Shown here: positions 1 through 64,000 of the stretch, piece after piece
Layout: every line of letters starts with the position of its first letter
How positions within the stretch are numbered: position 1 is the stretch's first letter
NCBI RefSeq assembly: GCF_000716715.1
Contig: NZ_JNYJ01000038.1
Coordinates: forward strand, 186,001 to 250,000
From: Dactylosporangium aurantiacum
GTDB lineage: Bacteria > Actinomycetota > Actinomycetes > Mycobacteriales > Micromonosporaceae
DNA length: 64,000 nt
Reading direction: 5' to 3'
Made by a program: the position numbers and the translations under genes
Notes under the pieces: generated by a model
The model's database searches: none
Told to the model about the DNA's origin: nothing
Seen by the model: only the letters and a program-made list of their open reading frames with translations

Positions 1-216
1 ACGGCGCAGCAACGCACGGCGCTCGCGCTCGGTCATGCCGCCCCAGACTCCGAACTCGATCCGGTTGTCGAGGGCGTCCGCCAGGCACTCGTACCGCACA
101 GGGCAGCTCCGGCAGATCCGCTTCGCCACGTTCTGCTCGGCACCCTGGACGAACAATGCGTCCGGGTCGCCATTGCGACACGCGGCGATGCTGGGCCAGT
201 CGACGACCATGCTCAT
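1..216 (-). CDS. wblA: WhiB-family regulator, WblA/WhiB4 type (3' end beyond window)
   Basis: Iron-sulfur transcription factor of the WhiB-like family. The visible N-terminal 72 residues hold the four cysteines that bind the [4Fe-4S] cluster (one after the WPSIAAC segment, then CRSC and a fourth in RYEC) and the GVWGGMTERERRAL turn that precedes the basic DNA-binding tail; the tail lies outside the window. The segment between the last cysteine and the turn (LADALDNRIEF) is typical of the WblA/WhiB4 branch rather than WhiB1, 2, 3 or 7. The first ATG at 216 is preceded by a GAAGAGG ribosome site. It diverges from ponA2, the same arrangement as whiB4 (Rv3681c) and ponA2 (Rv3682) in Mycobacterium tuberculosis, which supports orthology. 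WblA represses antibiotic production and development in streptomycetes; WhiB4 is a redox regulator. The subfamily is inferred from sequence feel and synteny. Confidence 0.9.
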   Translation of the reverse strand, partial: MSMVVDWPSIAACRNGDPDALFVQGAEQNVAKRICRSCPVRYECLADALDNRIEFGVWGGMTERERRALLRR

Positions 217-648
217 ATTTCCTCTTCCCCCCTTGGACTCCCCCCGGGTCCATCCGCCGTGCTTGCCCCAGCGAATAGCACCCAAACCACGTCCCCCCAT
301 GGCTTTTGGATGCAGTTCGCCGGGCTACCCGGCGCGACGGCAGGGTCCCCGGCCACGGGAACCCCGAGAGGAGCTTTCCGGAACATCATGCTCTGTAGTC
401 GTCCAGTTACGCAACGTTGTTGCACCAGGTTAACCGGCCCTTTGCGATCCACCAAAAGGCCGGAGCGTGCTACCGCAGCGTCACGACCGGGTGCGATTTA
501 CCCAAAATGCCCGCACTCCCGTGTTCCGTGCATCAGACTCGGCTACGGGTCAACCTCACGCGCGGTGTCACGCGTCTAGTGCAACGAGGACGCCAGCATC
601 TGGACGCGGCCTCATGACGTCGTCCCGTAGGCTGAGGAAGTGACCTGG
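217..648. other. Divergent intergenic region wblA/ponA2
   Basis: About 430 bases between the two divergent starts. It must carry both promoters and the leader of wblA, which is often long in this family. Short open frames here have no ribosome sites and no recognisable products. No operator, riboswitch or RNA gene is recognisable. Confidence 0.5.
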
Positions 649-3096
649 ATGCGTAAACGCGAACACGGCCTGCTGCCCAATGCAGCATCGCTCCTGCTGT
701 GTGGGCTGCTCGCGGGCTTGGTGGTCGCTGCGGCCGCGTTCCCCGCGGTCGCGATGTCCGGCCTCGCCGCGAAGGCCGGAGCTGACACCTTCGAGAATCT
801 GCCGACGGACATCGACGTGCTTCCGTCGCCGCAGATCAGTTACATCTACGCATCCGACGGCAAGACCCTGCTCGCGATGATGTACGACGAGAACCGGCGC
901 GACGTCCCGCTGACCGATGTCGCCGACGTCATGCGCAAGGCGATCGTGGCCGCGGAGGACAACCGGTTCTACGAGCACCGCGGCGTCGACGTGAAGGGCG
1001 TGGCCCGCGCGTTCGTGGCCAACCAGAACGCCGGCGGCCAGACCGAGCAGGGTGCCTCGACGCTGACGATGCAGTACGTGCGCCAGGCGATCTCCTACTC
1101 GGCGAAGACGCCGCAGGACGTCGTGGACGCCACCGACAAGACCCCGACGCGCAAGCTGCGCGAGATGAAGTATGCGATCGACCTGGAGAAGAAGCTCAAC
1201 AAGGACCAGATCCTCGAGCGGTACCTGAACATCGCCGCCTACGGACACGGCGCCTACGGCATCTTCGCCGCCGCGCACGTCTACTTCGAGAAGGACCCGA
1301 AGGACCTGACGCTGCCGGAGGCCGCGCTCATCGCCGGCCTGGTCAAGGCGCCCGGCACGAGCGACCCGGCAACCACCGACGGTTACCCGCGCGCCATCGA
1401 CCGGCAGAAGTACGTGCTCAACCAGATGGTCGCGATGGGGTACATCAACCAGCAGCAGGCCGACGAGGCCGCCAACACGAAGCTGAACATCGTCGGCAAG
1501 CGCACGCCTGAGGGCTGCGAGTCGGTGCAGCGCCCCGAGGTGCTCGGCGCCGGCTTCTACTGCGACTACCTGCGCCGCTGGTGGATGGACCAGAAGATCT
1601 TCGGCGAGGACCAGTACCAGCGCGCCAACCGGCTGCGCGCCGGCGGCTACACGGTGATCTCCGCGCTCGACGTCAACACCCAGACGGCGGCTCACAAGTA
1701 CGCGCAGGACCAGCCGAACGTCGGCAAGAACGAGAAGATCCGGCTCGGCAACCAGAACGCGATCATGCTGGCCGCGGTCGAGCCGGGCACGGGCCGGGTC
1801 ACGGCGATCGCCACCAACCGCACGTTCAGCAACGACAACAGCAAGAACGGGCCCAACACCAACCCCGACAAGAAGGGGCAGAAGGGCAACTACCCCAACA
1901 CGACGGTGCCGATCATCACCGGTGACAAGGACATCCCCGGCTACCAGGCCGGCTCGACGTTCAAGATGTTCACCGCGGTGGCGGCGCTGGAGGCGGGCCT
2001 GCCCCTGGCCACGACGATCAACACCGAGAAGCAGTTCCAGTCGACGTTCAGGATCAACGCGAGCAGCCCGGCGGCCTGCAACGGCCCCTGGTACTGCCCG
2101 AAGAACGCCGGTGGCCAGTCGGGCCCCTTCAACATGTGGACCGCGTTCGGCAGGTCGATCAACACGTACTTCGTGCCGCTGGAGCAGCAGGTCGGCGCCG
2201 ACAAGGTGGTCGACGTGGCGAAGCGGCTCGGCATCCAGTTCAACGCGAAGGATGATGCCGACTACGCCACCTACCCGGCCTCGAAGCAGTGGGGCGCCTT
2301 CACCCTCGGCGTCAGCGCCACGACGCCGCTGCAGCTGGCCAACGCCTACGGCACGCTCGCCGCGGACGGCCTGTACTGCGAGCCGACCCCGATCGTCGAG
2401 GTCAAGGACAACAGCGGCAGGAAGGTCGAGGGGCTCGACCCGAAGTGCAAGCAGGTCGTCGACAAGGAGGTCGCGCGCGCGGCCGTCGACATGGCCCGCT
2501 GCCCGGTCGGTGACCAGTCCGCCACCGGCAAGTGCGGCGGCGCGACCGCCGAGTACGCCCGCAGGTACGTGGGCCGCCCGCTGGCGGGCAAGTCCGGCAC
2601 GACCGACTCGGAGAAGAGCGCCACGTTCGTCGCGATGACCAAGCAGCTCGCGGTCAGCGGCTTCCTCACCGACCCGGACTGGCCCGAGACGAACAAGGAC
2701 ATGAAGCACCCGCAGATCAACTACGCCACGCTCGGCACGCTCAAGGACGGCCTGGCCGGCAAGCCGGTGGTCCCGTTCGTCGCGCCGACGAAGGACAAGT
2801 CGATGGGCAAGCTCGTGGAGATCCCGTCGGTCAAGTGCCAGGCCGTCGACCAGGCGCGCAGCCGGATCACCCGGGCCGGGTTCACCGTGACGGTCTCCGG
2901 CACCCAGATCCCCTCGGACTGCCCGGCGGGCACGGTCGCGCGGACCGAGCCGGGCGGCGCCACGGTCAAGGGCGGCCAGGTCTCGCTGGTCATCAGCAAG
3001 GGCCCGGGCAACCAGGCCCCGCCGTACCTGGGCACCGACCCGGGCACCGGCAACGGTGTGCGTGACGACGAGTGCCCGCTGCCCTGGGTCTGCTGA
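649..3096 (+). CDS. ponA2: Bifunctional class A penicillin-binding protein with PASTA domain
   Basis: Peptidoglycan glycosyltransferase/transpeptidase of the inner membrane. In order: a short cytoplasmic head, one membrane helix (about residues 15-38), a GT51 transglycosylase domain with the catalytic motif EDNRFYEHRG (Glu103), a penicillin-binding transpeptidase domain with SxxK (Ser436-Thr-Phe-Lys439), SxN (SIN) and KSG (Lys648-Ser-Gly), and one C-terminal PASTA domain (about 720-787) followed by a Pro/Gly tail. About 815 residues is normal for PonA2. I prefer ATG 649 to the in-frame GTG at 640 because the GAGGAAG ribosome site (633-640) overlaps the GTG but is well spaced from the ATG. The gene diverges from wblA and ends at a perfect hairpin. 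Confidence 0.95.
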   Translation: MRKREHGLLPNAASLLLCGLLAGLVVAAAAFPAVAMSGLAAKAGADTFENLPTDIDVLPSPQISYIYASDGKTLLAMMYDENRRDVPLTDVADVMRKAIVAAEDNRFYEHRGVDVKGVARAFVANQNAGGQTEQGASTLTMQYVRQAISYSAKTPQDVVDATDKTPTRKLREMKYAIDLEKKLNKDQILERYLNIAAYGHGAYGIFAAAHVYFEKDPKDLTLPEAALIAGLVKAPGTSDPATTDGYPRAIDRQKYVLNQMVAMGYINQQQADEAANTKLNIVGKRTPEGCESVQRPEVLGAGFYCDYLRRWWMDQKIFGEDQYQRANRLRAGGYTVISALDVNTQTAAHKYAQDQPNVGKNEKIRLGNQNAIMLAAVEPGTGRVTAIATNRTFSNDNSKNGPNTNPDKKGQKGNYPNTTVPIITGDKDIPGYQAGSTFKMFTAVAALEAGLPLATTINTEKQFQSTFRINASSPAACNGPWYCPKNAGGQSGPFNMWTAFGRSINTYFVPLEQQVGADKVVDVAKRLGIQFNAKDDADYATYPASKQWGAFTLGVSATTPLQLANAYGTLAADGLYCEPTPIVEVKDNSGRKVEGLDPKCKQVVDKEVARAAVDMARCPVGDQSATGKCGGATAEYARRYVGRPLAGKSGTTDSEKSATFVAMTKQLAVSGFLTDPDWPETNKDMKHPQINYATLGTLKDGLAGKPVVPFVAPTKDKSMGKLVEIPSVKCQAVDQARSRITRAGFTVTVSGTQIPSDCPAGTVARTEPGGATVKGGQVSLVISKGPGNQAPPYLGTDPGTGNGVRDDECPLPWVC

Positions 3097-3113
3097 CCCG
3101 ACCCCGCACATGA

Positions 3114-3151
3114 CGAAGCGGCCGCCCCGGATGCCCGGGGCGGCCGCTTCG
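3114..3151. terminator. Bidirectional terminator between ponA2 and yqeY
   Basis: A perfect 17-bp stem (arms CGAAGCGGCCGCCCCGG and its complement) closed by the tetraloop ATGC, between two convergent genes. Strong symmetric hairpins without a long T-run are usual intrinsic terminators in GC-rich actinobacteria. Confidence 0.85.
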
Positions 3152-3168
3152 TCGTCGCGGCGGTCCGC

Positions 3169-3621
3169 TCAGCCCTTGGCGAGCTGGGCGCGGACCTCGG
3201 CGGCGACCCGGCCGCCCTCGGCACGGCCGGCCACGGCCGCCTGCGCGGCCTTCATCGCCTGCCCCATGCTCGCCATCCCGCTGAGCCCTGCGGCGGCGAG
3301 GGCATCGCGGACGATGCCGGCGAGGTCCTCGTCGGAGAGCTGGGCCGGCAGGTACGCGGCGAGCACCTCCTCCTCGGCCCGCTCCTTCGCCGCCTGGGCC
3401 TCCCGCCCGGCACCGGCGAACGCCTCGGCGGCCTCCCGCCGCTTCTTCGCCTCCTTGGTGAGCACCGAGAGGATCTCCTCGTCGGACAGCTCGCGGGCGG
3501 CCTTGCCGGCGACCTCGGCGTTGCGTACCGCGGTGATCGCCATCCGCAGGGTCGAGGTCACCAACTCGTCACGGGCCTTCATGGCCTCGTGCAAGTCGGA
3601 CTCCAGACGCTCCTTCAACAT
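3169..3621 (-). CDS. GatB/YqeY domain protein
   Basis: A 150-residue, almost wholly helical protein of the YqeY family, which is related to the tail domain of the amidotransferase subunit GatB that contacts tRNA. It begins MLKERLESDLHEAMKARDE and carries the family hallmarks SDEEILSVLTKEAKKR and the GMASMGQAMKAA segment near the C-terminus. Length matches the family (about 148-152). Its exact job is unknown; a role in tRNA-dependent amidation has been suggested from the homology only. It converges on ponA2 and diverges from the phosphoesterase gene. Confidence 0.93.
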   Translation of the reverse strand: MLKERLESDLHEAMKARDELVTSTLRMAITAVRNAEVAGKAARELSDEEILSVLTKEAKKRREAAEAFAGAGREAQAAKERAEEEVLAAYLPAQLSDEDLAGIVRDALAAAGLSGMASMGQAMKAAQAAVAGRAEGGRVAAEVRAQLAKG

Positions 3622-3698
3622 GAGCGAAGTCTATCGGCGGCCATCGGGCCATATTGGGTTGTAAAAGCGCACCACCTGCCGGCCGGTACCCTTTGCAC

Positions 3699-4592
3699 AT
3701 GCGCTCGAAGACTGTCCGGCGGCTCGCGGTCGGAACCGCCGCGGCCGGTGCTGCCACGTTCGCCTACGCCTCGCTCGTCGAGCGCAACATGTTCACCCTG
3801 CGCAGGTTCGACGTGCCGGTGCTCGCCCCGGACGCGGAGCCGCTGCGGGTGCTGCACCTCAGTGACTTCCACCTCACCCCGGGCCAGCACCGCAAGCAGC
3901 GCTGGATCGCCGAGCTGGCCGGCACCGACCCGGACCTGGTCGTGGTCACCGGCGACACCATGGCCCACGTCGACGCCGTCCCGGCGGTGGTGCGGGCCCT
4001 CACGCCGCTGCTGGACCGGCCCGGCGCGTTCGTGTTCGGCAGCAACGACTACCGCGGCCCGGTGTTCAAGAACCCGTTCGGGTACTTCAACCGCGACAAG
4101 CCCTACGTGCAGGGCGCCGTGCTGCCCACCGAGGAGCTGCGCGACGTGCTCGCCGGCTCCGGCTGGGCCGACCTGAACAACGCCCGCACCACGATCAAGG
4201 CCGGCGGCCGCACCGTGGAGCTGGTCGGCGTCGACGACCCGCACGTCGGCCGCGACGACTACGACAGCGTCGCCGGCCCGGCCTCCGCCGACGTGGACGT
4301 GCGCATCGGCCTGACCCACTCCCCCGAGCCGGCGCTGCTGGACCGCATGGCCGACGACGGCTTCGACCTGCTGCTGGCCGGCCACACCCACGGCGGTCAG
4401 GTCGCGCTGCCGTTCTTCGGGGCGCTCGTCACCAACTGCGGCCTCGACCGGCGGATGGCCAAGGGCCTGCACCGCTGGCCCTACTCGTCGGCGTTCCTGC
4501 ACGTCTCCGCCGGCCTCGGCACCCACCCGACGGCGCCGGTCCGGTTCGCCTGCCCGCCCGAGGCGTCGATCCTGACCCTCATCCCGCGATGA
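3699..4592 (+). CDS. Metallophosphoesterase, membrane-anchored
   Basis: Calcineurin-like phosphohydrolase of 297 residues, orthologous by position to Rv3683 next to ponA2 in mycobacteria. Metal-binding motifs are visible in order: DFH (in LHLSDFHL), GDT, GSND (the usual GNH/D motif), and GHTHGGQ near the C-terminus. A short hydrophobic N-terminal stretch after MRSKTVRR looks like an uncleaved anchor or signal segment. The ATG at 3699 fits the TTTGCAC-ATG context; the upstream open frame to 3654 has no start support. The related YkuE and YaeI proteins act on membrane-bound lipids or phosphodiesters, but the substrate here is unknown. The stop overlaps the next start by four bases (ATGA), so the two are translationally coupled. 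Confidence 0.9.
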   Translation: MRSKTVRRLAVGTAAAGAATFAYASLVERNMFTLRRFDVPVLAPDAEPLRVLHLSDFHLTPGQHRKQRWIAELAGTDPDLVVVTGDTMAHVDAVPAVVRALTPLLDRPGAFVFGSNDYRGPVFKNPFGYFNRDKPYVQGAVLPTEELRDVLAGSGWADLNNARTTIKAGGRTVELVGVDDPHVGRDDYDSVAGPASADVDVRIGLTHSPEPALLDRMADDGFDLLLAGHTHGGQVALPFFGALVTNCGLDRRMAKGLHRWPYSSAFLHVSAGLGTHPTAPVRFACPPEASILTLIPR

Positions 4593-5758
4593 CCGCCTCG
4601 ACCGCGCCGGCCGCCGCCGTCGGCGCGCCGGCCGTCAGCAAGTGGCCGCGCCGGGCCGCGTACGCGGGGGTGGCGGGCGCCGCCGGGCTCGCCGTGCTGC
4701 TGCCCACGGGCACGGCCGGCGCCGGCTGGTTCCTGGCCGGTCAGGTGCTCAACGTCAACGCCGTGCGGGCGTATCCGGTCCGGGTCCGCGCGTGCGCCGG
4801 CGACCGGGTCACCCTGACCCGCACCCCGGACACGTCCCGCTCGATGCCGCTGGCCTTCGTGTGGCCCGCCGGTCACGCCGTCCTCGGCCCCGTCATCGCC
4901 ACCGACCGCGCCACCGTGACCCGCCAGATCACCAGCGTGACGCGCGGCACACTGACGAGCGGGCTCAAGGGTTACACCACCGGATATGTCTTCGAGGGCG
5001 ACCCGCTGTCCGCGCGCGGCCTGCCCTTCGAGGAGGTGCTCGTCCCCGCCGAGCTCGGCGACTGCCCCGCGTGGCTGGTCGCGCCGACCAGCGGCCCCGC
5101 CGACGACACCTGGATCATCGCGGTGCACGGCCGGGGCGCCCCCCGCGGCGAGGCGCTGCGCATCCTGCCCACGCTCGCCGAGTCCGGGCACAACACCCTC
5201 GTGGTCACCTACCGCAACGACCCCGAGGCGTTCCCCAGCCCAGATGCCCGGTTCCACCTGGGCCACACCGAGTGGCGCGACGTGCTGTCGGCCATCGAGC
5301 ACGCCCGGGCCGCCGGCGCCCGGCAGGTCATCCTCTACGGCTGGTCCATGGGCGGCGCCGCCATCCTCAACCTGCTGCGCAACTGGGAGCACGGCGGCCT
5401 CGTGCGCGGCGTCGTCCTGGACTGCCCCGTCGTCGACTGGACCGCGACGCTGCGGATGAACGCCCGCCAGCTCAACGTGCCGCCCCTGTGGACGTGGACC
5501 GCGCTCAAGCTCATCCAGCACCGCCTCGGCCTGCGCTCCGCCGACCTCGACTACCGTGACGTGCGTCTCGACGTGCCGACCCTGGTCTACGTCGACCACG
5601 ACGACCGCACCGTCGCGCCGCAGCCGACCGTCGAACTGGCCGCGGCCTGCCCGTCCGTCCAGCTCGTCGAGACCCGCGAGGCCGGCCACTGCCGCAGCTG
5701 GAACCTCGACCCGGCCGCGTACGAGGCCACCGTGAGCAGGTTCCTCAAGTCCCTCTGA
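4589..5758 (+). CDS. Alpha/beta hydrolase, membrane-anchored
   Basis: A 389-residue serine hydrolase. An N-terminal membrane helix (about residues 24-48) is followed by a region without clear homology and then a hydrolase fold with the nucleophile elbow GWSMGG (GxSxG), the acid in the VDHDDRTV segment and the histidine in AGHCRSW. The oxyanion region is the HGRG motif. It is fused by an ATGA overlap to the metallophosphoesterase, so both are probably made from one transcript and work on the same envelope compartment. Substrate is unknown; the family includes lipases, esterases and peptidases. Confidence 0.87.
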   Translation: MTASTAPAAAVGAPAVSKWPRRAAYAGVAGAAGLAVLLPTGTAGAGWFLAGQVLNVNAVRAYPVRVRACAGDRVTLTRTPDTSRSMPLAFVWPAGHAVLGPVIATDRATVTRQITSVTRGTLTSGLKGYTTGYVFEGDPLSARGLPFEEVLVPAELGDCPAWLVAPTSGPADDTWIIAVHGRGAPRGEALRILPTLAESGHNTLVVTYRNDPEAFPSPDARFHLGHTEWRDVLSAIEHARAAGARQVILYGWSMGGAAILNLLRNWEHGGLVRGVVLDCPVVDWTATLRMNARQLNVPPLWTWTALKLIQHRLGLRSADLDYRDVRLDVPTLVYVDHDDRTVAPQPTVELAAACPSVQLVETREAGHCRSWNLDPAAYEATVSRFLKSL

Positions 5759-5819
5759 CGCCACAGGGGATACCGAGTTGGAGCCCTGCCGGGCGTGGGC
5801 TACGATTACTCGGCACGCT

Positions 5820-5893
<74 letters not shown>

Positions 5894-5900
5894 CAGCGTC

Positions 5901-5934
5901 CAGGGCCGGTCTTCCACACGGAGGACCGGCCCTG
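5901..5934 (+). terminator. Terminator of tRNA-Pro
   Basis: A 15-bp stem with one G-U wobble (outer arms CAGGGCCGGTC and GACCGGCCCTG) around an ACAC loop, starting seven bases after the tRNA. Confidence 0.8.
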
Positions 5935-5977
5935 AGCCGTTTTCCGGCCCGTCGGGTGCCCGAACGGCGCTCCCGCC

Positions 5978-6650
5978 ATGCCTGTCCTGGTCGAACGCGC
6001 CAACACGGCGCTGTCGTCAACGTCCCTGCGGGCCGTGCTCGGCTCGACGTCCGGGCCGGGCGTCCCGGACGTCGACGTCTCGGCCCTGCTGCTCACCGCC
6101 ACCGGGAAGGTGCGCGGCGACCTGGACTTCGTCTTTACAACCAGCCGGCCCATCCCGGCGGTGCGGCGCGGCGGCGCCCCTGACGGCCGTGCTGCAGACC
6201 GCCCCGATGGCGTCGGCGGGGTTCCCTCCGCCCGTCGGGGCCGACCTGCGCCCCACCGCGCCGGCTACCTGCGCCCCACCGCGGCGGCTACGGCACCCAC
6301 GCCCCGGCGGCCGACGACGATCGGTCCCAGCAAGGGCAGCGGCCCGGCCCTGCTCACCAAAACCCCAGGATCGTCGCCTCGGCGTCGTGGAGTTCGAGGA
6401 CCGTCTACGACCTCTACGCGCTGGTCGTCACCCGCGACGGCAAGGTGCACCACGTGGCGCGGTTCGGCGCCCGGGGAATGCGCGTGACGCCGCAGTTCCG
6501 CGGTGTCCGGCAGGAAGGCGACGCCGGCGCAGGCGAACGGGACCGGATCGTTCCACCAGCACCGGGTCTCGCTCGCCGTCGACAACCGGGGCCGGGGAGT
6601 GCGGCGGCGACCAGCCGTCATGGATCGTCGTGCCCGGGTGACGAAACGGC
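5978..6650 (+). pseudogene. Decayed TerD-family stress protein gene
   Basis: The remains of a TerD/TerA-type (tellurium/stress) protein are scattered over three reading frames. The first frame opens at ATG 5978 with a good TerD N-terminus (LVERANTAL, then GVPDVDVSALLLTATGKVR and DFVF). Near 6134 a single missing base moves the family motif YNQPAHPGG into another frame, which then stops. Further on, VYDLYALVVTRDGKVHHVARFGA reads in one frame (about 6400-6473), ANGTGSFHQHRVSLAVDN in a second (about 6533-6590), and GECGGDQPSWIVVPG in a third (about 6597-6641). Several separate indels and internal loss make a functional product very unlikely. Intact relatives bind calcium through the TerD fold. 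The remnant runs in frame into the next gene's upstream region, which can mislead start prediction. Confidence 0.72.
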
Positions 6651-6769
6651 ACCTTCGGCGGTCATCGGGGCCCGGTGGCCGTCCACCGGTCACCCGACAC
6701 GCGTCCCCCGAAGTGTCAAAACCTGCTGAACACCTCAGCGGCGCCCCGGGTAGGCCGATCAAGTTGACA

Positions 6770-9700
6770 ATGAACGTGCAGGGCGGCCCGGCACCGGTGA
6801 CGATGGATCCAGTCACCGGTGCTCATTCGCGTGCCGCGCTGGACGTCGCCCTGCACGACGTCACCGGGTGCAGCCTGCTGCTGTTCGACGTCGACCACTT
6901 CAAGACGGTCAACGACGCCTTCGGCCATCTGCGCGGTGACCTGCTGCTGCGCCAGCTCGCCGACCGGATCGCCGGGCTCATCCGCGCCGACGACGTGCTG
7001 TTCCGCTACGGCGGCGACGAGTTCGTGCTGCTGCTGCCCAACACCGGGGCCGAGGAGGCGCTGCGCCTCGCGATCCGGCTGACCGACGAGATCCGGGCCA
7101 GGGAGTTCGCCGGGACGCCGCCGCTGCACCTGTCGATCAGCCTCGGCGTGGCGAGCAGCCCCGTGGACGGCACCGACGGCGAGACCCTGATCGAGGTCGC
7201 GGACCGCCGCAACTACCTGGCCAAGCGGCGCGGCCGCGGGCAGGCGGTCGGCGACGACGTCGCGGCGTCCGCCGCCGCCGGCTCGTCCCGGCTGTGGGAG
7301 CGGGACGCGGCGCTGAGCGGCACCCAGGAGTTCATCACCCGGGTCGCCGCCGGCAGCCACTCCGCGCTGCGGATCGTCGGGCCTCCGGGCGCGGGGCACA
7401 CCCGGTTCCTCCGCGAAGTGGCGCAGATCGCCCGTTTGCGCGGTTTTCCGGCGGTACCGGCGGCGGACCGCACCCCGGGCTGCATCCTGCTCGCCGACGT
7501 GGGCGACCCGGTGCCGGAGCTCGGCGACGCGGCGGCCATCGTCTACGCCACCACCAGCCCGCACGACGGTGACCCGCGCCGGACCGGGCTGCCGGAGGCG
7601 GTCGTCGAGCTGACCCCGTGGTCGCCGGCGACGCTGCGCATCTGGCTGCGCATCGCCCTCACCGGCGAGCCCAGCGCCGCCCTGGTCGACCGGCTCGCCG
7701 AGCGCTCCGGCGGGCTGCCCGCCCGGGCCGAGGCGGAGCTGGGGCGGCTGCGCGCGCAGGGCGAGCTGATCGGCTCCCAGGACGGCACGTGGACCGTCAA
7801 GCCGCCGAAGGTGAAGCGGCGGCGTGGCCGGCTGCCCGTACCGATGACCAGGCTCGTCGGCCGGGACCGGGAGACCGCCAAGGTCGCCGCGCTGGTCCGG
7901 GACGGGCGCCTGGTCACCCTGGTCGGGCCGGGCGGCATCGGCAAGACCCGGCTGTCGCTGGCGGCCGCGACGGTGCTCGCGGACGACTTCGCCGACGGCG
8001 TCGTGTTCGTGCCCCTGGCCGACAGCACCGACGCGGAGCTGATGACGGCCGCCCTGGCCCGGGCGCTGCACGTCAGTGAGCTGCCCGACCAGCACCTGTT
8101 CGACACCCTGCTGGACCAGCTCGAGGAGTCCGAGCTGCTGCTCGTGCTGGACAACTTCGAGCAGGTCGTCGACGACGGCGCGGCCCTGGTCAGCGACCTG
8201 CTGGCGGCGGCGCCGGGAGTCCGGGCGCTGGTCACCAGCCGGGAGCGGCTCTCGCTGTACGGCGAGCAGGTGTACCAGGTGCCGACGCTCGCCGACTCGC
8301 CCGCGGTGACGCTGTTCGAGCAGCGGGCCCGTGCCGTGGACGCCGACTTCGAGATCACCGTCGACACCGCGCTGCCGGTCGCGGCGCTGTGCCGCCGCCT
8401 CGACGGCCTGCCCCTGGCGATCGAGCTGGCCGCCGCCCGCATCGACCGCTGGACCCCGGACGAGCTGCTCAACCACCTCACGGAGCACCTCGACCGGGAT
8501 CTCGACTCGCTCGGCGGTGCCGGCCCGCGGGACCTGCCGGCGCGCCAGCAGACGCTGCGCGGGGCGATCGACTGGAGCTTCGTGCTGCTCGACTCCGAGG
8601 AGCAGCGGCTGCTCACGGAGCTGTCGGTGTTCGCCGGCGGCTGGACCGCCGCGGCGGCGCTCGCGGTGACCCTGCCGGGCGGTGACCTGCACCTGCTGGA
8701 GAAGCGGCTGTCGGCGCTGGTCGACAAGCACCTGGTGGTCCGCGACGAGGACGACGACGGCCGGTACCGGCTGCTGTCGACGATCCGCGCCTACGCCCGG
8801 CACCGGCTCGGCGACGCGGTCGAGCCGCTCGACCGGCACGCGGAGTTCTACGCCGCGTTCGCCGAGGCGTCGGCGGCCGGGCTGTCCGGACCCGAGCAGG
8901 TCGAGTGGACGGGCCGGGTGGAGGCCGACTACCAGAACGTGCGGGCCGCCTTCGCGCACGCCGGCGTCGCCACGAAGACCCGGATCTGCCTGGGGCTGTG
9001 GCGGTACTGGCGCAACGGCGCCCACATCAACGAGGGCCGGGAGTGGCTGTCGGCGCTGCTGGCGGCGCCGGGCCTGGAGGACGGCGCCCTGGCGCGGCTG
9101 CTGCACGCCGCCGCGATCCTGGCCGCGACCCAGGACGAGCACGAGGAGGCGCTGCGCCTGGCCGCGTCGGCGCTGCGGAAGGCGACGGCGGCCGGCGACC
9201 GCGCGACGGTCGGGCACGCGTACAACGCGATGGGGATCGCGGCGATCGGCGGCGGCGACCACGCGGCCGCGACCGAGCACTTCGGGCACAGCCTGGCGAT
9301 CTGGCGGGAGCTGGACGTGCCGCAGGGGGTGGCCGCGTCGCTGGGCAACCTCAGCAAGGTCGCCCTGTCGCGGGGCGAGATCGCGGAGGCCGAGCGCTAC
9401 GCTACCGAGTGCCTGGCGCTGGAGCGCGCCGCCGGCAACACGCGGGGCATCCAGCTCGCCCTGGAGTGCCTCGGCCAGATCATGCTGGCCCGCGGCGACG
9501 TGGCCGCCGCACGCGAGGCGCTCGACGAGAGCCTCGCGCTGAGCCGGCAGATCGGCGACGCGTTCGGCGCCGCGATGGCCCAGCACCAGCTGGGGCTGGC
9601 CGCGCGCCTGGAGGGCGACCGGGTGGAGGCGCTGCGACTGCTGGTGACCGCGCTGGTCACCCGGCACGAGGTCGGCGACCGGCTGGACCTGGCGATCTCC

Positions 9701-9940
9701 CTGGACGTGGTCGCGGCGCTGCTCGCGGCCGACGACCCGGCGCACGCGGCGCGGCTGGTCGGCGCCGCGGACGGGCTGCGGGCCCGGCACCGGCTGGCCG
9801 AGCCGCCGGACGCGCAGACGCTGCGCTCGGTGACGCTGCCGCTGCTGGCGGACCACCAGCGCGACCGCACGGCCGGCCGGGCGGTCAGCGTCGAGCACAT
9901 CGTGGAGGTCCTAAAGTCGTCCTATGGTGTCGTTGGCTGA
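6770..9940 (+). CDS. Diguanylate cyclase fused to STAND-type ATPase with TPR repeats
   Basis: A 1056-residue signalling protein. Residues about 12-165 form a GGDEF domain: metal-binding FDVDHFK, catalytic GGDEF at 81-85 and an intact RxxD inhibitory site (RADD) five residues before it, so cyclic di-GMP synthesis with product inhibition is plausible. A second segment (about 180-340) has a damaged P-loop (GPPGAGHT, lysine lost). A full NB-ARC/AAA module follows with Walker A GPGGIGKT (386-393), Walker B LLLVLDNFEQ and the TSRERL sensor, then a winged-helix-like region and TPR repeats to the end. Related ATPase-TPR halves are usually fused to class III adenylate cyclases or LuxR/BTAD DNA-binding domains; no such domain is present. 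I chose ATG 6770 (alternatives GTG 6797, ATG 6803) because the longer frame is TerD debris. Its end overlaps the next start by 17 bases. Confidence 0.88.
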   Translation: MNVQGGPAPVTMDPVTGAHSRAALDVALHDVTGCSLLLFDVDHFKTVNDAFGHLRGDLLLRQLADRIAGLIRADDVLFRYGGDEFVLLLPNTGAEEALRLAIRLTDEIRAREFAGTPPLHLSISLGVASSPVDGTDGETLIEVADRRNYLAKRRGRGQAVGDDVAASAAAGSSRLWERDAALSGTQEFITRVAAGSHSALRIVGPPGAGHTRFLREVAQIARLRGFPAVPAADRTPGCILLADVGDPVPELGDAAAIVYATTSPHDGDPRRTGLPEAVVELTPWSPATLRIWLRIALTGEPSAALVDRLAERSGGLPARAEAELGRLRAQGELIGSQDGTWTVKPPKVKRRRGRLPVPMTRLVGRDRETAKVAALVRDGRLVTLVGPGGIGKTRLSLAAATVLADDFADGVVFVPLADSTDAELMTAALARALHVSELPDQHLFDTLLDQLEESELLLVLDNFEQVVDDGAALVSDLLAAAPGVRALVTSRERLSLYGEQVYQVPTLADSPAVTLFEQRARAVDADFEITVDTALPVAALCRRLDGLPLAIELAAARIDRWTPDELLNHLTEHLDRDLDSLGGAGPRDLPARQQTLRGAIDWSFVLLDSEEQRLLTELSVFAGGWTAAAALAVTLPGGDLHLLEKRLSALVDKHLVVRDEDDDGRYRLLSTIRAYARHRLGDAVEPLDRHAEFYAAFAEASAAGLSGPEQVEWTGRVEADYQNVRAAFAHAGVATKTRICLGLWRYWRNGAHINEGREWLSALLAAPGLEDGALARLLHAAAILAATQDEHEEALRLAASALRKATAAGDRATVGHAYNAMGIAAIGGGDHAAATEHFGHSLAIWRELDVPQGVAASLGNLSKVALSRGEIAEAERYATECLALERAAGNTRGIQLALECLGQIMLARGDVAAAREALDESLALSRQIGDAFGAAMAQHQLGLAARLEGDRVEALRLLVTALVTRHEVGDRLDLAISLDVVAALLAADDPAHAARLVGAADGLRARHRLAEPPDAQTLRSVTLPLLADHQRDRTAGRAVSVEHIVEVLKSSYGVVG

Positions 9941-10535
9941 CTGGCAGCGCCTGTTCCCCGCGGACTCGGCGGCCGGGGCCGACCTGATCGAGCGGTGGTC
10001 GCAGCCGCACCGGCGCTATCACACGCTGGAGCACCTGGCCGTGATGCTCACGGTGATCGACGCGCACGCGGACCTGGCCGACGACGCGGACGCGGTGCGG
10101 CTGGCGGCGTGGTTCCACGACGCGGTCTACGAGCCGTTCGCGCCCGACAACGAGGAGCGCAGCGCCGAGCTCGCCGCCGCGGTGCTGCCCGGGCTGGGGG
10201 TGGCGGCGGACCGGGTGGCCGAGGTCGTGCGGCTGGTGCGGCTGACGGCGGGCCACGCGGTGGCCGGTGGAGACCGCAACGGTGCCCTGCTCGCCGACGC
10301 CGACCTGGCGATTCTCGCGTCGGCGCCGGACGATTATGCCCGTTATGCGGCGGCGGTACGGGATGAGTACGCGGCCGTGCCGGAGGATGCGTTCCGCTCC
10401 GGCCGCGCACAAATCCTCGGCACCTTCCTGGGCCGGCCGGAGCTGTTCAGGGCGGTGCCGGGGCGGGCGGAGTGGACCGCCCGCGCGCACGACAACCTGC
10501 GGGCGGAGATCACGACGCTTCTGGGTGCTCCGTGA
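9924..10535 (+). CDS. HD-domain metal-dependent hydrolase
   Basis: A 203-residue predicted metal-dependent phosphohydrolase. The HD signature is complete: HRRYHTLEHL, then WFHDAVYEP (His-Asp pair), and a later DADLAIL aspartate. Such small proteins act on nucleotides or phosphate esters, but this subfamily has no fixed substrate. It lacks the GYP motif, so it is not a cyclic di-GMP phosphodiesterase of the HD-GYP type. The start ATG lies inside the end of the diguanylate cyclase gene in another frame, so translation is probably coupled. Its 3' end overlaps the convergent bfr gene by 26 bases. Confidence 0.85.
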   Translation: MVSLADWQRLFPADSAAGADLIERWSQPHRRYHTLEHLAVMLTVIDAHADLADDADAVRLAAWFHDAVYEPFAPDNEERSAELAAAVLPGLGVAADRVAEVVRLVRLTAGHAVAGGDRNGALLADADLAILASAPDDYARYAAAVRDEYAAVPEDAFRSGRAQILGTFLGRPELFRAVPGRAEWTARAHDNLRAEITTLLGAP

Positions 10536-10992
10536 CGTTCTGCAGGTAGAGCGGCTCGCCCAGCTTCTCGATCAGGCCGAGCTGGGTCTCCAGGTAGTCG
10601 ACGTGGTGCTCCTCGTCGGCCAGGATGTCCTCGAAGATGTTCGCGGACGTCACGTCGCCGATCGAGCGCATGTACTCGATGCCGCGGCGCAGTCGGTCCA
10701 CGGCCTCCAGCTCGATCTGCATGTCGCACTTGAACTGCTCCGGGACGGTCTCGCCGATCCGCAGCGGGAAGAGGCGCTGGTAGTTGGGCAGCGCCTCCAG
10801 GAAGAGGATCCGGTCGGTCAGCACCTCGGCGTGCTTCATCTCGTCGATCGACTCGTGCCGGGTGTGTTTGGCCAGGATCGTGTATCCCCAGTTCTCCTGC
10901 ATCTTGGCGTGTAGGAAGTACTGGTTGATCGCCGTGAGCTCGGCGGTCAGCTGTTCGTTCAGAAACTCGATGACTCGTGCATCCCCCTGCAT
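10510..10992 (-). CDS. bfr: Bacterioferritin
   Basis: A 160-residue haem-containing ferritin that stores iron as a mineral inside a 24-subunit shell. Ferroxidase ligands are in place (QLTAELTAINQYFLHA, ESIDEMKHAE, and ILADEEHHVDYLE), and the haem-binding methionine is present in IDEMKHAE. Length equals that of typical Bfr (158-161). It lies just downstream of bfd on the same strand, so bfd and bfr probably form one iron-responsive unit. Confidence 0.97.
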   Translation of the reverse strand: MQGDARVIEFLNEQLTAELTAINQYFLHAKMQENWGYTILAKHTRHESIDEMKHAEVLTDRILFLEALPNYQRLFPLRIGETVPEQFKCDMQIELEAVDRLRRGIEYMRSIGDVTSANIFEDILADEEHHVDYLETQLGLIEKLGEPLYLQNVTEHPEAS

Positions 10993-11013
10993 GTGGGCAG
11001 GGTAACCGCTCTT

Positions 11014-11202
11014 CTAGGCCAAAGCGGGCAATACTGCCTGAGGTACCTCGGCCTCGATGAGATCGGCCACCCGATCGAGGCAGGTGCCGCAGCCGGTGCC
11101 GGCGCCGCACTCGTCGCCCACGGCATCCTCGGTGTGCGCTCCGGCCCGGATGACCCGCCGGATCTCGCACTCCCGTACCCGGGCGCAGATGCAGACATAC
11201 AC
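11014..11202 (-). CDS. bfd: Bacterioferritin-associated ferredoxin
   Basis: A 62-residue [2Fe-2S] protein of the BFD family. The four cluster cysteines form the characteristic CxC...CxxC pattern: MYVCIC near the N-terminus, then TGCGTC. Bfd docks on bacterioferritin and delivers electrons to reduce the stored ferric core and release Fe2+. A DtxR/IdeR-type operator lies 11 bases upstream of the start, as expected for a gene needed in iron shortage. bfr follows 21 bases downstream. Confidence 0.95.
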   Translation of the reverse strand: MYVCICARVRECEIRRVIRAGAHTEDAVGDECGAGTGCGTCLDRVADLIEAEVPQAVLPALA

Positions 11203-11212
11203 GTTGGTGCTC

Positions 11213-11231
11213 CTCGCTTAGGCTTACCTAA
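11213..11231. promoter_or_regulatory. DtxR/IdeR iron box upstream of bfd
   Basis: The 19-mer CTCGCTTAGGCTTACCTAA matches the actinobacterial iron-repressor consensus TTAGGTTAGGCTAACCTAA at 15 of 19 positions, with 13 of 14 in the right part (TTAGGCTTACCTAA). A further CCTAA half-site follows at 11242-11246. The position directly upstream of the bfd start fits repression by an Fe2+-loaded DtxR-family protein. Confidence 0.75.
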
Positions 11232-11274
11232 GCAAGGGTGACCTAAGTTGGTCGCCGAGACAAGGGCTGAGCAG

Positions 11275-11565
11275 CTATTTCACTGTTCTGGATGCGACGG
11301 TGGAACCGAACAAATGGCGCGGCCGGCGCAGGCCGGCAGCTTTCAGGCGCGTCACGATCTCCTTGCTGGTCACGCTCCTGGCACCCAGCCAGACGGCCAC
11401 CTGCGCCCGGTCGGCGGGCACGTCGTAGTGGTCGCGATCGAATCCGCGCCGCGGCACGCCCAGCAGCTCGGCGAACGCGTGCAGCTCCGCGACCGAGACG
11501 TCACTGACGAGATGGGCCCAGAGCCGGCCGTGCGCCGGCCACCGCGGCGTGTCGATGTAGAGCAC
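11275..11565 (-). CDS. DUF4031 domain protein
   Basis: A 96-residue cytoplasmic protein of the DUF4031 family. The start VLYIDTPRWPAHGRLWAHL and the core LHAFAELLGVPRRGFDRDHYDVP are family hallmarks; they are rich in Asp, His and Arg and could form a metal or phosphate site, but no function is established. I start at GTG 11565 because homologous sequence begins there; a longer open frame upstream runs antisense through the oxidase gene. The start is only 19 bases from the divergent glcD start. Confidence 0.85.
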   Translation of the reverse strand: MLYIDTPRWPAHGRLWAHLVSDVSVAELHAFAELLGVPRRGFDRDHYDVPADRAQVAVWLGARSVTSKEIVTRLKAAGLRRPRHLFGSTVASRTVK

Positions 11566-11584
11566 GCCCGTTAGCCTGCCAAAC

Positions 11585-12988
11585 ATGGATCTCGACATGG
11601 ATCTCATTGAGGAGCTTCGCGCCGCGCTGCCCCACGAGGGCGCCGTGCTCACCGACCCTGACCTGCTGCGATCGTACGAGCACGACGAGGCCGACCTGTG
11701 CGCGTACGGCACCCCCGCGGTGGTCGTTCGCCCCCGCACCACCGGCCAGGTCTCCGCGGTGCTGCGCGCCGCGAGCCGCCGCCGAATCCCCGTCATCCCG
11801 CAGGGTGCCCGCTCCGGCCTGGCCGGCGGCGCCAACGCCATCGACGGCGCGATCGTGCTGTCCCTGGTCGCCATGAACGAGATCGTCGACATCGACCCCG
11901 CCAACCGCATCGCCGTCGTCCAGCCGGGCGTCGTCAACGCGCAGCTGCGCCGCGAGGTGGCCGCGAAGGGGCTGTACTACCCGCCGGACCCGGGCTCCTG
12001 GGAGCAGTCCACGATCGGCGGCAACGTCTCCACCGACGCCGGTGGCATGTGCTGCGTCAAGTACGGCGTCACCAGCGACCACGTCATCGGCCTGGAGGTC
12101 GTCCTGGCCAGCGGGGAGGTCCTCAACTGCGGCCGGCGCACCGCGAAGGGCGTCGCCGGCTACGACCTGACCAGCCTCTTCGTCGGCTCCGAGGGCACCC
12201 TCGGCGTGATCACCGAGATCACCGTCAAGCTGCGCCCGGCACCGGCGTCGTCGCTGACCCTCGTCGCGGTCTTCGACACGCTGCCCGCCGCCGGCGCCGC
12301 CGTCGAGTCGATCATCACCGCCGGCATGCAGCCGAGCATGCTGGAGGTCATCGACCGGGTCACGCTCAGCGCCATCGAGGCGTTCCGGCCGATGGGCCTG
12401 CCCACCACCGCCGCGGCACTGCTCATCGCCGCGGTCGACTCCGGCGGCAGGGCGCCGGACGACCTCGCCGCGATCGCCGCCCTCTGCCAGCAGGCCCAGG
12501 CCGCCGACGTCCACGTCGCCACCGACGCCACCGAGGCCGACGCCCTCCTCGCCGCCCGCCGCCTCGCGCACCCGGCGATGGAGCAGTTCGCCACCGGGCT
12601 CTTCCCCTCCGGCGGCGGCATCATGGTCGACGACGTCGCCGTGCCCCGCACCCGCCTGGTCGAGCTGATCGAGGGCATCGAGGGCATCGCCGCCGAGTAC
12701 GGCGCGGTGGTGGCCACCGTCGGGCACGCCGGCGACGGCAACCTGCACCCGATCATCGTCATCGACCGCTCGGACCCGACCAGCCTCGCCCGCGGCCAGA
12801 AGGTCTTCGACGCGATCATGTCCCTGGGCCTCTCCCTCGGCGGCACCTCCACCGGCGAGCACGGCGTCGGCCTGCTCAAGCGCGACTGGCTGGCGCGCGA
12901 GATCGGCCCCACCGGGTTGAAGGCGCACCGCTCGATCAAGGCTGCGCTGGACCCCGACAACATTCTCAACCCGGGCAAGATCTTCTAG
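11585..12988 (+). CDS. glcD: FAD-linked oxidase, GlcD / D-lactate dehydrogenase type
   Basis: A 467-residue flavoprotein oxidising a 2-hydroxy acid such as glycolate or D-lactate. The N-terminal FAD_binding_4 domain has the FAD loop PQGARSGLAGGAN and PDPGSWEQSTIGGNVSTDAGG; the C-terminal FAD-oxidase domain has GHAGDGNLHPIIV, GTSTGEHGVGLLKR and the terminal DPDNILNPGKIF. All are standard for GlcD. There is no GlcE or GlcF neighbour, so it may work alone. ATG 11585 has no ribosome site; ATG 11600 is the alternative. The end overlaps the convergent udgX by four bases. Confidence 0.92.
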   Translation: MDLDMDLIEELRAALPHEGAVLTDPDLLRSYEHDEADLCAYGTPAVVVRPRTTGQVSAVLRAASRRRIPVIPQGARSGLAGGANAIDGAIVLSLVAMNEIVDIDPANRIAVVQPGVVNAQLRREVAAKGLYYPPDPGSWEQSTIGGNVSTDAGGMCCVKYGVTSDHVIGLEVVLASGEVLNCGRRTAKGVAGYDLTSLFVGSEGTLGVITEITVKLRPAPASSLTLVAVFDTLPAAGAAVESIITAGMQPSMLEVIDRVTLSAIEAFRPMGLPTTAAALLIAAVDSGGRAPDDLAAIAALCQQAQAADVHVATDATEADALLAARRLAHPAMEQFATGLFPSGGGIMVDDVAVPRTRLVELIEGIEGIAAEYGAVVATVGHAGDGNLHPIIVIDRSDPTSLARGQKVFDAIMSLGLSLGGTSTGEHGVGLLKRDWLAREIGPTGLKAHRSIKAALDPDNILNPGKIF

Positions 12989-13614
12989 GCGGCCGCCGCG
13001 GTCAGCACCCGCAGGTCCTCGACCAGGCCGTCGAAGGCGGCGTCGCGGTCGTCGGCGCGCAGCACCGCCGACGGGTGGATCGTCGCGACCAGCACGGCGT
13101 CGTCGGCGGCCGCGAACTCCGCCGGCACGGCCAGCCGGCGACCGTGCTCCTTCGTCACCCGGAAGGCGGGGCCGAGCATCGCCTTGGCCGCCGTCGCGCC
13201 CAGCACCACGACCTGCGCCGGGCGGATCCGGGCGAACTCGGCCACCAGCCACGGCCGGCAGGCCACGATCTCGGTCCGGTCCGGCGTCTGGTGGATGCGC
13301 CGCTTGCCCGGGGCGGCCGGCCGGTGCTTGAAGTGCTTGACGGCGTTGGTGACGTACATGCGGCCGCGGTCCAGGCCGGCCGCGTCGAACGCCCGGTCCA
13401 GCACCTTGCCGGCGGGGCCGACGAAGGGCGCGCCGCGCCGGTCCTCGATGTCGCCGGGCTGCTCCCCGACGACGAGGATCCTCGCGTCCCCGGGCCCTTC
13501 GCCGAAGACCGTCTGGGTCGCGTCGCGGTACAGGTCGCAGCCGCGGCACGCCCGCGCCGCGAGCCGCAGCTGCTCCAGGCCGCCCTGCTCCGGCACGTAC
13601 TCCTGCGCTGTCAT
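12985..13614 (-). CDS. udgX: UdgX uracil-DNA crosslinking glycosylase
   Basis: A 209-residue iron-sulfur uracil-DNA glycosylase of the UdgX branch. It has family 4-like cysteines (CRGCDLY and a later pair including CRPW), the active-site motif GEQPGDIEDRRGAPFVGPAGK, the NAVKHFK block and, decisively, the KRRIH loop that only UdgX carries. In the mycobacterial enzyme the loop histidine attacks the abasic sugar and leaves the protein covalently bound to uracil-containing DNA; the HPSAVLR motif completes the site. The start ATG 13614 (MTAQEYVPEQGG) fits the family; longer frames upstream run through glpD's flank. Confidence 0.95.
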   Translation of the reverse strand: MTAQEYVPEQGGLEQLRLAARACRGCDLYRDATQTVFGEGPGDARILVVGEQPGDIEDRRGAPFVGPAGKVLDRAFDAAGLDRGRMYVTNAVKHFKHRPAAPGKRRIHQTPDRTEIVACRPWLVAEFARIRPAQVVVLGATAAKAMLGPAFRVTKEHGRRLAVPAEFAAADDAVLVATIHPSAVLRADDRDAAFDGLVEDLRVLTAAAA

Positions 13615-13643
13615 ACCGGTACTGCTACCCCGCGGGCCGGGGG

Positions 13644-15491
13644 TTAAGAGATGGCCGTGCGATCCGATTGGAAGCCGCGCACGTCGGGGACGCCGAGCCG
13701 GGCCGCGTCGGCGGTCAGGTCGTCGGGCATGCGCTGCGACTCCTGCTCCGCGGCGACCCGCGCCAGGTAGTGCTCGATCTCCCGGGACCTCGTCGCCGCG
13801 TCCCAGCCCAGCACCGCCCCCATGACCTCGGCGGTCTCGGCGGCCGAGGCGGCACCGCGGTGGTCGGTCTCGAAGGAGATCCGGGTCCGGCGGGTCAGCA
13901 CGTCCTCCAGGTGCAGGGCGCCCTCGGCGAGCGCCGCGTAGGCCACCTCCGCCGCCAGGTACTCCGGGGCGCCCGGCAGCGGGCGGCGCAGCGACGGGTC
14001 CAGGGCGAGCACGTCGAAGGCGAGCGAACCGTACCGCTCCAGCAGGTGCTCCAGGACGCCGGCGGAGATACCGTGCCGGCGGGCCAGGTCCGCGCGGTTG
14101 GTCCACAGCGCGTGGTAGCCGTCGGCGCCGAGCAGCGGCAGGTCGGCGGTGCGGGACGCCGGGACCAGCCCGCCGTGCCGGCGCAGGCCGCCGAGGCGGT
14201 GCGCGACCCGGTCGATGACGTCGGCGGCCATGACCCGGTACGTCGTGTACTTGCCGCCCGCGATCAGCATCAGCCCCAGCATCGGCTCGACCACGGCGTG
14301 CGTACGGGACAAGGCCGAGGTCTGCTCGTCGCGGGTGTGCGGCTGCCGCTGGCGGGCCTCGCGGGACAGCAGCGGGCGCAGCCCGGCGTAGACGCCCTCG
14401 ATGTCCTCGGTCGACAGCGGCCGGTCCAGCACCGCGTTGACCTGGCCGAGCAGGTAGGAGATGTCGGTCGCGGACGCCGCCGGATGCCCGCGGTCCAGGT
14501 GCCAGTCGGTGTCGGTGGTACCGATGATCCAGTGCCCGCCCCACGGGATGACGAACAGGACCGAGGTCTGGGTCCGCAGGATCAGCCCGGCCTCGCCGGT
14601 GATCGCGGAGCGGGGCACCACCAGGTGGACGCCCTTGCTCGCGCGCACCTGCAGCCCCGACGACTCGCGCGGGCCGGCCCCGGACAGCAGGCCGGCGATG
14701 TCGTCCATCCACACGCCGGTGGCGGCCACGACCGTGCGGGCGTGCACCTCGAACTCCTCGCGGGACTCCAGGTCGCGCACCCGCACCCCGGTGACCTCGC
14801 GCGCGTCGCGCAGCAGCCCGACGGCGCGGGCGCTGGGCACCACCGCGGCACCGAGGCTGGCGGCGGTGCGGGCGAGCGTCGCGACCAGGCGGGCGTCGTC
14901 GACCTGGCCGTCGAAGTACTGGATGGCGCCGCTGATCGCGTCCTCACGCAGCGACGGGAAACGCCGGTGGGTCTCGGCGCGGGACAGGTGCCGGTGCAGC
15001 GGCATCCCGCGGGGCGCGGACCCGCGCAGCTGGGCGGCGGTGGCGAACGCGTCGTAGAGCCCGACGCCGGCGCCGTAATAGGCCCGCTGCCAGACGCGGT
15101 GCGCGACCCCCGTCAGGCCGCGGTGCGCGGGCAGCGGCACCAGGATCGGCACCGGCCGGACCAGGTGCGGCGCGAGGCGGGTGGCGAGCAGGCCGCGCTC
15201 CTGCAGGGCCTCGGCGACCAGGCCGAACTCGAGCTGCTCCAGGTAGCGCAGGCCGCCGTGGATCAGCTTCGACGACCGGCTGGACGTGCCGGAGGCCAGG
15301 TCCCGTGCCTCGACGAGGGCGACGGACAGCCCGCGGGACGCGGCGTCGACGGCCGCTCCGACGCCGGTGACGCCACCGCCGATGATCAGGACGTCGAAGC
15401 GCTCACGGCGCAGCCGCGCGACGTCCTGCGCACGGCGGCCGGGCGACAGGCGGCTGGCCTGGAAACGGGACGTGGAGGGTTCACGGCGCAC
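13644..15491 (-). CDS. glpD: Glycerol-3-phosphate dehydrogenase (FAD)
   Basis: Membrane-peripheral flavoenzyme of about 615 residues that oxidises glycerol-3-phosphate to dihydroxyacetone phosphate and feeds electrons to quinone. Visible: the dinucleotide motif DVLIIGGGVTGVGAA, the FAD/G3P motif SGTSSRSSKLIHGGLRYLE, the mid-region WGGHWIIGTTDTDW, GGKYTTYR, and the C-terminal DAO_C helical domain. The chosen start is GTG 15491, giving an N-terminal extension of about 27 residues before the FAD fold; a later start cannot be excluded. It diverges from the SRPBCC gene, with 66 bases between the starts. No glpF or glpK is nearby. Confidence 0.93.
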   Translation of the reverse strand: MRREPSTSRFQASRLSPGRRAQDVARLRRERFDVLIIGGGVTGVGAAVDAASRGLSVALVEARDLASGTSSRSSKLIHGGLRYLEQLEFGLVAEALQERGLLATRLAPHLVRPVPILVPLPAHRGLTGVAHRVWQRAYYGAGVGLYDAFATAAQLRGSAPRGMPLHRHLSRAETHRRFPSLREDAISGAIQYFDGQVDDARLVATLARTAASLGAAVVPSARAVGLLRDAREVTGVRVRDLESREEFEVHARTVVAATGVWMDDIAGLLSGAGPRESSGLQVRASKGVHLVVPRSAITGEAGLILRTQTSVLFVIPWGGHWIIGTTDTDWHLDRGHPAASATDISYLLGQVNAVLDRPLSTEDIEGVYAGLRPLLSREARQRQPHTRDEQTSALSRTHAVVEPMLGLMLIAGGKYTTYRVMAADVIDRVAHRLGGLRRHGGLVPASRTADLPLLGADGYHALWTNRADLARRHGISAGVLEHLLERYGSLAFDVLALDPSLRRPLPGAPEYLAAEVAYAALAEGALHLEDVLTRRTRISFETDHRGAASAAETAEVMGAVLGWDAATRSREIEHYLARVAAEQESQRMPDDLTADAARLGVPDVRGFQSDRTAIS

Positions 15492-15557
15492 CTCATTACC
15501 GTAGCCGCGCCCGTCACGAGTTGGTGTGGGATGAGGCGGTGGGGGAATCAGACCAAC

Positions 15558-16007
15558 GTGTCCATCACCGAACGTATCGTCAGCGCGCCCGTCGACCGGG
15601 TCTACTCCGTCCTCGCCGACGGCTGGTCCTACAGCGACTGGGTCGTCGGCACCGCGCACATCCGTGACGTCGATGCGTCGTGGCCCGAACCCGGCTCGCG
15701 GCTGCATCACAAGGCCGGCCCGTGGCCCATGTCGATCAAGGACCGCAGCGAGTCGCTGGCCTGCGAGCAGGACAGGATGCTGCTGCTCAAGGTGCATCTG
15801 TGGCCGCTCGGCGCGGGCCAGGTCCGCTTCACGCTCGACCCGCTGGACGACCAGGCGACCCGGGTGACGATGCAGGAGCAGTTCACCGACGGGCCGCTGG
15901 TCGGGGTACGCAACAAGATCGGCGACGTCCTGCTGCACTACCGCAACGCCGAGGCGCTGAGCCGGCTGGCGGACCTGGCGGAGCGGCGGGCTCACTCCCT
16001 GCCGTAG
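15558..16007 (+). CDS. SRPBCC-family protein
   Basis: A 149-residue START-like (polyketide cyclase/SRPBCC) protein with a hydrophobic ligand cavity. It starts VSITERIVSAPVDRVYSVLADGWSYSDWVVG, the usual first strand and helix, and ends in the long C-terminal helix NRIGD-like segment (NKIGDVLLHYRNAEAL). GTG 15558 has a GTGGGGGA ribosome-like stretch; ATG 15531 is an alternative. It converges on, and overlaps by 16 bases, the CrtI-like oxidoreductase. The ligand is not predictable. Confidence 0.88.
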   Translation: MSITERIVSAPVDRVYSVLADGWSYSDWVVGTAHIRDVDASWPEPGSRLHHKAGPWPMSIKDRSESLACEQDRMLLLKVHLWPLGAGQVRFTLDPLDDQATRVTMQEQFTDGPLVGVRNKIGDVLLHYRNAEALSRLADLAERRAHSLP

Positions 16008-17593
16008 AGGGCGCGCATCGCCTTTCCGACACCGGCCGCGTAGACGTCACCGAGCAGCGGCCGGTGCCGGGACAGCGCGGCCCGGGCCGCGTTCGCGCCC
16101 GGGGCGCCGTGCACCCCGCCGCCCGGGTGGGCGCTGGAGCTGGCCAGGTACAGCCGGTCGACCGGCGTGTCGGCCCGCCCGAGGTTCGTCACCGGCCGCC
16201 AGAACAGCTGCTGGTGCGCCGCGGCCGTGCCGCCGTTGATCGCGCCGTCGACCAGGCTCGGGTTCTCCTCGGCCAGCTCGGCCGGGCCGCTGACGTGCTT
16301 GGCGAGGATCAGGTCGTCGAACCCGGGGGCGTGCCGGCGCATCGCGTCCTCGATCCGGGTGACCTGCGTGCGCACCAGCTCCGCGTCGACCTGGCCGGGC
16401 TTCACGGGGCGTGGCAGGTGGGTGTACGCCCACAGCGACTCCGTGCCGGCCGGCGAGCGGGTCGCGTCGGCGGTGGTCATCTGGCCGATGAGCAGGAACG
16501 GGTCCCGCGGTGCCCGGCCGACGGCCAGGTCGGCGGCGTAGCGCTGCGGGTCGGCGCCGAGGTGGATGGTGCCGGCACCGGCGACGTCCGGCGAGATCCA
16601 CGGGGCCTTGCCCGACAGCGCCCAGTCGATCTTCAGCGTGGCGTTGTCCCAGCGGAAACCCTCCAGGTCCCGCAGCAGCCGGGCGGGCAGGTGATCCTGG
16701 GGGACGAGGCGCTGGTACAGGGTGGGCGCCGGCACGTCGGCCAGCACGGCCCGGCGGGCCCGCACGAAGCCGCCGTCGGCGCACCGCACACCCAGCGCCC
16801 GCCCGCCGCCGACGATCACCCGCTCGACCATGGCGCCGGTGCGGATCCGGCCGTTGCCGGTCGCCGCGAGCCGGCGGACCAGGGCGTCGGTCAGCTGCTG
16901 GGCGCCACCGACGGGCACCGGGAAGCCGTACTGCTGGCCGAGCATCGCCAGCAGCCAGCCGAACCCGCCGCTCGCCGAGTCGTCCGGGGTGAGGTCGGTG
17001 TGCAGGGCGAGGCCGGTGAGCAGCAGCCGGCCGCCGTCGCCGCGGAACAGCTCCTCGCCGAGGACCCGCGCCGGGACCAGGAACCTGCGACCGAGCCGCA
17101 ACGCCCCGCCGAGGCCCGCCCGCGCGGCCAGCCCGATCCCCGACCGGACCGGCGGGAACGGGGTGAGCAGCGCTGGGAGCAGGTCCCCGGAGAGGCGGCG
17201 CCATTCGGCGTACATCTGCCGCCAACGCTGCCCGTCGCCGGGCGCGAACCGGTCCAGCGACTCGGCCGTGAGGTCCAGCTCCCGGCTGAGCACCGCGGCG
17301 CGGCCGTCCGGGAAGAGATGCGCGACGACGGCCGGCGCGTGCGTCCACCGCAGCCCGTGCGCCTCCAGGTCGAGCGCGAGCAGCGGCGGCGAGCCGGCGC
17401 CGAGCGGATAGAACGCGCTGCACAGATCGTTGAGGAACCCGGGCGCGGTGATCTGCGCCGAGCGGACCGCGCCGCCCACGTGGTCGGTGCCTTCCAGCAC
17501 GACGACGTCCCAGCCCGCGTCGGCGAGCATGTTGGCGGCGACGAGCCCGTTGTGCCCGGCGCCGATGACCACCGCGTCCACTGTTACCGTCAT
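15992..17593 (-). CDS. Phytoene desaturase-like NAD(P)/FAD oxidoreductase
   Basis: A 533-residue flavoprotein of the CrtI/retinol-saturase-like superfamily. The N-terminus holds the Rossmann motif VVIGAGHNGLVAANMLADAGW followed by VLEGTDHVGGAVRS; the C-terminus has the second FAD contact (LYLASSSAHPGGGVHGAPGANAAR). No carotenoid gene such as crtB or crtE is nearby, so a carotenoid role is not supported; the substrate is unknown. The start ATG 17593 sits almost on top of a GGGAGGT sequence; GTG 17581 would be better spaced. It diverges from the membrane subtilase, with about 60 bases between the starts. Confidence 0.87.
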   Translation of the reverse strand: MTVTVDAVVIGAGHNGLVAANMLADAGWDVVVLEGTDHVGGAVRSAQITAPGFLNDLCSAFYPLGAGSPPLLALDLEAHGLRWTHAPAVVAHLFPDGRAAVLSRELDLTAESLDRFAPGDGQRWRQMYAEWRRLSGDLLPALLTPFPPVRSGIGLAARAGLGGALRLGRRFLVPARVLGEELFRGDGGRLLLTGLALHTDLTPDDSASGGFGWLLAMLGQQYGFPVPVGGAQQLTDALVRRLAATGNGRIRTGAMVERVIVGGGRALGVRCADGGFVRARRAVLADVPAPTLYQRLVPQDHLPARLLRDLEGFRWDNATLKIDWALSGKAPWISPDVAGAGTIHLGADPQRYAADLAVGRAPRDPFLLIGQMTTADATRSPAGTESLWAYTHLPRPVKPGQVDAELVRTQVTRIEDAMRRHAPGFDDLILAKHVSGPAELAEENPSLVDGAINGGTAAAHQQLFWRPVTNLGRADTPVDRLYLASSSAHPGGGVHGAPGANAARAALSRHRPLLGDVYAAGVGKAMRALYGRE

Positions 17594-17655
17594 ACCTCCC
17601 ACTTTGCCCCCGCAGCTCATCCGAAACTGTCACAGCCGGGTCGTAGAGTGCCGCC

Positions 17656-19929
17656 ATGACGAGGTCACGGGGTTGGGCGCTGGGATTGACCATCGTCCTG
17701 GGCCTTTGGGCCGCGGCGGTCACGGTCGGCGTCCACGCCGGCGCCTGGCTGACCGGCGAGACCCTGCAGGCGCTGGGCTCGGTCGCCCCGCGGTCGCTCT
17801 GGCCCGCGGCGGGCTGGCTCGCCGCCGTCCTCGTCGCCGGTCCGGCCATGCTGCTGGCGTGGCTGTCGCCGGTGCCGTTCGCGCGCACCGCCGGCCGGCA
17901 GTGGGCGTTCACCGCGCTGCTCGGCGGTCTGCTCGGCACCGTCCGGCTGGTCCCCGACACCTATCACGAGATCTATCTGACGCTGCTGGCCTGCCTCGCC
18001 GCGGTGGCGGCGCTCGTGCACCGCGCGGTGCGCGGCCGGGCGGAGCGGGCCGACCGCTGGCTGCTGTGGCTGTCGCTGGCGGCCGGGCTGGTCGGGCTGC
18101 TGCCGTGGCTGTGGGTCGGTGCGCTGGGCGGCCTGGTGGAGACGGTGGCCGCCCTGCTCGCCGCGGTGGCGGTGGCCTGGCTCGCGGCGCGGCCGGTCAC
18201 GGCGCTCACCGCGCTCGGCGCGTCGCCGCGCAGCGCCTGGGGCGGCACGGCGCTCGGCGGCCTGACCGCGGGCGTCGGCCTGCTCACCCTGGTCGCCGGC
18301 GTCGGCGAGCCGGCGGTGCAGCTCTTCGCCATGGTCGCGATCCCGCCGCTGGCGTTCCCGCTGGCCGCCCTGGCGCGCCGGGGGCGCCCGGCGGTGCCGG
18401 CGCTGCTGGCGCCCGCCCTGTTCGGGCCGCTCGCGCTGGTCGACCCCGACGAGACGACACTGCTGCTGGGCCTGCGCGACGTCGCCTTCTGGGCGCTCGT
18501 CGGCGCCGTGGCCGGCCTGATCCTGGCGCTGCTGACCGGCGTGTCCCTGGTGCCGGCGACGGGGCGCGTCCGGTGGCTGCCCCGCTTCGCCGCCCTGACC
18601 GCGGCCGTCGTCGCGGCCGCCGGCGTGCTCGTCGCCACCGCCCTCGGCCAGCCGGGCCTGCACGGCGAGCACCTCTTCGTGATCATGAAGGAGCAGACCG
18701 ACCTGAGCGGGCTGCGCGACGTGCCCGACCGCACCACCCGCATCCGGCAGACCTATGAGCGGCTGGTCGGCACCGCGGAGCGCTCACAGGGCCCGCTGCG
18801 CGCGGCGCTGCGCGCCAAGCACCTCGACTACACCCCGTTCTACCTGGTCAACGGGGTCGAGGTGCACGCCGGCCCGCTCGTGCGCCAGTGGCTGGAGGGC
18901 CGCTCCGACGTCGACCGGGTCCTGCTCAACCCGCAGCTGCGGCCGCTGCCCGTCACCCCGGCACCGGCACACGAGGGTCCGTCGGCCGCGCCGGCCACCC
19001 CACCGTGGAACGTGACGCTGATCAAGGCCGACCAGGTCTGGTCCGAGTACACCACCGGCCGCGGCATCGTCGTGGGCAGCTCCGACTCCGGCGTCGACGG
19101 CACCCACCCGGCGCTGCGGGCCTCGTTCCGCGGCTCGGACGACTCCTGGCTCGACCCGATCGACCACAGCACCGTCCCGTTCGACCCCAACGGCCACGGC
19201 ACGCACACCCTCGCCACCGCGGTCGGGGCCGGCGTCGGGGTGGCCCCGGGCGCGCAGTGGGTGGCCTGCGCCAACCTGCCCCGCAACCTGGGCAGCATGT
19301 CCGCCTACCTGAGCTGCCTGCAGTTCATGCTCGCCCCGTATCCGGCCGGCGCCGACCCGCTGCACGCCGGTGTGCCCCAGCGCGCCCCGCACGTGCTCAC
19401 CAACTCGTGGGGCTGCCCGACGCTGGAGGGCTGCGACGCCCGCTCCCTGCAGCAGGCGGTCGACGCCTTCTCCGCCGCCGGCATCTTCTTCGTGGCCGCC
19501 GCCGGCAACACCGGCCCCGACTGCGCCACCGTCACCGACCCACCGGCCAACTACCCGTCCACCTTCACCGTCGGCGCCGTCACCAGGTCGTCCCAGGTCG
19601 CCTCCTTCTCCAGCCGCGGCCCCACCCCCGCCGGCCTGCCCAAGCCCGACCTCATGGCCCCCGGCGCCGCCATCGTCTCGGCCCTGCCGGGCGGCGGCTA
19701 CGGCGCCCTGAGCGGCACGTCGATGGCGACGCCGCACGTGGCGGGCGTGGTGGCCCTGATGTGGGCGGCCAACCCTGCCCTGATCGGCCACATCGAGCAG
19801 ACCCGCGCCCTGCTGCTGCACACCACCCAACCGGTCGACGCCGCGTCCTCCTCCTGCGGGCAGGCCGACACGGCGGGCGCGGGCCTCGTGGACGCTTTGG
19901 CCGCCGTACGCGCCGCCACCACCTCATGA
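17656..19929 (+). CDS. Polytopic membrane-anchored subtilisin-like protease
   Basis: A 757-residue S8 peptidase whose first 340 or so residues form a membrane domain of about nine hydrophobic helices rather than a signal peptide. After a linker rich in Ala and Pro comes the catalytic domain with a complete triad: Asp477 (SSDSGVDGTHP), His517 (NGHGTHTLAT) and Ser689 (SGTSMATPHVAG); the oxyanion asparagine is in AAAGNTGPDC. The domain ends at the protein's C-terminus with no further anchor. A soluble S8 domain tethered to a multi-helix membrane module suggests a surface or intramembrane-regulated protease, either outside or inside depending on helix number. It is followed by a repeat tract, not by another gene. 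No inhibitor I9 prodomain is obvious. Confidence 0.9.
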   Translation: MTRSRGWALGLTIVLGLWAAAVTVGVHAGAWLTGETLQALGSVAPRSLWPAAGWLAAVLVAGPAMLLAWLSPVPFARTAGRQWAFTALLGGLLGTVRLVPDTYHEIYLTLLACLAAVAALVHRAVRGRAERADRWLLWLSLAAGLVGLLPWLWVGALGGLVETVAALLAAVAVAWLAARPVTALTALGASPRSAWGGTALGGLTAGVGLLTLVAGVGEPAVQLFAMVAIPPLAFPLAALARRGRPAVPALLAPALFGPLALVDPDETTLLLGLRDVAFWALVGAVAGLILALLTGVSLVPATGRVRWLPRFAALTAAVVAAAGVLVATALGQPGLHGEHLFVIMKEQTDLSGLRDVPDRTTRIRQTYERLVGTAERSQGPLRAALRAKHLDYTPFYLVNGVEVHAGPLVRQWLEGRSDVDRVLLNPQLRPLPVTPAPAHEGPSAAPATPPWNVTLIKADQVWSEYTTGRGIVVGSSDSGVDGTHPALRASFRGSDDSWLDPIDHSTVPFDPNGHGTHTLATAVGAGVGVAPGAQWVACANLPRNLGSMSAYLSCLQFMLAPYPAGADPLHAGVPQRAPHVLTNSWGCPTLEGCDARSLQQAVDAFSAAGIFFVAAAGNTGPDCATVTDPPANYPSTFTVGAVTRSSQVASFSSRGPTPAGLPKPDLMAPGAAIVSALPGGGYGALSGTSMATPHVAGVVALMWAANPALIGHIEQTRALLLHTTQPVDAASSSCGQADTAGAGLVDALAAVRAATTS

Positions 19930-20000
19930 CGGCGCCCACCTCCCACCCCGCCGCGGGCCGTGACGACGTCCGCCGCGCAGCGGCCGCGGCACGCGTTCGG

Positions 20001-20345
20001 CTGCGCAGCGGTCGTGGCTCGCGTCCGACCGCGCACAGCGGTCCTGGCTCGCGGACGGCCGCGCACAGCGGTCCTGGCTCACGGACGGCCGCGCACAGCG
20101 GTCACGCCTCGCATAACGGCTACGCGCAGTGGTCGTGGCTCCCGTCCGGCCGCGCGCAGCACCCCCGACCGAGCACATCCGGCTGCGCGCAGTGGTCGCG
20201 GCTCCCGTCCGGCTGCGCGCAGTGGTCGTGGCTCCCGTCCGGCCGCGCGCAGCACCCCGACCGAGCACATCCGGCTGCGCGCAGTGGTCGTGGCTCGCAC
20301 GACGGCCGCGGCTCGCATCTGGCTGCGTGCAGCACCTGCCCGACG
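20001..20345. repeat. 30-bp tandem repeat tract
   Basis: About eleven imperfect units of 30-33 bp in head-to-tail order. The first four units (20001-20120) are variants of GCGCACAGCGGTCCTGGCTC plus ten bases; from 20121 the unit changes to GCGCAGTGGTCGTGGCTCCC plus ten bases, interrupted by a second unit type containing ACCGAGCACATCCGG. The pair of unit types forms a 92-bp higher-order repeat seen at 20124 and 20216. There are no unique spacers. All frames stay open because the period is a multiple of three, and both strands would give decapeptide repeats, but no start with a ribosome site is convincing. Confidence 0.85.
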
Positions 20346-20897
20346 GACCGCGCTGCCGCGCGGCGGCTGGGGCTCGGGGGTTTTCTCGTGCAGCGCCCCG
20401 ACTGCCGCATCGCCACGCGCCGCGCCGCGACCGCGTTGGCCACGAGCAGCGGCCGCGGCGTGCGTTGGCCGCACGCAGGCGGCCCCGCCGCGTCACGACG
20501 GTCCTGGCAGCCGGGCGTGCAAGGCGATGTGGAGCGGGCTCACGGTGCGAGGCAACGCCGCGGCCTCATGCACGCCTTGACTGCCGCGTCAGCCCGCCGC
20601 CGATGTCGACCGCGCCGCCGCCGTGGACCCAGCTCACCGTGCAGGGCGGCATAACAATGCTGGCGCGCGTCGACCGCTGGGACGCCCATCACCTGCAAAC
20701 CCATCCGATTTGTCGGCCTCGTCACGAACCAGGCTCCCTCCAGCAGCGTCCGGACCTCAGCCGGCATGCGATTCGAGGGTTCACCCACCAGCGCCGTCGA
20801 CCGCCACCGCGCCAGCCGGGCCGCGCCGGTCGTGCTCGGCGGGTGAGTGGCCGGGCGGTCGCGTCGAGGCGAGCTAACAGTTAGGTATGTTTACCAA
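20346..20897. other. Non-coding region after the repeat tract
   Basis: About 550 bases with no supportable gene. Several open frames of 60-85 codons exist on both strands but show no known motifs, no ribosome sites and Arg/Ala/Pro-rich composition typical of GC-driven frames. The last 20 bases (GTTAGGTATGTTTACCAA) are unusually AT-rich and probably belong to the promoter or leader of the GNAT gene. Confidence 0.5.
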
Positions 20898-21779
20898 ATG
20901 ATCGTTGACGGGGTGGATGCGGTGCTGGCGGGGCGGCTGTGCGGGCAGGCGCTGGACCTGCCGGAGGACGCCGGGGAGGCGGAGGCGCTGGTGCGGCGGC
21001 TGGCGGAGCCGCCGGCCGGGCGGGCCACGGTGCGCCTCGCGGTGCTGGACCAGGACGGGACGGCGGCTGGCGTGGTGCTCGGTTCGATCAGTGACGCCGA
21101 CCCGCTGCTGGGGCACGTCGAGCTGATCGCGGTGCACCCTGGGCGGCGGCGGGCGGGGATCGGCACGGCGTTGCTGGCGGCGGCGGAGCGGCGGTTGGCG
21201 GATCTCGGGGCGCAGCGGGTCAGGATCGGGGGGAACCCGCCGTGCTACGCGTGGCCCGGGATCGACGTGCGGTACACGCCGGCGGTGTGCCTGGCGCAGC
21301 GGGCCGGGTACGAACGCAGCAACACCGCCTGGAACATGACCGCCGACCTGAGCGTGGTGAGTCCGGCGGCGCGGGCGGACGAGGAGCGGCTGGACGGCGC
21401 CGGGGTGAAGGTGGTGCGGGCCGGGGCAGACACCCCGGAGTGGGTGCGCGGCATCTGGGGCGACGGCTGGGCCTGGGAGGTCGGGCAGTCGCTGGACCGG
21501 GCCGGCGCCGGCTGCTGGGTGGCGGTGCGCGACGGGGAGATCCTCGGGTTCGCGGCGTACGGCGCCAACCGCCCCTCCTGGTTCGGCCCGATGGGCACCG
21601 CGCCGGCCGCCGAAGGGCTCGGGGTCGGGCGGGTCCTGCTGCGGCGGTGCCTCGCGGACCAGGCCGCCGGCGGGCACCACACGGCGCAGATCGGCTGGGC
21701 GGGCCCCGTGGCGTTCTACTCCAAGACGGTCGGCGCGCGCCTGGAGCGCATCTTCTGGATCTACACCAAGCAGCTGTGA
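20898..21779 (+). CDS. Double GNAT-domain N-acetyltransferase
   Basis: A 293-residue protein with two GCN5-related acetyltransferase folds. The first (about 1-150) has the acetyl-CoA pyrophosphate loop HPGRRRAGIGTALL; the second (about 170-293) has the corresponding GLGVGRVLLRRCLAD and ends IFWIYTKQL. Duplicated GNAT proteins of this length acetylate small amines or antibiotics (compare mycothiol synthase MshD), but neither half has a diagnostic substrate motif. Start ATG 20898 follows the AT-rich stretch TATGTTTACCAA. A longer frame from 20847 lacks support. Confidence 0.85.
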   Translation: MIVDGVDAVLAGRLCGQALDLPEDAGEAEALVRRLAEPPAGRATVRLAVLDQDGTAAGVVLGSISDADPLLGHVELIAVHPGRRRAGIGTALLAAAERRLADLGAQRVRIGGNPPCYAWPGIDVRYTPAVCLAQRAGYERSNTAWNMTADLSVVSPAARADEERLDGAGVKVVRAGADTPEWVRGIWGDGWAWEVGQSLDRAGAGCWVAVRDGEILGFAAYGANRPSWFGPMGTAPAAEGLGVGRVLLRRCLADQAAGGHHTAQIGWAGPVAFYSKTVGARLERIFWIYTKQL

Positions 21780-21906
21780 CGCATGAAGGGCAGGCCGTGG
21801 GTTCGCCACGATCCTGCCCCGCACACGTCGCACCGGCGCCCAGTGATCCCCCGTCGTGCCACGGGCGGCCGGTGCCGCCTCGAGAGCGGCAGCGAACGCC
21901 GCAGCG

Positions 21907-22134
21907 TCAGCGGTCCGGCTGGTTGCCGCGCTTGTCCTGCATCGTCGTCTGCTCCATCTGGAGTTTCTTCGCCTGCATCGTGGCCGTGTTCGCCGTCGCC
22001 GACTGGCCCGCGATGTCGGCGTCAGGCGTGATGGTCATGTCGTCGGAAAGGTCCGGGTCCATGTAGCCGAGGTCGTCTTCGCTGCGGTGCATGCCGCGGC
22101 TGTCGAAGTTGCTGTTCTTCTTTGACTTACCCAT
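21907..22134 (-). CDS. Small hydrophilic protein of unknown function
   Basis: A 75-residue, charged, probably disordered protein: MGKSKKNSNFDSRGMHRSED at the start, an acidic middle with DPDLSDDMTITPDADIAG, and a Gln/Met/Lys-rich end (QAKKLQMEQTTMQDKRG). It has a good ribosome site (GAGGGGGA) before ATG 22134. Its base composition is markedly less GC-rich than its neighbours, with Asn, Lys and Met codons that are rare here, which supports real coding selection. I do not recognise the family; it diverges from the dipeptidase. Confidence 0.7.
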   Translation of the reverse strand: MGKSKKNSNFDSRGMHRSEDDLGYMDPDLSDDMTITPDADIAGQSATANTATMQAKKLQMEQTTMQDKRGNQPDR

Positions 22135-22224
22135 GGCTTCCCCCTCGTGTAGGCCGCTCCCACCATATGAGGACCCTTCACGTGATGCGGGCAAAATCCG
22201 CAATTCATCCCTACAGTCGGTGGG

Positions 22225-23298
22225 ATGAGTGGTGCGATACCCGTCATCGACGGCCACAATGACCTGCCGTGGCGGCTGCGGATGCGGGCCGGGGCGCCCG
22301 ACGTCGCCGGGCACGCCGAAGGACTGCACACCGACCTGCCCCGGCTGCGGCAAGGCGGGGTGCGGGCCCAGTTCTGGTCCGTCTATGTGCCCTGCGGCGG
22401 GCCGCAGTCCGAGGCGACCGTCAAGGTGCTCGAGCAGATCGACCTCGTCCGGCGGTTGGTCGAGGCGCACCCGGACCAGTTGGCGCTCGCGACCACCGCC
22501 GGGGAGGTCGAGCGGATCAGCCAGAGCGGCCGGATCGCGTCGCTGCTGGGCGCCGAGGGCGGGCACTGCCTGGACGACTCGCTGGGTGTCCTGCGCAGTC
22601 TGTACCGGCTGGGCGTGCGGTACCTGACCCTCACCCACGGCAAGAACACCGCCTGGGCGGACAGCGCCACCGACGAGCCGGCGGTCGGCGGGCTCTCGCC
22701 GTTCGGCGTGGAGGTGGTGCGCGAGCTCAACCGGCTGGGCATGATGGCCGACCTGTCGCACGTCGCGCCCGCGACCATGCACGCCGCGCTGGACGTGTCG
22801 ACGGCGCCGGCGTTCTTCTCCCACTCCTCGGCGCGGGCGCTGTGCGACCACCCGCGCAACGTGCCCGACGACGTCCTGACCCGAGTGCGCGACACGGGCG
22901 GGGTGGTGATGGTGACGTTCGTGCCGTTCTTCCTCAACGAGGCCTGCCGGCAGTGGGGCGACGAGCTGTACCGCGTCGAGGACGCCATCCCGGCCGAGTT
23001 CGGCTCGGCGGAGTTCGAGCGGCTGCAGCGGGAGTGGATCGCGGCCAACCCGTGCCCGCCGTCGAGCGTGCGGGACGTCGCCGACCACGTGGAGCACGTC
23101 CGTGACGTCGCCGGGATCGGCGCGGTCGGCATCGGCGGTGATTTCGACGGTACGGAGGTGCTGCCGGAGGGCCTGCCCGACGTGTCGGCGTACCCGGCGC
23201 TGTTCGACGAGCTGCGGGGCCGTCGCTGGTCCGAGCCCGACCTGCGCAGGCTGGGCTGGGACAACACTCTGCGCGTCCTGCGCGACACCTGCGGCTGA
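22225..23298 (+). CDS. Membrane dipeptidase family (M19) zinc peptidase
   Basis: A 357-residue M19 dipeptidase. The binuclear zinc site is complete: HxD in VIDGHNDLPW, the bridging glutamate in LLGAEGGHCL, histidines in MADLSHVAP and FFSHSSARALCDHPRN, and the aspartate in GIGGDFDGTEV. No signal peptide is present, so unlike the renal enzyme it is cytoplasmic. Family members split dipeptides, including ones with D-residues. The gene ends just before a 27-bp repeat tract and a bidirectional terminator shared with groEL2. Confidence 0.93.
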   Translation: MSGAIPVIDGHNDLPWRLRMRAGAPDVAGHAEGLHTDLPRLRQGGVRAQFWSVYVPCGGPQSEATVKVLEQIDLVRRLVEAHPDQLALATTAGEVERISQSGRIASLLGAEGGHCLDDSLGVLRSLYRLGVRYLTLTHGKNTAWADSATDEPAVGGLSPFGVEVVRELNRLGMMADLSHVAPATMHAALDVSTAPAFFSHSSARALCDHPRNVPDDVLTRVRDTGGVVMVTFVPFFLNEACRQWGDELYRVEDAIPAEFGSAEFERLQREWIAANPCPPSSVRDVADHVEHVRDVAGIGAVGIGGDFDGTEVLPEGLPDVSAYPALFDELRGRRWSEPDLRRLGWDNTLRVLRDTCG

Positions 23299-23306
23299 TC
23301 GCGGCG

Positions 23307-23420
23307 GCCGGGCAGCGAAGGACGAACCGCCCGCGGACAGCCGAAGGACGAACCCGACCGCGGACAGCCGAAGGACGAACGCGCCCGCGGACAGCCAAGG
23401 GCGCACCCGACCGCGGACAG
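23307..23420. repeat. 27-bp tandem repeats between dipeptidase and groEL2
   Basis: Four tandem units of 26-27 bp built on GCGGACAGCCGAAGGACGAA (23333-23359, 23360-23386, 23387-23412, with a degenerate first copy before and a truncated last copy at 23413-23420). They lie in the short gap between two convergent genes and run straight into the terminator hairpin. No coding role is evident. Confidence 0.8.
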
Positions 23421-23423
23421 CAA

Positions 23424-23453
23424 GAGGGGCAGGCCCGGCAGGGCCTGCCCCTC
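23424..23453. terminator. Bidirectional terminator dipeptidase/groEL2
   Basis: A perfect 13-bp stem (GAGGGGCAGGCCC and its complement) with a GGCA loop between convergent genes. Confidence 0.88.
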
Positions 23454-23468
23454 TACGAAGAACCGGAC

Positions 23469-25118
<1,650 letters not shown>

Positions 25119-25266
25119 TTACGCCTCGACCCACGTGGGGCCGGCGGCTCACCGCCTGCTTTCGCACCTTCAAGGATCCAGCGGATCCCCGGTGGTCGGG
25201 CCGGATGAGCCCGCGACGACCAGCTCCCGGACGCTCTCGCACCCAGGCGCTGCACCGCCCCGACCG

Positions 25267-25293
25267 TTGGCACTCACCTGTCGCGAGTGCCAA
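25267..25293. promoter_or_regulatory. CIRCE operator 1 (HrcA site)
   Basis: A perfect 9-bp inverted repeat, TTGGCACTC and GAGTGCCAA, separated by 9 bases. This matches the CIRCE consensus TTAGCACTC-N9-GAGTGCTAA except for one compensated pair. It lies about 175 bases before the groEL2 start. Confidence 0.93.
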
Positions 25294-25300
25294 CTCCTGT

Positions 25301-25327
25301 TTAGCACTCTGACCGTGCGAGTGCAAG
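25301..25327. promoter_or_regulatory. CIRCE operator 2 (HrcA site)
   Basis: The left arm TTAGCACTC is a perfect consensus arm; the right arm GAGTGCAAG after a 9-base spacer matches 7 of 9. It begins 7 bases after the first CIRCE element, so groEL2 has a tandem HrcA operator. Confidence 0.8.
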
Positions 25328-25417
25328 CAAACCGAAGGTGACGACGCGGGTGGTCGAAGCGCGGCAAACGCCAACAAACCAGGCACCAATGGTACGAAGA
25401 ACGCCCGAACAGACGCA

Positions 25418-25450
25418 GGGCACCGTTCCTCATCAATGAGGACGGTGCCC
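25418..25450 (-). terminator. Terminator downstream of the cold-shock gene
   Basis: A 14-bp stem with one bulged base (GGGCACCGT-CCTCA paired with TGAGGACGGTGCCC) and a short loop, 23 bases after the csp stop on the minus strand. Confidence 0.75.
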
Positions 25451-25473
25451 CGGCGGGGTGGATCCAGACGATG

Positions 25474-25677
25474 TCAGGCGATTTGACGGACCTTCTCCGC
25501 CTGCGGGCCCTTCTGACCCTGCGCGATCTCGAACTCGACGCGCTGTCCGTCTTCCAGCGATTTGTAGCCATCCATCTCGATCGCGGAGAAGTGGACGAAG
25601 ACGTCCTGCCCCCCGTCGACCGCGATGAACCCGTAGCCCTTTTCGCTGTTGAACCACTTCACGGTGCCCTGTGCCAC
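25474..25677 (-). CDS. Cold-shock protein, CspA family
   Basis: A 67-residue single cold-shock domain that binds single-stranded RNA and DNA. Both RNA-binding motifs are perfect: KGYGFI (RNP1) and DVFVHF (RNP2). It begins [18 protein letters not shown], the standard CspA start, and matches the family length. The 293-base gap upstream probably holds the promoter and a long structured leader, as is common for csp genes; I see no other gene there. Confidence 0.97.
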
Positions 25678-25970
25678 GGTGCACTTCCTCTACTTCGGTC
25701 CCTCTTCGTCACTCCGGCTGGCTGTGGGGACCAGCCTTGAGGTCCTCGGCCGGCCACGCCGGCCCGTGGGGTGGCACCGGCGCGAGGATCGACGACCGAA
25801 ACGGACGGTACACGAGATAACCCGAGACCCGACAGCCCCCAAATCGGACAGCAAGGTCACGAATCATGCGCGCGCAAAAGGTTTCCGATGGGACCTTTTC
25901 GGCGCAGTTCTTGCCGGCGCGAACATCGCCAGTCGACTAAGCCCCGACAAGGCGCCGGCAAGGCCTGCGA

Positions 25971-27644
25971 CTAGGCGTGCCTGCGCGACTGCACGACGCG
26001 GAAGCGACTGGCCACGTACGCACCGTCCGTGAGCGCGGCATTGGCCGCGGGATTGGCGCCGCTGGCGTGGAAGTCCGAAAACGCGGCCGACTGGTTCACG
26101 AAGACGCCACCGGTAAGGTTGACTGACAAATGAACTCCGGCCTGGAGAGCGGCCTCTTCCATCGCGTCCAGGACATCGTCAGACGTCGAATACACCGAAG
26201 CGGTCAATGCGCCCTTCTTACCCACCGTGTCGGCGAAGATCCGCAAACTGTCCCCGGTCGAATCGGTGGCGACAACGAAGGAAATAGGACCGAACCACTC
26301 GGTGCCATAGGTGGCCGCCGCATCGGCGTCGAGCCGCACGATCAGAGGCGTGCGGACGGTCGCGTTCTGATATACCGGATGCGTAACGTCAGACGATTCC
26401 AGCAGCACGGTGCCGAGGGTGCGGGCTTTCTCCAAGCGGCGCAGCACGCCTTCATTGACGATGGCGCCGGAAAGCTCCACACCGCGGGCCGGGTCGCGGG
26501 TCAGTGCGGCCACCGCGCCGGCGATCCCGGCGGCGACGTCGTCGAAGCTCTTGTGCCCGTCCTCCGTGGCGATGCCGCCCGAGGGCACCAGCACGTTCTG
26601 TGGCGTCGTGCACATCTGCCCGGAGTACAGCAGCAGCGAGAAGCCGATGTTGCGGCACATCCCGGCGAAGTCGGCGGTCGAGTCGACCACGATCGTGTTG
26701 ACGCCGGCCTTCTCGGTGTGGACGGCGGCCTGGCGGGCGTTGTCCTCCAGCCAGTCGCCGAACTCCGTGGAGCCGGTGAAGTCGATGATGCGCACCTCGG
26801 GCCGCACCGCGAGGACCTTCGCCAGCCCCTCGCCCGGCGCCTCGGGCGCCAGCAGCACCAGGTTGGGGTCGAAGCCGGCGTCGGCCAGCACCTCCCGGGC
26901 CGTCTTCACGGTGATCGCCAGCGGCAGCACCGCCCCCGGGTGCGGCTTGACCACGACGGGGTTGCCGGTGACCAGGGACGCGAACAGGCCGGGGTAGGAG
27001 TTCCAGGTCGGGAACGTGTTGCAGCCGATCACCAGGGCGACGCCGCGGGGCACGACATGGAAGGTCTTGCGCATCCGCAGCGGCTCACCCTTGCCCGCCG
27101 GCTTCTCCCAGGTGGCGCTCGCCGGGGTGCGGGTCATCTCGCGGTACGCGTAGGCGATCGCCTCCAGCGCCCGGTCGAACGCGTGCGGCGCGCCGGCCTG
27201 GAACGCCATGACGAACGCCTGGCCGGTGGTCGCGTGCACGGCGTTGGCCAGCTCGAAGGCGCCGGCGTGCAGCCGCGCGAGGATCTCCAGGCAAACCCCG
27301 GCCCTGGTCCGCGGCCCGGCGTCGCGCCAGGCCGGCATCCCGGCCGCGGCGGCGGCGAGCAGCCCGTCGACGTCGGCGTGCGGGTACCGGATGTCGAGCG
27401 GGATGCCGAAGGGCGAGGCCTCCGTCGCGACCCAGCCGGTGATCGCGGGCTGGTCGGCGAGGGGGAAGTCGCCGCCCAGGTACGCGCGGAAGGCGGCCTC
27501 ACCGTCGGCCGCGGCGTGCTCGCCGTAGATGCGCGGGCTGGGCGACTCCGGGTACGCCGACCAGTACGCACGCTCGGCGATCGCGGTCAGCGCCCGCTCG
27601 AGGGTGTCGGTGTGGGTGGTGAACATGGGGTGTGGGTGCTCCAT
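25971..27644 (-). CDS. paaN: PaaN-type aldehyde dehydrogenase (phenylacetate degradation)
   Basis: A 557-residue aldehyde dehydrogenase superfamily protein of the PaaN type, at the family's usual length. It has the coenzyme segment VALVIGCNTFPTWNSYP, KPHPGAVLP, the glutamate region HTEKAGVNTIVVD and the catalytic cysteine in YSGQMCTTPQNVLVP. PaaN proteins are linked to phenylacetate ring cleavage, but no other paa gene is in the window, so the pathway is uncertain. Start ATG 27644 (MEHPHPMFTTHTDTL) is preferred; ATG 27626 is possible. It is co-oriented with the MFS gene upstream, from which a large inverted repeat separates it. Confidence 0.87.
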   Translation of the reverse strand: MEHPHPMFTTHTDTLERALTAIAERAYWSAYPESPSPRIYGEHAAADGEAAFRAYLGGDFPLADQPAITGWVATEASPFGIPLDIRYPHADVDGLLAAAAAGMPAWRDAGPRTRAGVCLEILARLHAGAFELANAVHATTGQAFVMAFQAGAPHAFDRALEAIAYAYREMTRTPASATWEKPAGKGEPLRMRKTFHVVPRGVALVIGCNTFPTWNSYPGLFASLVTGNPVVVKPHPGAVLPLAITVKTAREVLADAGFDPNLVLLAPEAPGEGLAKVLAVRPEVRIIDFTGSTEFGDWLEDNARQAAVHTEKAGVNTIVVDSTADFAGMCRNIGFSLLLYSGQMCTTPQNVLVPSGGIATEDGHKSFDDVAAGIAGAVAALTRDPARGVELSGAIVNEGVLRRLEKARTLGTVLLESSDVTHPVYQNATVRTPLIVRLDADAAATYGTEWFGPISFVVATDSTGDSLRIFADTVGKKGALTASVYSTSDDVLDAMEEAALQAGVHLSVNLTGGVFVNQSAAFSDFHASGANPAANAALTDGAYVASRFRVVQSRRHA

Positions 27645-27669
27645 GTCGCCATCCTGCCATTTGGGAAGC

Positions 27670-27739
27670 GCCGATCTTGCGGTTGTGCTTGGAAGCCGCG
27701 ACTGGAACCACGCAACCGCTGCACAACCGCAAGATCGGC
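27670..27739. repeat. Large perfect inverted repeat between MFS gene and paaN
   Basis: Arms GCCGATCTTGCGGTTGTGC (27670-27688) and GCACAACCGCAAGATCGGC (27721-27739) are perfect 19-bp complements around a 32-base loop. The element begins at the base next to the MFS stop codon and ends before the paaN start. It could end transcription of the MFS gene, but the long loop and the arm sequence, unlike the usual GC-only stems here, also suit a dispersed palindromic (REP/MITE-like) element. Confidence 0.8.
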
Positions 27740-28996
27740 CTACTTCCGCACTACTTCCGTGCCCGCGGAAGGTGCGGACGTCAACTCGCGGAGCTTCCGC
27801 AAGGGTGACAGAAGGAGTGGCACCACGGATATCAGCATTCCGGCGCACGCCACCCAGATCGTCGGGTGGACACCGATGGCCGCGCCGAGCAGCCCGCCGG
27901 CCAACCCGCCCAGCGGCATGGTGCCCCAGACGATGAACCGCATCGTGGCGTTCATCCGGCCGAGCAGCTCGTCAGGGGTGATCGTCTGCCGGAAGCTCAC
28001 CTGGGTCACGTTGTACACCACGACCCCGATGCCGAACAGGATGCCGCCGGACGCGGCCAGCCACAGCCGCCAGTCGGCCCGCGCGAACGGCACGAGCAGG
28101 TTGCCGAGCGACGCGACGGTCATCGCGATCCACATCGCCGGGCCCTGGCCGAACCAGCGCACGAACGGGGTGACGAGGAACGCGCCGGCCAGCGCGCCGA
28201 GGCCGGTGACGCTGAAGTACAGGCCGATCAGCGCCGGCGACAAGGCCAGGTCGCGGGCCAGGTACACGATCAGCATCGCGTTGAAGATGGCGCCGAAGAA
28301 GTTGCCGGTGCCCGTGCACATGGAGATCGCCCGCAGCAGCCGGTTGCCCAGCACGAACCTCAGGCCTTCCATGATCTCGCGGCCGAGGTGGGCGTCGGGC
28401 CGCCGGGCCGGCCGCTCCTCGGTCTTGCGGATCCGCCAGAGGAACAGTGCCGAGACGAGGTAGCTGGCCGCGTCGGTGGCGATCGCGAGCGGCCCGCCGA
28501 GCAGCTTGACCAGGCCGCCGGCGACGGTCGGCCCGCCGATCTGCGAGGTGGAGCGGACCATCTCCAGCCGCGCGTTGCCCTCGACCAGGCGGTCCTTGCC
28601 GACCAGGAACGGCAGGTAGCTCTGGTACGCCACGTCGAAGAACACCGTGCACACGCCGCAGAGCAGGCCCACGACGTACAGCTGCGGCATCTGCAGCGTG
28701 CCGGTCCACCAGGCCAGCGGCACCGACGCCAGCAGGACGGCCCGCAGCACATCGGCCACGACCATCGTCCCGCGCCGCCGGAGCCGGTCGACCAGCGCGC
28801 CGGCGGGCAGGCCGACCAGCAGGAACGCGGCGGTCTCGCAGGCGGCGAGGATCCCGACCTCCAGCGCGGTCGCGTCCAGGGTGAGCACCGCGACCAGCGG
28901 CAGCGCCAGCAGGGTGACCTGGGTGCCCACCTGGCTGATGGTGTCGGCGGTGAACAGCAGCCTGAAGTCGCGGTCGCGGAGCAGGCCGATTTCCAC
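27740..28996 (-). CDS. MFS exporter
   Basis: A 418-residue major facilitator of the MFS_3 (enterobactin-exporter-like) type with about twelve membrane helices. Visible signatures include the N-terminal LLRDRDFRLLFTADTISQVG, the GALVDRLRRRGTMVVAD loop between helices 2 and 3, and the symmetric second half. Likely an efflux pump for a drug or siderophore; the substrate is unknown. The start GTG 28996 is the first with homologous sequence. It diverges from a winged-helix regulator, with a shared operator-like palindrome between them, so the regulator probably controls it. Confidence 0.88.
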   Translation of the reverse strand: MEIGLLRDRDFRLLFTADTISQVGTQVTLLALPLVAVLTLDATALEVGILAACETAAFLLVGLPAGALVDRLRRRGTMVVADVLRAVLLASVPLAWWTGTLQMPQLYVVGLLCGVCTVFFDVAYQSYLPFLVGKDRLVEGNARLEMVRSTSQIGGPTVAGGLVKLLGGPLAIATDAASYLVSALFLWRIRKTEERPARRPDAHLGREIMEGLRFVLGNRLLRAISMCTGTGNFFGAIFNAMLIVYLARDLALSPALIGLYFSVTGLGALAGAFLVTPFVRWFGQGPAMWIAMTVASLGNLLVPFARADWRLWLAASGGILFGIGVVVYNVTQVSFRQTITPDELLGRMNATMRFIVWGTMPLGGLAGGLLGAAIGVHPTIWVACAGMLISVVPLLLSPLRKLRELTSAPSAGTEVVRK

Positions 28997-29014
28997 GAGA
29001 CCACTGTCACCGAG

Positions 29015-29034
29015 TGATTGGGAAAAGTCAATCA
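29015..29034. promoter_or_regulatory. Candidate operator between MFS gene and regulator
   Basis: Inverted repeat TGATTG-N8-CAATCA in the 51-base divergent gap. It is AT-rich against the local background and sits where a regulator would block both promoters. Confidence 0.5.
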
Positions 29035-29047
29035 ATACAATCGGACG

Positions 29048-29554
29048 ATGCGGCGACCAGCTACCGACGCGGAGGCCAAGGCACTCGCCTCCGGCGTCCG
29101 CCTGCGCATCATCCGGCTCTGCCTGGACCGGGCGCTGACCAACAAGGAGATCGCCGAGCGGCTCGACGCCAACCCGGCCACCGTCCTGCACCACGTGCGC
29201 ACGCTGGTCGCGACCGGGTTCCTCGTGCCGCAGGAGGAGCGCCGCGGCCCGCGCGGCGCCCGCGAGGTGCCCTACCTCGCGACGGGCAAGTCGTGGCAGC
29301 TCAGCGTCGGCGAGCACGGCGCGGGCACCAACCAGGCGATGCTGGAGGCGTTCCAGCAGGAGCTCGCGCTGCTGGAGGACCGGGCCGAGTCGGTCAACTT
29401 CGCCCGTCTCGGCCTCCGGCTCACCCCGCAGGAGTGGCAGGAGCTGCAGGACCGGTTCCAGGCGCTGCTGGACGAGTACGCCCATCGGGAACGCACCCAT
29501 GGCCGGCCCTATTCGATCTTCCTCGCCATGTACGAGGACCGTTCACGCGACTGA
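29048..29554 (+). CDS. Winged-helix (ArsR-type) transcriptional regulator
   Basis: A 168-residue regulator. The helix-turn-helix is clear: LTNKEIAERLDANPATVLHHVRTLVATGFLV, followed by a wing EERRGPRGAREVPYLAT. The C-terminal half is helical and may dimerise or sense a ligand; the ArsR metal-box cysteines are absent. It faces the MFS exporter and probably regulates it. Start ATG 29048 leaves a 51-base shared control region. It converges on the GNAT gene, overlapping by 12 bases. Confidence 0.87.
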   Translation: MRRPATDAEAKALASGVRLRIIRLCLDRALTNKEIAERLDANPATVLHHVRTLVATGFLVPQEERRGPRGAREVPYLATGKSWQLSVGEHGAGTNQAMLEAFQQELALLEDRAESVNFARLGLRLTPQEWQELQDRFQALLDEYAHRERTHGRPYSIFLAMYEDRSRD

Positions 29555-30568
29555 GGCCTGCCAGTTCGCCCAGCGGTCCACCGCGCGGAACCCCATCGCC
29601 TCGTTGATCGCGATCATGTGCGTGTTGACCTCGGCGTTGAACGTATCGATCATACGGACCGCGGGCTCCTGCGCGCGCAGCGTCCGCAGGTTGACCACCT
29701 TGGCGATCATGCCGAGGCGGTGACCGCGGTGCCCGGGGTGCACCAGCGTGATCAGCTGCCAGGCGTGCCAGTCGATGGTCTTGGCCACCCGGATCGCGGT
29801 CCAGGCGACGAGCCGGCCGGTCGCGTCGTGGACGATGCCCGTCTCGTACCGGCGGGCACCGTACTGGGCGCGCACCTGCGACGCGCGGCGCAGCCGGTCG
29901 GCATCGACCTTCTCCGCCTCGTAGTCCAGGTCGCCGTTCGGCGTCTCGTCGAGGAAGGAGCTGTCCAGCTCGGCCAGGTCCTCGATCAGCTCCTCCGGCG
30001 GGAGGTTTCCCCATTGGACGACGGAGTAGCCGGCCGCCTTCGGCCAGCTCCCGGCGAGCAGCCGGTCCAGCTCGGCGTCGTCGGCGGTCGACAGGTCGAG
30101 CCGGCGGCGCACGTCGACCAGCTTATTCTCCTGGCCGACGGCGGCGGCGAACGGCGCCGACGAGCCGATCGGCGCGCCGTCACGATCGGTGAACACGCTG
30201 AAGCCCATCGCCGAGGTCCGGCCGCGGGCCAGGCCGAAGTCGACGGCGTGGCGGTACAGCGCGCGGCCGACGCCCTGGCGGCGGTGCCGCTTGAGCACCA
30301 GCACGTCCAGGATCGCCTTGGTGAGGTTGTCGTAGACCGGCAGGTCGACGTGGACCATGCCGACCGGCTCCGCGCCGCGGTACGCCAGGAAGGTGTGCCG
30401 GTCCGCGCCCGGCATGGGTACGCGGACCCGCACGTCGTGCTCGTAGCGGCACACCGGCGGCAGGTCCGGCAGGTCGGCCGCGATCGCCTCGTTACCGATC
30501 AGGTAGGCCGCGTCGACTGCCGCCGGGTCATCGACGTCCAGCTCGACGATCGTGAGGTCATGGCTCAT
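29543..30568 (-). CDS. Double GNAT-domain acetyltransferase (MshD-like)
   Basis: A 341-residue protein with two GNAT domains. The N-terminal half has the acetyl-CoA loop KRHRRQGVGRALYRHA; the C-terminal half has HPGHRGHRLGMIAKVVNLR and ends with NEAMGFRAVDRWANWQ. The tandem layout is that of mycothiol synthase (MshD), but MshD-specific context is missing and the length is slightly larger, so a related amine acetyltransferase is equally likely. Start ATG 30568. Confidence 0.83.
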   Translation of the reverse strand: MSHDLTIVELDVDDPAAVDAAYLIGNEAIAADLPDLPPVCRYEHDVRVRVPMPGADRHTFLAYRGAEPVGMVHVDLPVYDNLTKAILDVLVLKRHRRQGVGRALYRHAVDFGLARGRTSAMGFSVFTDRDGAPIGSSAPFAAAVGQENKLVDVRRRLDLSTADDAELDRLLAGSWPKAAGYSVVQWGNLPPEELIEDLAELDSSFLDETPNGDLDYEAEKVDADRLRRASQVRAQYGARRYETGIVHDATGRLVAWTAIRVAKTIDWHAWQLITLVHPGHRGHRLGMIAKVVNLRTLRAQEPAVRMIDTFNAEVNTHMIAINEAMGFRAVDRWANWQASVA

Positions 30569-30949
30569 GCCGCCAGGGTGGCGCAGGTGGACATCGACGG
30601 ACAACACATATTCGCCTCGATGCGCCGCCGCCGCGACCTGCCCGGAAATTGGTCGAGAGGACGCTCGCCAGCACCTCCGGTGCTGTGGTCGCGGGCCTGG
30701 ACCAGGGTCCGGGCCTCGCGGCGACACGTCCTCCCGCACCGAGCATCCTGGCGCGCGGTCCCCAGGTCGTCAAGCCCCTCGGTGGATGGCTTCGAGACGC
30801 TCGGCTCGACCGCGGTCACCGTGCGTGCCGGCCGCCTCCGTCGATCGGATGAGTCCGTCCTCGTCCGAGCGTGGAAGCGCTCTCTCAAGCGCAGCCGGTC
30901 CGACACCGTCCGTCACCGGTGCCGACCGGTTGCGCAAAAAAATCAGCCC
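30569..30949. other. Intergenic region before the GNAT gene
   Basis: About 380 bases between the thrC stop and the GNAT start, both minus strand. Open frames here are short and without motifs. The AT-rich CGCAAAAAAATCAG just downstream of thrC (30933-30946) may aid thrC termination. No RNA or repeat is recognisable. Confidence 0.45.
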
Positions 30950-32218
30950 TCAGCTCAAAAGCCCGGCCTCGCGGACCGACTTCAGCGACGGCTTCACCCG
31001 GTGCGTCGGGCCGACCGAACCGGCGACCGCGTCGAGGGTCTTGAGCCCGTCGCCGGTGTTGAACACGACGGTCTCCTTCGACGGGTCGAGCTTGCCGGTC
31101 TCGACGAGCTTCTTCAGCACCGCGGTGGTGACCCCGCCGGCGGTCTCGGCGAACACGCCGGTGGTGCGGGCGAGCAGCTCGATGCCGGCGCGGATCTCGT
31201 CGTCGTCGACGTACTCCATCCAGCCGCCGGTGCGGCGCACCGACTCCAGCGCGTAGACCCCGGCGGCCGGGTCGCCGATGTTGAGCGACTTGGCGATGCC
31301 GGTCGGCTTGACCGGGACGATCTCGTCGGTGTCGTTGTGCAGCGCGACCGCGATCGGGTTGCAGCCGGCGGACTGTGCCCCGTACACCTTCCACTCCGAC
31401 GCCGGCACGAGGCCGATCTCGACCAGCTCGCTGAACGCCTTGTCCACCTTGGTGAGCAGCTCGCCGCTGGCCATCGGGATGACGACCTGCGCCGGGATCC
31501 GCCAGCCGAGCTGCTCGGCGACCTCATACCCCAGGGTCTTGGAGCCCTCGGCGTAGAACGGCCGGACGTTGACGTTGACGAACGCGGTGTCCTCGAACTC
31601 GTCGGTCTCCGTCAGCTCCGAGCACAGCCGGTTGACGTCGTCGTAGGACCCGTCGATCGCCACGACGTTGCCGCCGTAGACGGCGCTCATGACGACCTTG
31701 CCCGGCTCCAGGTCACCCGGGATGAACACGGTGGAGGGCACCCCGGCGCGCGCGGCGTGCGCGGCGACCGAGTTGGCGAGGTTGCCGGTGGAGGCGCACG
31801 AGTAGCGGGTGAAGCCGAGCGCCTTGGCCGCCGTCAACGCCACCGACACGACCCGGTCCTTGAACGAGTGGGTCGGGTTGGCCGAGTCGTCCTTCACCCA
31901 CAGCGACCCGGTGATGCCCAGCTCCTTGGCCAGCAGGTCGGCCTTGACCAGCGGGGTCAGCCCCGGGTCGAGGGTGACGCGGCTGGCGGGGTCGGTGCCG
32001 ACCGGCAGCAGCGGCGCATAGCGCCAGATGTTCTGCGGGCCCGCCTCGATCTGCTCGCGGGTGACCCGGGCGAGCGCCGCGGCGTCGTAGCCCACCTCGA
32101 GCGGGCCGAAACACTCATAACACGCGTGCTGGGCGGCGAGCGGGAACTGGGTGCCACAGCCACGGCAGACCAGGTGGCGGGCGGGAGAGTCGGTGAAGAC
32201 GCTGAGCGTCGAGGTCAT
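30950..32218 (-). CDS. thrC: Threonine synthase
   Basis: A 422-residue PLP enzyme that converts O-phosphohomoserine to threonine. The PLP lysine lies in PTHSFKDRVVSVA, the phosphate-binding loop in SASTGNLANS-like CASTGNLANSVAAHA, and a short zinc-ribbon-like N-terminus (CRGCG and CYECFG) is present as in many bacterial ThrC proteins. Length and motifs agree with the family. It is monocistronic here, without hom or thrB. A SAM-I riboswitch covers its leader, and the ribosome site AGAGGAAGG sits directly after the riboswitch closing stem, suggesting translational control. Confidence 0.94.
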   Translation of the reverse strand: MTSTLSVFTDSPARHLVCRGCGTQFPLAAQHACYECFGPLEVGYDAAALARVTREQIEAGPQNIWRYAPLLPVGTDPASRVTLDPGLTPLVKADLLAKELGITGSLWVKDDSANPTHSFKDRVVSVALTAAKALGFTRYSCASTGNLANSVAAHAARAGVPSTVFIPGDLEPGKVVMSAVYGGNVVAIDGSYDDVNRLCSELTETDEFEDTAFVNVNVRPFYAEGSKTLGYEVAEQLGWRIPAQVVIPMASGELLTKVDKAFSELVEIGLVPASEWKVYGAQSAGCNPIAVALHNDTDEIVPVKPTGIAKSLNIGDPAAGVYALESVRRTGGWMEYVDDDEIRAGIELLARTTGVFAETAGGVTTAVLKKLVETGKLDPSKETVVFNTGDGLKTLDAVAGSVGPTHRVKPSLKSVREAGLLS

Positions 32219-32230
32219 GGAGGCCTTCCT

Positions 32231-32368
32231 CTCATCTTCCCCAGGTGCATGGCCTTGCGCACCGGGACGGATTTGGCACCTACCGCGATCGGCCTCGTCG
32301 TCGAGACGTCGTCGCAGGGGTTGCCGGGGCTTCATCGGGCCGTATCCCTCTGCCCCTCTGGATGAGGT
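32231..32368 (-). promoter_or_regulatory. SAM-I (S-box) riboswitch in the thrC leader
   Basis: Read on the minus strand, the leader has every core element of the S-box: closing stem P1 (CTCATC with GATGAG), the kink-turn side AGAGGG, the conserved block GGCCCGATGAAGCCCCGGCA followed by ACC, the P3 junction GGTGCCAAATCC, a P4 hairpin (CCCGGTGC with GCACCTGGG) and the GGGGAAGATGAG end. P1 lies 12 bases from the ATG and touches the ribosome site AGAGGAAGG, so ligand binding probably changes access of the ribosome rather than causing termination. The elements are in the right order and spacing. Confidence 0.95.
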
Positions 32369-32445
32369 ATTCAGTTGTGTCGTGCCTGTTACGACTCTCA
32401 GTGTAAGGGGCGACACCGCCCGCGCTGTATGAGTCATCTCACGGG

Positions 32446-33384
32446 ATGGGCATGGCTACCGTTTCACTCATGCACCCCGACGCGGCGGCCTGGTTCGCCA
32501 AACGTACCTCCTCCTGGCGCGACTGGTCCCTCGCCGACCTGCGCCGCCGCAAGGGCGACACCCGCATCAGCGTGGTGCTGCCCGCCCTGGACGAGGAGCC
32601 GACCGTCGCCGAGATCGTCACCGGCGTGCGCACTCTCATCCCCCTCGTCGACGAGGTGATCGTGGTCGACTCGGGCTCGGTCGACCGCACCGCCGAGGTG
32701 GCCCGCCGGGCCGGCGCCGCCGTCCACCACCGCGACGACATCCTGCCGGAGACCGGCTCCCGCCCCGGCAAGGGTGAGGTGCTGTGGAAGGCCCTCGCGG
32801 TGGCCACCGGCGACATCCTCGTCTACGTCGACGCCGACCTCACCGACTTCCGCCCGCACTTCGTCACCGGCCTGCTCGGCCCACTGCTGGAGGACCCGGC
32901 GACCCTGATGGTGAAGGCCTTCTACGACCGTCCCCTGCTCGACGTCTCCGCCGCCGGCGGGGGCCGGGTCACCGAGCTGGCCGCCCGCCCGCTGCTCAAC
33001 GCGTACTTCCCGGAGCTGGCCGGGGTCGTGCAGCCCCTCGCCGGCGAGTACGCCGCCCGCCGCTCGCTGCTGGAGTCCCTGCCCTTCGCGGCCGGCTACG
33101 GCGTCGAGACGGGGCTGCTCATCGACACGTACCGCACCGCCGGCCTGGACGCGGTGGCCCAGGTCGACCTCGGCCAGCGCACCCACGGGCACCAGGACAC
33201 CGCCGCCCTCGGCCGGATGGCCGCGACGATCCTGCACACCATCCACGCCCGGGTGTTCCCCGACCGGCCGACCTGGCCGACCCTCACCCAGTTCGAACGC
33301 CACGGCGACACGGTCACCCCGGCCGACCGTGAGGTCGCCCACCCGGACCGCCCGCCGATGGTCACCGTCGCGCAGTACCGCTGA
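32446..33384 (+). CDS. gpgS: Glucosyl-3-phosphoglycerate synthase
   Basis: A GT81 glycosyltransferase of 312 residues (M. tuberculosis Rv1208 type) that moves glucose from an NDP-glucose to 3-phosphoglycerate, the first step towards glucosylglycerate and the methylglucose lipopolysaccharides. Motifs: SVVLPALDEEPTVAEIV, the metal-binding DADLTD (DxD), the G-rich PGKGEVLWKALA and the C-terminal GQRTHGHQD. Start ATG 32446, with ATG 32452 and 32470 as in-frame alternatives. It diverges from thrC and its riboswitch. Confidence 0.92.
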   Translation: MGMATVSLMHPDAAAWFAKRTSSWRDWSLADLRRRKGDTRISVVLPALDEEPTVAEIVTGVRTLIPLVDEVIVVDSGSVDRTAEVARRAGAAVHHRDDILPETGSRPGKGEVLWKALAVATGDILVYVDADLTDFRPHFVTGLLGPLLEDPATLMVKAFYDRPLLDVSAAGGGRVTELAARPLLNAYFPELAGVVQPLAGEYAARRSLLESLPFAAGYGVETGLLIDTYRTAGLDAVAQVDLGQRTHGHQDTAALGRMAATILHTIHARVFPDRPTWPTLTQFERHGDTVTPADREVAHPDRPPMVTVAQYR

Positions 33385-33400
33385 CCGCCGCACGGCCGCG

Positions 33401-33877
33401 TCAGACGGGGGCCTCGGCGTCGGCGAACTGCCACAGCGTCGAGGTCGTGATGCCGGCGCCGAGCAGGGCGGTCGCCACCGCGGCCCACTCGGTCAGCAGC
33501 AGCCAGACCGGGGTGTCGATCAGCGCCGCCGGCGGCTCACTCGTCAGCGACGCGACCACCACGACCACCGCGACCAGCGCCAGCAGCACGAACGTCAGCA
33601 CCACCGTCAGCCGCAGCGCCCAGTGGCCGAAGCGGCGGCCGGTGGCGAACAGCAGCGCGCACACGGCGACCAGGACGGCGACGCCGGCCGCGGCGAACGC
33701 GCCGACCAGGGTGAAGATCTGCGCGGTGAGGGCCTGGGCCGGACCGTTCATGGCGTTGGAGGACGCCGGGTAGCTGGTCCAGCCGGCGATGTTGGCCTGG
33801 TCGTAGTAGAGGGTGCCGGACAGCGCGGCGAGGCCGAGCACGAGCAGCCAAGCGCCGCGGAGCGCCGAGGTTCGCAT
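33401..33877 (-). CDS. Four-helix membrane protein of unknown function
   Basis: A 158-residue protein with four predicted membrane helices (about 8-22, 54-80, 88-113 and 126-150) and short loops. The first loop carries YYDQANIAGWTSYPASSNAMNG. It is the last gene of the minus-strand group that begins with the hydrolase-ABC fusion, 36 bases after the permease, and may be an accessory subunit. I do not recognise the family. Confidence 0.72.
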   Translation of the reverse strand: MRTSALRGAWLLVLGLAALSGTLYYDQANIAGWTSYPASSNAMNGPAQALTAQIFTLVGAFAAAGVAVLVAVCALLFATGRRFGHWALRLTVVLTFVLLALVAVVVVVASLTSEPPAALIDTPVWLLLTEWAAVATALLGAGITTSTLWQFADAEAPV

Positions 33878-33913
33878 GGACCGGCACCCTACCGGTCAGT
33901 ACGCGAAACGCCT

Positions 33914-34810
33914 TCAGCTCACCACGTCTTTTCGCAGGAACCGCCACCACGCGAGGGAGAAGAAGATCGTCGCGTACGCGAGGGAGGCGATGCAGCCCTT
34001 GACGATGTCGTCGGTCTGCAGCGGGGTGGACAGCAGGCCGAGCCAGGCGTCGCCGTAGTGGGTCGGCAGGAAGTTGCGGATCGTGCCGAGCGCGGTGATC
34101 TGGTCGAGGATGTTGGACAGGATCTGCAGCAGGACCGCGCCGCCGACGGCGCCGAGCGGGGCGTCGGTGGACACCGACAGCAGGAACGCGAGCGAGGCGA
34201 CGACCAGCAGCGACACGCACAGGTAGCCGACGATCTCCAGCAGCCGCACGACGCTGGTGCCGGCCGCGATCTCGCCGCCGATCGGGGCGTTGAGCGGGGC
34301 CCAGCCGTAGCGCAGCGTGCCCGCGAGCAGGGCGGTGCCGACCAGGATCAGCATGGCGAGCAGGCAGTAGAGCAGCGCCGCGGTCACCTTGACGCCGAGC
34401 AGCCTGGCCCGCGGGACGGGCATCGCCAGCAGGTACCGCAGACTCCCCCACGACGCCTCGCTGGCCACCGTGTCGCCGCAGAAGAGGGCGACGACCACCA
34501 CGATTAGGAAGCCCGAGGAGACCAGCAGGGTGAAGAGGGTGAAGTTGGCGCCGCCGGCCGTGGCCAGGTCGGCGAGGCGGGAGAACTCGCCGCCGCCGCC
34601 CTCGCCGTCGTCGCCGCCGTTGTCGAGCTGGAAGGCGATCAGGATGATCAGCGGCAGCAGCACCATGAACCCGAGCGCCAGCTGGGTGCGGCGGCGGGCC
34701 GCCTGGCGGCGGATCTCCGTCCACAGCGAGAGGGTGGCGCCCGGCCGGTAGCCCGGCGCGCCGCCGACGGCGTCGACCGCGGCGGAACCCGGAGTGGAGG
34801 TGGATGTCAT
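33914..34810 (-). CDS. ABC-2 type transporter permease
   Basis: A 298-residue permease with six membrane helices in the ABC-2 layout. The cytoplasmic N-terminus is followed by helix 1 (LALGFMVLLPLIILIAF), an extracytoplasmic acidic and Gly-rich loop (DNGGDDGEGGGGEF), and ASWGSLRYLLAMPVPRARLL, the coupling-helix region that contacts the ATPase. It overlaps the fused hydrolase-ATPase gene by four bases (ATGA), so the two are coupled subunits of one exporter. Confidence 0.9.
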   Translation of the reverse strand: MTSTSTPGSAAVDAVGGAPGYRPGATLSLWTEIRRQAARRRTQLALGFMVLLPLIILIAFQLDNGGDDGEGGGGEFSRLADLATAGGANFTLFTLLVSSGFLIVVVVALFCGDTVASEASWGSLRYLLAMPVPRARLLGVKVTAALLYCLLAMLILVGTALLAGTLRYGWAPLNAPIGGEIAAGTSVVRLLEIVGYLCVSLLVVASLAFLLSVSTDAPLGAVGGAVLLQILSNILDQITALGTIRNFLPTHYGDAWLGLLSTPLQTDDIVKGCIASLAYATIFFSLAWWRFLRKDVVS

Positions 34811-37566
34811 GACCGCTCCCCGCTGGCCTTGGTGTCGCCGCCGACCAGCGACAGGAACGCGTCTTCGAGCCGCCGCCGCGGCGTGACCCGGTCGATGCCG
34901 ACGCCGGCGCGCACGAGCGCGGCGACCACCTCGGACCTCGGTGTGCCGTCGATGTCGACGACCAGTCCGTTGCCGCCGGACCAGGCGACCGAGCGGATCC
35001 CGGCGAGCTCCTCGAGGACCTTCCCGGCGGCGTCCACGTCGGACACGTCCAGCTGCACCGTCGGCGAGTCGCCCACGATGTCGTCGACCTTGCCGGCCGC
35101 CACGACCTCGCCCTTGTGCATCACGACGACGTCGGTGCAGGTCTGCTCCACCTCGGCGAGCAGGTGGCTGGACACCAGCACGGCCCGGCCGCCGGTCGCG
35201 TACCGGCGCAGCACCTTGCGCATCTCCGCGATCTGCGGCGGGTCCAGCCCGTCCGTCGGCTCGTCCAGCACGAGCAGCTCCGGCAGGCCGAGCATGGCCT
35301 GGGCGATGGCGAGGCGCTGGCGCATGCCGTGGCTGTAGGTCTTCACCCGCCGGTTGACGGCCGTGCCCAGACCGGCGATCTCGAACGCCTCGTCGAAGTG
35401 CGCGTCCTGTGCCGGCCGGCCGGTCGCGGCCCAGTACAGGTGCAGGTTCTGCAGACCGGTGAGGTGCGGCAGGAAGCCCGGGCCCTCGACGAGGGCGCCG
35501 ACCCGGGACAGCACCGGGGCGCCCGGCAGGAGCTGGTGGCCGAAGACGAGGATCTCGCCCTCGCTGGGCCTGGTCAGCCCCATCAGTACCCGCAGCGACG
35601 TGGTCTTGCCGGCGCCGTTCGGGCCGAGCAGGCCGACGACCTGCCCACGCTGGACGGTGAAGTCGACCTTCGCGACGGCGACGAAGTCCCCGTACGTCTT
35701 GCGCAGCCCCCGCACCACGAGCGGCGTGTCGGCGTGGTCGGGGTCGATGCGGCGCTCGATGCGCCTGGCCCGGGCGCGGGCGACCAGCACCGCGGCGACC
35801 AGCCCGACCAGGATGAGCGCGACGAGTGCGGCGAGGACGTACCGCCAGATGACGTTCGGGTTCGCCAGCGGCGTGCCGGCCACGTCCGGCAGGCTCACCG
35901 CCCCGTCGACGGCGACCTGGTAGACGACCGGGTCGGGTGGGGAGGCGTACGCGCTGTCGGCGGAGGCGACCGTGATGCGCACCCGGCTGCCCGCCTCGAA
36001 TCGGTGCACGACGGCGGGCAGCGTCACGGTCACCGGCTGCGCGTCGGCGATGGTCTTCGGCAGCCCGGTCAGCCGTACCGGCGCGATCAGCCCGTCGGGG
36101 ATCGAGGCGGCGCCCTTCGCCGGCACGTCGTACAGCTTGACGAAGAGCACCGCCTCGCCGGTCGGCGACGCGGCCCGGATGCGCACGACCGGCGCGCCCG
36201 CCACGTCCAGCGTCGCGGGCAGCGGTGCGGACGTGTAGTCGGCGTGCTGGCCCGGGATCTCGGCGGAGACACCGCTGCCGAGCAGGCTCGCGACGCTGGC
36301 GATCGGCAGCGAGGAGATCGCGGCCGGGTTGCCGTTGGGCGGGTTGGCGATGTCCTGGGGACCGCCGGTGAGCGCGATGCTCGCGGTGGAGGTGCCGGCC
36401 AGGCCCGGGTACGCGTCCAGCGACGACGCCGCGGTGACCAGCCCGCGGCCCTGCGCGTTGAGGCCGGACACCCGCGAGTAGGTGAAGCTGTTCTCCGGCG
36501 CCTTGCCGTTGCCCTTGACGTAGTGGTCGAGCCACTGCGCGGTCAGGAACCGCAGCCGGTCGACCTCGGACTGCGGGCCCTTGCCGCCGTCGTGGCCGCC
36601 GGTGAACCAGGCGACCCGCACGGGCGTGCCGGCGGCGGCGATGCCGCGGGCGTTGGCGTCGCCCTCGCTGAGCGGGAACAGGGTGTCGACCTGGCCCTGG
36701 ATCAGCAGCGTCGGTGCCTTGATCCGGTCCAGCACCGGGGCCGGGCTGGAGCGGCGCAGCAGGGCGAGCGCCGCCTCGCCGGCCTTGCCGGTGGTGGCGA
36801 TGTCGAGGTACGCCTCGCAGACGTCCCTGGCGAAGCGGCCGCACTGGGCGTCGCCGGTGGGGGTCCGCTGCGGCGCGGCCGCGCCGCCGCCGGTGAGCGC
36901 GTCGGTGATGGGGTCGGCGCTGCCGGAGCCGAAGAACAGGCCGGCCCACTGCTTCTTGAACACGCCGCCGGCGGGGTCCTTGCCGGTCGACTCGGGCAGG
37001 AAGGCGCGGGACAGGTCGTTCCACGTGATCATCGGGACGATCGCGTCGACCCGCCGGTCCTGCGCGGCCAGCAGCAGGGCGAGCGCGCCGCCGTAGGAGC
37101 CGCCGACCGCGGCGACGCGCGGGTCGCCGGCCGCGTCGGTCTGGATGTCGGGCCGGGCGGCGAGCCAGTCCAGCAGCCGCTGCGCGTCCTTGACCTCCCA
37201 GTCGGGGCTGTCGAGGTGGATCTCGCCGGTGGAGCGGCCGAAGCCCTGTGCGGTCCAGGTGAGCACCGCATACCCGAGATCGGCGAAGTCCTGCGCGTCG
37301 GACCGCACGCTCTGCTTGGTGCCGCCGAAGCCGTGCGCGAGCAGGATCGCCGGTTTCCGGCCGCTCTTCTTGGGCAGGTACAGCGTCGTGTCGAGGGTCA
37401 CCTCGGTCGCGTCGCCGGGGCCGGTGCGCACGGTGATGCGCTGCTCCTCGGTGCGGTACGTGGCGGGCGAGGGCACGACCGCCCAGCCGACCAGACCGAC
37501 CAGCACCAGGGCGACCACCGAGCCGGCGATGACCCGGCGCCGGTTGAGACGCGGTAAGAGACGCAT
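34807..37566 (-). CDS. Alpha/beta hydrolase fused to ABC exporter ATPase
   Basis: A 919-residue two-part protein. Residues 12-32 form a membrane anchor; about 35-580 is a CocE/X-Pro dipeptidyl-peptidase-like serine hydrolase with the oxyanion motif HGFGG, nucleophile GGSYGG (Ser157), an acid in QGQVDTLFP and histidine in GGHDGGKG, followed by its C-terminal jelly-roll domain. A second membrane helix (about 583-607) leads to a complete ABC ATPase from residue 613: Walker A GPNGAGKT, signature YSHGMRQRL, Walker B ELLVLDEPTDGLD and the H-loop SSHLL. The hydrolase is thus outside and the ATPase inside. The permease gene overlaps its end. The natural substrate, perhaps a peptide or ester, is unknown. 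Confidence 0.9.
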   Translation of the reverse strand: MRLLPRLNRRRVIAGSVVALVLVGLVGWAVVPSPATYRTEEQRITVRTGPGDATEVTLDTTLYLPKKSGRKPAILLAHGFGGTKQSVRSDAQDFADLGYAVLTWTAQGFGRSTGEIHLDSPDWEVKDAQRLLDWLAARPDIQTDAAGDPRVAAVGGSYGGALALLLAAQDRRVDAIVPMITWNDLSRAFLPESTGKDPAGGVFKKQWAGLFFGSGSADPITDALTGGGAAAPQRTPTGDAQCGRFARDVCEAYLDIATTGKAGEAALALLRRSSPAPVLDRIKAPTLLIQGQVDTLFPLSEGDANARGIAAAGTPVRVAWFTGGHDGGKGPQSEVDRLRFLTAQWLDHYVKGNGKAPENSFTYSRVSGLNAQGRGLVTAASSLDAYPGLAGTSTASIALTGGPQDIANPPNGNPAAISSLPIASVASLLGSGVSAEIPGQHADYTSAPLPATLDVAGAPVVRIRAASPTGEAVLFVKLYDVPAKGAASIPDGLIAPVRLTGLPKTIADAQPVTVTLPAVVHRFEAGSRVRITVASADSAYASPPDPVVYQVAVDGAVSLPDVAGTPLANPNVIWRYVLAALVALILVGLVAAVLVARARARRIERRIDPDHADTPLVVRGLRKTYGDFVAVAKVDFTVQRGQVVGLLGPNGAGKTTSLRVLMGLTRPSEGEILVFGHQLLPGAPVLSRVGALVEGPGFLPHLTGLQNLHLYWAATGRPAQDAHFDEAFEIAGLGTAVNRRVKTYSHGMRQRLAIAQAMLGLPELLVLDEPTDGLDPPQIAEMRKVLRRYATGGRAVLVSSHLLAEVEQTCTDVVVMHKGEVVAAGKVDDIVGDSPTVQLDVSDVDAAGKVLEELAGIRSVAWSGGNGLVVDIDGTPRSEVVAALVRAGVGIDRVTPRRRLEDAFLSLVGGDTKASGERS

Positions 37567-37650
37567 CGGCCAAACGTACGCAACCGATGTTGCGCGATGG
37601 CGAATTCCTCAGCGCCTTCTCAGCAAGCGGCCGGGATATACGCTCGCGGA

Positions 37651-39861
37651 GTGGCCGCGACCTTGACGCTCACCGCCAGCCTGCGCCCGGCGGCGCTGGA
37701 CGCCCGCCGCGGCGTGGTCCGGCTGCATCCGGAGGTGCTGGCCGCGCTGGGGCTGCGCGCGGGGGACCCGATCGCGCTCACCGGCCGCCGCGAGTCGGCG
37801 GGGATCGCCGCGCCGGCGGAGGCCGGCGCCAGCCGCGCCCTGCTCTACGCCGACGACCTCCTGCTGGGCAACCTGGGGCTGCGCGACGGCGGTCAGGTCA
37901 CCGTCGCGGCCGCGCGGCTGCGCGCGGCGACGTCGGTGACGCTGACCGGTCCGGCGCAGATCGCCGCGGTCGTCTCGCCGGAGATGCTGCGGCTGGCCCT
38001 GCTCGGCAAGGTCGTCACCGTCGGCGACAACGTGTCGCTGCTGCCGCAGGACGTGTCGCTCACGTCGCTGGACCCCGGCGTGTTCGAGGCGGCGCGGCGC
38101 AGCCTGTCCAACACCGTCGGCTACGCGTGGACCAGCGCCCTGCTCACCGTCGTCGCCGCCGACCCGGGGCCCGGTGCGCTGGTCACGATGGACACCGCCG
38201 TCGGCTGGCGGCACGGGCACGCCACCCACGCCCCCGGCAGCGTCCTCGCCCCCGCCCACCACCCGTCCGACAGCCCGGCGCCGGTCGCCACCGTGCAGCT
38301 CGACGACCTCCCCGGCCTGCGCGCCCAGGCGGAGCAGCTGACCGAGCTGCTCGACCTCGGCTTCCACCACCGCGAGGTGCTGGCCAAGCTCGGCACGACG
38401 GTGTCACTGGGCGTCCTGGTGACCGGCCCGGCCGGCTCCGGCAAGTCCGACCTCGTGCACGCCGTCGCGGCGGGTGTCGAGGCGCGGGTGGTGCCGCTGT
38501 GGGCGCCGGAGCTCGCGGCGCTCACCAACAACGACGCGGCCGGCCGGCTGCGCGAGGCGGCCGGCCAGGTGCGCGCCCCCGGGCCGGCGGTCCTGCTCGT
38601 CGCCGACGTCGACGCGCTCGCCCCGCGCGAGCAGCCCGGCCCGCTGTCCACCGTGTTCCGCCAGCTGGTCGGCGAGCTGATCCGCGACGGCGAGGCGGTC
38701 GTGTGCACCACCAGCCGCCCCGAGTCCGTCGACCCGGCGCTGCACTCCCCCGGCCTGCTCGCGCACGAGATCGCGGTCCCGCTGCCCGACGCCGCGCTGC
38801 GCCGCGAGCAGCTCGCCGTCCTGACCCGCGGCATGCCGCTCGACGAGCACGTCCGCCTCGACGACGTGGCGGGACGCACGCCCGGCTTCGTCGCCGCCGA
38901 CCTCGCCGCGTTGTCCCGCGAGGCAGGTGTACGAGCAGCGCTGCGCCACCGCCGCGAAGGCGAGCCGCCGGTCGTCCTCATGGCCGACTTCGACGCCGCG
39001 CTGGAGGTCGTGCGCCCCACGTCGATGGCCGAGTCGTCCCTCGAGCTGGCCAAGGTCACCCTCGACGACGTCGGCGACATGGCCGAGGTGAAGCAGACCC
39101 TGACCGAGTCGGTGCTGTGGCCGCTGTCGTACCCCGACGCGTTCTCCCGCCTGGGCGTGGAGCCGCCGCGTGGCGTCCTGCTGTACGGCCCGCCCGGCTG
39201 CGGCAAGACGTTCCTGGTGAAGGCGATCGCCGGCACCGGCAAGGCCAACGTCCTGTCGGTCAAGGGCGCCGAGCTGCTGTCGAAGTGGGTCGGCGAGAGC
39301 GAGCGCGCCGTGCGCGAGCTGTTCCGCCGGGCCCGGGAAGCCGCACCGACGCTGGTCTTCCTCGACGAGGTCGACGCCCTCGCCCCGACCCGCGGCCAGG
39401 CCACCGACGGCGGCACCACCGACCGCGTCGTGGCCGCCCTGCTCACCGAGCTCGACGGCGTCGAGTCCCTGCGCAACGTCGTGGTCATCGGCGCCACCAA
39501 CCGCCCCGACCTGGTCGACCCGGCGCTGCTGCGCCCCGGCCGCCTGGAGCGCCTCGTCTTCGTCCCGCCCCCGGACGCCGACGCCCGCGCCGAGATCCTG
39601 CGCACCGCCTCGAAGTCGGTCCCTCTCGCCGCCGACGTCGACCTGCCCTCCCTGGCCGCGTCCCTGGACCGGTTCTCCGCCGCGGACTGCGCCGCGCTCA
39701 TCCGCGAGTCCGCCCTCGCCGCCATGCGCGAGTCCCTGGAGGCCACCGAGGTCACCGCCGCCCACGTGGCCCTGGCCCGTGAGCGGGTCCGCCCGTCGCT
39801 GGACCCGGCCCAGGTCGCCTGGCTCGCCGCGTACGCCGAGCAGCAACAGTCCCGCGGCTGA
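37651..39861 (+). CDS. Cdc48/p97-like double AAA+ ATPase
   Basis: A 736-residue protein with an N-terminal beta-rich domain of the Cdc48/VAT kind (about 1-200) and two AAA modules, like mycobacterial Rv0435c. The first has a sound Walker A (GPAGSGKSD) but its Walker B reads LLVADVDALAP, without the DE pair. The second is canonical: YGPPGCGKT, LVFLDEVDALAPTRG, sensor GATNRPDLVDPALLRPGR with arginine finger. Such proteins unfold other proteins, in actinobacteria possibly as a proteasome feeder. Start GTG 37651 follows CTCGCGGA. It diverges from the hydrolase-ABC operon. Confidence 0.9.
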   Translation: MAATLTLTASLRPAALDARRGVVRLHPEVLAALGLRAGDPIALTGRRESAGIAAPAEAGASRALLYADDLLLGNLGLRDGGQVTVAAARLRAATSVTLTGPAQIAAVVSPEMLRLALLGKVVTVGDNVSLLPQDVSLTSLDPGVFEAARRSLSNTVGYAWTSALLTVVAADPGPGALVTMDTAVGWRHGHATHAPGSVLAPAHHPSDSPAPVATVQLDDLPGLRAQAEQLTELLDLGFHHREVLAKLGTTVSLGVLVTGPAGSGKSDLVHAVAAGVEARVVPLWAPELAALTNNDAAGRLREAAGQVRAPGPAVLLVADVDALAPREQPGPLSTVFRQLVGELIRDGEAVVCTTSRPESVDPALHSPGLLAHEIAVPLPDAALRREQLAVLTRGMPLDEHVRLDDVAGRTPGFVAADLAALSREAGVRAALRHRREGEPPVVLMADFDAALEVVRPTSMAESSLELAKVTLDDVGDMAEVKQTLTESVLWPLSYPDAFSRLGVEPPRGVLLYGPPGCGKTFLVKAIAGTGKANVLSVKGAELLSKWVGESERAVRELFRRAREAAPTLVFLDEVDALAPTRGQATDGGTTDRVVAALLTELDGVESLRNVVVIGATNRPDLVDPALLRPGRLERLVFVPPPDADARAEILRTASKSVPLAADVDLPSLAASLDRFSAADCAALIRESALAAMRESLEATEVTAAHVALARERVRPSLDPAQVAWLAAYAEQQQSRG

Positions 39862-40162
39862 CTCCCCCTGCCCCGGGCACGCCGTCACGCCGGTCGGGCC
39901 TGGCCCGGGTCGGCCGCCACCCGCAGGTCCTGCGCCGCGAGCAGCATGTCCTCCTGGACCGGGCTCCTCCATGCCCACGGGGCCGGTCCGCCTGGCAGGT
40001 GGAGAGGGTGAGTCGTGCCGAGAACGGACAGCACCGGCCCGCCCGGCAGCGGCGCGGGTCACGGTCGACCTGACGCCCGCGGTCGATCAGGGCACTGGAG
40101 CGGACCAGCCGGGCCGCTGGTGACACGAGGACGGACACCAGCGCGGGCGGCCGCCGTGTTCG
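39862..40162. other. Intergenic region after the AAA gene
   Basis: About 300 bases between convergent genes. One minus-strand stretch near 39890-39960 would read DMLLAAQDLRVAADP before a stop, which looks gene-like but has no start or fuller context, so it may be a fragment. Nothing else is supportable. Confidence 0.4.
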
Positions 40163-40552
40163 TCAGCGGCGGCGGGAGCGGGAGGCGCGCAGGCGGCGCA
40201 GGCGCTGCACGACGACCGGCTCGTGCGCGAGGGCCAGCGGGTCGTCGAGCAGGGCGTTGAGCAGCTGGTAATAGCGGGTCGCGGACAGGTTGAACGTGTC
40301 GCGGATGGCCTGCTCCTTGGCGCCGGCCTGGCGCCACCACCGCCGCTCGAAGTCCAGGATCCGCTTGCCGCGCTCGTCGAGCTCCGGCGGCTCCTCGACC
40401 GCGGCGACGTCGAGCCCGCCGTCGCCCTCGGCACCGTCCAGATCCGCGTCCAGATCGGTGTCCAGATCCGCGTCCAGATCGGTGTCCAGGAAGTCGTCAT
40501 GGGTCGACGGCTGTGCCGGGACACGAGTGGCGGCGAGGTCGTCGCGCTGCAT
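40163..40552 (-). CDS. DUF3263 protein with acidic repeat
   Basis: A 129-residue protein. The C-terminal 75 residues are the DUF3263 domain (DERGKRILDFERRWWRQAGAKEQAIRDTFNLSATRYYQLLNALLDDP), a helix-turn-helix-like fold that may bind DNA. The N-terminal half is an acidic run of repeated DTDLDADL units encoded by a 24-bp direct repeat near 40440-40490. ATG 40552 is preceded by GGGAG. Function unknown. Confidence 0.87.
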   Translation of the reverse strand: MQRDDLAATRVPAQPSTHDDFLDTDLDADLDTDLDADLDGAEGDGGLDVAAVEEPPELDERGKRILDFERRWWRQAGAKEQAIRDTFNLSATRYYQLLNALLDDPLALAHEPVVVQRLRRLRASRSRRR

Positions 40553-40625
40553 CGTCGCTCCCAAAGGTCCGGGGGTCGGCCCAGCCTACCGGCGCCCGCC
40601 GGTGATCGCCCGCACCCGCGACGGG

Positions 40626-41411
40626 CTATGCGGTGACGATCTTGACGCCGGCGGCGCTGAAGGCGGCCAGGGTCTCCGGGGTGGCGTTGAAGTCGGTGAC
40701 CAGGGTGTCGATGCGGTCGATCGGGCAGATCCGGGCGAACGCGTGGCCGCCGAGCTTGGAGCTGTCGGCGATGATGACGACCCGGCGGGCGCGGGCGACC
40801 ATGAGGCTGTTCATCGCCGCCTCGCCCTCGTGGTGGGCGGCCGCGCCGAGGGTGACGTCGAGCGCGTCGACGCCGAGCAGGGCGATGTCGAGGGTGACGT
40901 CGCGCAGGATGTTGCCGCCGAGCGGGCCGACGAGCTCGAAGGACTGCGGCCGGACCACGCCGCCGGTCACGACGATCTTCATGCGGGAGCGCACGAGCAG
41001 CTCGTTGGCGATGTTGAGCGCGTTGGTGACCACGGTGAGCTGGGCGTCGTCGACGCCGCCGGTCAGCTCCGGGCGCACGGCCAGGGCACGGGCGACCTCG
41101 GTGGTGGTCGTGCCGCCGTTGAGGGCGACGACCATGCCCGGGGAGACCAGGGCGGCCGCGGCGGCGCCGATACGCTGCTTCTCGGGGGCGTGTTTCGCCG
41201 TCTTGTACCGCAGCGGCAGGTCGTAGGAGACGCCGTTGGCGACCGCCCCGCCGCGGGTCCGGGTGATCATCTGCTGCTGCGCGAGCTGGTCGAAGTCGCG
41301 GCGGATCGTGGCCTGCGAGACGTCGAGCCGCTCGGCCGCGTCCTCGACGCTGATCCGGCCGCTGTCGGTGAGGATCTCGAGGAGCGCGTTCCAGCGCGCA
41401 TAGCGGTCCAC
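40626..41411 (-). CDS. DeoR-family transcriptional regulator
   Basis: A 261-residue repressor of sugar catabolism genes. The N-terminal winged helix (SVEDAAERLDVSQATIRRDFDQLAQQQMI) is followed by the DeoR C-terminal sensor domain with the phosphosugar loop NGGTTTTEVARAL and the late KLGGHAFARICPID. Start GTG 41411 follows GGGAGGGGCC. It diverges from the ROK-nagA operon, and two matching palindromes lie between them; it most likely represses these genes until an amino-sugar phosphate appears. Confidence 0.9.
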   Translation of the reverse strand: MDRYARWNALLEILTDSGRISVEDAAERLDVSQATIRRDFDQLAQQQMITRTRGGAVANGVSYDLPLRYKTAKHAPEKQRIGAAAAALVSPGMVVALNGGTTTTEVARALAVRPELTGGVDDAQLTVVTNALNIANELLVRSRMKIVVTGGVVRPQSFELVGPLGGNILRDVTLDIALLGVDALDVTLGAAAHHEGEAAMNSLMVARARRVVIIADSSKLGGHAFARICPIDRIDTLVTDFNATPETLAAFSAAGVKIVTA

Positions 41412-41445
41412 GGGCCCCTCCCCTGCGCGTACGGTGCGAGATGTG

Positions 41446-41463
41446 TGCACAATAATGCGCGAA
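41446..41463. promoter_or_regulatory. Candidate DeoR-type operator, proximal to the regulator
   Basis: TGCACAATAATGCGCGAA: near-palindrome GCRCA-N4-TGCGC. It shares 15 of 18 bases with the second site 87 bases downstream. Confidence 0.6.
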
Positions 41464-41532
41464 ACTACGGGTAAACGCAAAGGCAACTGCTCGAACTAAC
41501 CCGGGGGGTACGGTTGCCAGCCTGCCCGGCAG

Positions 41533-41550
41533 TGCGCAATGATGCGCGAA
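41533..41550. promoter_or_regulatory. Candidate DeoR-type operator, proximal to the ROK gene
   Basis: TGCGCAATGATGCGCGAA: perfect palindrome GCGCA-ATGA-TGCGC plus the shared GAA. Two copies in one divergent gap suggest looping or cooperative repression by the adjacent DeoR-type protein. Confidence 0.62.
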
Positions 41551-41596
41551 CCCGCCGAGTTTCATGCCACATCGATCAGCGCGAGGACGAGCCCGC

Positions 41597-42571
41597 ATGA
41601 CGCAGACCGTGATAGCCCTCGATGTGGGAGGGACCGGGATCAAGTGCGCGCTGGTCGGCGCCGAGGGCGACGCACTGCACCAGGTGCTGCACGCCGAGCG
41701 GCACGCCACCGGCCGGGAGCGCGGGCCCGAGGCGGTCATCGCGACGATCCTCGACATCGCCGAGGGCCTCGCCGCCACGGCCCGGGCGAAGGGCCTCGAG
41801 CCGCGCGCCGCCGGGCTGGTCGTGCCCGGCGTGATCGACGAGCGCGGCGGCGTCGCCGTCTGGGCCGCGAACGTCGGCTTCCGGGACGTGCCGCTGAAGG
41901 CCCTGCTGGAGGAGCGCCTCGGGCTACCCGCGGCCCTCGGTCACGACGTGCGCGCCGGAGGGCTCGCCGAGGCGCGGCTGGGCGCCGGGCGGGGACACTC
42001 CTACGTGCTGGTCATCCCCATCGGCACCGGCATCGCCGCGGCCAACGTGGTCAACGGGCAGGTCTACACGGGCGCGCACGGTGCCGCCGGCGAGATCGGC
42101 CACATCGTCGTGCGCCCGGACGGCCCCGAGTGCGGCTGCGGCCAGCGTGGCTGCCTGGAGTCGATCGCGTCGGCGTCGGCGGTCGGCCGCCGGTACGGCG
42201 AGCGGGCCGGCCGCCCCGCCACCGCCGAGGAGGTCGCCCGCCTGGCCGCCGAGGGCGAGCCGGCCGCGGTCGCGGTCTGGCAGGAGACCATCGACGCCCT
42301 GGCCGACGGGCTCATGACCGGCATCGCGTTGTTCGACCCGGCGGTCATCGTCCTCGGCGGCGGCCTCGCCGAGGCGGGCGAGGCGCTGCTGGCGCCGCTG
42401 CGGGCCGGGGTCCACGCCCGCGTGACGTTCCACCGCGAGCCGGCCATCACCCGGGCCGCGCTCGGCGACGAGGCCGGCTGCCTCGGCGCCGCCCTGCTCG
42501 CCCTCGACAGCCTCGACAGCCCGGCCAGCAACAGCGCAGACAGTTCAGACAGCTCAGGAGGAACGCGATGA
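41597..42571 (+). CDS. ROK-family sugar kinase (probable N-acetylglucosamine kinase)
   Basis: A 324-residue ROK kinase. ATP-binding DVGGTGIKCALV, catalytic GHDVRAGGLAE, and the zinc motif with CGCGQRGCLE (CxCGxxGCxE) are present, so it is an enzyme rather than a ROK repressor (no N-terminal HTH). Its stop overlaps the nagA start, pointing to N-acetylglucosamine or N-acetylmannosamine as substrate; glucose is possible. The C-terminus ends in a short Ser/Asp-rich tail (DSLDSPASNSADSSDSS) not usual for the family. Start ATG 41597. Confidence 0.88.
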   Translation: MTQTVIALDVGGTGIKCALVGAEGDALHQVLHAERHATGRERGPEAVIATILDIAEGLAATARAKGLEPRAAGLVVPGVIDERGGVAVWAANVGFRDVPLKALLEERLGLPAALGHDVRAGGLAEARLGAGRGHSYVLVIPIGTGIAAANVVNGQVYTGAHGAAGEIGHIVVRPDGPECGCGQRGCLESIASASAVGRRYGERAGRPATAEEVARLAAEGEPAAVAVWQETIDALADGLMTGIALFDPAVIVLGGGLAEAGEALLAPLRAGVHARVTFHREPAITRAALGDEAGCLGAALLALDSLDSPASNSADSSDSSGGTR

Positions 42572-43677
42572 CGGTGGTGTCCGGCGTACGGGTGATCGCG
42601 GGCGACCGCGTGATCGACAACGGCTTCGTCCGGGTCGAGGGCGACCGGATCGCCGAGGTCGGTCAGGCCGCGCCGGGCAGCGCCGACAACGTGACCGTCG
42701 TGCCCGGGTTCGTGGACATCCACGTCCACGGCGGCGGCGGCGCCACCTTCACCACCGGCGACCCCGACGCCGCCCGCACCGCGGCCGCGTACCACCGCGG
42801 GCACGGCACCACGACCCTGCTGGCCAGCCTCGTGACCTCGCCGCCGGACCTGATGCTGTCCGCGACCAAGGCGTTCGCCCCGCTGGTCGCCGAGGGCGTC
42901 CTGGCCGGGGTGCACTTCGAGGGCCCGTACCTGTCGCAGGCCCGCTGCGGCGCGCAGAACCCGGCGTATCTGCGCCACCCCTCCCTCGACGAGCTCACCG
43001 CCCTCATCGACGCCGGCGAGGGCGCGGTGCGCATGGTCACCGTCGCCCCCGAGCTGCCGGGCGCCCTCGACGCGATCAAGCTGCTGGTCTCCCGCGGGGT
43101 CGTGGCCGCCATCGGCCACACCGACGCCACCTGGGAGGAGACCCTCGCCGGCGTCGAGGCCGGCGCGACGGTCGGCACCCACGTCTTCAACGGCATGCGC
43201 CCGCCGCACCACCGCCAGCCCGGCCCGGTCTTCGCCCTGCTCGGCGCCGCCCCGGTCACCTGCGAGTTCGTCGCCGACGGTGTGCACCTGCACGACGGCA
43301 CCCTCGCCTTCGCCGCCTCCGTCACCGGCCCCGGCCGCGCCGCGCTCATCACCGACGCGATGGCCGCCGCCGGCATGCCCGACGGCGAGTACGACCTGGG
43401 CGGCCAGGGCGTCGCCGTCGCCGGGGGCGTGGCCCGCCTGACCCGCGACGGCTCGATCGCCGGCAGCACCCTCACCATGGACGCCGCCTTCCGCCGCGCC
43501 GCCGGTGCCGGGCTGTCCCTGGTGGACGCCTCCCGGATGGCCTCGGCCACCCCGGCCGCCGCGATCGGCCTCGGCGACGAGCTGGGCACCCTGCGCCCCG
43601 GCCTGCGCGCCGACCTCGTCCTGCTCGACGACGCCCTCCAGGTCACCCGCGTCATGCGCGCGGGCGCCTGGGTCTAG
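42568..43677 (+). CDS. nagA: N-acetylglucosamine-6-phosphate deacetylase
   Basis: A 369-residue amidohydrolase that removes acetate from GlcNAc-6-phosphate, the step after phosphorylation. Motifs: PGFVDIHVHGGGG, HFEGPYLS, IGHTDATWE, VFNGMRPPHHRQPG, the catalytic aspartate in LITDAMAAAGMPDG, and LRPGLRADLVLLD at the end. A strong AGGAGGAA ribosome site lies within the end of the kinase gene, and starts and stops overlap (ATGA). With the kinase it forms a two-gene amino-sugar operon opposite the DeoR regulator. Confidence 0.95.
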   Translation: MTVVSGVRVIAGDRVIDNGFVRVEGDRIAEVGQAAPGSADNVTVVPGFVDIHVHGGGGATFTTGDPDAARTAAAYHRGHGTTTLLASLVTSPPDLMLSATKAFAPLVAEGVLAGVHFEGPYLSQARCGAQNPAYLRHPSLDELTALIDAGEGAVRMVTVAPELPGALDAIKLLVSRGVVAAIGHTDATWEETLAGVEAGATVGTHVFNGMRPPHHRQPGPVFALLGAAPVTCEFVADGVHLHDGTLAFAASVTGPGRAALITDAMAAAGMPDGEYDLGGQGVAVAGGVARLTRDGSIAGSTLTMDAAFRRAAGAGLSLVDASRMASATPAAAIGLGDELGTLRPGLRADLVLLDDALQVTRVMRAGAWV

Positions 43678-43688
43678 GGCGCCCGCGC
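43658..43688. terminator. Terminator overlapping the nagA stop
   Basis: A perfect 11-bp stem (GCGCGGGCGCC and its complement) with a 9-base loop that contains the nagA stop codon; it also faces the convergent lactonase gene 13 bases beyond. Confidence 0.75.
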
Positions 43689-43700
43689 GGGGCGCCGCGG

Positions 43701-44654
43701 CTACGGCAGGTGCACGACCGCGCTCGGGGACGGGTGCTCCAGCACGACCCGGCCGGGCTGCGGCACGCCGGTCCGCGGGTCCAGCTCCAGCAGCGTGACC
43801 GTGTCGGAGTGCTGGTTGGCGACGACCAGCGCGCCGTCGATCAGGGTGAAGTGCCGGGGCCAGGTGCCGCCGGTGGAGACCTCGTCCAGCGGGGACAGGC
43901 CCGCGTCGGTCACCTCGAACGTGGTGATCGTGTCGTTGCCACGGTTGGCCACGTACAGGCGGGTGCCGTCGGGTGCGAGGAGCAGCTCGCTGGGCAGGTT
44001 GTCGCCCGCGGGCGGGACCAGCACGGACGGCCGCACGTCCAGGACGTCGAAGTCGGCGCTGTACGTGGCGACGGTCGAGGCCAGCTCGTTGGCGACGAAC
44101 ACGCGGCCGTCGGGGTGCAGCGCGAGGTGCCGCGGGCCGCTGCCCAGCGGGGTCGTGGACGTGACGCGCTGCCGGTGCAGGGTCCCGTCGGCGGCCAGCC
44201 GGTAGTGCACGATCTCGTCCAGGCCGAGGTCCACGACGTACACCAGGTCGCCGCGGACGGTCACCTGGTGCGCGTGCGGCGCGGTCTGCCGGTCGGGATG
44301 GACGCTGTGGCCGGCGTGCTGCGCGAGGTCGGTGCGGGCGGTCAGGGCACCGCCGGCGTCGACGGCGAACACGGACACGCTGCCGCCCCGGTAGTTGGCG
44401 GACAGGACGAACCCGTCGGTGACCGCGAGGTGGCACGGGGAGGCGCCGCCCGTCGGCAGCGAGCCCAGCGGGGTGCCGTCGGGGCGGAACGCGGCGACGT
44501 GACCCTCGTCCAGCTCGGCGACCGTGTAGATCACGCCGGTCGGGCCCACCGCGAGATACGACGGCGATGACGCCCGGATCGGCGCGCCCGCCGGCTTGAA
44601 GTCGTCGTCGAAGATCGAGATCTGGTCGGCGTAGGAGCCGATGAGCACTGGCAC
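43701..44654 (-). CDS. Lactonase-like seven-bladed beta-propeller
   Basis: A 317-residue protein of the 6-phosphogluconolactonase (YbhE/Pgl) propeller family. Repeating blades are visible: PSYLAVGPTGVIYTV, PCHLAVTDGFVLSANY, PHAHQVTVRGDLVYVVDLG, GPRHLALHPDGRVFVANE, and WPRHFTLIDGALVVANQ. Active-site Glu, Arg and His of this family (HQV, GPRH) are kept. It has no signal peptide. It might hydrolyse 6-phosphogluconolactone or another lactone. GTG 44654 is the chosen start; GTG 44663 is also possible. Confidence 0.84.
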   Translation of the reverse strand: MPVLIGSYADQISIFDDDFKPAGAPIRASSPSYLAVGPTGVIYTVAELDEGHVAAFRPDGTPLGSLPTGGASPCHLAVTDGFVLSANYRGGSVSVFAVDAGGALTARTDLAQHAGHSVHPDRQTAPHAHQVTVRGDLVYVVDLGLDEIVHYRLAADGTLHRQRVTSTTPLGSGPRHLALHPDGRVFVANELASTVATYSADFDVLDVRPSVLVPPAGDNLPSELLLAPDGTRLYVANRGNDTITTFEVTDAGLSPLDEVSTGGTWPRHFTLIDGALVVANQHSDTVTLLELDPRTGVPQPGRVVLEHPSPSAVVHLP

Positions 44655-44754
44655 CCTGCCCACCCTAACGGTGCCCGCTGGTAGGGCCAGCACCACCACA
44701 AACAGCGGGGTTGCCCGGCTCGATCACGGGCCGCCGGCTCGCGAGGCTGGACCC

Positions 44755-45756
44755 ATGACACTGCTGGCCGACCGCACCTCCGACTTCACGACGTTGTCCA
44801 AGCGCATCCGTGCGGCCGGTCTCCTCGACCGCCGGCCCGGGTACTACGCCCTGCGGTTCACCCTGGTGGGCGCCCTGTACGCCGGCGGGTGGGCGGCGCT
44901 CGCCCTCACCGGCTCGTCCTGGTGGGCGCTGCTCGTGGCGGCGGTGCTCGCCGTCGCCTACGCCCAGGTCGCCCTCGTCGCCCACGACCTGGCGCACAGG
45001 CAGGTGTTCCGCGGCCGGCCCGCCTCGGAGGTGTTCGGCCTGCTGCTGGGCAACCTCGGCATCGGCATGAGCTACGGCTGGTGGATGAACAAGCACACCC
45101 GCCACCACGCCAACCCCAACCACGAGGAGCACGACCCGGACGTGGCGCCGGACATCCTGGTCTGGTCGACCCGGCAGGCGCGGGAGGCCAAGGGCCTGGC
45201 CCGGCTCGTCGGCGGCTGGCAGGCGGTGCTGTTCTTCCCGCTGCTGCTGCTGGAAGGGTTCAACCTGCACGTGTCCAGCGCCCGCGCGATCGGCAGGGTC
45301 AAGCGCTCGAAGCTCGAGGGTTTCCTGCTGTACGGGCACTTCGCCGCCTACCTGGTCGCCGTCTTCGCGCTGCTGTCGCCGGGCGTGGCGCTCGCCTTCA
45401 TCGCCGTGCACCAGGGGCTGTTCGGCCTGTACCTGGGCCTGACGTTCGCCCCGAACCACAAGGGCATGCCCACCCTCACCGGCGACGACGAGCTGGACTT
45501 CCTGCGCAAGCAGGTGCTGACCTCCCGCAACGTGCGCGGCGGGGTCTGGGTCGACGTGCTGCTCGGCGGACTGAACTACCAGATCGAGCACCACCTGTTC
45601 CCCAACATGCCGACCCCGAACCTGCGCAAGGCCCAGCCGATCGTGCAGCGGTACTGCGCCGAGATCGGCGTGCCCTACCTGTCCGCGACGTTCGTCGACT
45701 CCTACTCCCAGGCGCTGCGCCACCTGCACGCCGCAGGGGCGCCGCTGCGCGGCTGA
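44755..45756 (+). CDS. Membrane fatty-acid desaturase
   Basis: A 333-residue di-iron integral-membrane desaturase with three histidine boxes: HDLAHRQ, HTRHHANPNHEEHD and QIEHHLFPNM, plus four membrane helices. The Q-x-x-HH third box is typical of front-end or acyl-lipid (linoleoyl-CoA type) desaturases; in actinobacteria they act in membrane lipid adaptation. No ferredoxin or reductase is adjacent. Start ATG 44755, about 100 bases from the divergent lactonase start. Confidence 0.92.
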   Translation: MTLLADRTSDFTTLSKRIRAAGLLDRRPGYYALRFTLVGALYAGGWAALALTGSSWWALLVAAVLAVAYAQVALVAHDLAHRQVFRGRPASEVFGLLLGNLGIGMSYGWWMNKHTRHHANPNHEEHDPDVAPDILVWSTRQAREAKGLARLVGGWQAVLFFPLLLLEGFNLHVSSARAIGRVKRSKLEGFLLYGHFAAYLVAVFALLSPGVALAFIAVHQGLFGLYLGLTFAPNHKGMPTLTGDDELDFLRKQVLTSRNVRGGVWVDVLLGGLNYQIEHHLFPNMPTPNLRKAQPIVQRYCAEIGVPYLSATFVDSYSQALRHLHAAGAPLRG

Positions 45757-45828
45757 CGCCAGTACGGTGACCCGCATGCCCGCCGGTGCTGGTCGGCGGG
45801 ACGGTCAAGATCCGGTAGCGTCGGGGGT

Positions 45829-46395
45829 GTGGACGCACTGTCGCTGGCCGACTTCCGGGCCCGGGTCGCCGCCATGTACTTGTCCGATGTGGACATCGCC
45901 GGCTTCCGGGCGGCGCGCGACGAGCTGTTCGCGACCCACCCGCAGTCCGCGGCGCCCGGCCCGCTCAAGTACTTCCCGGTCGACCCGGCGTTCGCCGTGG
46001 TGGTGCCGATGGAGCCGGCCGGCGGCTCGATCGAGATCGCGACCGGCGGCGAGGACGGGGTCCTGCGCTACGAGCGCGTCGGGGTGCTGCCGACCCCGTG
46101 GGGGCGGCTGACCCTGTTCTGGCTGGCGGCCTACGGCGGTGGGCTGTTCCTGCCGTTCCGGGACGCCACCTGCGGCAAGGAGTCCTACGGCGCCGGCCGC
46201 TACCTCACCGACACGGTCAAGGGCACCCACGGCCGCGGCGTCGCGCTGGAGCCCGACGGCCGGGTGCGGCTGGACTTCAACTACGCCTACAACCCGTCGT
46301 GCGCGTACGACGACGCGTGGGCCTGTCCGCTGGCCCCGTACGAGAACCGCCTCGACGCCGAGATCAGGGCGGGCGAGCGCACGTACCACCAGTAG
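45829..46395 (+). CDS. DUF1684 family protein
   Basis: A 188-residue cytoplasmic protein of DUF1684. Hallmarks are the central LTLFWLAAYGGGLFLPFRDATCGKESYGAGRYLTD and the end LDFNYAYNPSCAYDDAWACPLAPYENRLDAEIRAGE. The invariant cysteines and acidic residues in these blocks suggest an enzyme or metal-binding protein, but none is characterised here. Start GTG 45829. A hairpin follows the stop. Confidence 0.9.
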   Translation: MDALSLADFRARVAAMYLSDVDIAGFRAARDELFATHPQSAAPGPLKYFPVDPAFAVVVPMEPAGGSIEIATGGEDGVLRYERVGVLPTPWGRLTLFWLAAYGGGLFLPFRDATCGKESYGAGRYLTDTVKGTHGRGVALEPDGRVRLDFNYAYNPSCAYDDAWACPLAPYENRLDAEIRAGERTYHQ

Positions 46396-46423
46396 GGCCG
46401 GCCCCCGCGCGGGAGCCGGCCCT
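46394..46423. terminator. Terminator between DUF1684 gene and secreted-protein gene
   Basis: A 9-bp outer stem (AGGGCCGGC and complement), one mismatch and a 3-bp inner stem around GCGC, directly at the DUF1684 stop and 12 bases from the convergent gene's end. Confidence 0.75.
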
Positions 46424-46435
46424 GCACGCACTGGG

Positions 46436-47548
46436 TCAGCGGCCGCCGAGCAGCCCGCCGACGAGCGGCAGGTTGCCGCCCGCGATGCCGTTGAGCATCG
46501 GCAGCCCGCCGACGACCGGCAGCGCCTCCGCCGCGGCGTGCCGCGGGCGGTAGCCGCCGGCGTGCCGCGGCGCGTACGTCTTCTCGGTGACCAGGGGCAG
46601 CTGGCTCGCCGCCCGGGGCAGGGCGCCGGTGGTCGGCACCAGCCGGTTCGCGACCGCGGTGGTGCTGACGCCGGGGGTCGGGCCGACGCCGCCGATCACC
46701 GGGACGCCGGTGACCGAGTCGTTCTTCAGCACGTCGCTGCCGCCGAGCGGCACGTCGCCGACGACCGGCAGGCCGGTGCCGGCCTCGGTGCCGGCCTCCA
46801 TGCCGGCCTCCATGCCGGCCGCCATGCCCTGGACACCCTGCGTGCTCTGGACCCGCTGGACCCGCTGGCCGCTGGAGCGCTTGCCCCCGCCGAGCGGGAT
46901 GGCGAAGTCGTCGACGGGCTTGAGGGTGCCCTGCACCGGCAGGCCGCCGACGAGGGGCAGCGCGCCCGTGCCGCCGCCGAGGCCGCCGACCAGCGGCAGG
47001 CCGCCGCCGGCGGTGTTGCCCAGCGGCAGGCTCGTCGCCTCGGCGCCGACGTTCGGGAACGCGGTGCGGGTGTCGGCGATCGACGCGCCGCGCAGCGGGT
47101 CACCCGCGGCGACCGGCATGCCGGCCACGCCCGGGAGGCCGAACTGCTGCAGCGAGCCGACCAGCGGCAGCGCTGCGACGGAGTCCTCGGTCGGCAGCGT
47201 CCTGCCCGGCGCCGCGGAGATGTTGGCGACCTTGCTGGACGTCGTGCGGGGCAGGCCCAGCATCTCGGTCGGCAGCAGGCTCAGCACGTCGGGCAGCTGC
47301 TGGCTGGTGACCTGCGTGCTGGTGGTGCGACGACCCGCCTGCGAGCTGCTGGCCGCACTCGTGTCGATGCGCGAGCCGTGCGCCTCGAGCTGCAGCGACT
47401 GGTTGTTGGGACCCCCGGCGGGCGAGAAGAGATCGTCCAGCTGGCCGGGCACCAGGGCGTCATCGGCATGTGCGGCACCGGCACCGAGCAGCAAAATGCC
47501 GCCGGCCACACCGACGGTACCGACCGCCCGGCGAAACCACGTGTTCAT
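46436..47548 (-). CDS. Secreted LPLVGGL-repeat protein
   Basis: A 370-residue exported protein. An N-terminal signal peptide (RRAVGTVGVAGGILLLGAGAAHA, cleavage after AHA) is followed by a low-complexity chain of loosely repeated motifs: LPLVGSL, LPLVGGLGGG, LPLVGGLPV, LPVVGDVPLG, VPVIGGVGP, LPVVGGLP and a final LPLVGGLLGGR. The middle has tandem GMEAGMEAGTEAG and QRVQRVQSTQGVQG units. No cysteines are visible in the mature part and no anchor. Such Gly/Pro/hydrophobic repeats occur in secreted proteins of spore-forming actinomycetes and may self-assemble at the surface; the role is unproven. Confidence 0.85.
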   Translation of the reverse strand: MNTWFRRAVGTVGVAGGILLLGAGAAHADDALVPGQLDDLFSPAGGPNNQSLQLEAHGSRIDTSAASSSQAGRRTTSTQVTSQQLPDVLSLLPTEMLGLPRTTSSKVANISAAPGRTLPTEDSVAALPLVGSLQQFGLPGVAGMPVAAGDPLRGASIADTRTAFPNVGAEATSLPLGNTAGGGLPLVGGLGGGTGALPLVGGLPVQGTLKPVDDFAIPLGGGKRSSGQRVQRVQSTQGVQGMAAGMEAGMEAGTEAGTGLPVVGDVPLGGSDVLKNDSVTGVPVIGGVGPTPGVSTTAVANRLVPTTGALPRAASQLPLVTEKTYAPRHAGGYRPRHAAAEALPVVGGLPMLNGIAGGNLPLVGGLLGGR

Positions 47549-47646
47549 CCTCGTAAACCAATCTGGTCGACAAATCCGATCGCCTGCTCAACGACCAACC
47601 CGGACAAAGTGACGCGCCTGTCGCCGATCGACCGGGACATCGAAGG

Positions 47647-49500
47647 GTGGTGATCATCGCTAGGATCGGCGGTGTGGAGTCCGAATCCTGGTTGATGCGC
47701 CGGCTCCGCAGCGGCCTTCCGCGAGCGCAAGCCATCACCCGTCCGTGGTCGCTGGAGCCCGCCGACGCACCCCACCGCACGCCCCGGCCGGCCGCCACGA
47801 AACGCATCGTCGTCTGGGGTGACGACCCGCTGGCGTATCGCCTGATCGAGGAGCTGATCCACCAGTACGGGGTGCACGTCACCGCGATCCTGCCCAGCGT
47901 CGACCGGCGGCACGGGCCCGACATCGCCCGCCTGCTGCGCGAGCGCGGCGGCCGGGTCGTCGAGGCGGCCAACGCCGACCGTGACGCGTTCGAGCTGGCC
48001 GGGCTCGCCGAGGCCGACGCCCTCGCGCTGGTCAGGCAGGACGACATCGGCAACCTCGACGCGGCGCTGCAGGCCCAGGAGGTCAACCCCGGGCTGCGGC
48101 TGGTCATCCGGATGTTCAACCTGCGCCTCGGGCAGAGCGTCCGGCGCAACTTCGCCGACGCCCGCGTGCTGTCCGACGCGCAGATGGCGGCGCCCGCGTT
48201 CGTGTCGGAGGCGCTCGGCGAGGTCGCGCCGGTGCACGTCCGCGTCGCGCGGCGCACCCTCTTCGTGGCCCGGCGCTCCGAGGTGCGCGCCGAGGACGTG
48301 ATCTGCGGCCTAGCGGTGACCGCCGGCGACGGGGAGCCGGTGCTGCTGCCGGCCGATCAGGCCGCCGCCGACCTGGTCCTGGCCGTCGCGACCGGCGAGC
48401 CGGTCAGCACCGTCGTGGCCCGCGAGGACGGCCCGGACGTCACGCCGGCGCGGCGCCGCCGGCGACGCCGCTGGCGCTGGCTGCGCAACCCGTGGCGGGC
48501 GTACCGCGGGCTCGTCGGCCGGCGGCTCTGGACCACCGCGATGATCATGATCGGCCTGCTCGCCGCCGGCACCGCGATCATCGCGCACTACAAGCAGATC
48601 TCCTGGTGGGACGCCGCGTACGTGACGCTGCTGTCCGAGCTCGTCGGCGCCGGGCCCGACCTGCAGGCGCGCTGGCCGGAGAAGGTCGTCACGGTCCTGC
48701 TCAGCCTGGTCAGCATCGCGCTGATCCCGGTCGTCACCGCCGCGGTGGTCGAGGCGGTCGTCAACGCAAAGCTGGCCATCGCGCTGGGCCGGCTGCGCGA
48801 GCCGCTGTCGGACCACGTGGTGCTGGTCGGCCTCGGCAACGTCGGCACCCGGGTCATGCACGCGTTCGTCGACCTGGGCGTGCCGGTCGTCGTCATCGAC
48901 CGCAACGAGAACGCCCGGGGCGCCCAGTCCGCCCGGGACCGGGGCGTGCCGTTCATCGTCGGCGACGCCAGCCGGATCGCCACGCTGCGGGCCGCGTCGG
49001 TCGACACCAGCCGGGCACTGGTGGTGGTCTCCACCGACGACCAGGCCAACCTGGAGGCGGCCCTGGAAGGGCGGGAGCTCAAGCCCGACCTGCGGGTCGT
49101 GCTGCGCCTGTTCGACGGCGCGTTCGCCGACCGGGTGCAGCGGGCGTTCGGCATCACCGCGTCGCGCAGCGTGTCGTACCTGGCCGCGCCCGCGTTCGCC
49201 GCGGCGCTGCTGGAGCGCGAGGTGATCGGCACGATCCCGGTCGACCGCAAGGTGCTGCTGCTCGCCGAGGTGCCCGTCGTCGCCGGCTCCGACCTCGACG
49301 GCGGCCAGGTCGGCACCGCGCAGGACGTCGGCGAGGTCCGGGTCCTCGCGGTCACCACCGCCGGCGGCCGGCAGACCGTCTGGGGCCCGCCGGCCAGCTA
49401 CGTGCTGTGCGAGGGCGACCTGCTCATCGTGGTGGCGACCCGGCTGGGTCTGGGCAACCTTTTGGCGCAGACCGGCGGCACGGTCGACCCAACTCCCTGA
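47647..49500 (+). CDS. RCK-pore-RCK membrane protein without K+ filter
   Basis: A 617-residue protein: an RCK/TrkA-N-like NAD-binding domain (about 50-190), a basic stretch ARRRRRRRWRWLRN, two membrane helices (about 299-315 and 346-370) with a pore-loop-like segment between them, and a second RCK domain (HVVLVGLGNVGTRVM at about 393) with its TrkA-C part. The expected potassium filter TVGYGD is replaced by VTLLSELVGAGPD. This layout resembles the bacterial relatives of the plant CASTOR/POLLUX channels. Starts GTG 47647 and GTG 47674 are both possible. It diverges from the secreted-repeat gene. Confidence 0.85.
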   Translation: MVIIARIGGVESESWLMRRLRSGLPRAQAITRPWSLEPADAPHRTPRPAATKRIVVWGDDPLAYRLIEELIHQYGVHVTAILPSVDRRHGPDIARLLRERGGRVVEAANADRDAFELAGLAEADALALVRQDDIGNLDAALQAQEVNPGLRLVIRMFNLRLGQSVRRNFADARVLSDAQMAAPAFVSEALGEVAPVHVRVARRTLFVARRSEVRAEDVICGLAVTAGDGEPVLLPADQAAADLVLAVATGEPVSTVVAREDGPDVTPARRRRRRRWRWLRNPWRAYRGLVGRRLWTTAMIMIGLLAAGTAIIAHYKQISWWDAAYVTLLSELVGAGPDLQARWPEKVVTVLLSLVSIALIPVVTAAVVEAVVNAKLAIALGRLREPLSDHVVLVGLGNVGTRVMHAFVDLGVPVVVIDRNENARGAQSARDRGVPFIVGDASRIATLRAASVDTSRALVVVSTDDQANLEAALEGRELKPDLRVVLRLFDGAFADRVQRAFGITASRSVSYLAAPAFAAALLEREVIGTIPVDRKVLLLAEVPVVAGSDLDGGQVGTAQDVGEVRVLAVTTAGGRQTVWGPPASYVLCEGDLLIVVATRLGLGNLLAQTGGTVDPTP

Positions 49501-49609
49501 GTTCCCGCCTCCTCGGCCCGGGATCCGTCGTTGAATGAGGCGGATCGCCCGATTTACCCCTAACAGTCCGGGCGGTTCCTTCATGCGGACCATCGGGAGG
49601 AATGCGCTC

Positions 49610-50818
49610 ATGCGCTCATACGCTCTGCTGGCGACCGGGGTGTGCGCCGTCGTCGCGCTCACCGGGGCAGGTGTCGCCGCGGCGACATCGTTCAAGCCCG
49701 CACGACCGCCGGCGTCGGCGTGGGCGGCGCCCGCGCACGACGAGCCGGCCCCCGAGCCGGCCGGGATCCTGGAGGCCGTCACCGGCGGCGTCCTCGAGCG
49801 CGCCACGACGTTGCGCTACCCCGGCGCCGACTACGTGAAGGTGCACTTCTCCCGGCTCCAGCTCGACCCCGGCGACACCGTCACGGTGTCCGACGCGAGC
49901 GGCGGCGAGATCCACCGGTACACCGCCGCACAGCTGCGCGACGCGGACAACTGGACGATGTCGGTCTCCGGGGAGTCGGCCACGGTCAGCGTCGAGCGGG
50001 CCGGGGCCGACCGGCTCGGGATCCGCTCGAAGCTCGCCGGCCTCGGCGTCACCGTCGACCGGGTCGCCCGCGGCCAGACGCCGACCGAGCGGGCCGAGGC
50101 CGAGGCCAGGCGCAAGGCCGCCGCCGCGGCGCAGCGGCACGCGGAGAGCATCTGCGGCCACGACGAGAAGCAGGACGCGGTCTGCTACAAGTCGGCCGAC
50201 CCCGTCGCGTACGCCAACGCCAAGCCCGTCGCCCGCATCCTCATCAACGGCGTGGAGCTGTGCACCGCGTGGCGGCTCGGCCCGAACAACCGCATGATGA
50301 CCAACGCCCACTGCTTCACCACCACCCGCGAGGCGCGCAACACCGAGGTCTGGTTCAACTACGAGTGCGCGCAGTGCGGCGGCGGTCCCACCCTGCGCCC
50401 TGTGAAGGTGATGGCCGACCAGGTCATCGCCACCCACGACGTGCTGGACTACACGCTGTTCACGGTCCGCAACTTCGACGCGATCGCCCGCTTCGGCTAC
50501 CTGCAGCTGGACGACCGCGCCCCGGTCCGCGGCGAGGAGCTCTACATCCCGCAGCACCCGCGTGGCATGCCGACCGTCATCACCACCCACGACACCAGCG
50601 AGCGCAGCGGCAACTGCGCCGTGGCGAACCCCGCCTACGACGGCTACGACGTCGACACCGACATGTCGTACTACTGCGACACCGACGGCGGCTCGTCCGG
50701 CTCGCCCGTCATCTCGCGGCGCACCAACAAGGTCATCGCCCTGCACCACTTCGGCGGCTGCCCCAACTCCGGCGTCCGCATGGACCACATCGCCGCGGAC
50801 ATCCGGGGCCTGTTGTAA
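49610..50818 (+). CDS. Secreted trypsin-like serine protease
   Basis: A 402-residue exported S1-type peptidase. Signal peptide (about 1-28), a pro-region of about 160 residues with beta-rich start and a basic/Ala helix (TERAEAEARRKAAAAAQRHAES), then the catalytic domain: His in MMTNAHCFT, Asp in LDYTLFTV and Ser in DTDGGSSGSPV. Several cysteines (TAHC region, CAQC, NCAV, YYCD and GGCP) suggest disulfides. The closest functional group seems to be glutamyl/lysyl-endopeptidase-like enzymes. ATG 49610 has a GGGAGG site nine bases before it. Confidence 0.92.
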   Translation: MRSYALLATGVCAVVALTGAGVAAATSFKPARPPASAWAAPAHDEPAPEPAGILEAVTGGVLERATTLRYPGADYVKVHFSRLQLDPGDTVTVSDASGGEIHRYTAAQLRDADNWTMSVSGESATVSVERAGADRLGIRSKLAGLGVTVDRVARGQTPTERAEAEARRKAAAAAQRHAESICGHDEKQDAVCYKSADPVAYANAKPVARILINGVELCTAWRLGPNNRMMTNAHCFTTTREARNTEVWFNYECAQCGGGPTLRPVKVMADQVIATHDVLDYTLFTVRNFDAIARFGYLQLDDRAPVRGEELYIPQHPRGMPTVITTHDTSERSGNCAVANPAYDGYDVDTDMSYYCDTDGGSSGSPVISRRTNKVIALHHFGGCPNSGVRMDHIAADIRGLL

Positions 50819-50863
50819 AGCTCCTGTGAAGGACATTTCCCAGGGTCGGGTAGCGTTTTCCGG

Positions 50864-51655
50864 ATGCGGAACGTGCGCCCGGCCCTGTGGTTCGACCTGG
50901 TGCTCCTGGCACTCTTCGCGGCGGTCACGCTCGCCCTGGCGCTGCGCACCCCGGTGCTGTCGGTGGACCTCGCCGTGCGCGACCTCGTCGACGCGCACCG
51001 CCCCGCGTGGGCGTACTGGACCGCCCGCGGGTTCAACTACCTCGGCCAGGGCGGCCAGGTCCTGACCCCCCTCGCCGTGCTGACCGCGGCGTTCGTCGGC
51101 TGGCGCACCCACTCCGTGCGCCCCGCGCTGCCGGTCATCGGCGGCTTCGTCATCACGTACCTGACGATCGGCCCGCTGAAGATCTGGACCGACCGCACCG
51201 CGGCCAGCGACCACAAGGTCGCCCACCCCGAGTATCTGTTCCACGTCCCGACCGGGATGTCGTACCCGTCGGGCCACGTGGTCAACGCGATCGTCTGGTA
51301 CGGCGTGCTCGCCATCCTCCTCGGCGGCCTGCTGCGCCCCGGCCACCTGCGCGCCATCCGCTACGGCGCCCCGGCGATCGTGCTGTTCACCACGACGTAC
51401 CTGAGCTTCCACTGGCTCACCGACGGGCTCGCCGCCATCTGCCTCGGCTTGGTGCTGGACCGCGTCCTGCAGCGGGTCCCCTGGGACCGGGTCCCGCTGC
51501 CCGCCTGGTTCACCAGGCGCGGCTGGTCCGGCCCGATCGGGGTCGACCGGACCGGCGGTCAGGCGCTCTCGTCCCGGACCACCATCGGCGGTTCGTTGAA
51601 CTCCATCCCGTCCAGGGCGGCCCGCAGGCGTGGCAGGTCGCCCTCGGCCAGCTGA
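50864..51655 (+). CDS. PAP2-family membrane phosphatase
   Basis: A 263-residue integral-membrane phosphatase. The three-part active site is seen as KIWTDRTAA (motif 1), GMSYPSGHVV (motif 2) and YLSFHWLTDGLAA (motif 3), with five to six membrane helices. It probably acts on lipid phosphates or undecaprenyl pyrophosphate. The last about 30 residues (Ser/Arg-rich) are encoded opposite the end of the convergent small gene, a 97-base overlap; the normal family end would be just before it. Located 45 bases after the protease gene. Confidence 0.9.
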   Translation: MRNVRPALWFDLVLLALFAAVTLALALRTPVLSVDLAVRDLVDAHRPAWAYWTARGFNYLGQGGQVLTPLAVLTAAFVGWRTHSVRPALPVIGGFVITYLTIGPLKIWTDRTAASDHKVAHPEYLFHVPTGMSYPSGHVVNAIVWYGVLAILLGGLLRPGHLRAIRYGAPAIVLFTTTYLSFHWLTDGLAAICLGLVLDRVLQRVPWDRVPLPAWFTRRGWSGPIGVDRTGGQALSSRTTIGGSLNSIPSRAARRRGRSPSAS

Positions 51656-51825
51656 AAGGACGCCCGGCAGATCTTGTCCACCCACAGCGACACGACCACG
51701 GTGCCGCGCATCGGGTGACAGGTCACCCGCATGGTGCGGTCGTCGCCCCGCACATCCTCGAACACGTCGCCCGACTTGGGCAGCGCCACAAGCTCACCCA
51801 TGCAGTCCATGCTGCGGTACCGCAC
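51559..51825 (-). CDS. Small conserved-looking protein
   Basis: An 88-residue soluble protein, MRYRSMDCMGELVALPKSGD at the start and a beta-rich middle (RVTCHPMRGTVVVSLWVDKICRASFQL) ending in ALDGMEFNEPPMVVRDESA. GTG 51825 is preceded by AAGGACGAG at good spacing; ATG 51810 is an alternative. Composition and codon use look coding, unlike the antisense strand in the same place. It lies 67 bases after the exporter gene. I do not recognise the family. Confidence 0.7.
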   Translation of the reverse strand: MRYRSMDCMGELVALPKSGDVFEDVRGDDRTMRVTCHPMRGTVVVSLWVDKICRASFQLAEGDLPRLRAALDGMEFNEPPMVVRDESA

Positions 51826-51892
51826 GCTCGTCCTTCAAGACTTCGGCGTGCCGATCCCCCAGGCCCTCATCCGCCAGGCCACCCGCCACCGG

Positions 51893-53272
51893 TCACCGGG
51901 GCCGGCGCACGGCCAGGGTCGCGGCGGCGGCCAGCAGCGACGCGACGCACAGCGTGGCGTCGGTGACCGCGGCCGCCGACGGTGCCGGCGCGAGCGAAAG
52001 GTACACCGTGCCGAAGGTGGCCACGCCGAGGACGGCGGCGAGCTGGGTGACGGTGGCGACCACGCCGCTGGCGTCGGCGGCGACCGCGGGCGGGACGTGG
52101 GCCAGGGCGACGCCGATGAGCGGGCTGAACGCGGCGCCCAGCGCCAGGCCGTACACCGCGCTCGCGGCCAGGTACGCCGGGCCCAGCGGCCGGTCGTCCC
52201 GGATCGTCCACGCCATGAGGGCGTAGCCGGCGGTGACGACGAGCAGGGCGGCCGGGATGACCCGGCGGTGCCAGTGCGCGGGCAGGCGGCGCCAGTTGAG
52301 GCTGCTCACGGCGAAGCCGACCGCGGCCGGCACCAGCACCAGGCCGGCCCGGGCCGGGCTGTAGCCGAGGTCGCGCTGGGTGTGTAGGCCGAGCGTGAAC
52401 AGGAACCCGGCGTAGGAGGCCATCACGGCCAGGATCGCCAGGCAGGCGGGGACCAGCCCCGGCGAGCGCAGCACCAGGCCCGAGATGAGCGGCGCCGGGC
52501 CGCGCCGCTGCACCGCGGCGAAGGCGCCGAAGAGCGCGCCGGCCGCGGCGAGGCTCGCCCAGGTCCACCACGGCCAGCCCGCCTCGTGCCCCAGGACCAG
52601 CGGCAGGACCAGCGCCAGCACCGCGGCGGCGAGGGTGGCCACGCCGAGCGGGTCCAGGGTGCGGGCCCGCGAGCCACGGTCGGCGGGCAGGTGCCGGCGG
52701 CCGAGCAGCAGCAGGGCCAGCCCGACCGGGACGTTGACCAGGAAGACCGGCCGCCAGCCGGTGCCTAGCAGGTCCGCGTCGGTGAGGAAGCCGCCGAGGG
52801 CCTGCCCGGCGACGGCCGCGCCGGCGAGGACCGCGCCGTAGAGGCCCAGCGCCCGGGTGCGGGCCGGGCCGGTGAAGGCCCGCTGGATGATGCTGAACAC
52901 CTGCGGCACCATCAGGGCCGCGCCGGCGCCCTGCAGCAGGCGGCAGGCGATCAGCGCGCCGGTCGACGGGGCGAGCCCGCACAGCAGGGACGCGGCGGTG
53001 AACGCGGCCAGCCCCGCCTGGAACGCGCGGCCGTGGCCGTGCCGGTCGCCGAGGCGGGCGCCGGTGACGAGCAGCACGGCGTACGAGATGGCGTAGCCGG
53101 CGACGACGAGCTGCAGGCCGGCCCCGGTCGCGTGCAGGTCGACGCGGATCGACGGCACCGCGACGTTGACGATCGAGACGTCGAGCACGGCCATGAACTG
53201 GCCGCCGAGGACGGTCGCCAGCAGCGCGCCGCCGGCCCGTGCGACCGGCGGCCGGTCAGTCAGAACGGTCAT
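51893..53272 (-). CDS. DHA2-family MFS drug exporter
   Basis: A 459-residue proton-driven exporter with about fourteen membrane helices, of the EmrB/QacA type. It has the family's FMAVLDVSIVNVAVPSI in helix 1, GARLGDRHGHGR between helices 2 and 3, and motif C in LYGAVLAGAAVAGQALGG. It diverges from an XRE regulator that probably controls it. Start ATG 53272 (MTVLTDRPPVA); ATG 53320 would add 16 residues. Confidence 0.9.
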   Translation of the reverse strand: MTVLTDRPPVARAGGALLATVLGGQFMAVLDVSIVNVAVPSIRVDLHATGAGLQLVVAGYAISYAVLLVTGARLGDRHGHGRAFQAGLAAFTAASLLCGLAPSTGALIACRLLQGAGAALMVPQVFSIIQRAFTGPARTRALGLYGAVLAGAAVAGQALGGFLTDADLLGTGWRPVFLVNVPVGLALLLLGRRHLPADRGSRARTLDPLGVATLAAAVLALVLPLVLGHEAGWPWWTWASLAAAGALFGAFAAVQRRGPAPLISGLVLRSPGLVPACLAILAVMASYAGFLFTLGLHTQRDLGYSPARAGLVLVPAAVGFAVSSLNWRRLPAHWHRRVIPAALLVVTAGYALMAWTIRDDRPLGPAYLAASAVYGLALGAAFSPLIGVALAHVPPAVAADASGVVATVTQLAAVLGVATFGTVYLSLAPAPSAAAVTDATLCVASLLAAAATLAVRRPR

Positions 53273-53365
53273 GTCCGCAGCCTGCGCGGGCGCCGGCACC
53301 GGTAACGAGAGCCCGCTCATCCTGGTACCGGCAGCACCTGGCAGCACCGGCGCGGCGGCGCGACG

Positions 53366-54235
53366 ATGGAGGGCGTGACCGCGACGTCCCGGGCCGAGCT
53401 GGCCGCCTTCCTGCGCTCCCGCCGGGCCCGGATCACCCCCGCGGACGTCGGCCTGCCGCCCGGGTTCCGGCGCCGGACGCCCGGGTTGCGGCGGGAGGAG
53501 CTGGCGCAGCTCGCCGGGGTCGGCGTCACCTGGTACACGTGGCTGGAGCAGGGCCGGGCGATCAACGCGAGCGTCCAGGTGCTCGACGCGATCGCCCGCA
53601 CGCTGCGGCTCGACGAGGCCGAGCGGGAGCATTTGTACCGGCTCGCCGACGTCCCGGCCTTCACGCCCCAGCCGGCCGCCTGCCCGCTCGAACCGCAGAT
53701 CCAGCTGATCCTGGACGGCCTGGCGCTGCCGGCGTGCGTGTACAACGGCCGCTACGACCTGCTCGCCTGGAACGCGCCCTACGCCCGGCTCTTCGCCGAC
53801 CTGGTGCGCCGCACGGGCCGCGAGCGCAACGCGCTCTGGCACCTCTTCGTCACCCCCGAGTGCTGCATGCCGTTCGTCAATCTCGCCGAGGAGCTGCCGC
53901 TGATGGTGGCCACGATGCGGGCCACGTTCGCCCGGCACCTCGGCGAGCCGGCGTGGGAGGGGTTCGTGCGCGACCTGTCCGCGGCCAGCCCCGCGTTCGC
54001 CGCGGCGTGGCAGTCGCACGACGTGGCGGTGCCCGGCAGCCGGTTGAAGATCTTCCGCCACGGGACCCTCGGCGACCTGCGGCTGGCCACGCAGAGCATG
54101 CAGCTCGCGGGCACCCCGGAGGCCCGGATGATCGTCTACGCCCCGGGCGACGCGGCCACGGCGGCGGCGCTGCGGCGGCTCGAGGCGGCCGGGACGGGGT
54201 TCGCGGGCTGCACCAATCACCGCGAACCCGCCTGA
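53366..54235 (+). CDS. XRE-family regulator with MmyB-like ligand domain
   Basis: A 289-residue regulator. The N-terminal helix-turn-helix (RTPGLRREELAQLAGVGVTWYTWLEQGR) is followed by a C-terminal MmyB-like domain (PACVYNGRYDLLAWNAPYARLFADL) that in relatives binds a fatty acid or similar hydrophobic ligand. Such proteins usually sit next to a short-chain dehydrogenase or exporter that they regulate; here the divergent neighbour is the DHA2 exporter. Start ATG 53366. Confidence 0.9.
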   Translation: MEGVTATSRAELAAFLRSRRARITPADVGLPPGFRRRTPGLRREELAQLAGVGVTWYTWLEQGRAINASVQVLDAIARTLRLDEAEREHLYRLADVPAFTPQPAACPLEPQIQLILDGLALPACVYNGRYDLLAWNAPYARLFADLVRRTGRERNALWHLFVTPECCMPFVNLAEELPLMVATMRATFARHLGEPAWEGFVRDLSAASPAFAAAWQSHDVAVPGSRLKIFRHGTLGDLRLATQSMQLAGTPEARMIVYAPGDAATAAALRRLEAAGTGFAGCTNHREPA

Positions 54236-54304
54236 GCCGGACACGGCTCTTTACCGGGACTGCCAGCGCGGTTAGTTTGTTAGGTAACACAACGAACCAC
54301 GCAC

Positions 54305-54340
54305 GGACCGGTTGACTCCTCGGCGGGAGAAGACCGGTCC
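54305..54340 (+). promoter_or_regulatory. Hairpin in the leader of the giant secreted protein gene
   Basis: Outer arms GGACCGGT and ACCGGTCC (8 bp) with an inner CTCC/GGAG pairing and a T-run following at 54341-54343. It lies about 70 bases before the start, so it may be an attenuator or a leader structure. Upstream, GTTAGTTTGTTAGGTAAC (54271-54288) is AT-rich and contains direct TTAG repeats, a possible operator or promoter. Confidence 0.5.
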
Positions 54341-54409
54341 TTTCCGCACAGCGTCTTTCGGCGAGCCGCTGCGCGCAGCGTCCTGTGTCCACCCCGCACA
54401 AGGAGCTCC

Positions 54410-60216
<5,807 letters not shown>

Positions 60217-60220
<4 letters not shown>

Positions 60221-60693
60221 AGTTTCTCGTCGCGATCCTGGCATTCACGATGCTGGGGCTCGCCCCCGGCGACCTCACCCTTGAGGTCGCCGGGGACGGC
60301 GCCGAGGGGGTGACCGTCCGCGCGTTCGGCGCGGACGGCCGCCCCGCCGAGGGCGACCTCCGGCTGGTGCTGACCGCCACGGCGGAAGGCGGCCGGACGG
60401 TCGGTCCCCTGCAGCTCAACCCCGCGGCGGAGGGCCGTGGCTTCTACACCTCGGGCCCGGTCCTCGCACCGGGCACGTGGACCGTCGTGGTCGCCGGTCC
60501 GGGTGCGGACCCGGTCAAGGCCACGTCGGTGGTGGAGGCCAGGGCCGCGCAGTCACCGCCGCCGCCCGTGTCCAGATCGGCGCCGCCGGCGCCGCGGTCC
60601 TCCTCGCACCTGTGGTGGTGGGGGCTCGCCGCGGCGGTCGCGGCGGGCGCGTTCGCGGTCACCGCGGTCGTGCGGCTGCGCCGCACCCGCTGA
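60217..60693 (+). CDS. Small exported membrane-anchored protein
   Basis: A 158-residue protein with a signal peptide (KFLVAILAFTMLGLAPG), an Ig-like domain (LTLEVAGDGAEGVTVRAFGADGRPAEGDLRLVLTATAEGG), a Pro/Ser linker and a C-terminal membrane helix (LWWWGLAAAVAAGAFAVTAVV) with a basic tail RLRRTR. It has no LPXTG signal. Its GTG overlaps the TGA of the giant gene by four bases (GTGA), so the two are made together; it may dock the large protein at the membrane. The 3' part lies opposite the end of the EamA gene. Confidence 0.82.
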
Positions 60694-61661
60694 CCCGCGC
60701 CGGTGGCCGGTGCGGTGCGGTCGTCCCGCACCAGCCGGCCTCCGGTGGCGGCCGGTGCGGTGCGGTCCTGCCGCACCCGCCGGCCCTCGGCGAAGGTCAA
60801 CATCAGCACGGAGAGCAACAGCAGTCCCGCGCCGGCCGCTGACCACCCGGTCAGCGGCTCGTGCAGGACCACGACGCCGAGGGCGACCGCGGCGACCGGT
60901 TCGACCAGGGCCACGACCGCCGCGGTCGTGGCCCTGACCACGGTGAGGCCGGCGAAGAACAGCGCGTAGGCCAGGGCGGTCGGCACCGCGCCGAGGAACG
61001 CCAGCAGCCCGATCGTCTCGCCGGCGCCGCCCCGGGTGGGCAGCAGCCCCTCGGCCAGGGCGAGCGGCAGCAGGGCCACGGAACCGACCGCGAAACCGCC
61101 GAGCGCCGAGTCGTACGGGTCGTCCGTCGCGGCCCGGTTGAGCAGCGTGACGGCGGCGTACCCGGCCGCGGACACCAGTGCCACGGCGAGCCCCTGCAGC
61201 GGGCTGCGGCCCCCGCCGGACGCCCCCGTCAGCAGCACCAGACCGGCCAGCGACACCGCCATGATCGCGGCGCCGGCGCGGCCGAGCCGCTCACCGAGGA
61301 AGAGCCGCGCGCCGAGGGCGACCAGCACCGGCCCGGACCCGAGGACCACGACCGTGGCGACGGCGACGCCGGCCAGGTCGATCGCCACGTAGTAGGTCGT
61401 CTGGTAGAGCGCCATGCCCAGGCCGTTGAGCACCAGCCGGCCCCAGCCGCGCGGGGTGTCACCGTCCCGCCTGCCGAGCGGGCGCAGGGCCACGAGCAGC
61501 AGCAGGCCGCCGAGGTACCGCCAGAACGTGACCGCGACCGGGCCCAGGCCGCTGTGGTCGTACAGGACGGCCGCGACGAACCCTCCGACGCCCCACGCGA
61601 CGGCCGCGAACGCGATGAAGCACAACCCCCGCCCGACGGACAGGATTGCATTATGTCCCAT
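60444..61661 (-). CDS. EamA-family (DMT) transporter with extended C-terminus
   Basis: A 405-residue drug/metabolite transporter. The first about 295 residues are a normal ten-helix EamA pair (FIAFAAVAWGVGGFVAAVLYDHSGLGPVAVTFWRYL; second copy from ATDDPYDSALGGF...ALVEPVAAVALGVVVLHEPLTGW). The last 110 residues are extra, Arg/Thr-rich and include a 15-residue repeat (RVRQDRTAPAATGG and RLVRDDRTAPATGAG). This extension runs opposite the small anchored protein for 250 bases. The gene might really end earlier in evolution and have lost its stop; the extension's function is unknown. Confidence 0.85.
   Translation of the reverse strand: MGHNAILSVGRGLCFIAFAAVAWGVGGFVAAVLYDHSGLGPVAVTFWRYLGGLLLLVALRPLGRRDGDTPRGWGRLVLNGLGMALYQTTYYVAIDLAGVAVATVVVLGSGPVLVALGARLFLGERLGRAGAAIMAVSLAGLVLLTGASGGGRSPLQGLAVALVSAAGYAAVTLLNRAATDDPYDSALGGFAVGSVALLPLALAEGLLPTRGGAGETIGLLAFLGAVPTALAYALFFAGLTVVRATTAAVVALVEPVAAVALGVVVLHEPLTGWSAAGAGLLLLSVLMLTFAEGRRVRQDRTAPAATGGRLVRDDRTAPATGAGQRVRRSRTTAVTANAPAATAAASPHHHRCEEDRGAGGADLDTGGGGDCAALASTTDVALTGSAPGPATTTVHVPGARTGPEV
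60671..60786. repeat. 45-bp tandem repeat in the EamA C-terminal extension
   Basis: Two and a half units starting with TGCGGTGCGGTC (60711-60755, 60756-60786, plus a diverged copy before 60711). The period of 45 keeps the frame of the minus-strand protein and encodes the Arg/Thr/Ala repeat; it ends at the stop of the plus-strand gene. Confidence 0.75.
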
Positions 61662-62061
61662 TTGTACTTGACTCCCGAATTGTCGTGAGAATAGACACCT
61701 TCACGAAACGCGGGCAGCCGTCATCGCCCCGGGACGTTGACCGGGGATTGTTTCGTTCGCCTGCCCGCTAGCGGATGGGCGGCGAAAGCACGACACGCAA
61801 GCACATGGAGCGCACGCTAGCGATCCCCCGGCGGCGGGACACCTGAATTGCCGTTCACGATCACGTTCTGGTGACAGATACCGGCGGGGCTCGTGATGAT
61901 CATCACCGTTTGAGGCGACGTCACCCCAGCTGACCGGCGCTTTTCCGAGTGGCCGCGACAATCCGTGTCCGGCTTTTCATCGAATTGTCACCCTTCGATG
62001 GGACCCGGGTTTGGCGCATCGCCATTACGCTGTAGCGACACGCACAGCCGGAGGTCGCGCC
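61662..62061. other. Divergent intergenic region
   Basis: About 400 bases between the EamA start and the coiled-coil protein start. A minus-strand frame of 86 codons (61701-61961) lacks a ribosome site and motifs and is rejected. The region is less GC-rich than average (for example CGAATTGTCGTGAGAATAGACACC and ATTGTCACCCTTCGATGGG) and must hold two promoters. No RNA element is recognisable. Confidence 0.45.
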
Positions 62062-63060
62062 GTGGCTCTTTCCGCACCCGACACGCTGGGTTCACCCGCG
62101 GAGGACGGCCTGCCCTGGACCCTCGACGGCGGCCGGGGCATCCTGGGTCTCGACCCCGTCACCGGCGCGCTCGTGCTGTGGGCCGCACTGATGGGCGTCA
62201 TCGTCCTGTTCATCATCTTCGCCGCGATCCTGTCCCGCTGGAGCCTGCACCGCATCAACCGGGCCGAGCATCGCGCCGAGGTCGCCGAGGCCGACGCCAG
62301 CCTCAGCCCCGCCGAGCGGGCCCGCCTGCGCGTCGAGGCCGGCGAGCTGATCCGCCAGGCCGCCGCGACCGCCGCCGCCGCCAAGCGCGCCGAGCTGGAG
62401 GTCGTCGAGGCCCAGGCCCGCGCCCTCGCCGCGCAGCAGGCCCGCGAGGTCGCCTGGGCCACGTTCGACGTCGCCCAGAAGGCCTACGAGGAGGCCCTGC
62501 GCGCCGCCTCCGCCATCGACCCGGACGCCCCGACCGACGCGGAGGAGGACGACAAGCGCGAGATCTCCCGGGCCGCCCTGGCCGCCTTCAAGCGCGGCGA
62601 CATCACCGTCGACGCCCTCGAGTCGGTCTTCCGCGGCGCCTCCGGCTGGGACCCGCTGCACGAGCTGCAGGCCCGCGAGATCGAGCTGCGCCGCTCCGCC
62701 GAGAGCCGGGCCCGCCGCCTGTACGACGCCGCCGCGGCGGCCGAGCGCGCCGCCGTCAAGGCCGCCGACGTGGCGGTCGTCGCCGCGCACGCCCTGGTCC
62801 AGGAGGCCGCGGAGGTCGCCGCCGAGGCCGCCGACCTGCGCAACACCCTCGACGCCGCCCGCCAGTCGGCGATCGTCGCCTCCACGATCACCCGCAAGAA
62901 GCGCCGCGTGCCGCAGCAGCGCACGAAGAACACCCGCGCCGCCGAGCCCCGCGCCGCCGTGGACACGACCGTCACGGTCCCCTCGGACCCGGACCGCACC
63001 CAGGACCTCCGCGGCGCCCTCGACGCCATGCCGGTCACCCCGCTCACCGAGGCCGCCTGA
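62062..63060 (+). CDS. Membrane-anchored coiled-coil protein of unknown function
   Basis: A 332-residue protein with one membrane helix (about 36-60, ALVLWAALMGVIVLFIIFAAILS) and then a long, Ala/Glu/Arg-rich helical region (about 65-280) that should form coiled coils on the cytoplasmic side. The tail is Pro/Thr-rich. GTG 62062 has a perfect GGAGGT site at 62050-62055. No catalytic motif is seen; a structural or scaffold role is an inference from shape only. Confidence 0.75.
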   Translation: MALSAPDTLGSPAEDGLPWTLDGGRGILGLDPVTGALVLWAALMGVIVLFIIFAAILSRWSLHRINRAEHRAEVAEADASLSPAERARLRVEAGELIRQAAATAAAAKRAELEVVEAQARALAAQQAREVAWATFDVAQKAYEEALRAASAIDPDAPTDAEEDDKREISRAALAAFKRGDITVDALESVFRGASGWDPLHELQAREIELRRSAESRARRLYDAAAAAERAAVKAADVAVVAAHALVQEAAEVAAEAADLRNTLDAARQSAIVASTITRKKRRVPQQRTKNTRAAEPRAAVDTTVTVPSDPDRTQDLRGALDAMPVTPLTEAA

Positions 63061-63118
63061 TCCGACCCCCCGCGCGCGGCGGGCGGCATCGCGGCGCCAC
63101 CGGGCGGGACCGTCGCGG

Positions 63119-64000
63119 TCAGTAGGCCTGGACGGTCCACTTCTGGTTCGGGGCGGCGGTGCAGTCCCAGATGATGACCGGGCTGCCGGCGCCGGTGGCG
63201 CCGTTCTGGACGTCGAGGCACCGCTTGGAGTTCACGTTCTGCAGGGTGCCGTCGCCGCGCAGCGTCCAGCGCTGGGCGGGGGTGCCGTTGCAGGTGAAGA
63301 GGCGCACCGGGGTCTGGTTGGCGGTGCCGGCGTTCTGCACGTCGAGGCAGCCGCCGTCGGCGCGGACGGTGCCGTCGGCCTGGAACGCCCAGCGCTGGTT
63401 GGAGCGGCCCGTGCCGCGGGGGTCGCAGTTGTCGATGACGGCACGGTTGGCCTCGCCGGCGCGGTACTCCAGGCACTTGCTCGAGCCGACGCCGCGCAGC
63501 TGGCCGCTGAGCCCGGGCGGCGGCGCCGGGGAGCTGGCGGACTTCGACGGGGACGCCGAGGCGCTCGGCGGCGGGGCGGCCGGAGCCGAGGACCTCGACC
63601 GGCTCGGCGACGCGCTCGCCGAGGCCGCGCCGCCGGACGGTGACGGCGAGCCGGCGTCCCTGGTCAGCTCGGGCAGGCCGTTCACCCCGGGGAACCGCTG
63701 CGGGCTGGCGTCCGCGGACGCCGGGGCCGGCGTGCTGCCGGTGCTGCGGACCAGCTGGAGGACGACGGCGCCGGTGACGAGCAGGATCAGCACGGCCACG
63801 GCGACCGCGCCGACCGGGTAGCGGCGCCACGCGGCGGCCCGGCGCCGGGCGCCGCGGTAGTCGGGGCCGTCCTCGTCGACGGGGTCGTCGGTGACGATGG
63901 CGACGGCCGGCGGCACGTAGTCGGCGACGGTCGGCGAGTCGTCGGCGGCCACCACGACCTGCGCCACCCCGACCGGCTGCGCCACCCCGACCGGCTGCGG
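63119..64000 (-). CDS. Ricin-type lectin-domain membrane protein (5' end beyond window)
   Basis: A type II-like protein: a short cytoplasmic part, one membrane helix (AVAVAVLILLVTGAVVLQLV), a Ser/Ala/Pro-rich linker and a C-terminal ricin B-type beta-trefoil with repeated QxW motifs (SNQRWAFQADG, AQRWTLRGDG and PNQKWTVQAY). It should bind galactose-type or similar glycans outside the cell. The frame stays open to the window edge, where PVGVAQ units repeat, so the true start is probably further out; GTG 63985 would be an internal candidate. Confidence 0.88.
   Translation of the reverse strand, partial: PQPVGVAQPVGVAQVVVAADDSPTVADYVPPAVAIVTDDPVDEDGPDYRGARRRAAAWRRYPVGAVAVAVLILLVTGAVVLQLVRSTGSTPAPASADASPQRFPGVNGLPELTRDAGSPSPSGGAASASASPSRSRSSAPAAPPPSASASPSKSASSPAPPPGLSGQLRGVGSSKCLEYRAGEANRAVIDNCDPRGTGRSNQRWAFQADGTVRADGGCLDVQNAGTANQTPVRLFTCNGTPAQRWTLRGDGTLQNVNSKRCLDVQNGATGAGSPVIIWDCTAAPNQKWTVQAY

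Follow-up and report, generated by a model that had tools for sequence, protein, structure and literature searches.

A putative STAND-gated diguanylate cyclase with a degenerate AAA+ module and a flagellar-type promoter motif in Dactylosporangium aurantiacum

In most diguanylate cyclases known so far, activity is controlled by a small sensor or receiver domain. Cyclases of the PleD/WspR type are gated by receiver domains, in contrast to the protein described here, which features a STAND ATPase with TPRs instead. This protein is encoded in a stretch of 64,000 nucleotides from Dactylosporangium aurantiacum (here called the window) and has the catalytic GGDEF motif, the metal- and guanine-contact residues, the RxxD site, and the fold in common with PleD and WspR. 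Another close system is AfsR, the SARP-STAND-TPR regulator of Streptomyces, whose N-terminus is a DNA-binding SARP domain. The STAND region of the window protein aligns with that of AfsR (8k60/8jke), whereas a GGDEF domain and an apparently dead AAA+ domain occupy the place of the N-terminal SARP domain of AfsR; Pfam scans of the window protein detect no SARP/BTAD domain. The NCBIfam models for AfsR and for HaaT, the TPR protein of cyclophane RiPP clusters, reach 76.7 and 112.3 bits with the window protein, far below their respective cutoffs of 1430 and 1125. According to Kaur et al. 2020, iSTAND NTPases likewise keep a STAND-like/AAA+ module after losing catalysis (PMC7159879). In the vWA-MoxR systems described there, iSTAND forms a component of its own (PMC7159879), whereas the dead module of the window protein belongs to a cyclase and is arranged in tandem with a live module. 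A full-text literature search, with subscription papers mostly outside its scope, gave no paper on the GGDEF-STAND-TPR architecture among the matches listed, as judged by title and abstract opening, and passages of PMC7159879, PMC6895123, and PMC1592074 do not describe it. Databases name the domain combination only as diguanylate cyclase. The parts and the principle are already known, and the combination GGDEF-dead AAA+-STAND-TPR appears to be new as a variant.

The coding sequence covers positions 6770..9940 of the window on the + strand (1056 amino acids, stop codon included) within a single ORF that is open throughout from 6503 to 9940. ATG 6770 is the likely start codon, judging from the end of a promoter motif 11 bp upstream and from an ATG that three loci of the same genus (L112, L113, and L114) share at this position. 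In the predicted domain order, a GGDEF domain (residues 12-157) is followed by a middle P-loop domain (residues ∼174-345) and then by a STAND NTPase domain (residues ∼355-580), which leads through a winged-helix region into TPRs that extend to residue ∼1038. Pfam matches are GGDEF at residues 12-157 (E value 2.9e-32); AAA_22, AAA_16, and NB-ARC at residues 361-574 (E values 5.9e-9 to 3.4e-8); and TPR_12 and TPR_10, plus a sub-threshold MalT-TPR match, at residues 782-997. The coordinates and motifs of the initial annotation, which had described a GGDEF domain joined to an NB-ARC/AAA ATPase with TPR repeats, are correct. The full-length AF2 model has a pTM of 0.67, so that the mutual placement of the domains is not predicted. 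Compared with three orthologues from the same genus, the four parts of the protein show dN/dS values of 0.12-0.32, which at the level of codon comparison show purifying selection.

A database search, in which 7996 candidates were scored, gave 6232 relatives. GGDEF is found in 117 of the 120 best relatives listed, most of them full length with AAA and TPR regions, and the full-length relatives mostly comprise 1030-1230 amino acids with an identical domain set. The best match, from Dactylosporangium sp. NPDC050688, is 95% identical; the relatives named include members of Dactylosporangium, Planosporangium, and Actinoplanes, and many rows are metagenome proteins. A second set of relatives (P0124-P0243) was obtained with L001, a protein from an Anaerolineales MAG, as the query. 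This set is called Chloroflexota-type after the query and its few named rows, which are mostly Chloroflexota apart from one Symbiobacteriaceae and one Mycobacterium leprae row, and it matches the window protein in domain order and approximate length in the 120 relatives listed. The initial annotation had allowed for a sequence error joining the GGDEF and ATPase regions. Nothing was found to favor an artificial fusion of two genes during sequencing or assembly, and the many full-length relatives with matching domains, together with the layout repeated in the 120 L001 relatives, leave this explanation a vanishing probability. These alignments show the gene to encode one predicted polypeptide and not a chimera.

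The GGDEF domain is encoded at 6803..7240 (+), with the metal and substrate residues D40, N48, D57, D83, E84, K152, and R156 conserved. The catalytic GGDEF motif (residues 81-85; 7010..7024, +) is present in 118/118 rows with letters, out of 121 rows of the alignment of window-type relatives, and D40, N48, D57, K152, and R156 are present in every row with letters. The product-inhibition site RxxD, common but not universal in diguanylate cyclases, is found as R72-A-D-D75 (6983..6994, +). Both the GGDEF motif and RxxD, already named in the initial annotation, match the corresponding sites of PleD. Of the 118 window-type rows with letters here, 109 retain R72 and 111 retain D75, and RxxD is missing from 7 to 9 of them. 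The window protein is apparently a competent diguanylate cyclase, although it may be redundant in its genome, given the dozens of further GGDEF stretches there. STAND proteins usually carry either an effector or an adaptor N-terminally, and the GGDEF domain is located at this very place. It might therefore serve as a sensor of c-di-GMP or GTP rather than a producer, with nucleotide binding, for instance of the product at RxxD, cueing STAND assembly and the output residing in something held by the TPRs. Sensor-only GGDEF domains usually lose the catalytic motif and the metal and substrate residues, whereas all of these are retained in every window-type row with letters, which makes a role restricted to sensing rather improbable.

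The middle domain (residues 174-345; 7289..7804, +) carries the degenerate Walker A sequence GPPGAGHT at residues 204-211 (7379..7402, +), in which the alignment of relatives places His210 (7397-7399) at the position of the Walker lysine. The AF2 model of this domain alone shows a mean pLDDT of 91.6, and Foldseek matches it with the AAA+ proteins RuvB and RFC, with RuvB chains at ranks 1-3 (best E value 9.3e-6; TM scores by query of 0.56-0.59). The sole Pfam trace over the domain is AAA_30, below its cutoff. The second, degenerate P-loop pointed out in the initial annotation is, as modeled, part of a complete AAA+ domain and more than a chance resemblance. The P-loop reads GxxGxGHTR in the window clade, and a 74-row alignment shows no variation at G204, G207, G209, and R212. 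Among the 120 best relatives listed with a letter at the lysine position (best 120 of 6232), 106 have His, 7 Tyr, 4 Phe, 2 Arg, 1 Cys, and none Lys, and the domain can hardly be expected to bind ATP in the usual way. The L001 protein, from a Chloroflexota MAG and with the same layout, contains an intact GLPNSGKSR in this first ATPase and an acidic Walker B motif; the corresponding position is Val in the Deinococcota MAG protein L002. Among the relatives of L001 (best 120 of 2300), Lys occurs 54 times, followed by Arg (40), His (8), Ile (7), and others in smaller numbers, in contrast to the window clade, where lysine is never seen as sampled. The first ATPase of the L001 set is also longer, with a median of 159 residues from the P-loop to GGLP versus 119 in the window clade. 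In an unrooted quick tree of 97 rows after thinning, window-type rows form one clade (SH-aLRT 100), and at least 16 changes between lysine and non-lysine are required at this position. The lysine was presumably lost rather than gained, considering the AAA+ fold and how easily such a residue disappears. An internal duplication was also considered and is not supported. The pairing of a dead first ATPase with an invariant second would offer a natural experiment in pseudo-enzyme evolution. This clade-wide missing lysine, a flagellar-type promoter motif, and a protease neighbor conserved in relatives are features beyond the initial annotation.

Pfam and the alignment of relatives place the STAND NTPase domain at residues 355-580 (7832..8509, +), with an intact Walker A motif containing K392 (7925-7948, +) and a Walker B motif containing D461 (8135-8155, +). 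It is followed by a winged-helix/linker region (residues 591-700; 8540..8869, +), proposed on the basis of AF2-predicted secondary structure, and by a TPR superhelix (residues 701-1038; 8870..9883, +), the presumed sensor, which is recognized by Pfam, the AF2 model, and TPR fold matches. The window protein thus shows the features expected of a STAND protein, namely, the Walker A lysine, the Walker B aspartate, a GLPLA-type motif, a winged helix (by secondary structure only), and a superhelical C-terminus. PF25872, a winged HTH domain, is present in most relatives. The AfsR profile matches residues 345-689 of the window protein, and the nearest solved STAND proteins include AfsR, 6mfv, and Apaf-1. 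Both the Walker A lysine and the Walker B aspartate are conserved in 121/121 rows of the window-type alignment. In the L001 relatives, the lysine is found in 120/120, giving 241/241 across both sets, compared to 238/241 for the aspartate. TPR proteins often act as hubs, and a cyclase without a known ligand could be constitutive, its STAND and TPR regions merely locating or scaffolding the enzyme with no gating. The near-invariance of the two Walker residues argues for a working ATPase cycle, and a constitutive enzyme on a scaffold is considered unlikely.

A flagellar (FliA/WhiG)-type promoter motif, CTCA-N16-GCCGAT, is located at 6734..6759 (+), between 36 and 11 bp upstream of the start codon. 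The motif was first spotted by eye in the window, and the other loci were tested afterwards. It is the only match within the 64 kb, with 0.51 expected and at least one match in 38 of 100 shuffles, and is not significant in the window alone. The neighbor set comprises 29 loci, namely, 28 of the 32 found and the window, with G063, G114, and G121 left out; the promoter counts are based on this set without the broken copy L132. The strict motif occurs within -200 to +30 of the aligned start in 10/28 loci, window included (0.02 expected in the same loci), and 6 of these 10 lie outside the genus of the window. The relaxed form TCA-N16-GCCGA occurs in 16/28 loci (0.26 expected). Both boxes are kept across the loci, with variable letters in the spacer. 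As a control, CTCA-N15..17-GCCGA precedes the flagellin genes in L160, L162, L164, and L165, with no match preceding that in L161, and its density in six flagellar stretches is 13.4 versus 3.8 per 100 kb. Jang et al. are said to have reported in 2016 that flagellar promoters of A. missouriensis read CTCA(N15-17)GCCGAA. PMC8325347 gives the flagellar consensus as TAAA/GCCGATAA, with a -35 half, TAAA, unlike the CTCA of the window motif. The same paper describes five DGC/PDE genes of Rubrobacter that are preceded by WhiG-type promoters, zoospore flagella and pili of Actinoplanes under WhiG-like sigma factors, and, also in Actinoplanes, the presence of WhiG and absence of the c-di-GMP-sensing anti-sigma factor RsiG (PMC8325347). 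With a flagellar-type promoter motif before the gene, the mark of a FliA/WhiG regulon, expression of the cyclase is presumably controlled by a sigma factor of this type.

The relaxed motif is found in 16/22 loci from flagellin-positive genomes, with six of these loci lacking it, versus 0/6 from flagellin-negative genomes, which come from two genera (P = 0.0025, overstated, as are all such values here, because the loci and genomes are related). Flagellin is present in 20 of the 26 gene-bearing genomes tested. Among 300 Micromonosporaceae genomes, the cyclase gene occurs in 21 of the 93 with flagellin versus 8 of the 207 without. The link is not universal, since eight genomes that lack flagellin, seven from genus g35 and one from g16, still carry the gene, and the motif is present in 0/6 of their loci examined. 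Flagellin and a strong sigma factor match are both absent from the five g35 genomes tested, as judged for FliA/WhiG by complete per-genome best values. In genome G022, flagellin is present but a strong FliA/WhiG match is not, and G015 shows the reverse; together with the control locus L161, these two genomes weaken the sigma factor link a little. A query with the middle domain finds the family in 29/300 Micromonosporaceae genomes, belonging to 8/44 genera; in a sample of the phylum, it matches 2/396 genomes, namely, that of the window itself and one with a weak partial match. In one genome of the same genus (G081, locus L132), the orthologue is fragmentary, its middle being absent and the remaining pieces matching in two frames, beside a 39-amino-acid protease remnant. 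The patchy presence in the family (29/300 genomes) would suit a conflict protein for anti-phage defense or self/non-self recognition, in which part of an invader binds the TPRs and a c-di-GMP burst leads to dormancy or death. STAND, inactive-STAND, and rarely GGDEF domains occur in conflict systems of multicellular bacteria, according to PMC7159879. However, PADLOC gives a generic TPR match only, none of the 7 flanking ORFs scanned at the window, 3 of which gave a clear family, is a vWA or MoxR gene, and the promoter motif and purifying selection are a better fit for developmental signaling. A conflict function is thus regarded as quite improbable.

The reading that we favor, and hold to be moderately probable, is that of a single-chain, apparently competent diguanylate cyclase that is STAND gated and produced chiefly while the flagellar/WhiG-type sigma factor of the motile-spore program operates. 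This assignment suggests a gated c-di-GMP supply at the zoospore/sporangium stage of Micromonosporaceae. At rest, the ADP-bound STAND domain and the TPRs would keep the protein monomeric and its GGDEF domains apart. A ligand or partner on the TPR superhelix would permit ADP/ATP exchange and STAND oligomerization, with the pseudo-AAA+ domain as a possible rigid coupling or assembly interface. Two GGDEF domains would then meet and form c-di-GMP until the product occupies RxxD. We infer the gating, ligand, oligomerization, enzyme activity, and role of the dead ATPase; the gate and the latter role are drawn by analogy from STAND biology (Apaf-1, AfsR) and GGDEF dimerization. The model of TPR ligand, ATP-driven assembly, and GGDEF dimerization, already outlined in the initial annotation, fits the knowledge of these families, given the intact catalytic and STAND motifs and the structural neighbors named above (AfsR, 6mfv, and Apaf-1). 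If true, an ATP-driven, oligomerizing STAND gate would make the protein an all-or-none, energy-coupled source of c-di-GMP and bridge the fields of bacterial second messengers and Apaf-1/NLR switches. The tie to a motile-spore promoter would provide a one-gene handle on c-di-GMP action in sporangium-forming flagellated actinomycetes.

A gene or remnant of a secreted subtilisin-like protease adjoins the cyclase gene in 21/29 loci. In 17 of the 29 (L112, L115-L118, L120, L121, L123, L124, L129, L131, L133-L135, and L137-L139), a near-full-length, divergent secreted S8 protease with a Trp-rich tail of WSGRYW-like repeats is located directly upstream. The same-genus loci L113 and L132 contain truncated remnants, the protease lies on both sides in L127 and downstream in L136, and 8/29 loci, the window among them, have no adjacent protease. 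Pfam assigns the protease to S8 (E value 3.7e-42); its nearest family is mycosin, below the cutoff of that family (126.7 versus 278.75 bits). Among the 45 neighbor clusters listed, the others spanning genera are shadow frames of the cyclase and a loose ABC-transporter cluster (9 loci, varied positions). The five g35 loci fetched, all from genomes without flagellin, retain the adjacent protease, so that its presence does not depend on the flagellar link. The fold matches of the window protein include Rap-type peptide receptors, which raise the idea of a receiver for extracellular peptides in spore-forming actinomycetes. Here, the secreted protease would free or trim a peptide that enters the cell, binds the TPRs, and throws the STAND switch, so that c-di-GMP is formed during the zoospore/sporangium stage; the dead AAA+ domain would be the coupling part that evolved for this. 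This extension of the STAND-gated cyclase is speculative and, on balance, doubtful.

In the window, the protease partner seems to have been lost or left unassembled. Homology to the closest relative ends at 6715, 19 bp before the promoter motif, and the block beyond is inverted there; these two observations make it probable that the window lost its partner through a rearrangement. Comparison of window positions 6684-6770 with L112 and L113 likewise shows homology ending just upstream of the motif, and the blocks at 13644-19923 are inverted and on the other side in L112, a rearrangement breakpoint that abuts the cyclase gene. The window genome contains seven paralogues of the protease (E value 1e-60), which were considered as a moved partner and rejected, being just 54-57% identical to the neighbor protease of the closest relative.

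A tRNA-Pro (CGG) gene is located at 5820-5894 (+), ∼0.9 kb upstream of the cyclase gene, and was not found at that place in the stretches from 28 relatives. At 9924-10535 (+), a gene for a 203-amino-acid protein with a YHTxxH motif (Pfam HD not significant) overlaps the cyclase stop codon; it accompanies the cyclase in the same genus only (4/29 loci). In the g35 locus L137, candidate MoxR-like and vWA/Bat-like genes were noted by eye at 1672-4768, upstream of the cyclase and protease genes. The protease family appears to keep company with signaling genes in chosen stretches: a GGDEF match occurs in 8/20 hand-chosen stretches around protease paralogues. Ten chosen ORFs near paralogues include genes for GGDEF-EAL, SpoIIE phosphatase, chemoreceptor, histidine kinase, and HD response regulator proteins (signaling neighbors in L141, L143-L147, L149, L155, and L157; GGDEF match also in L150 and L152-L154).
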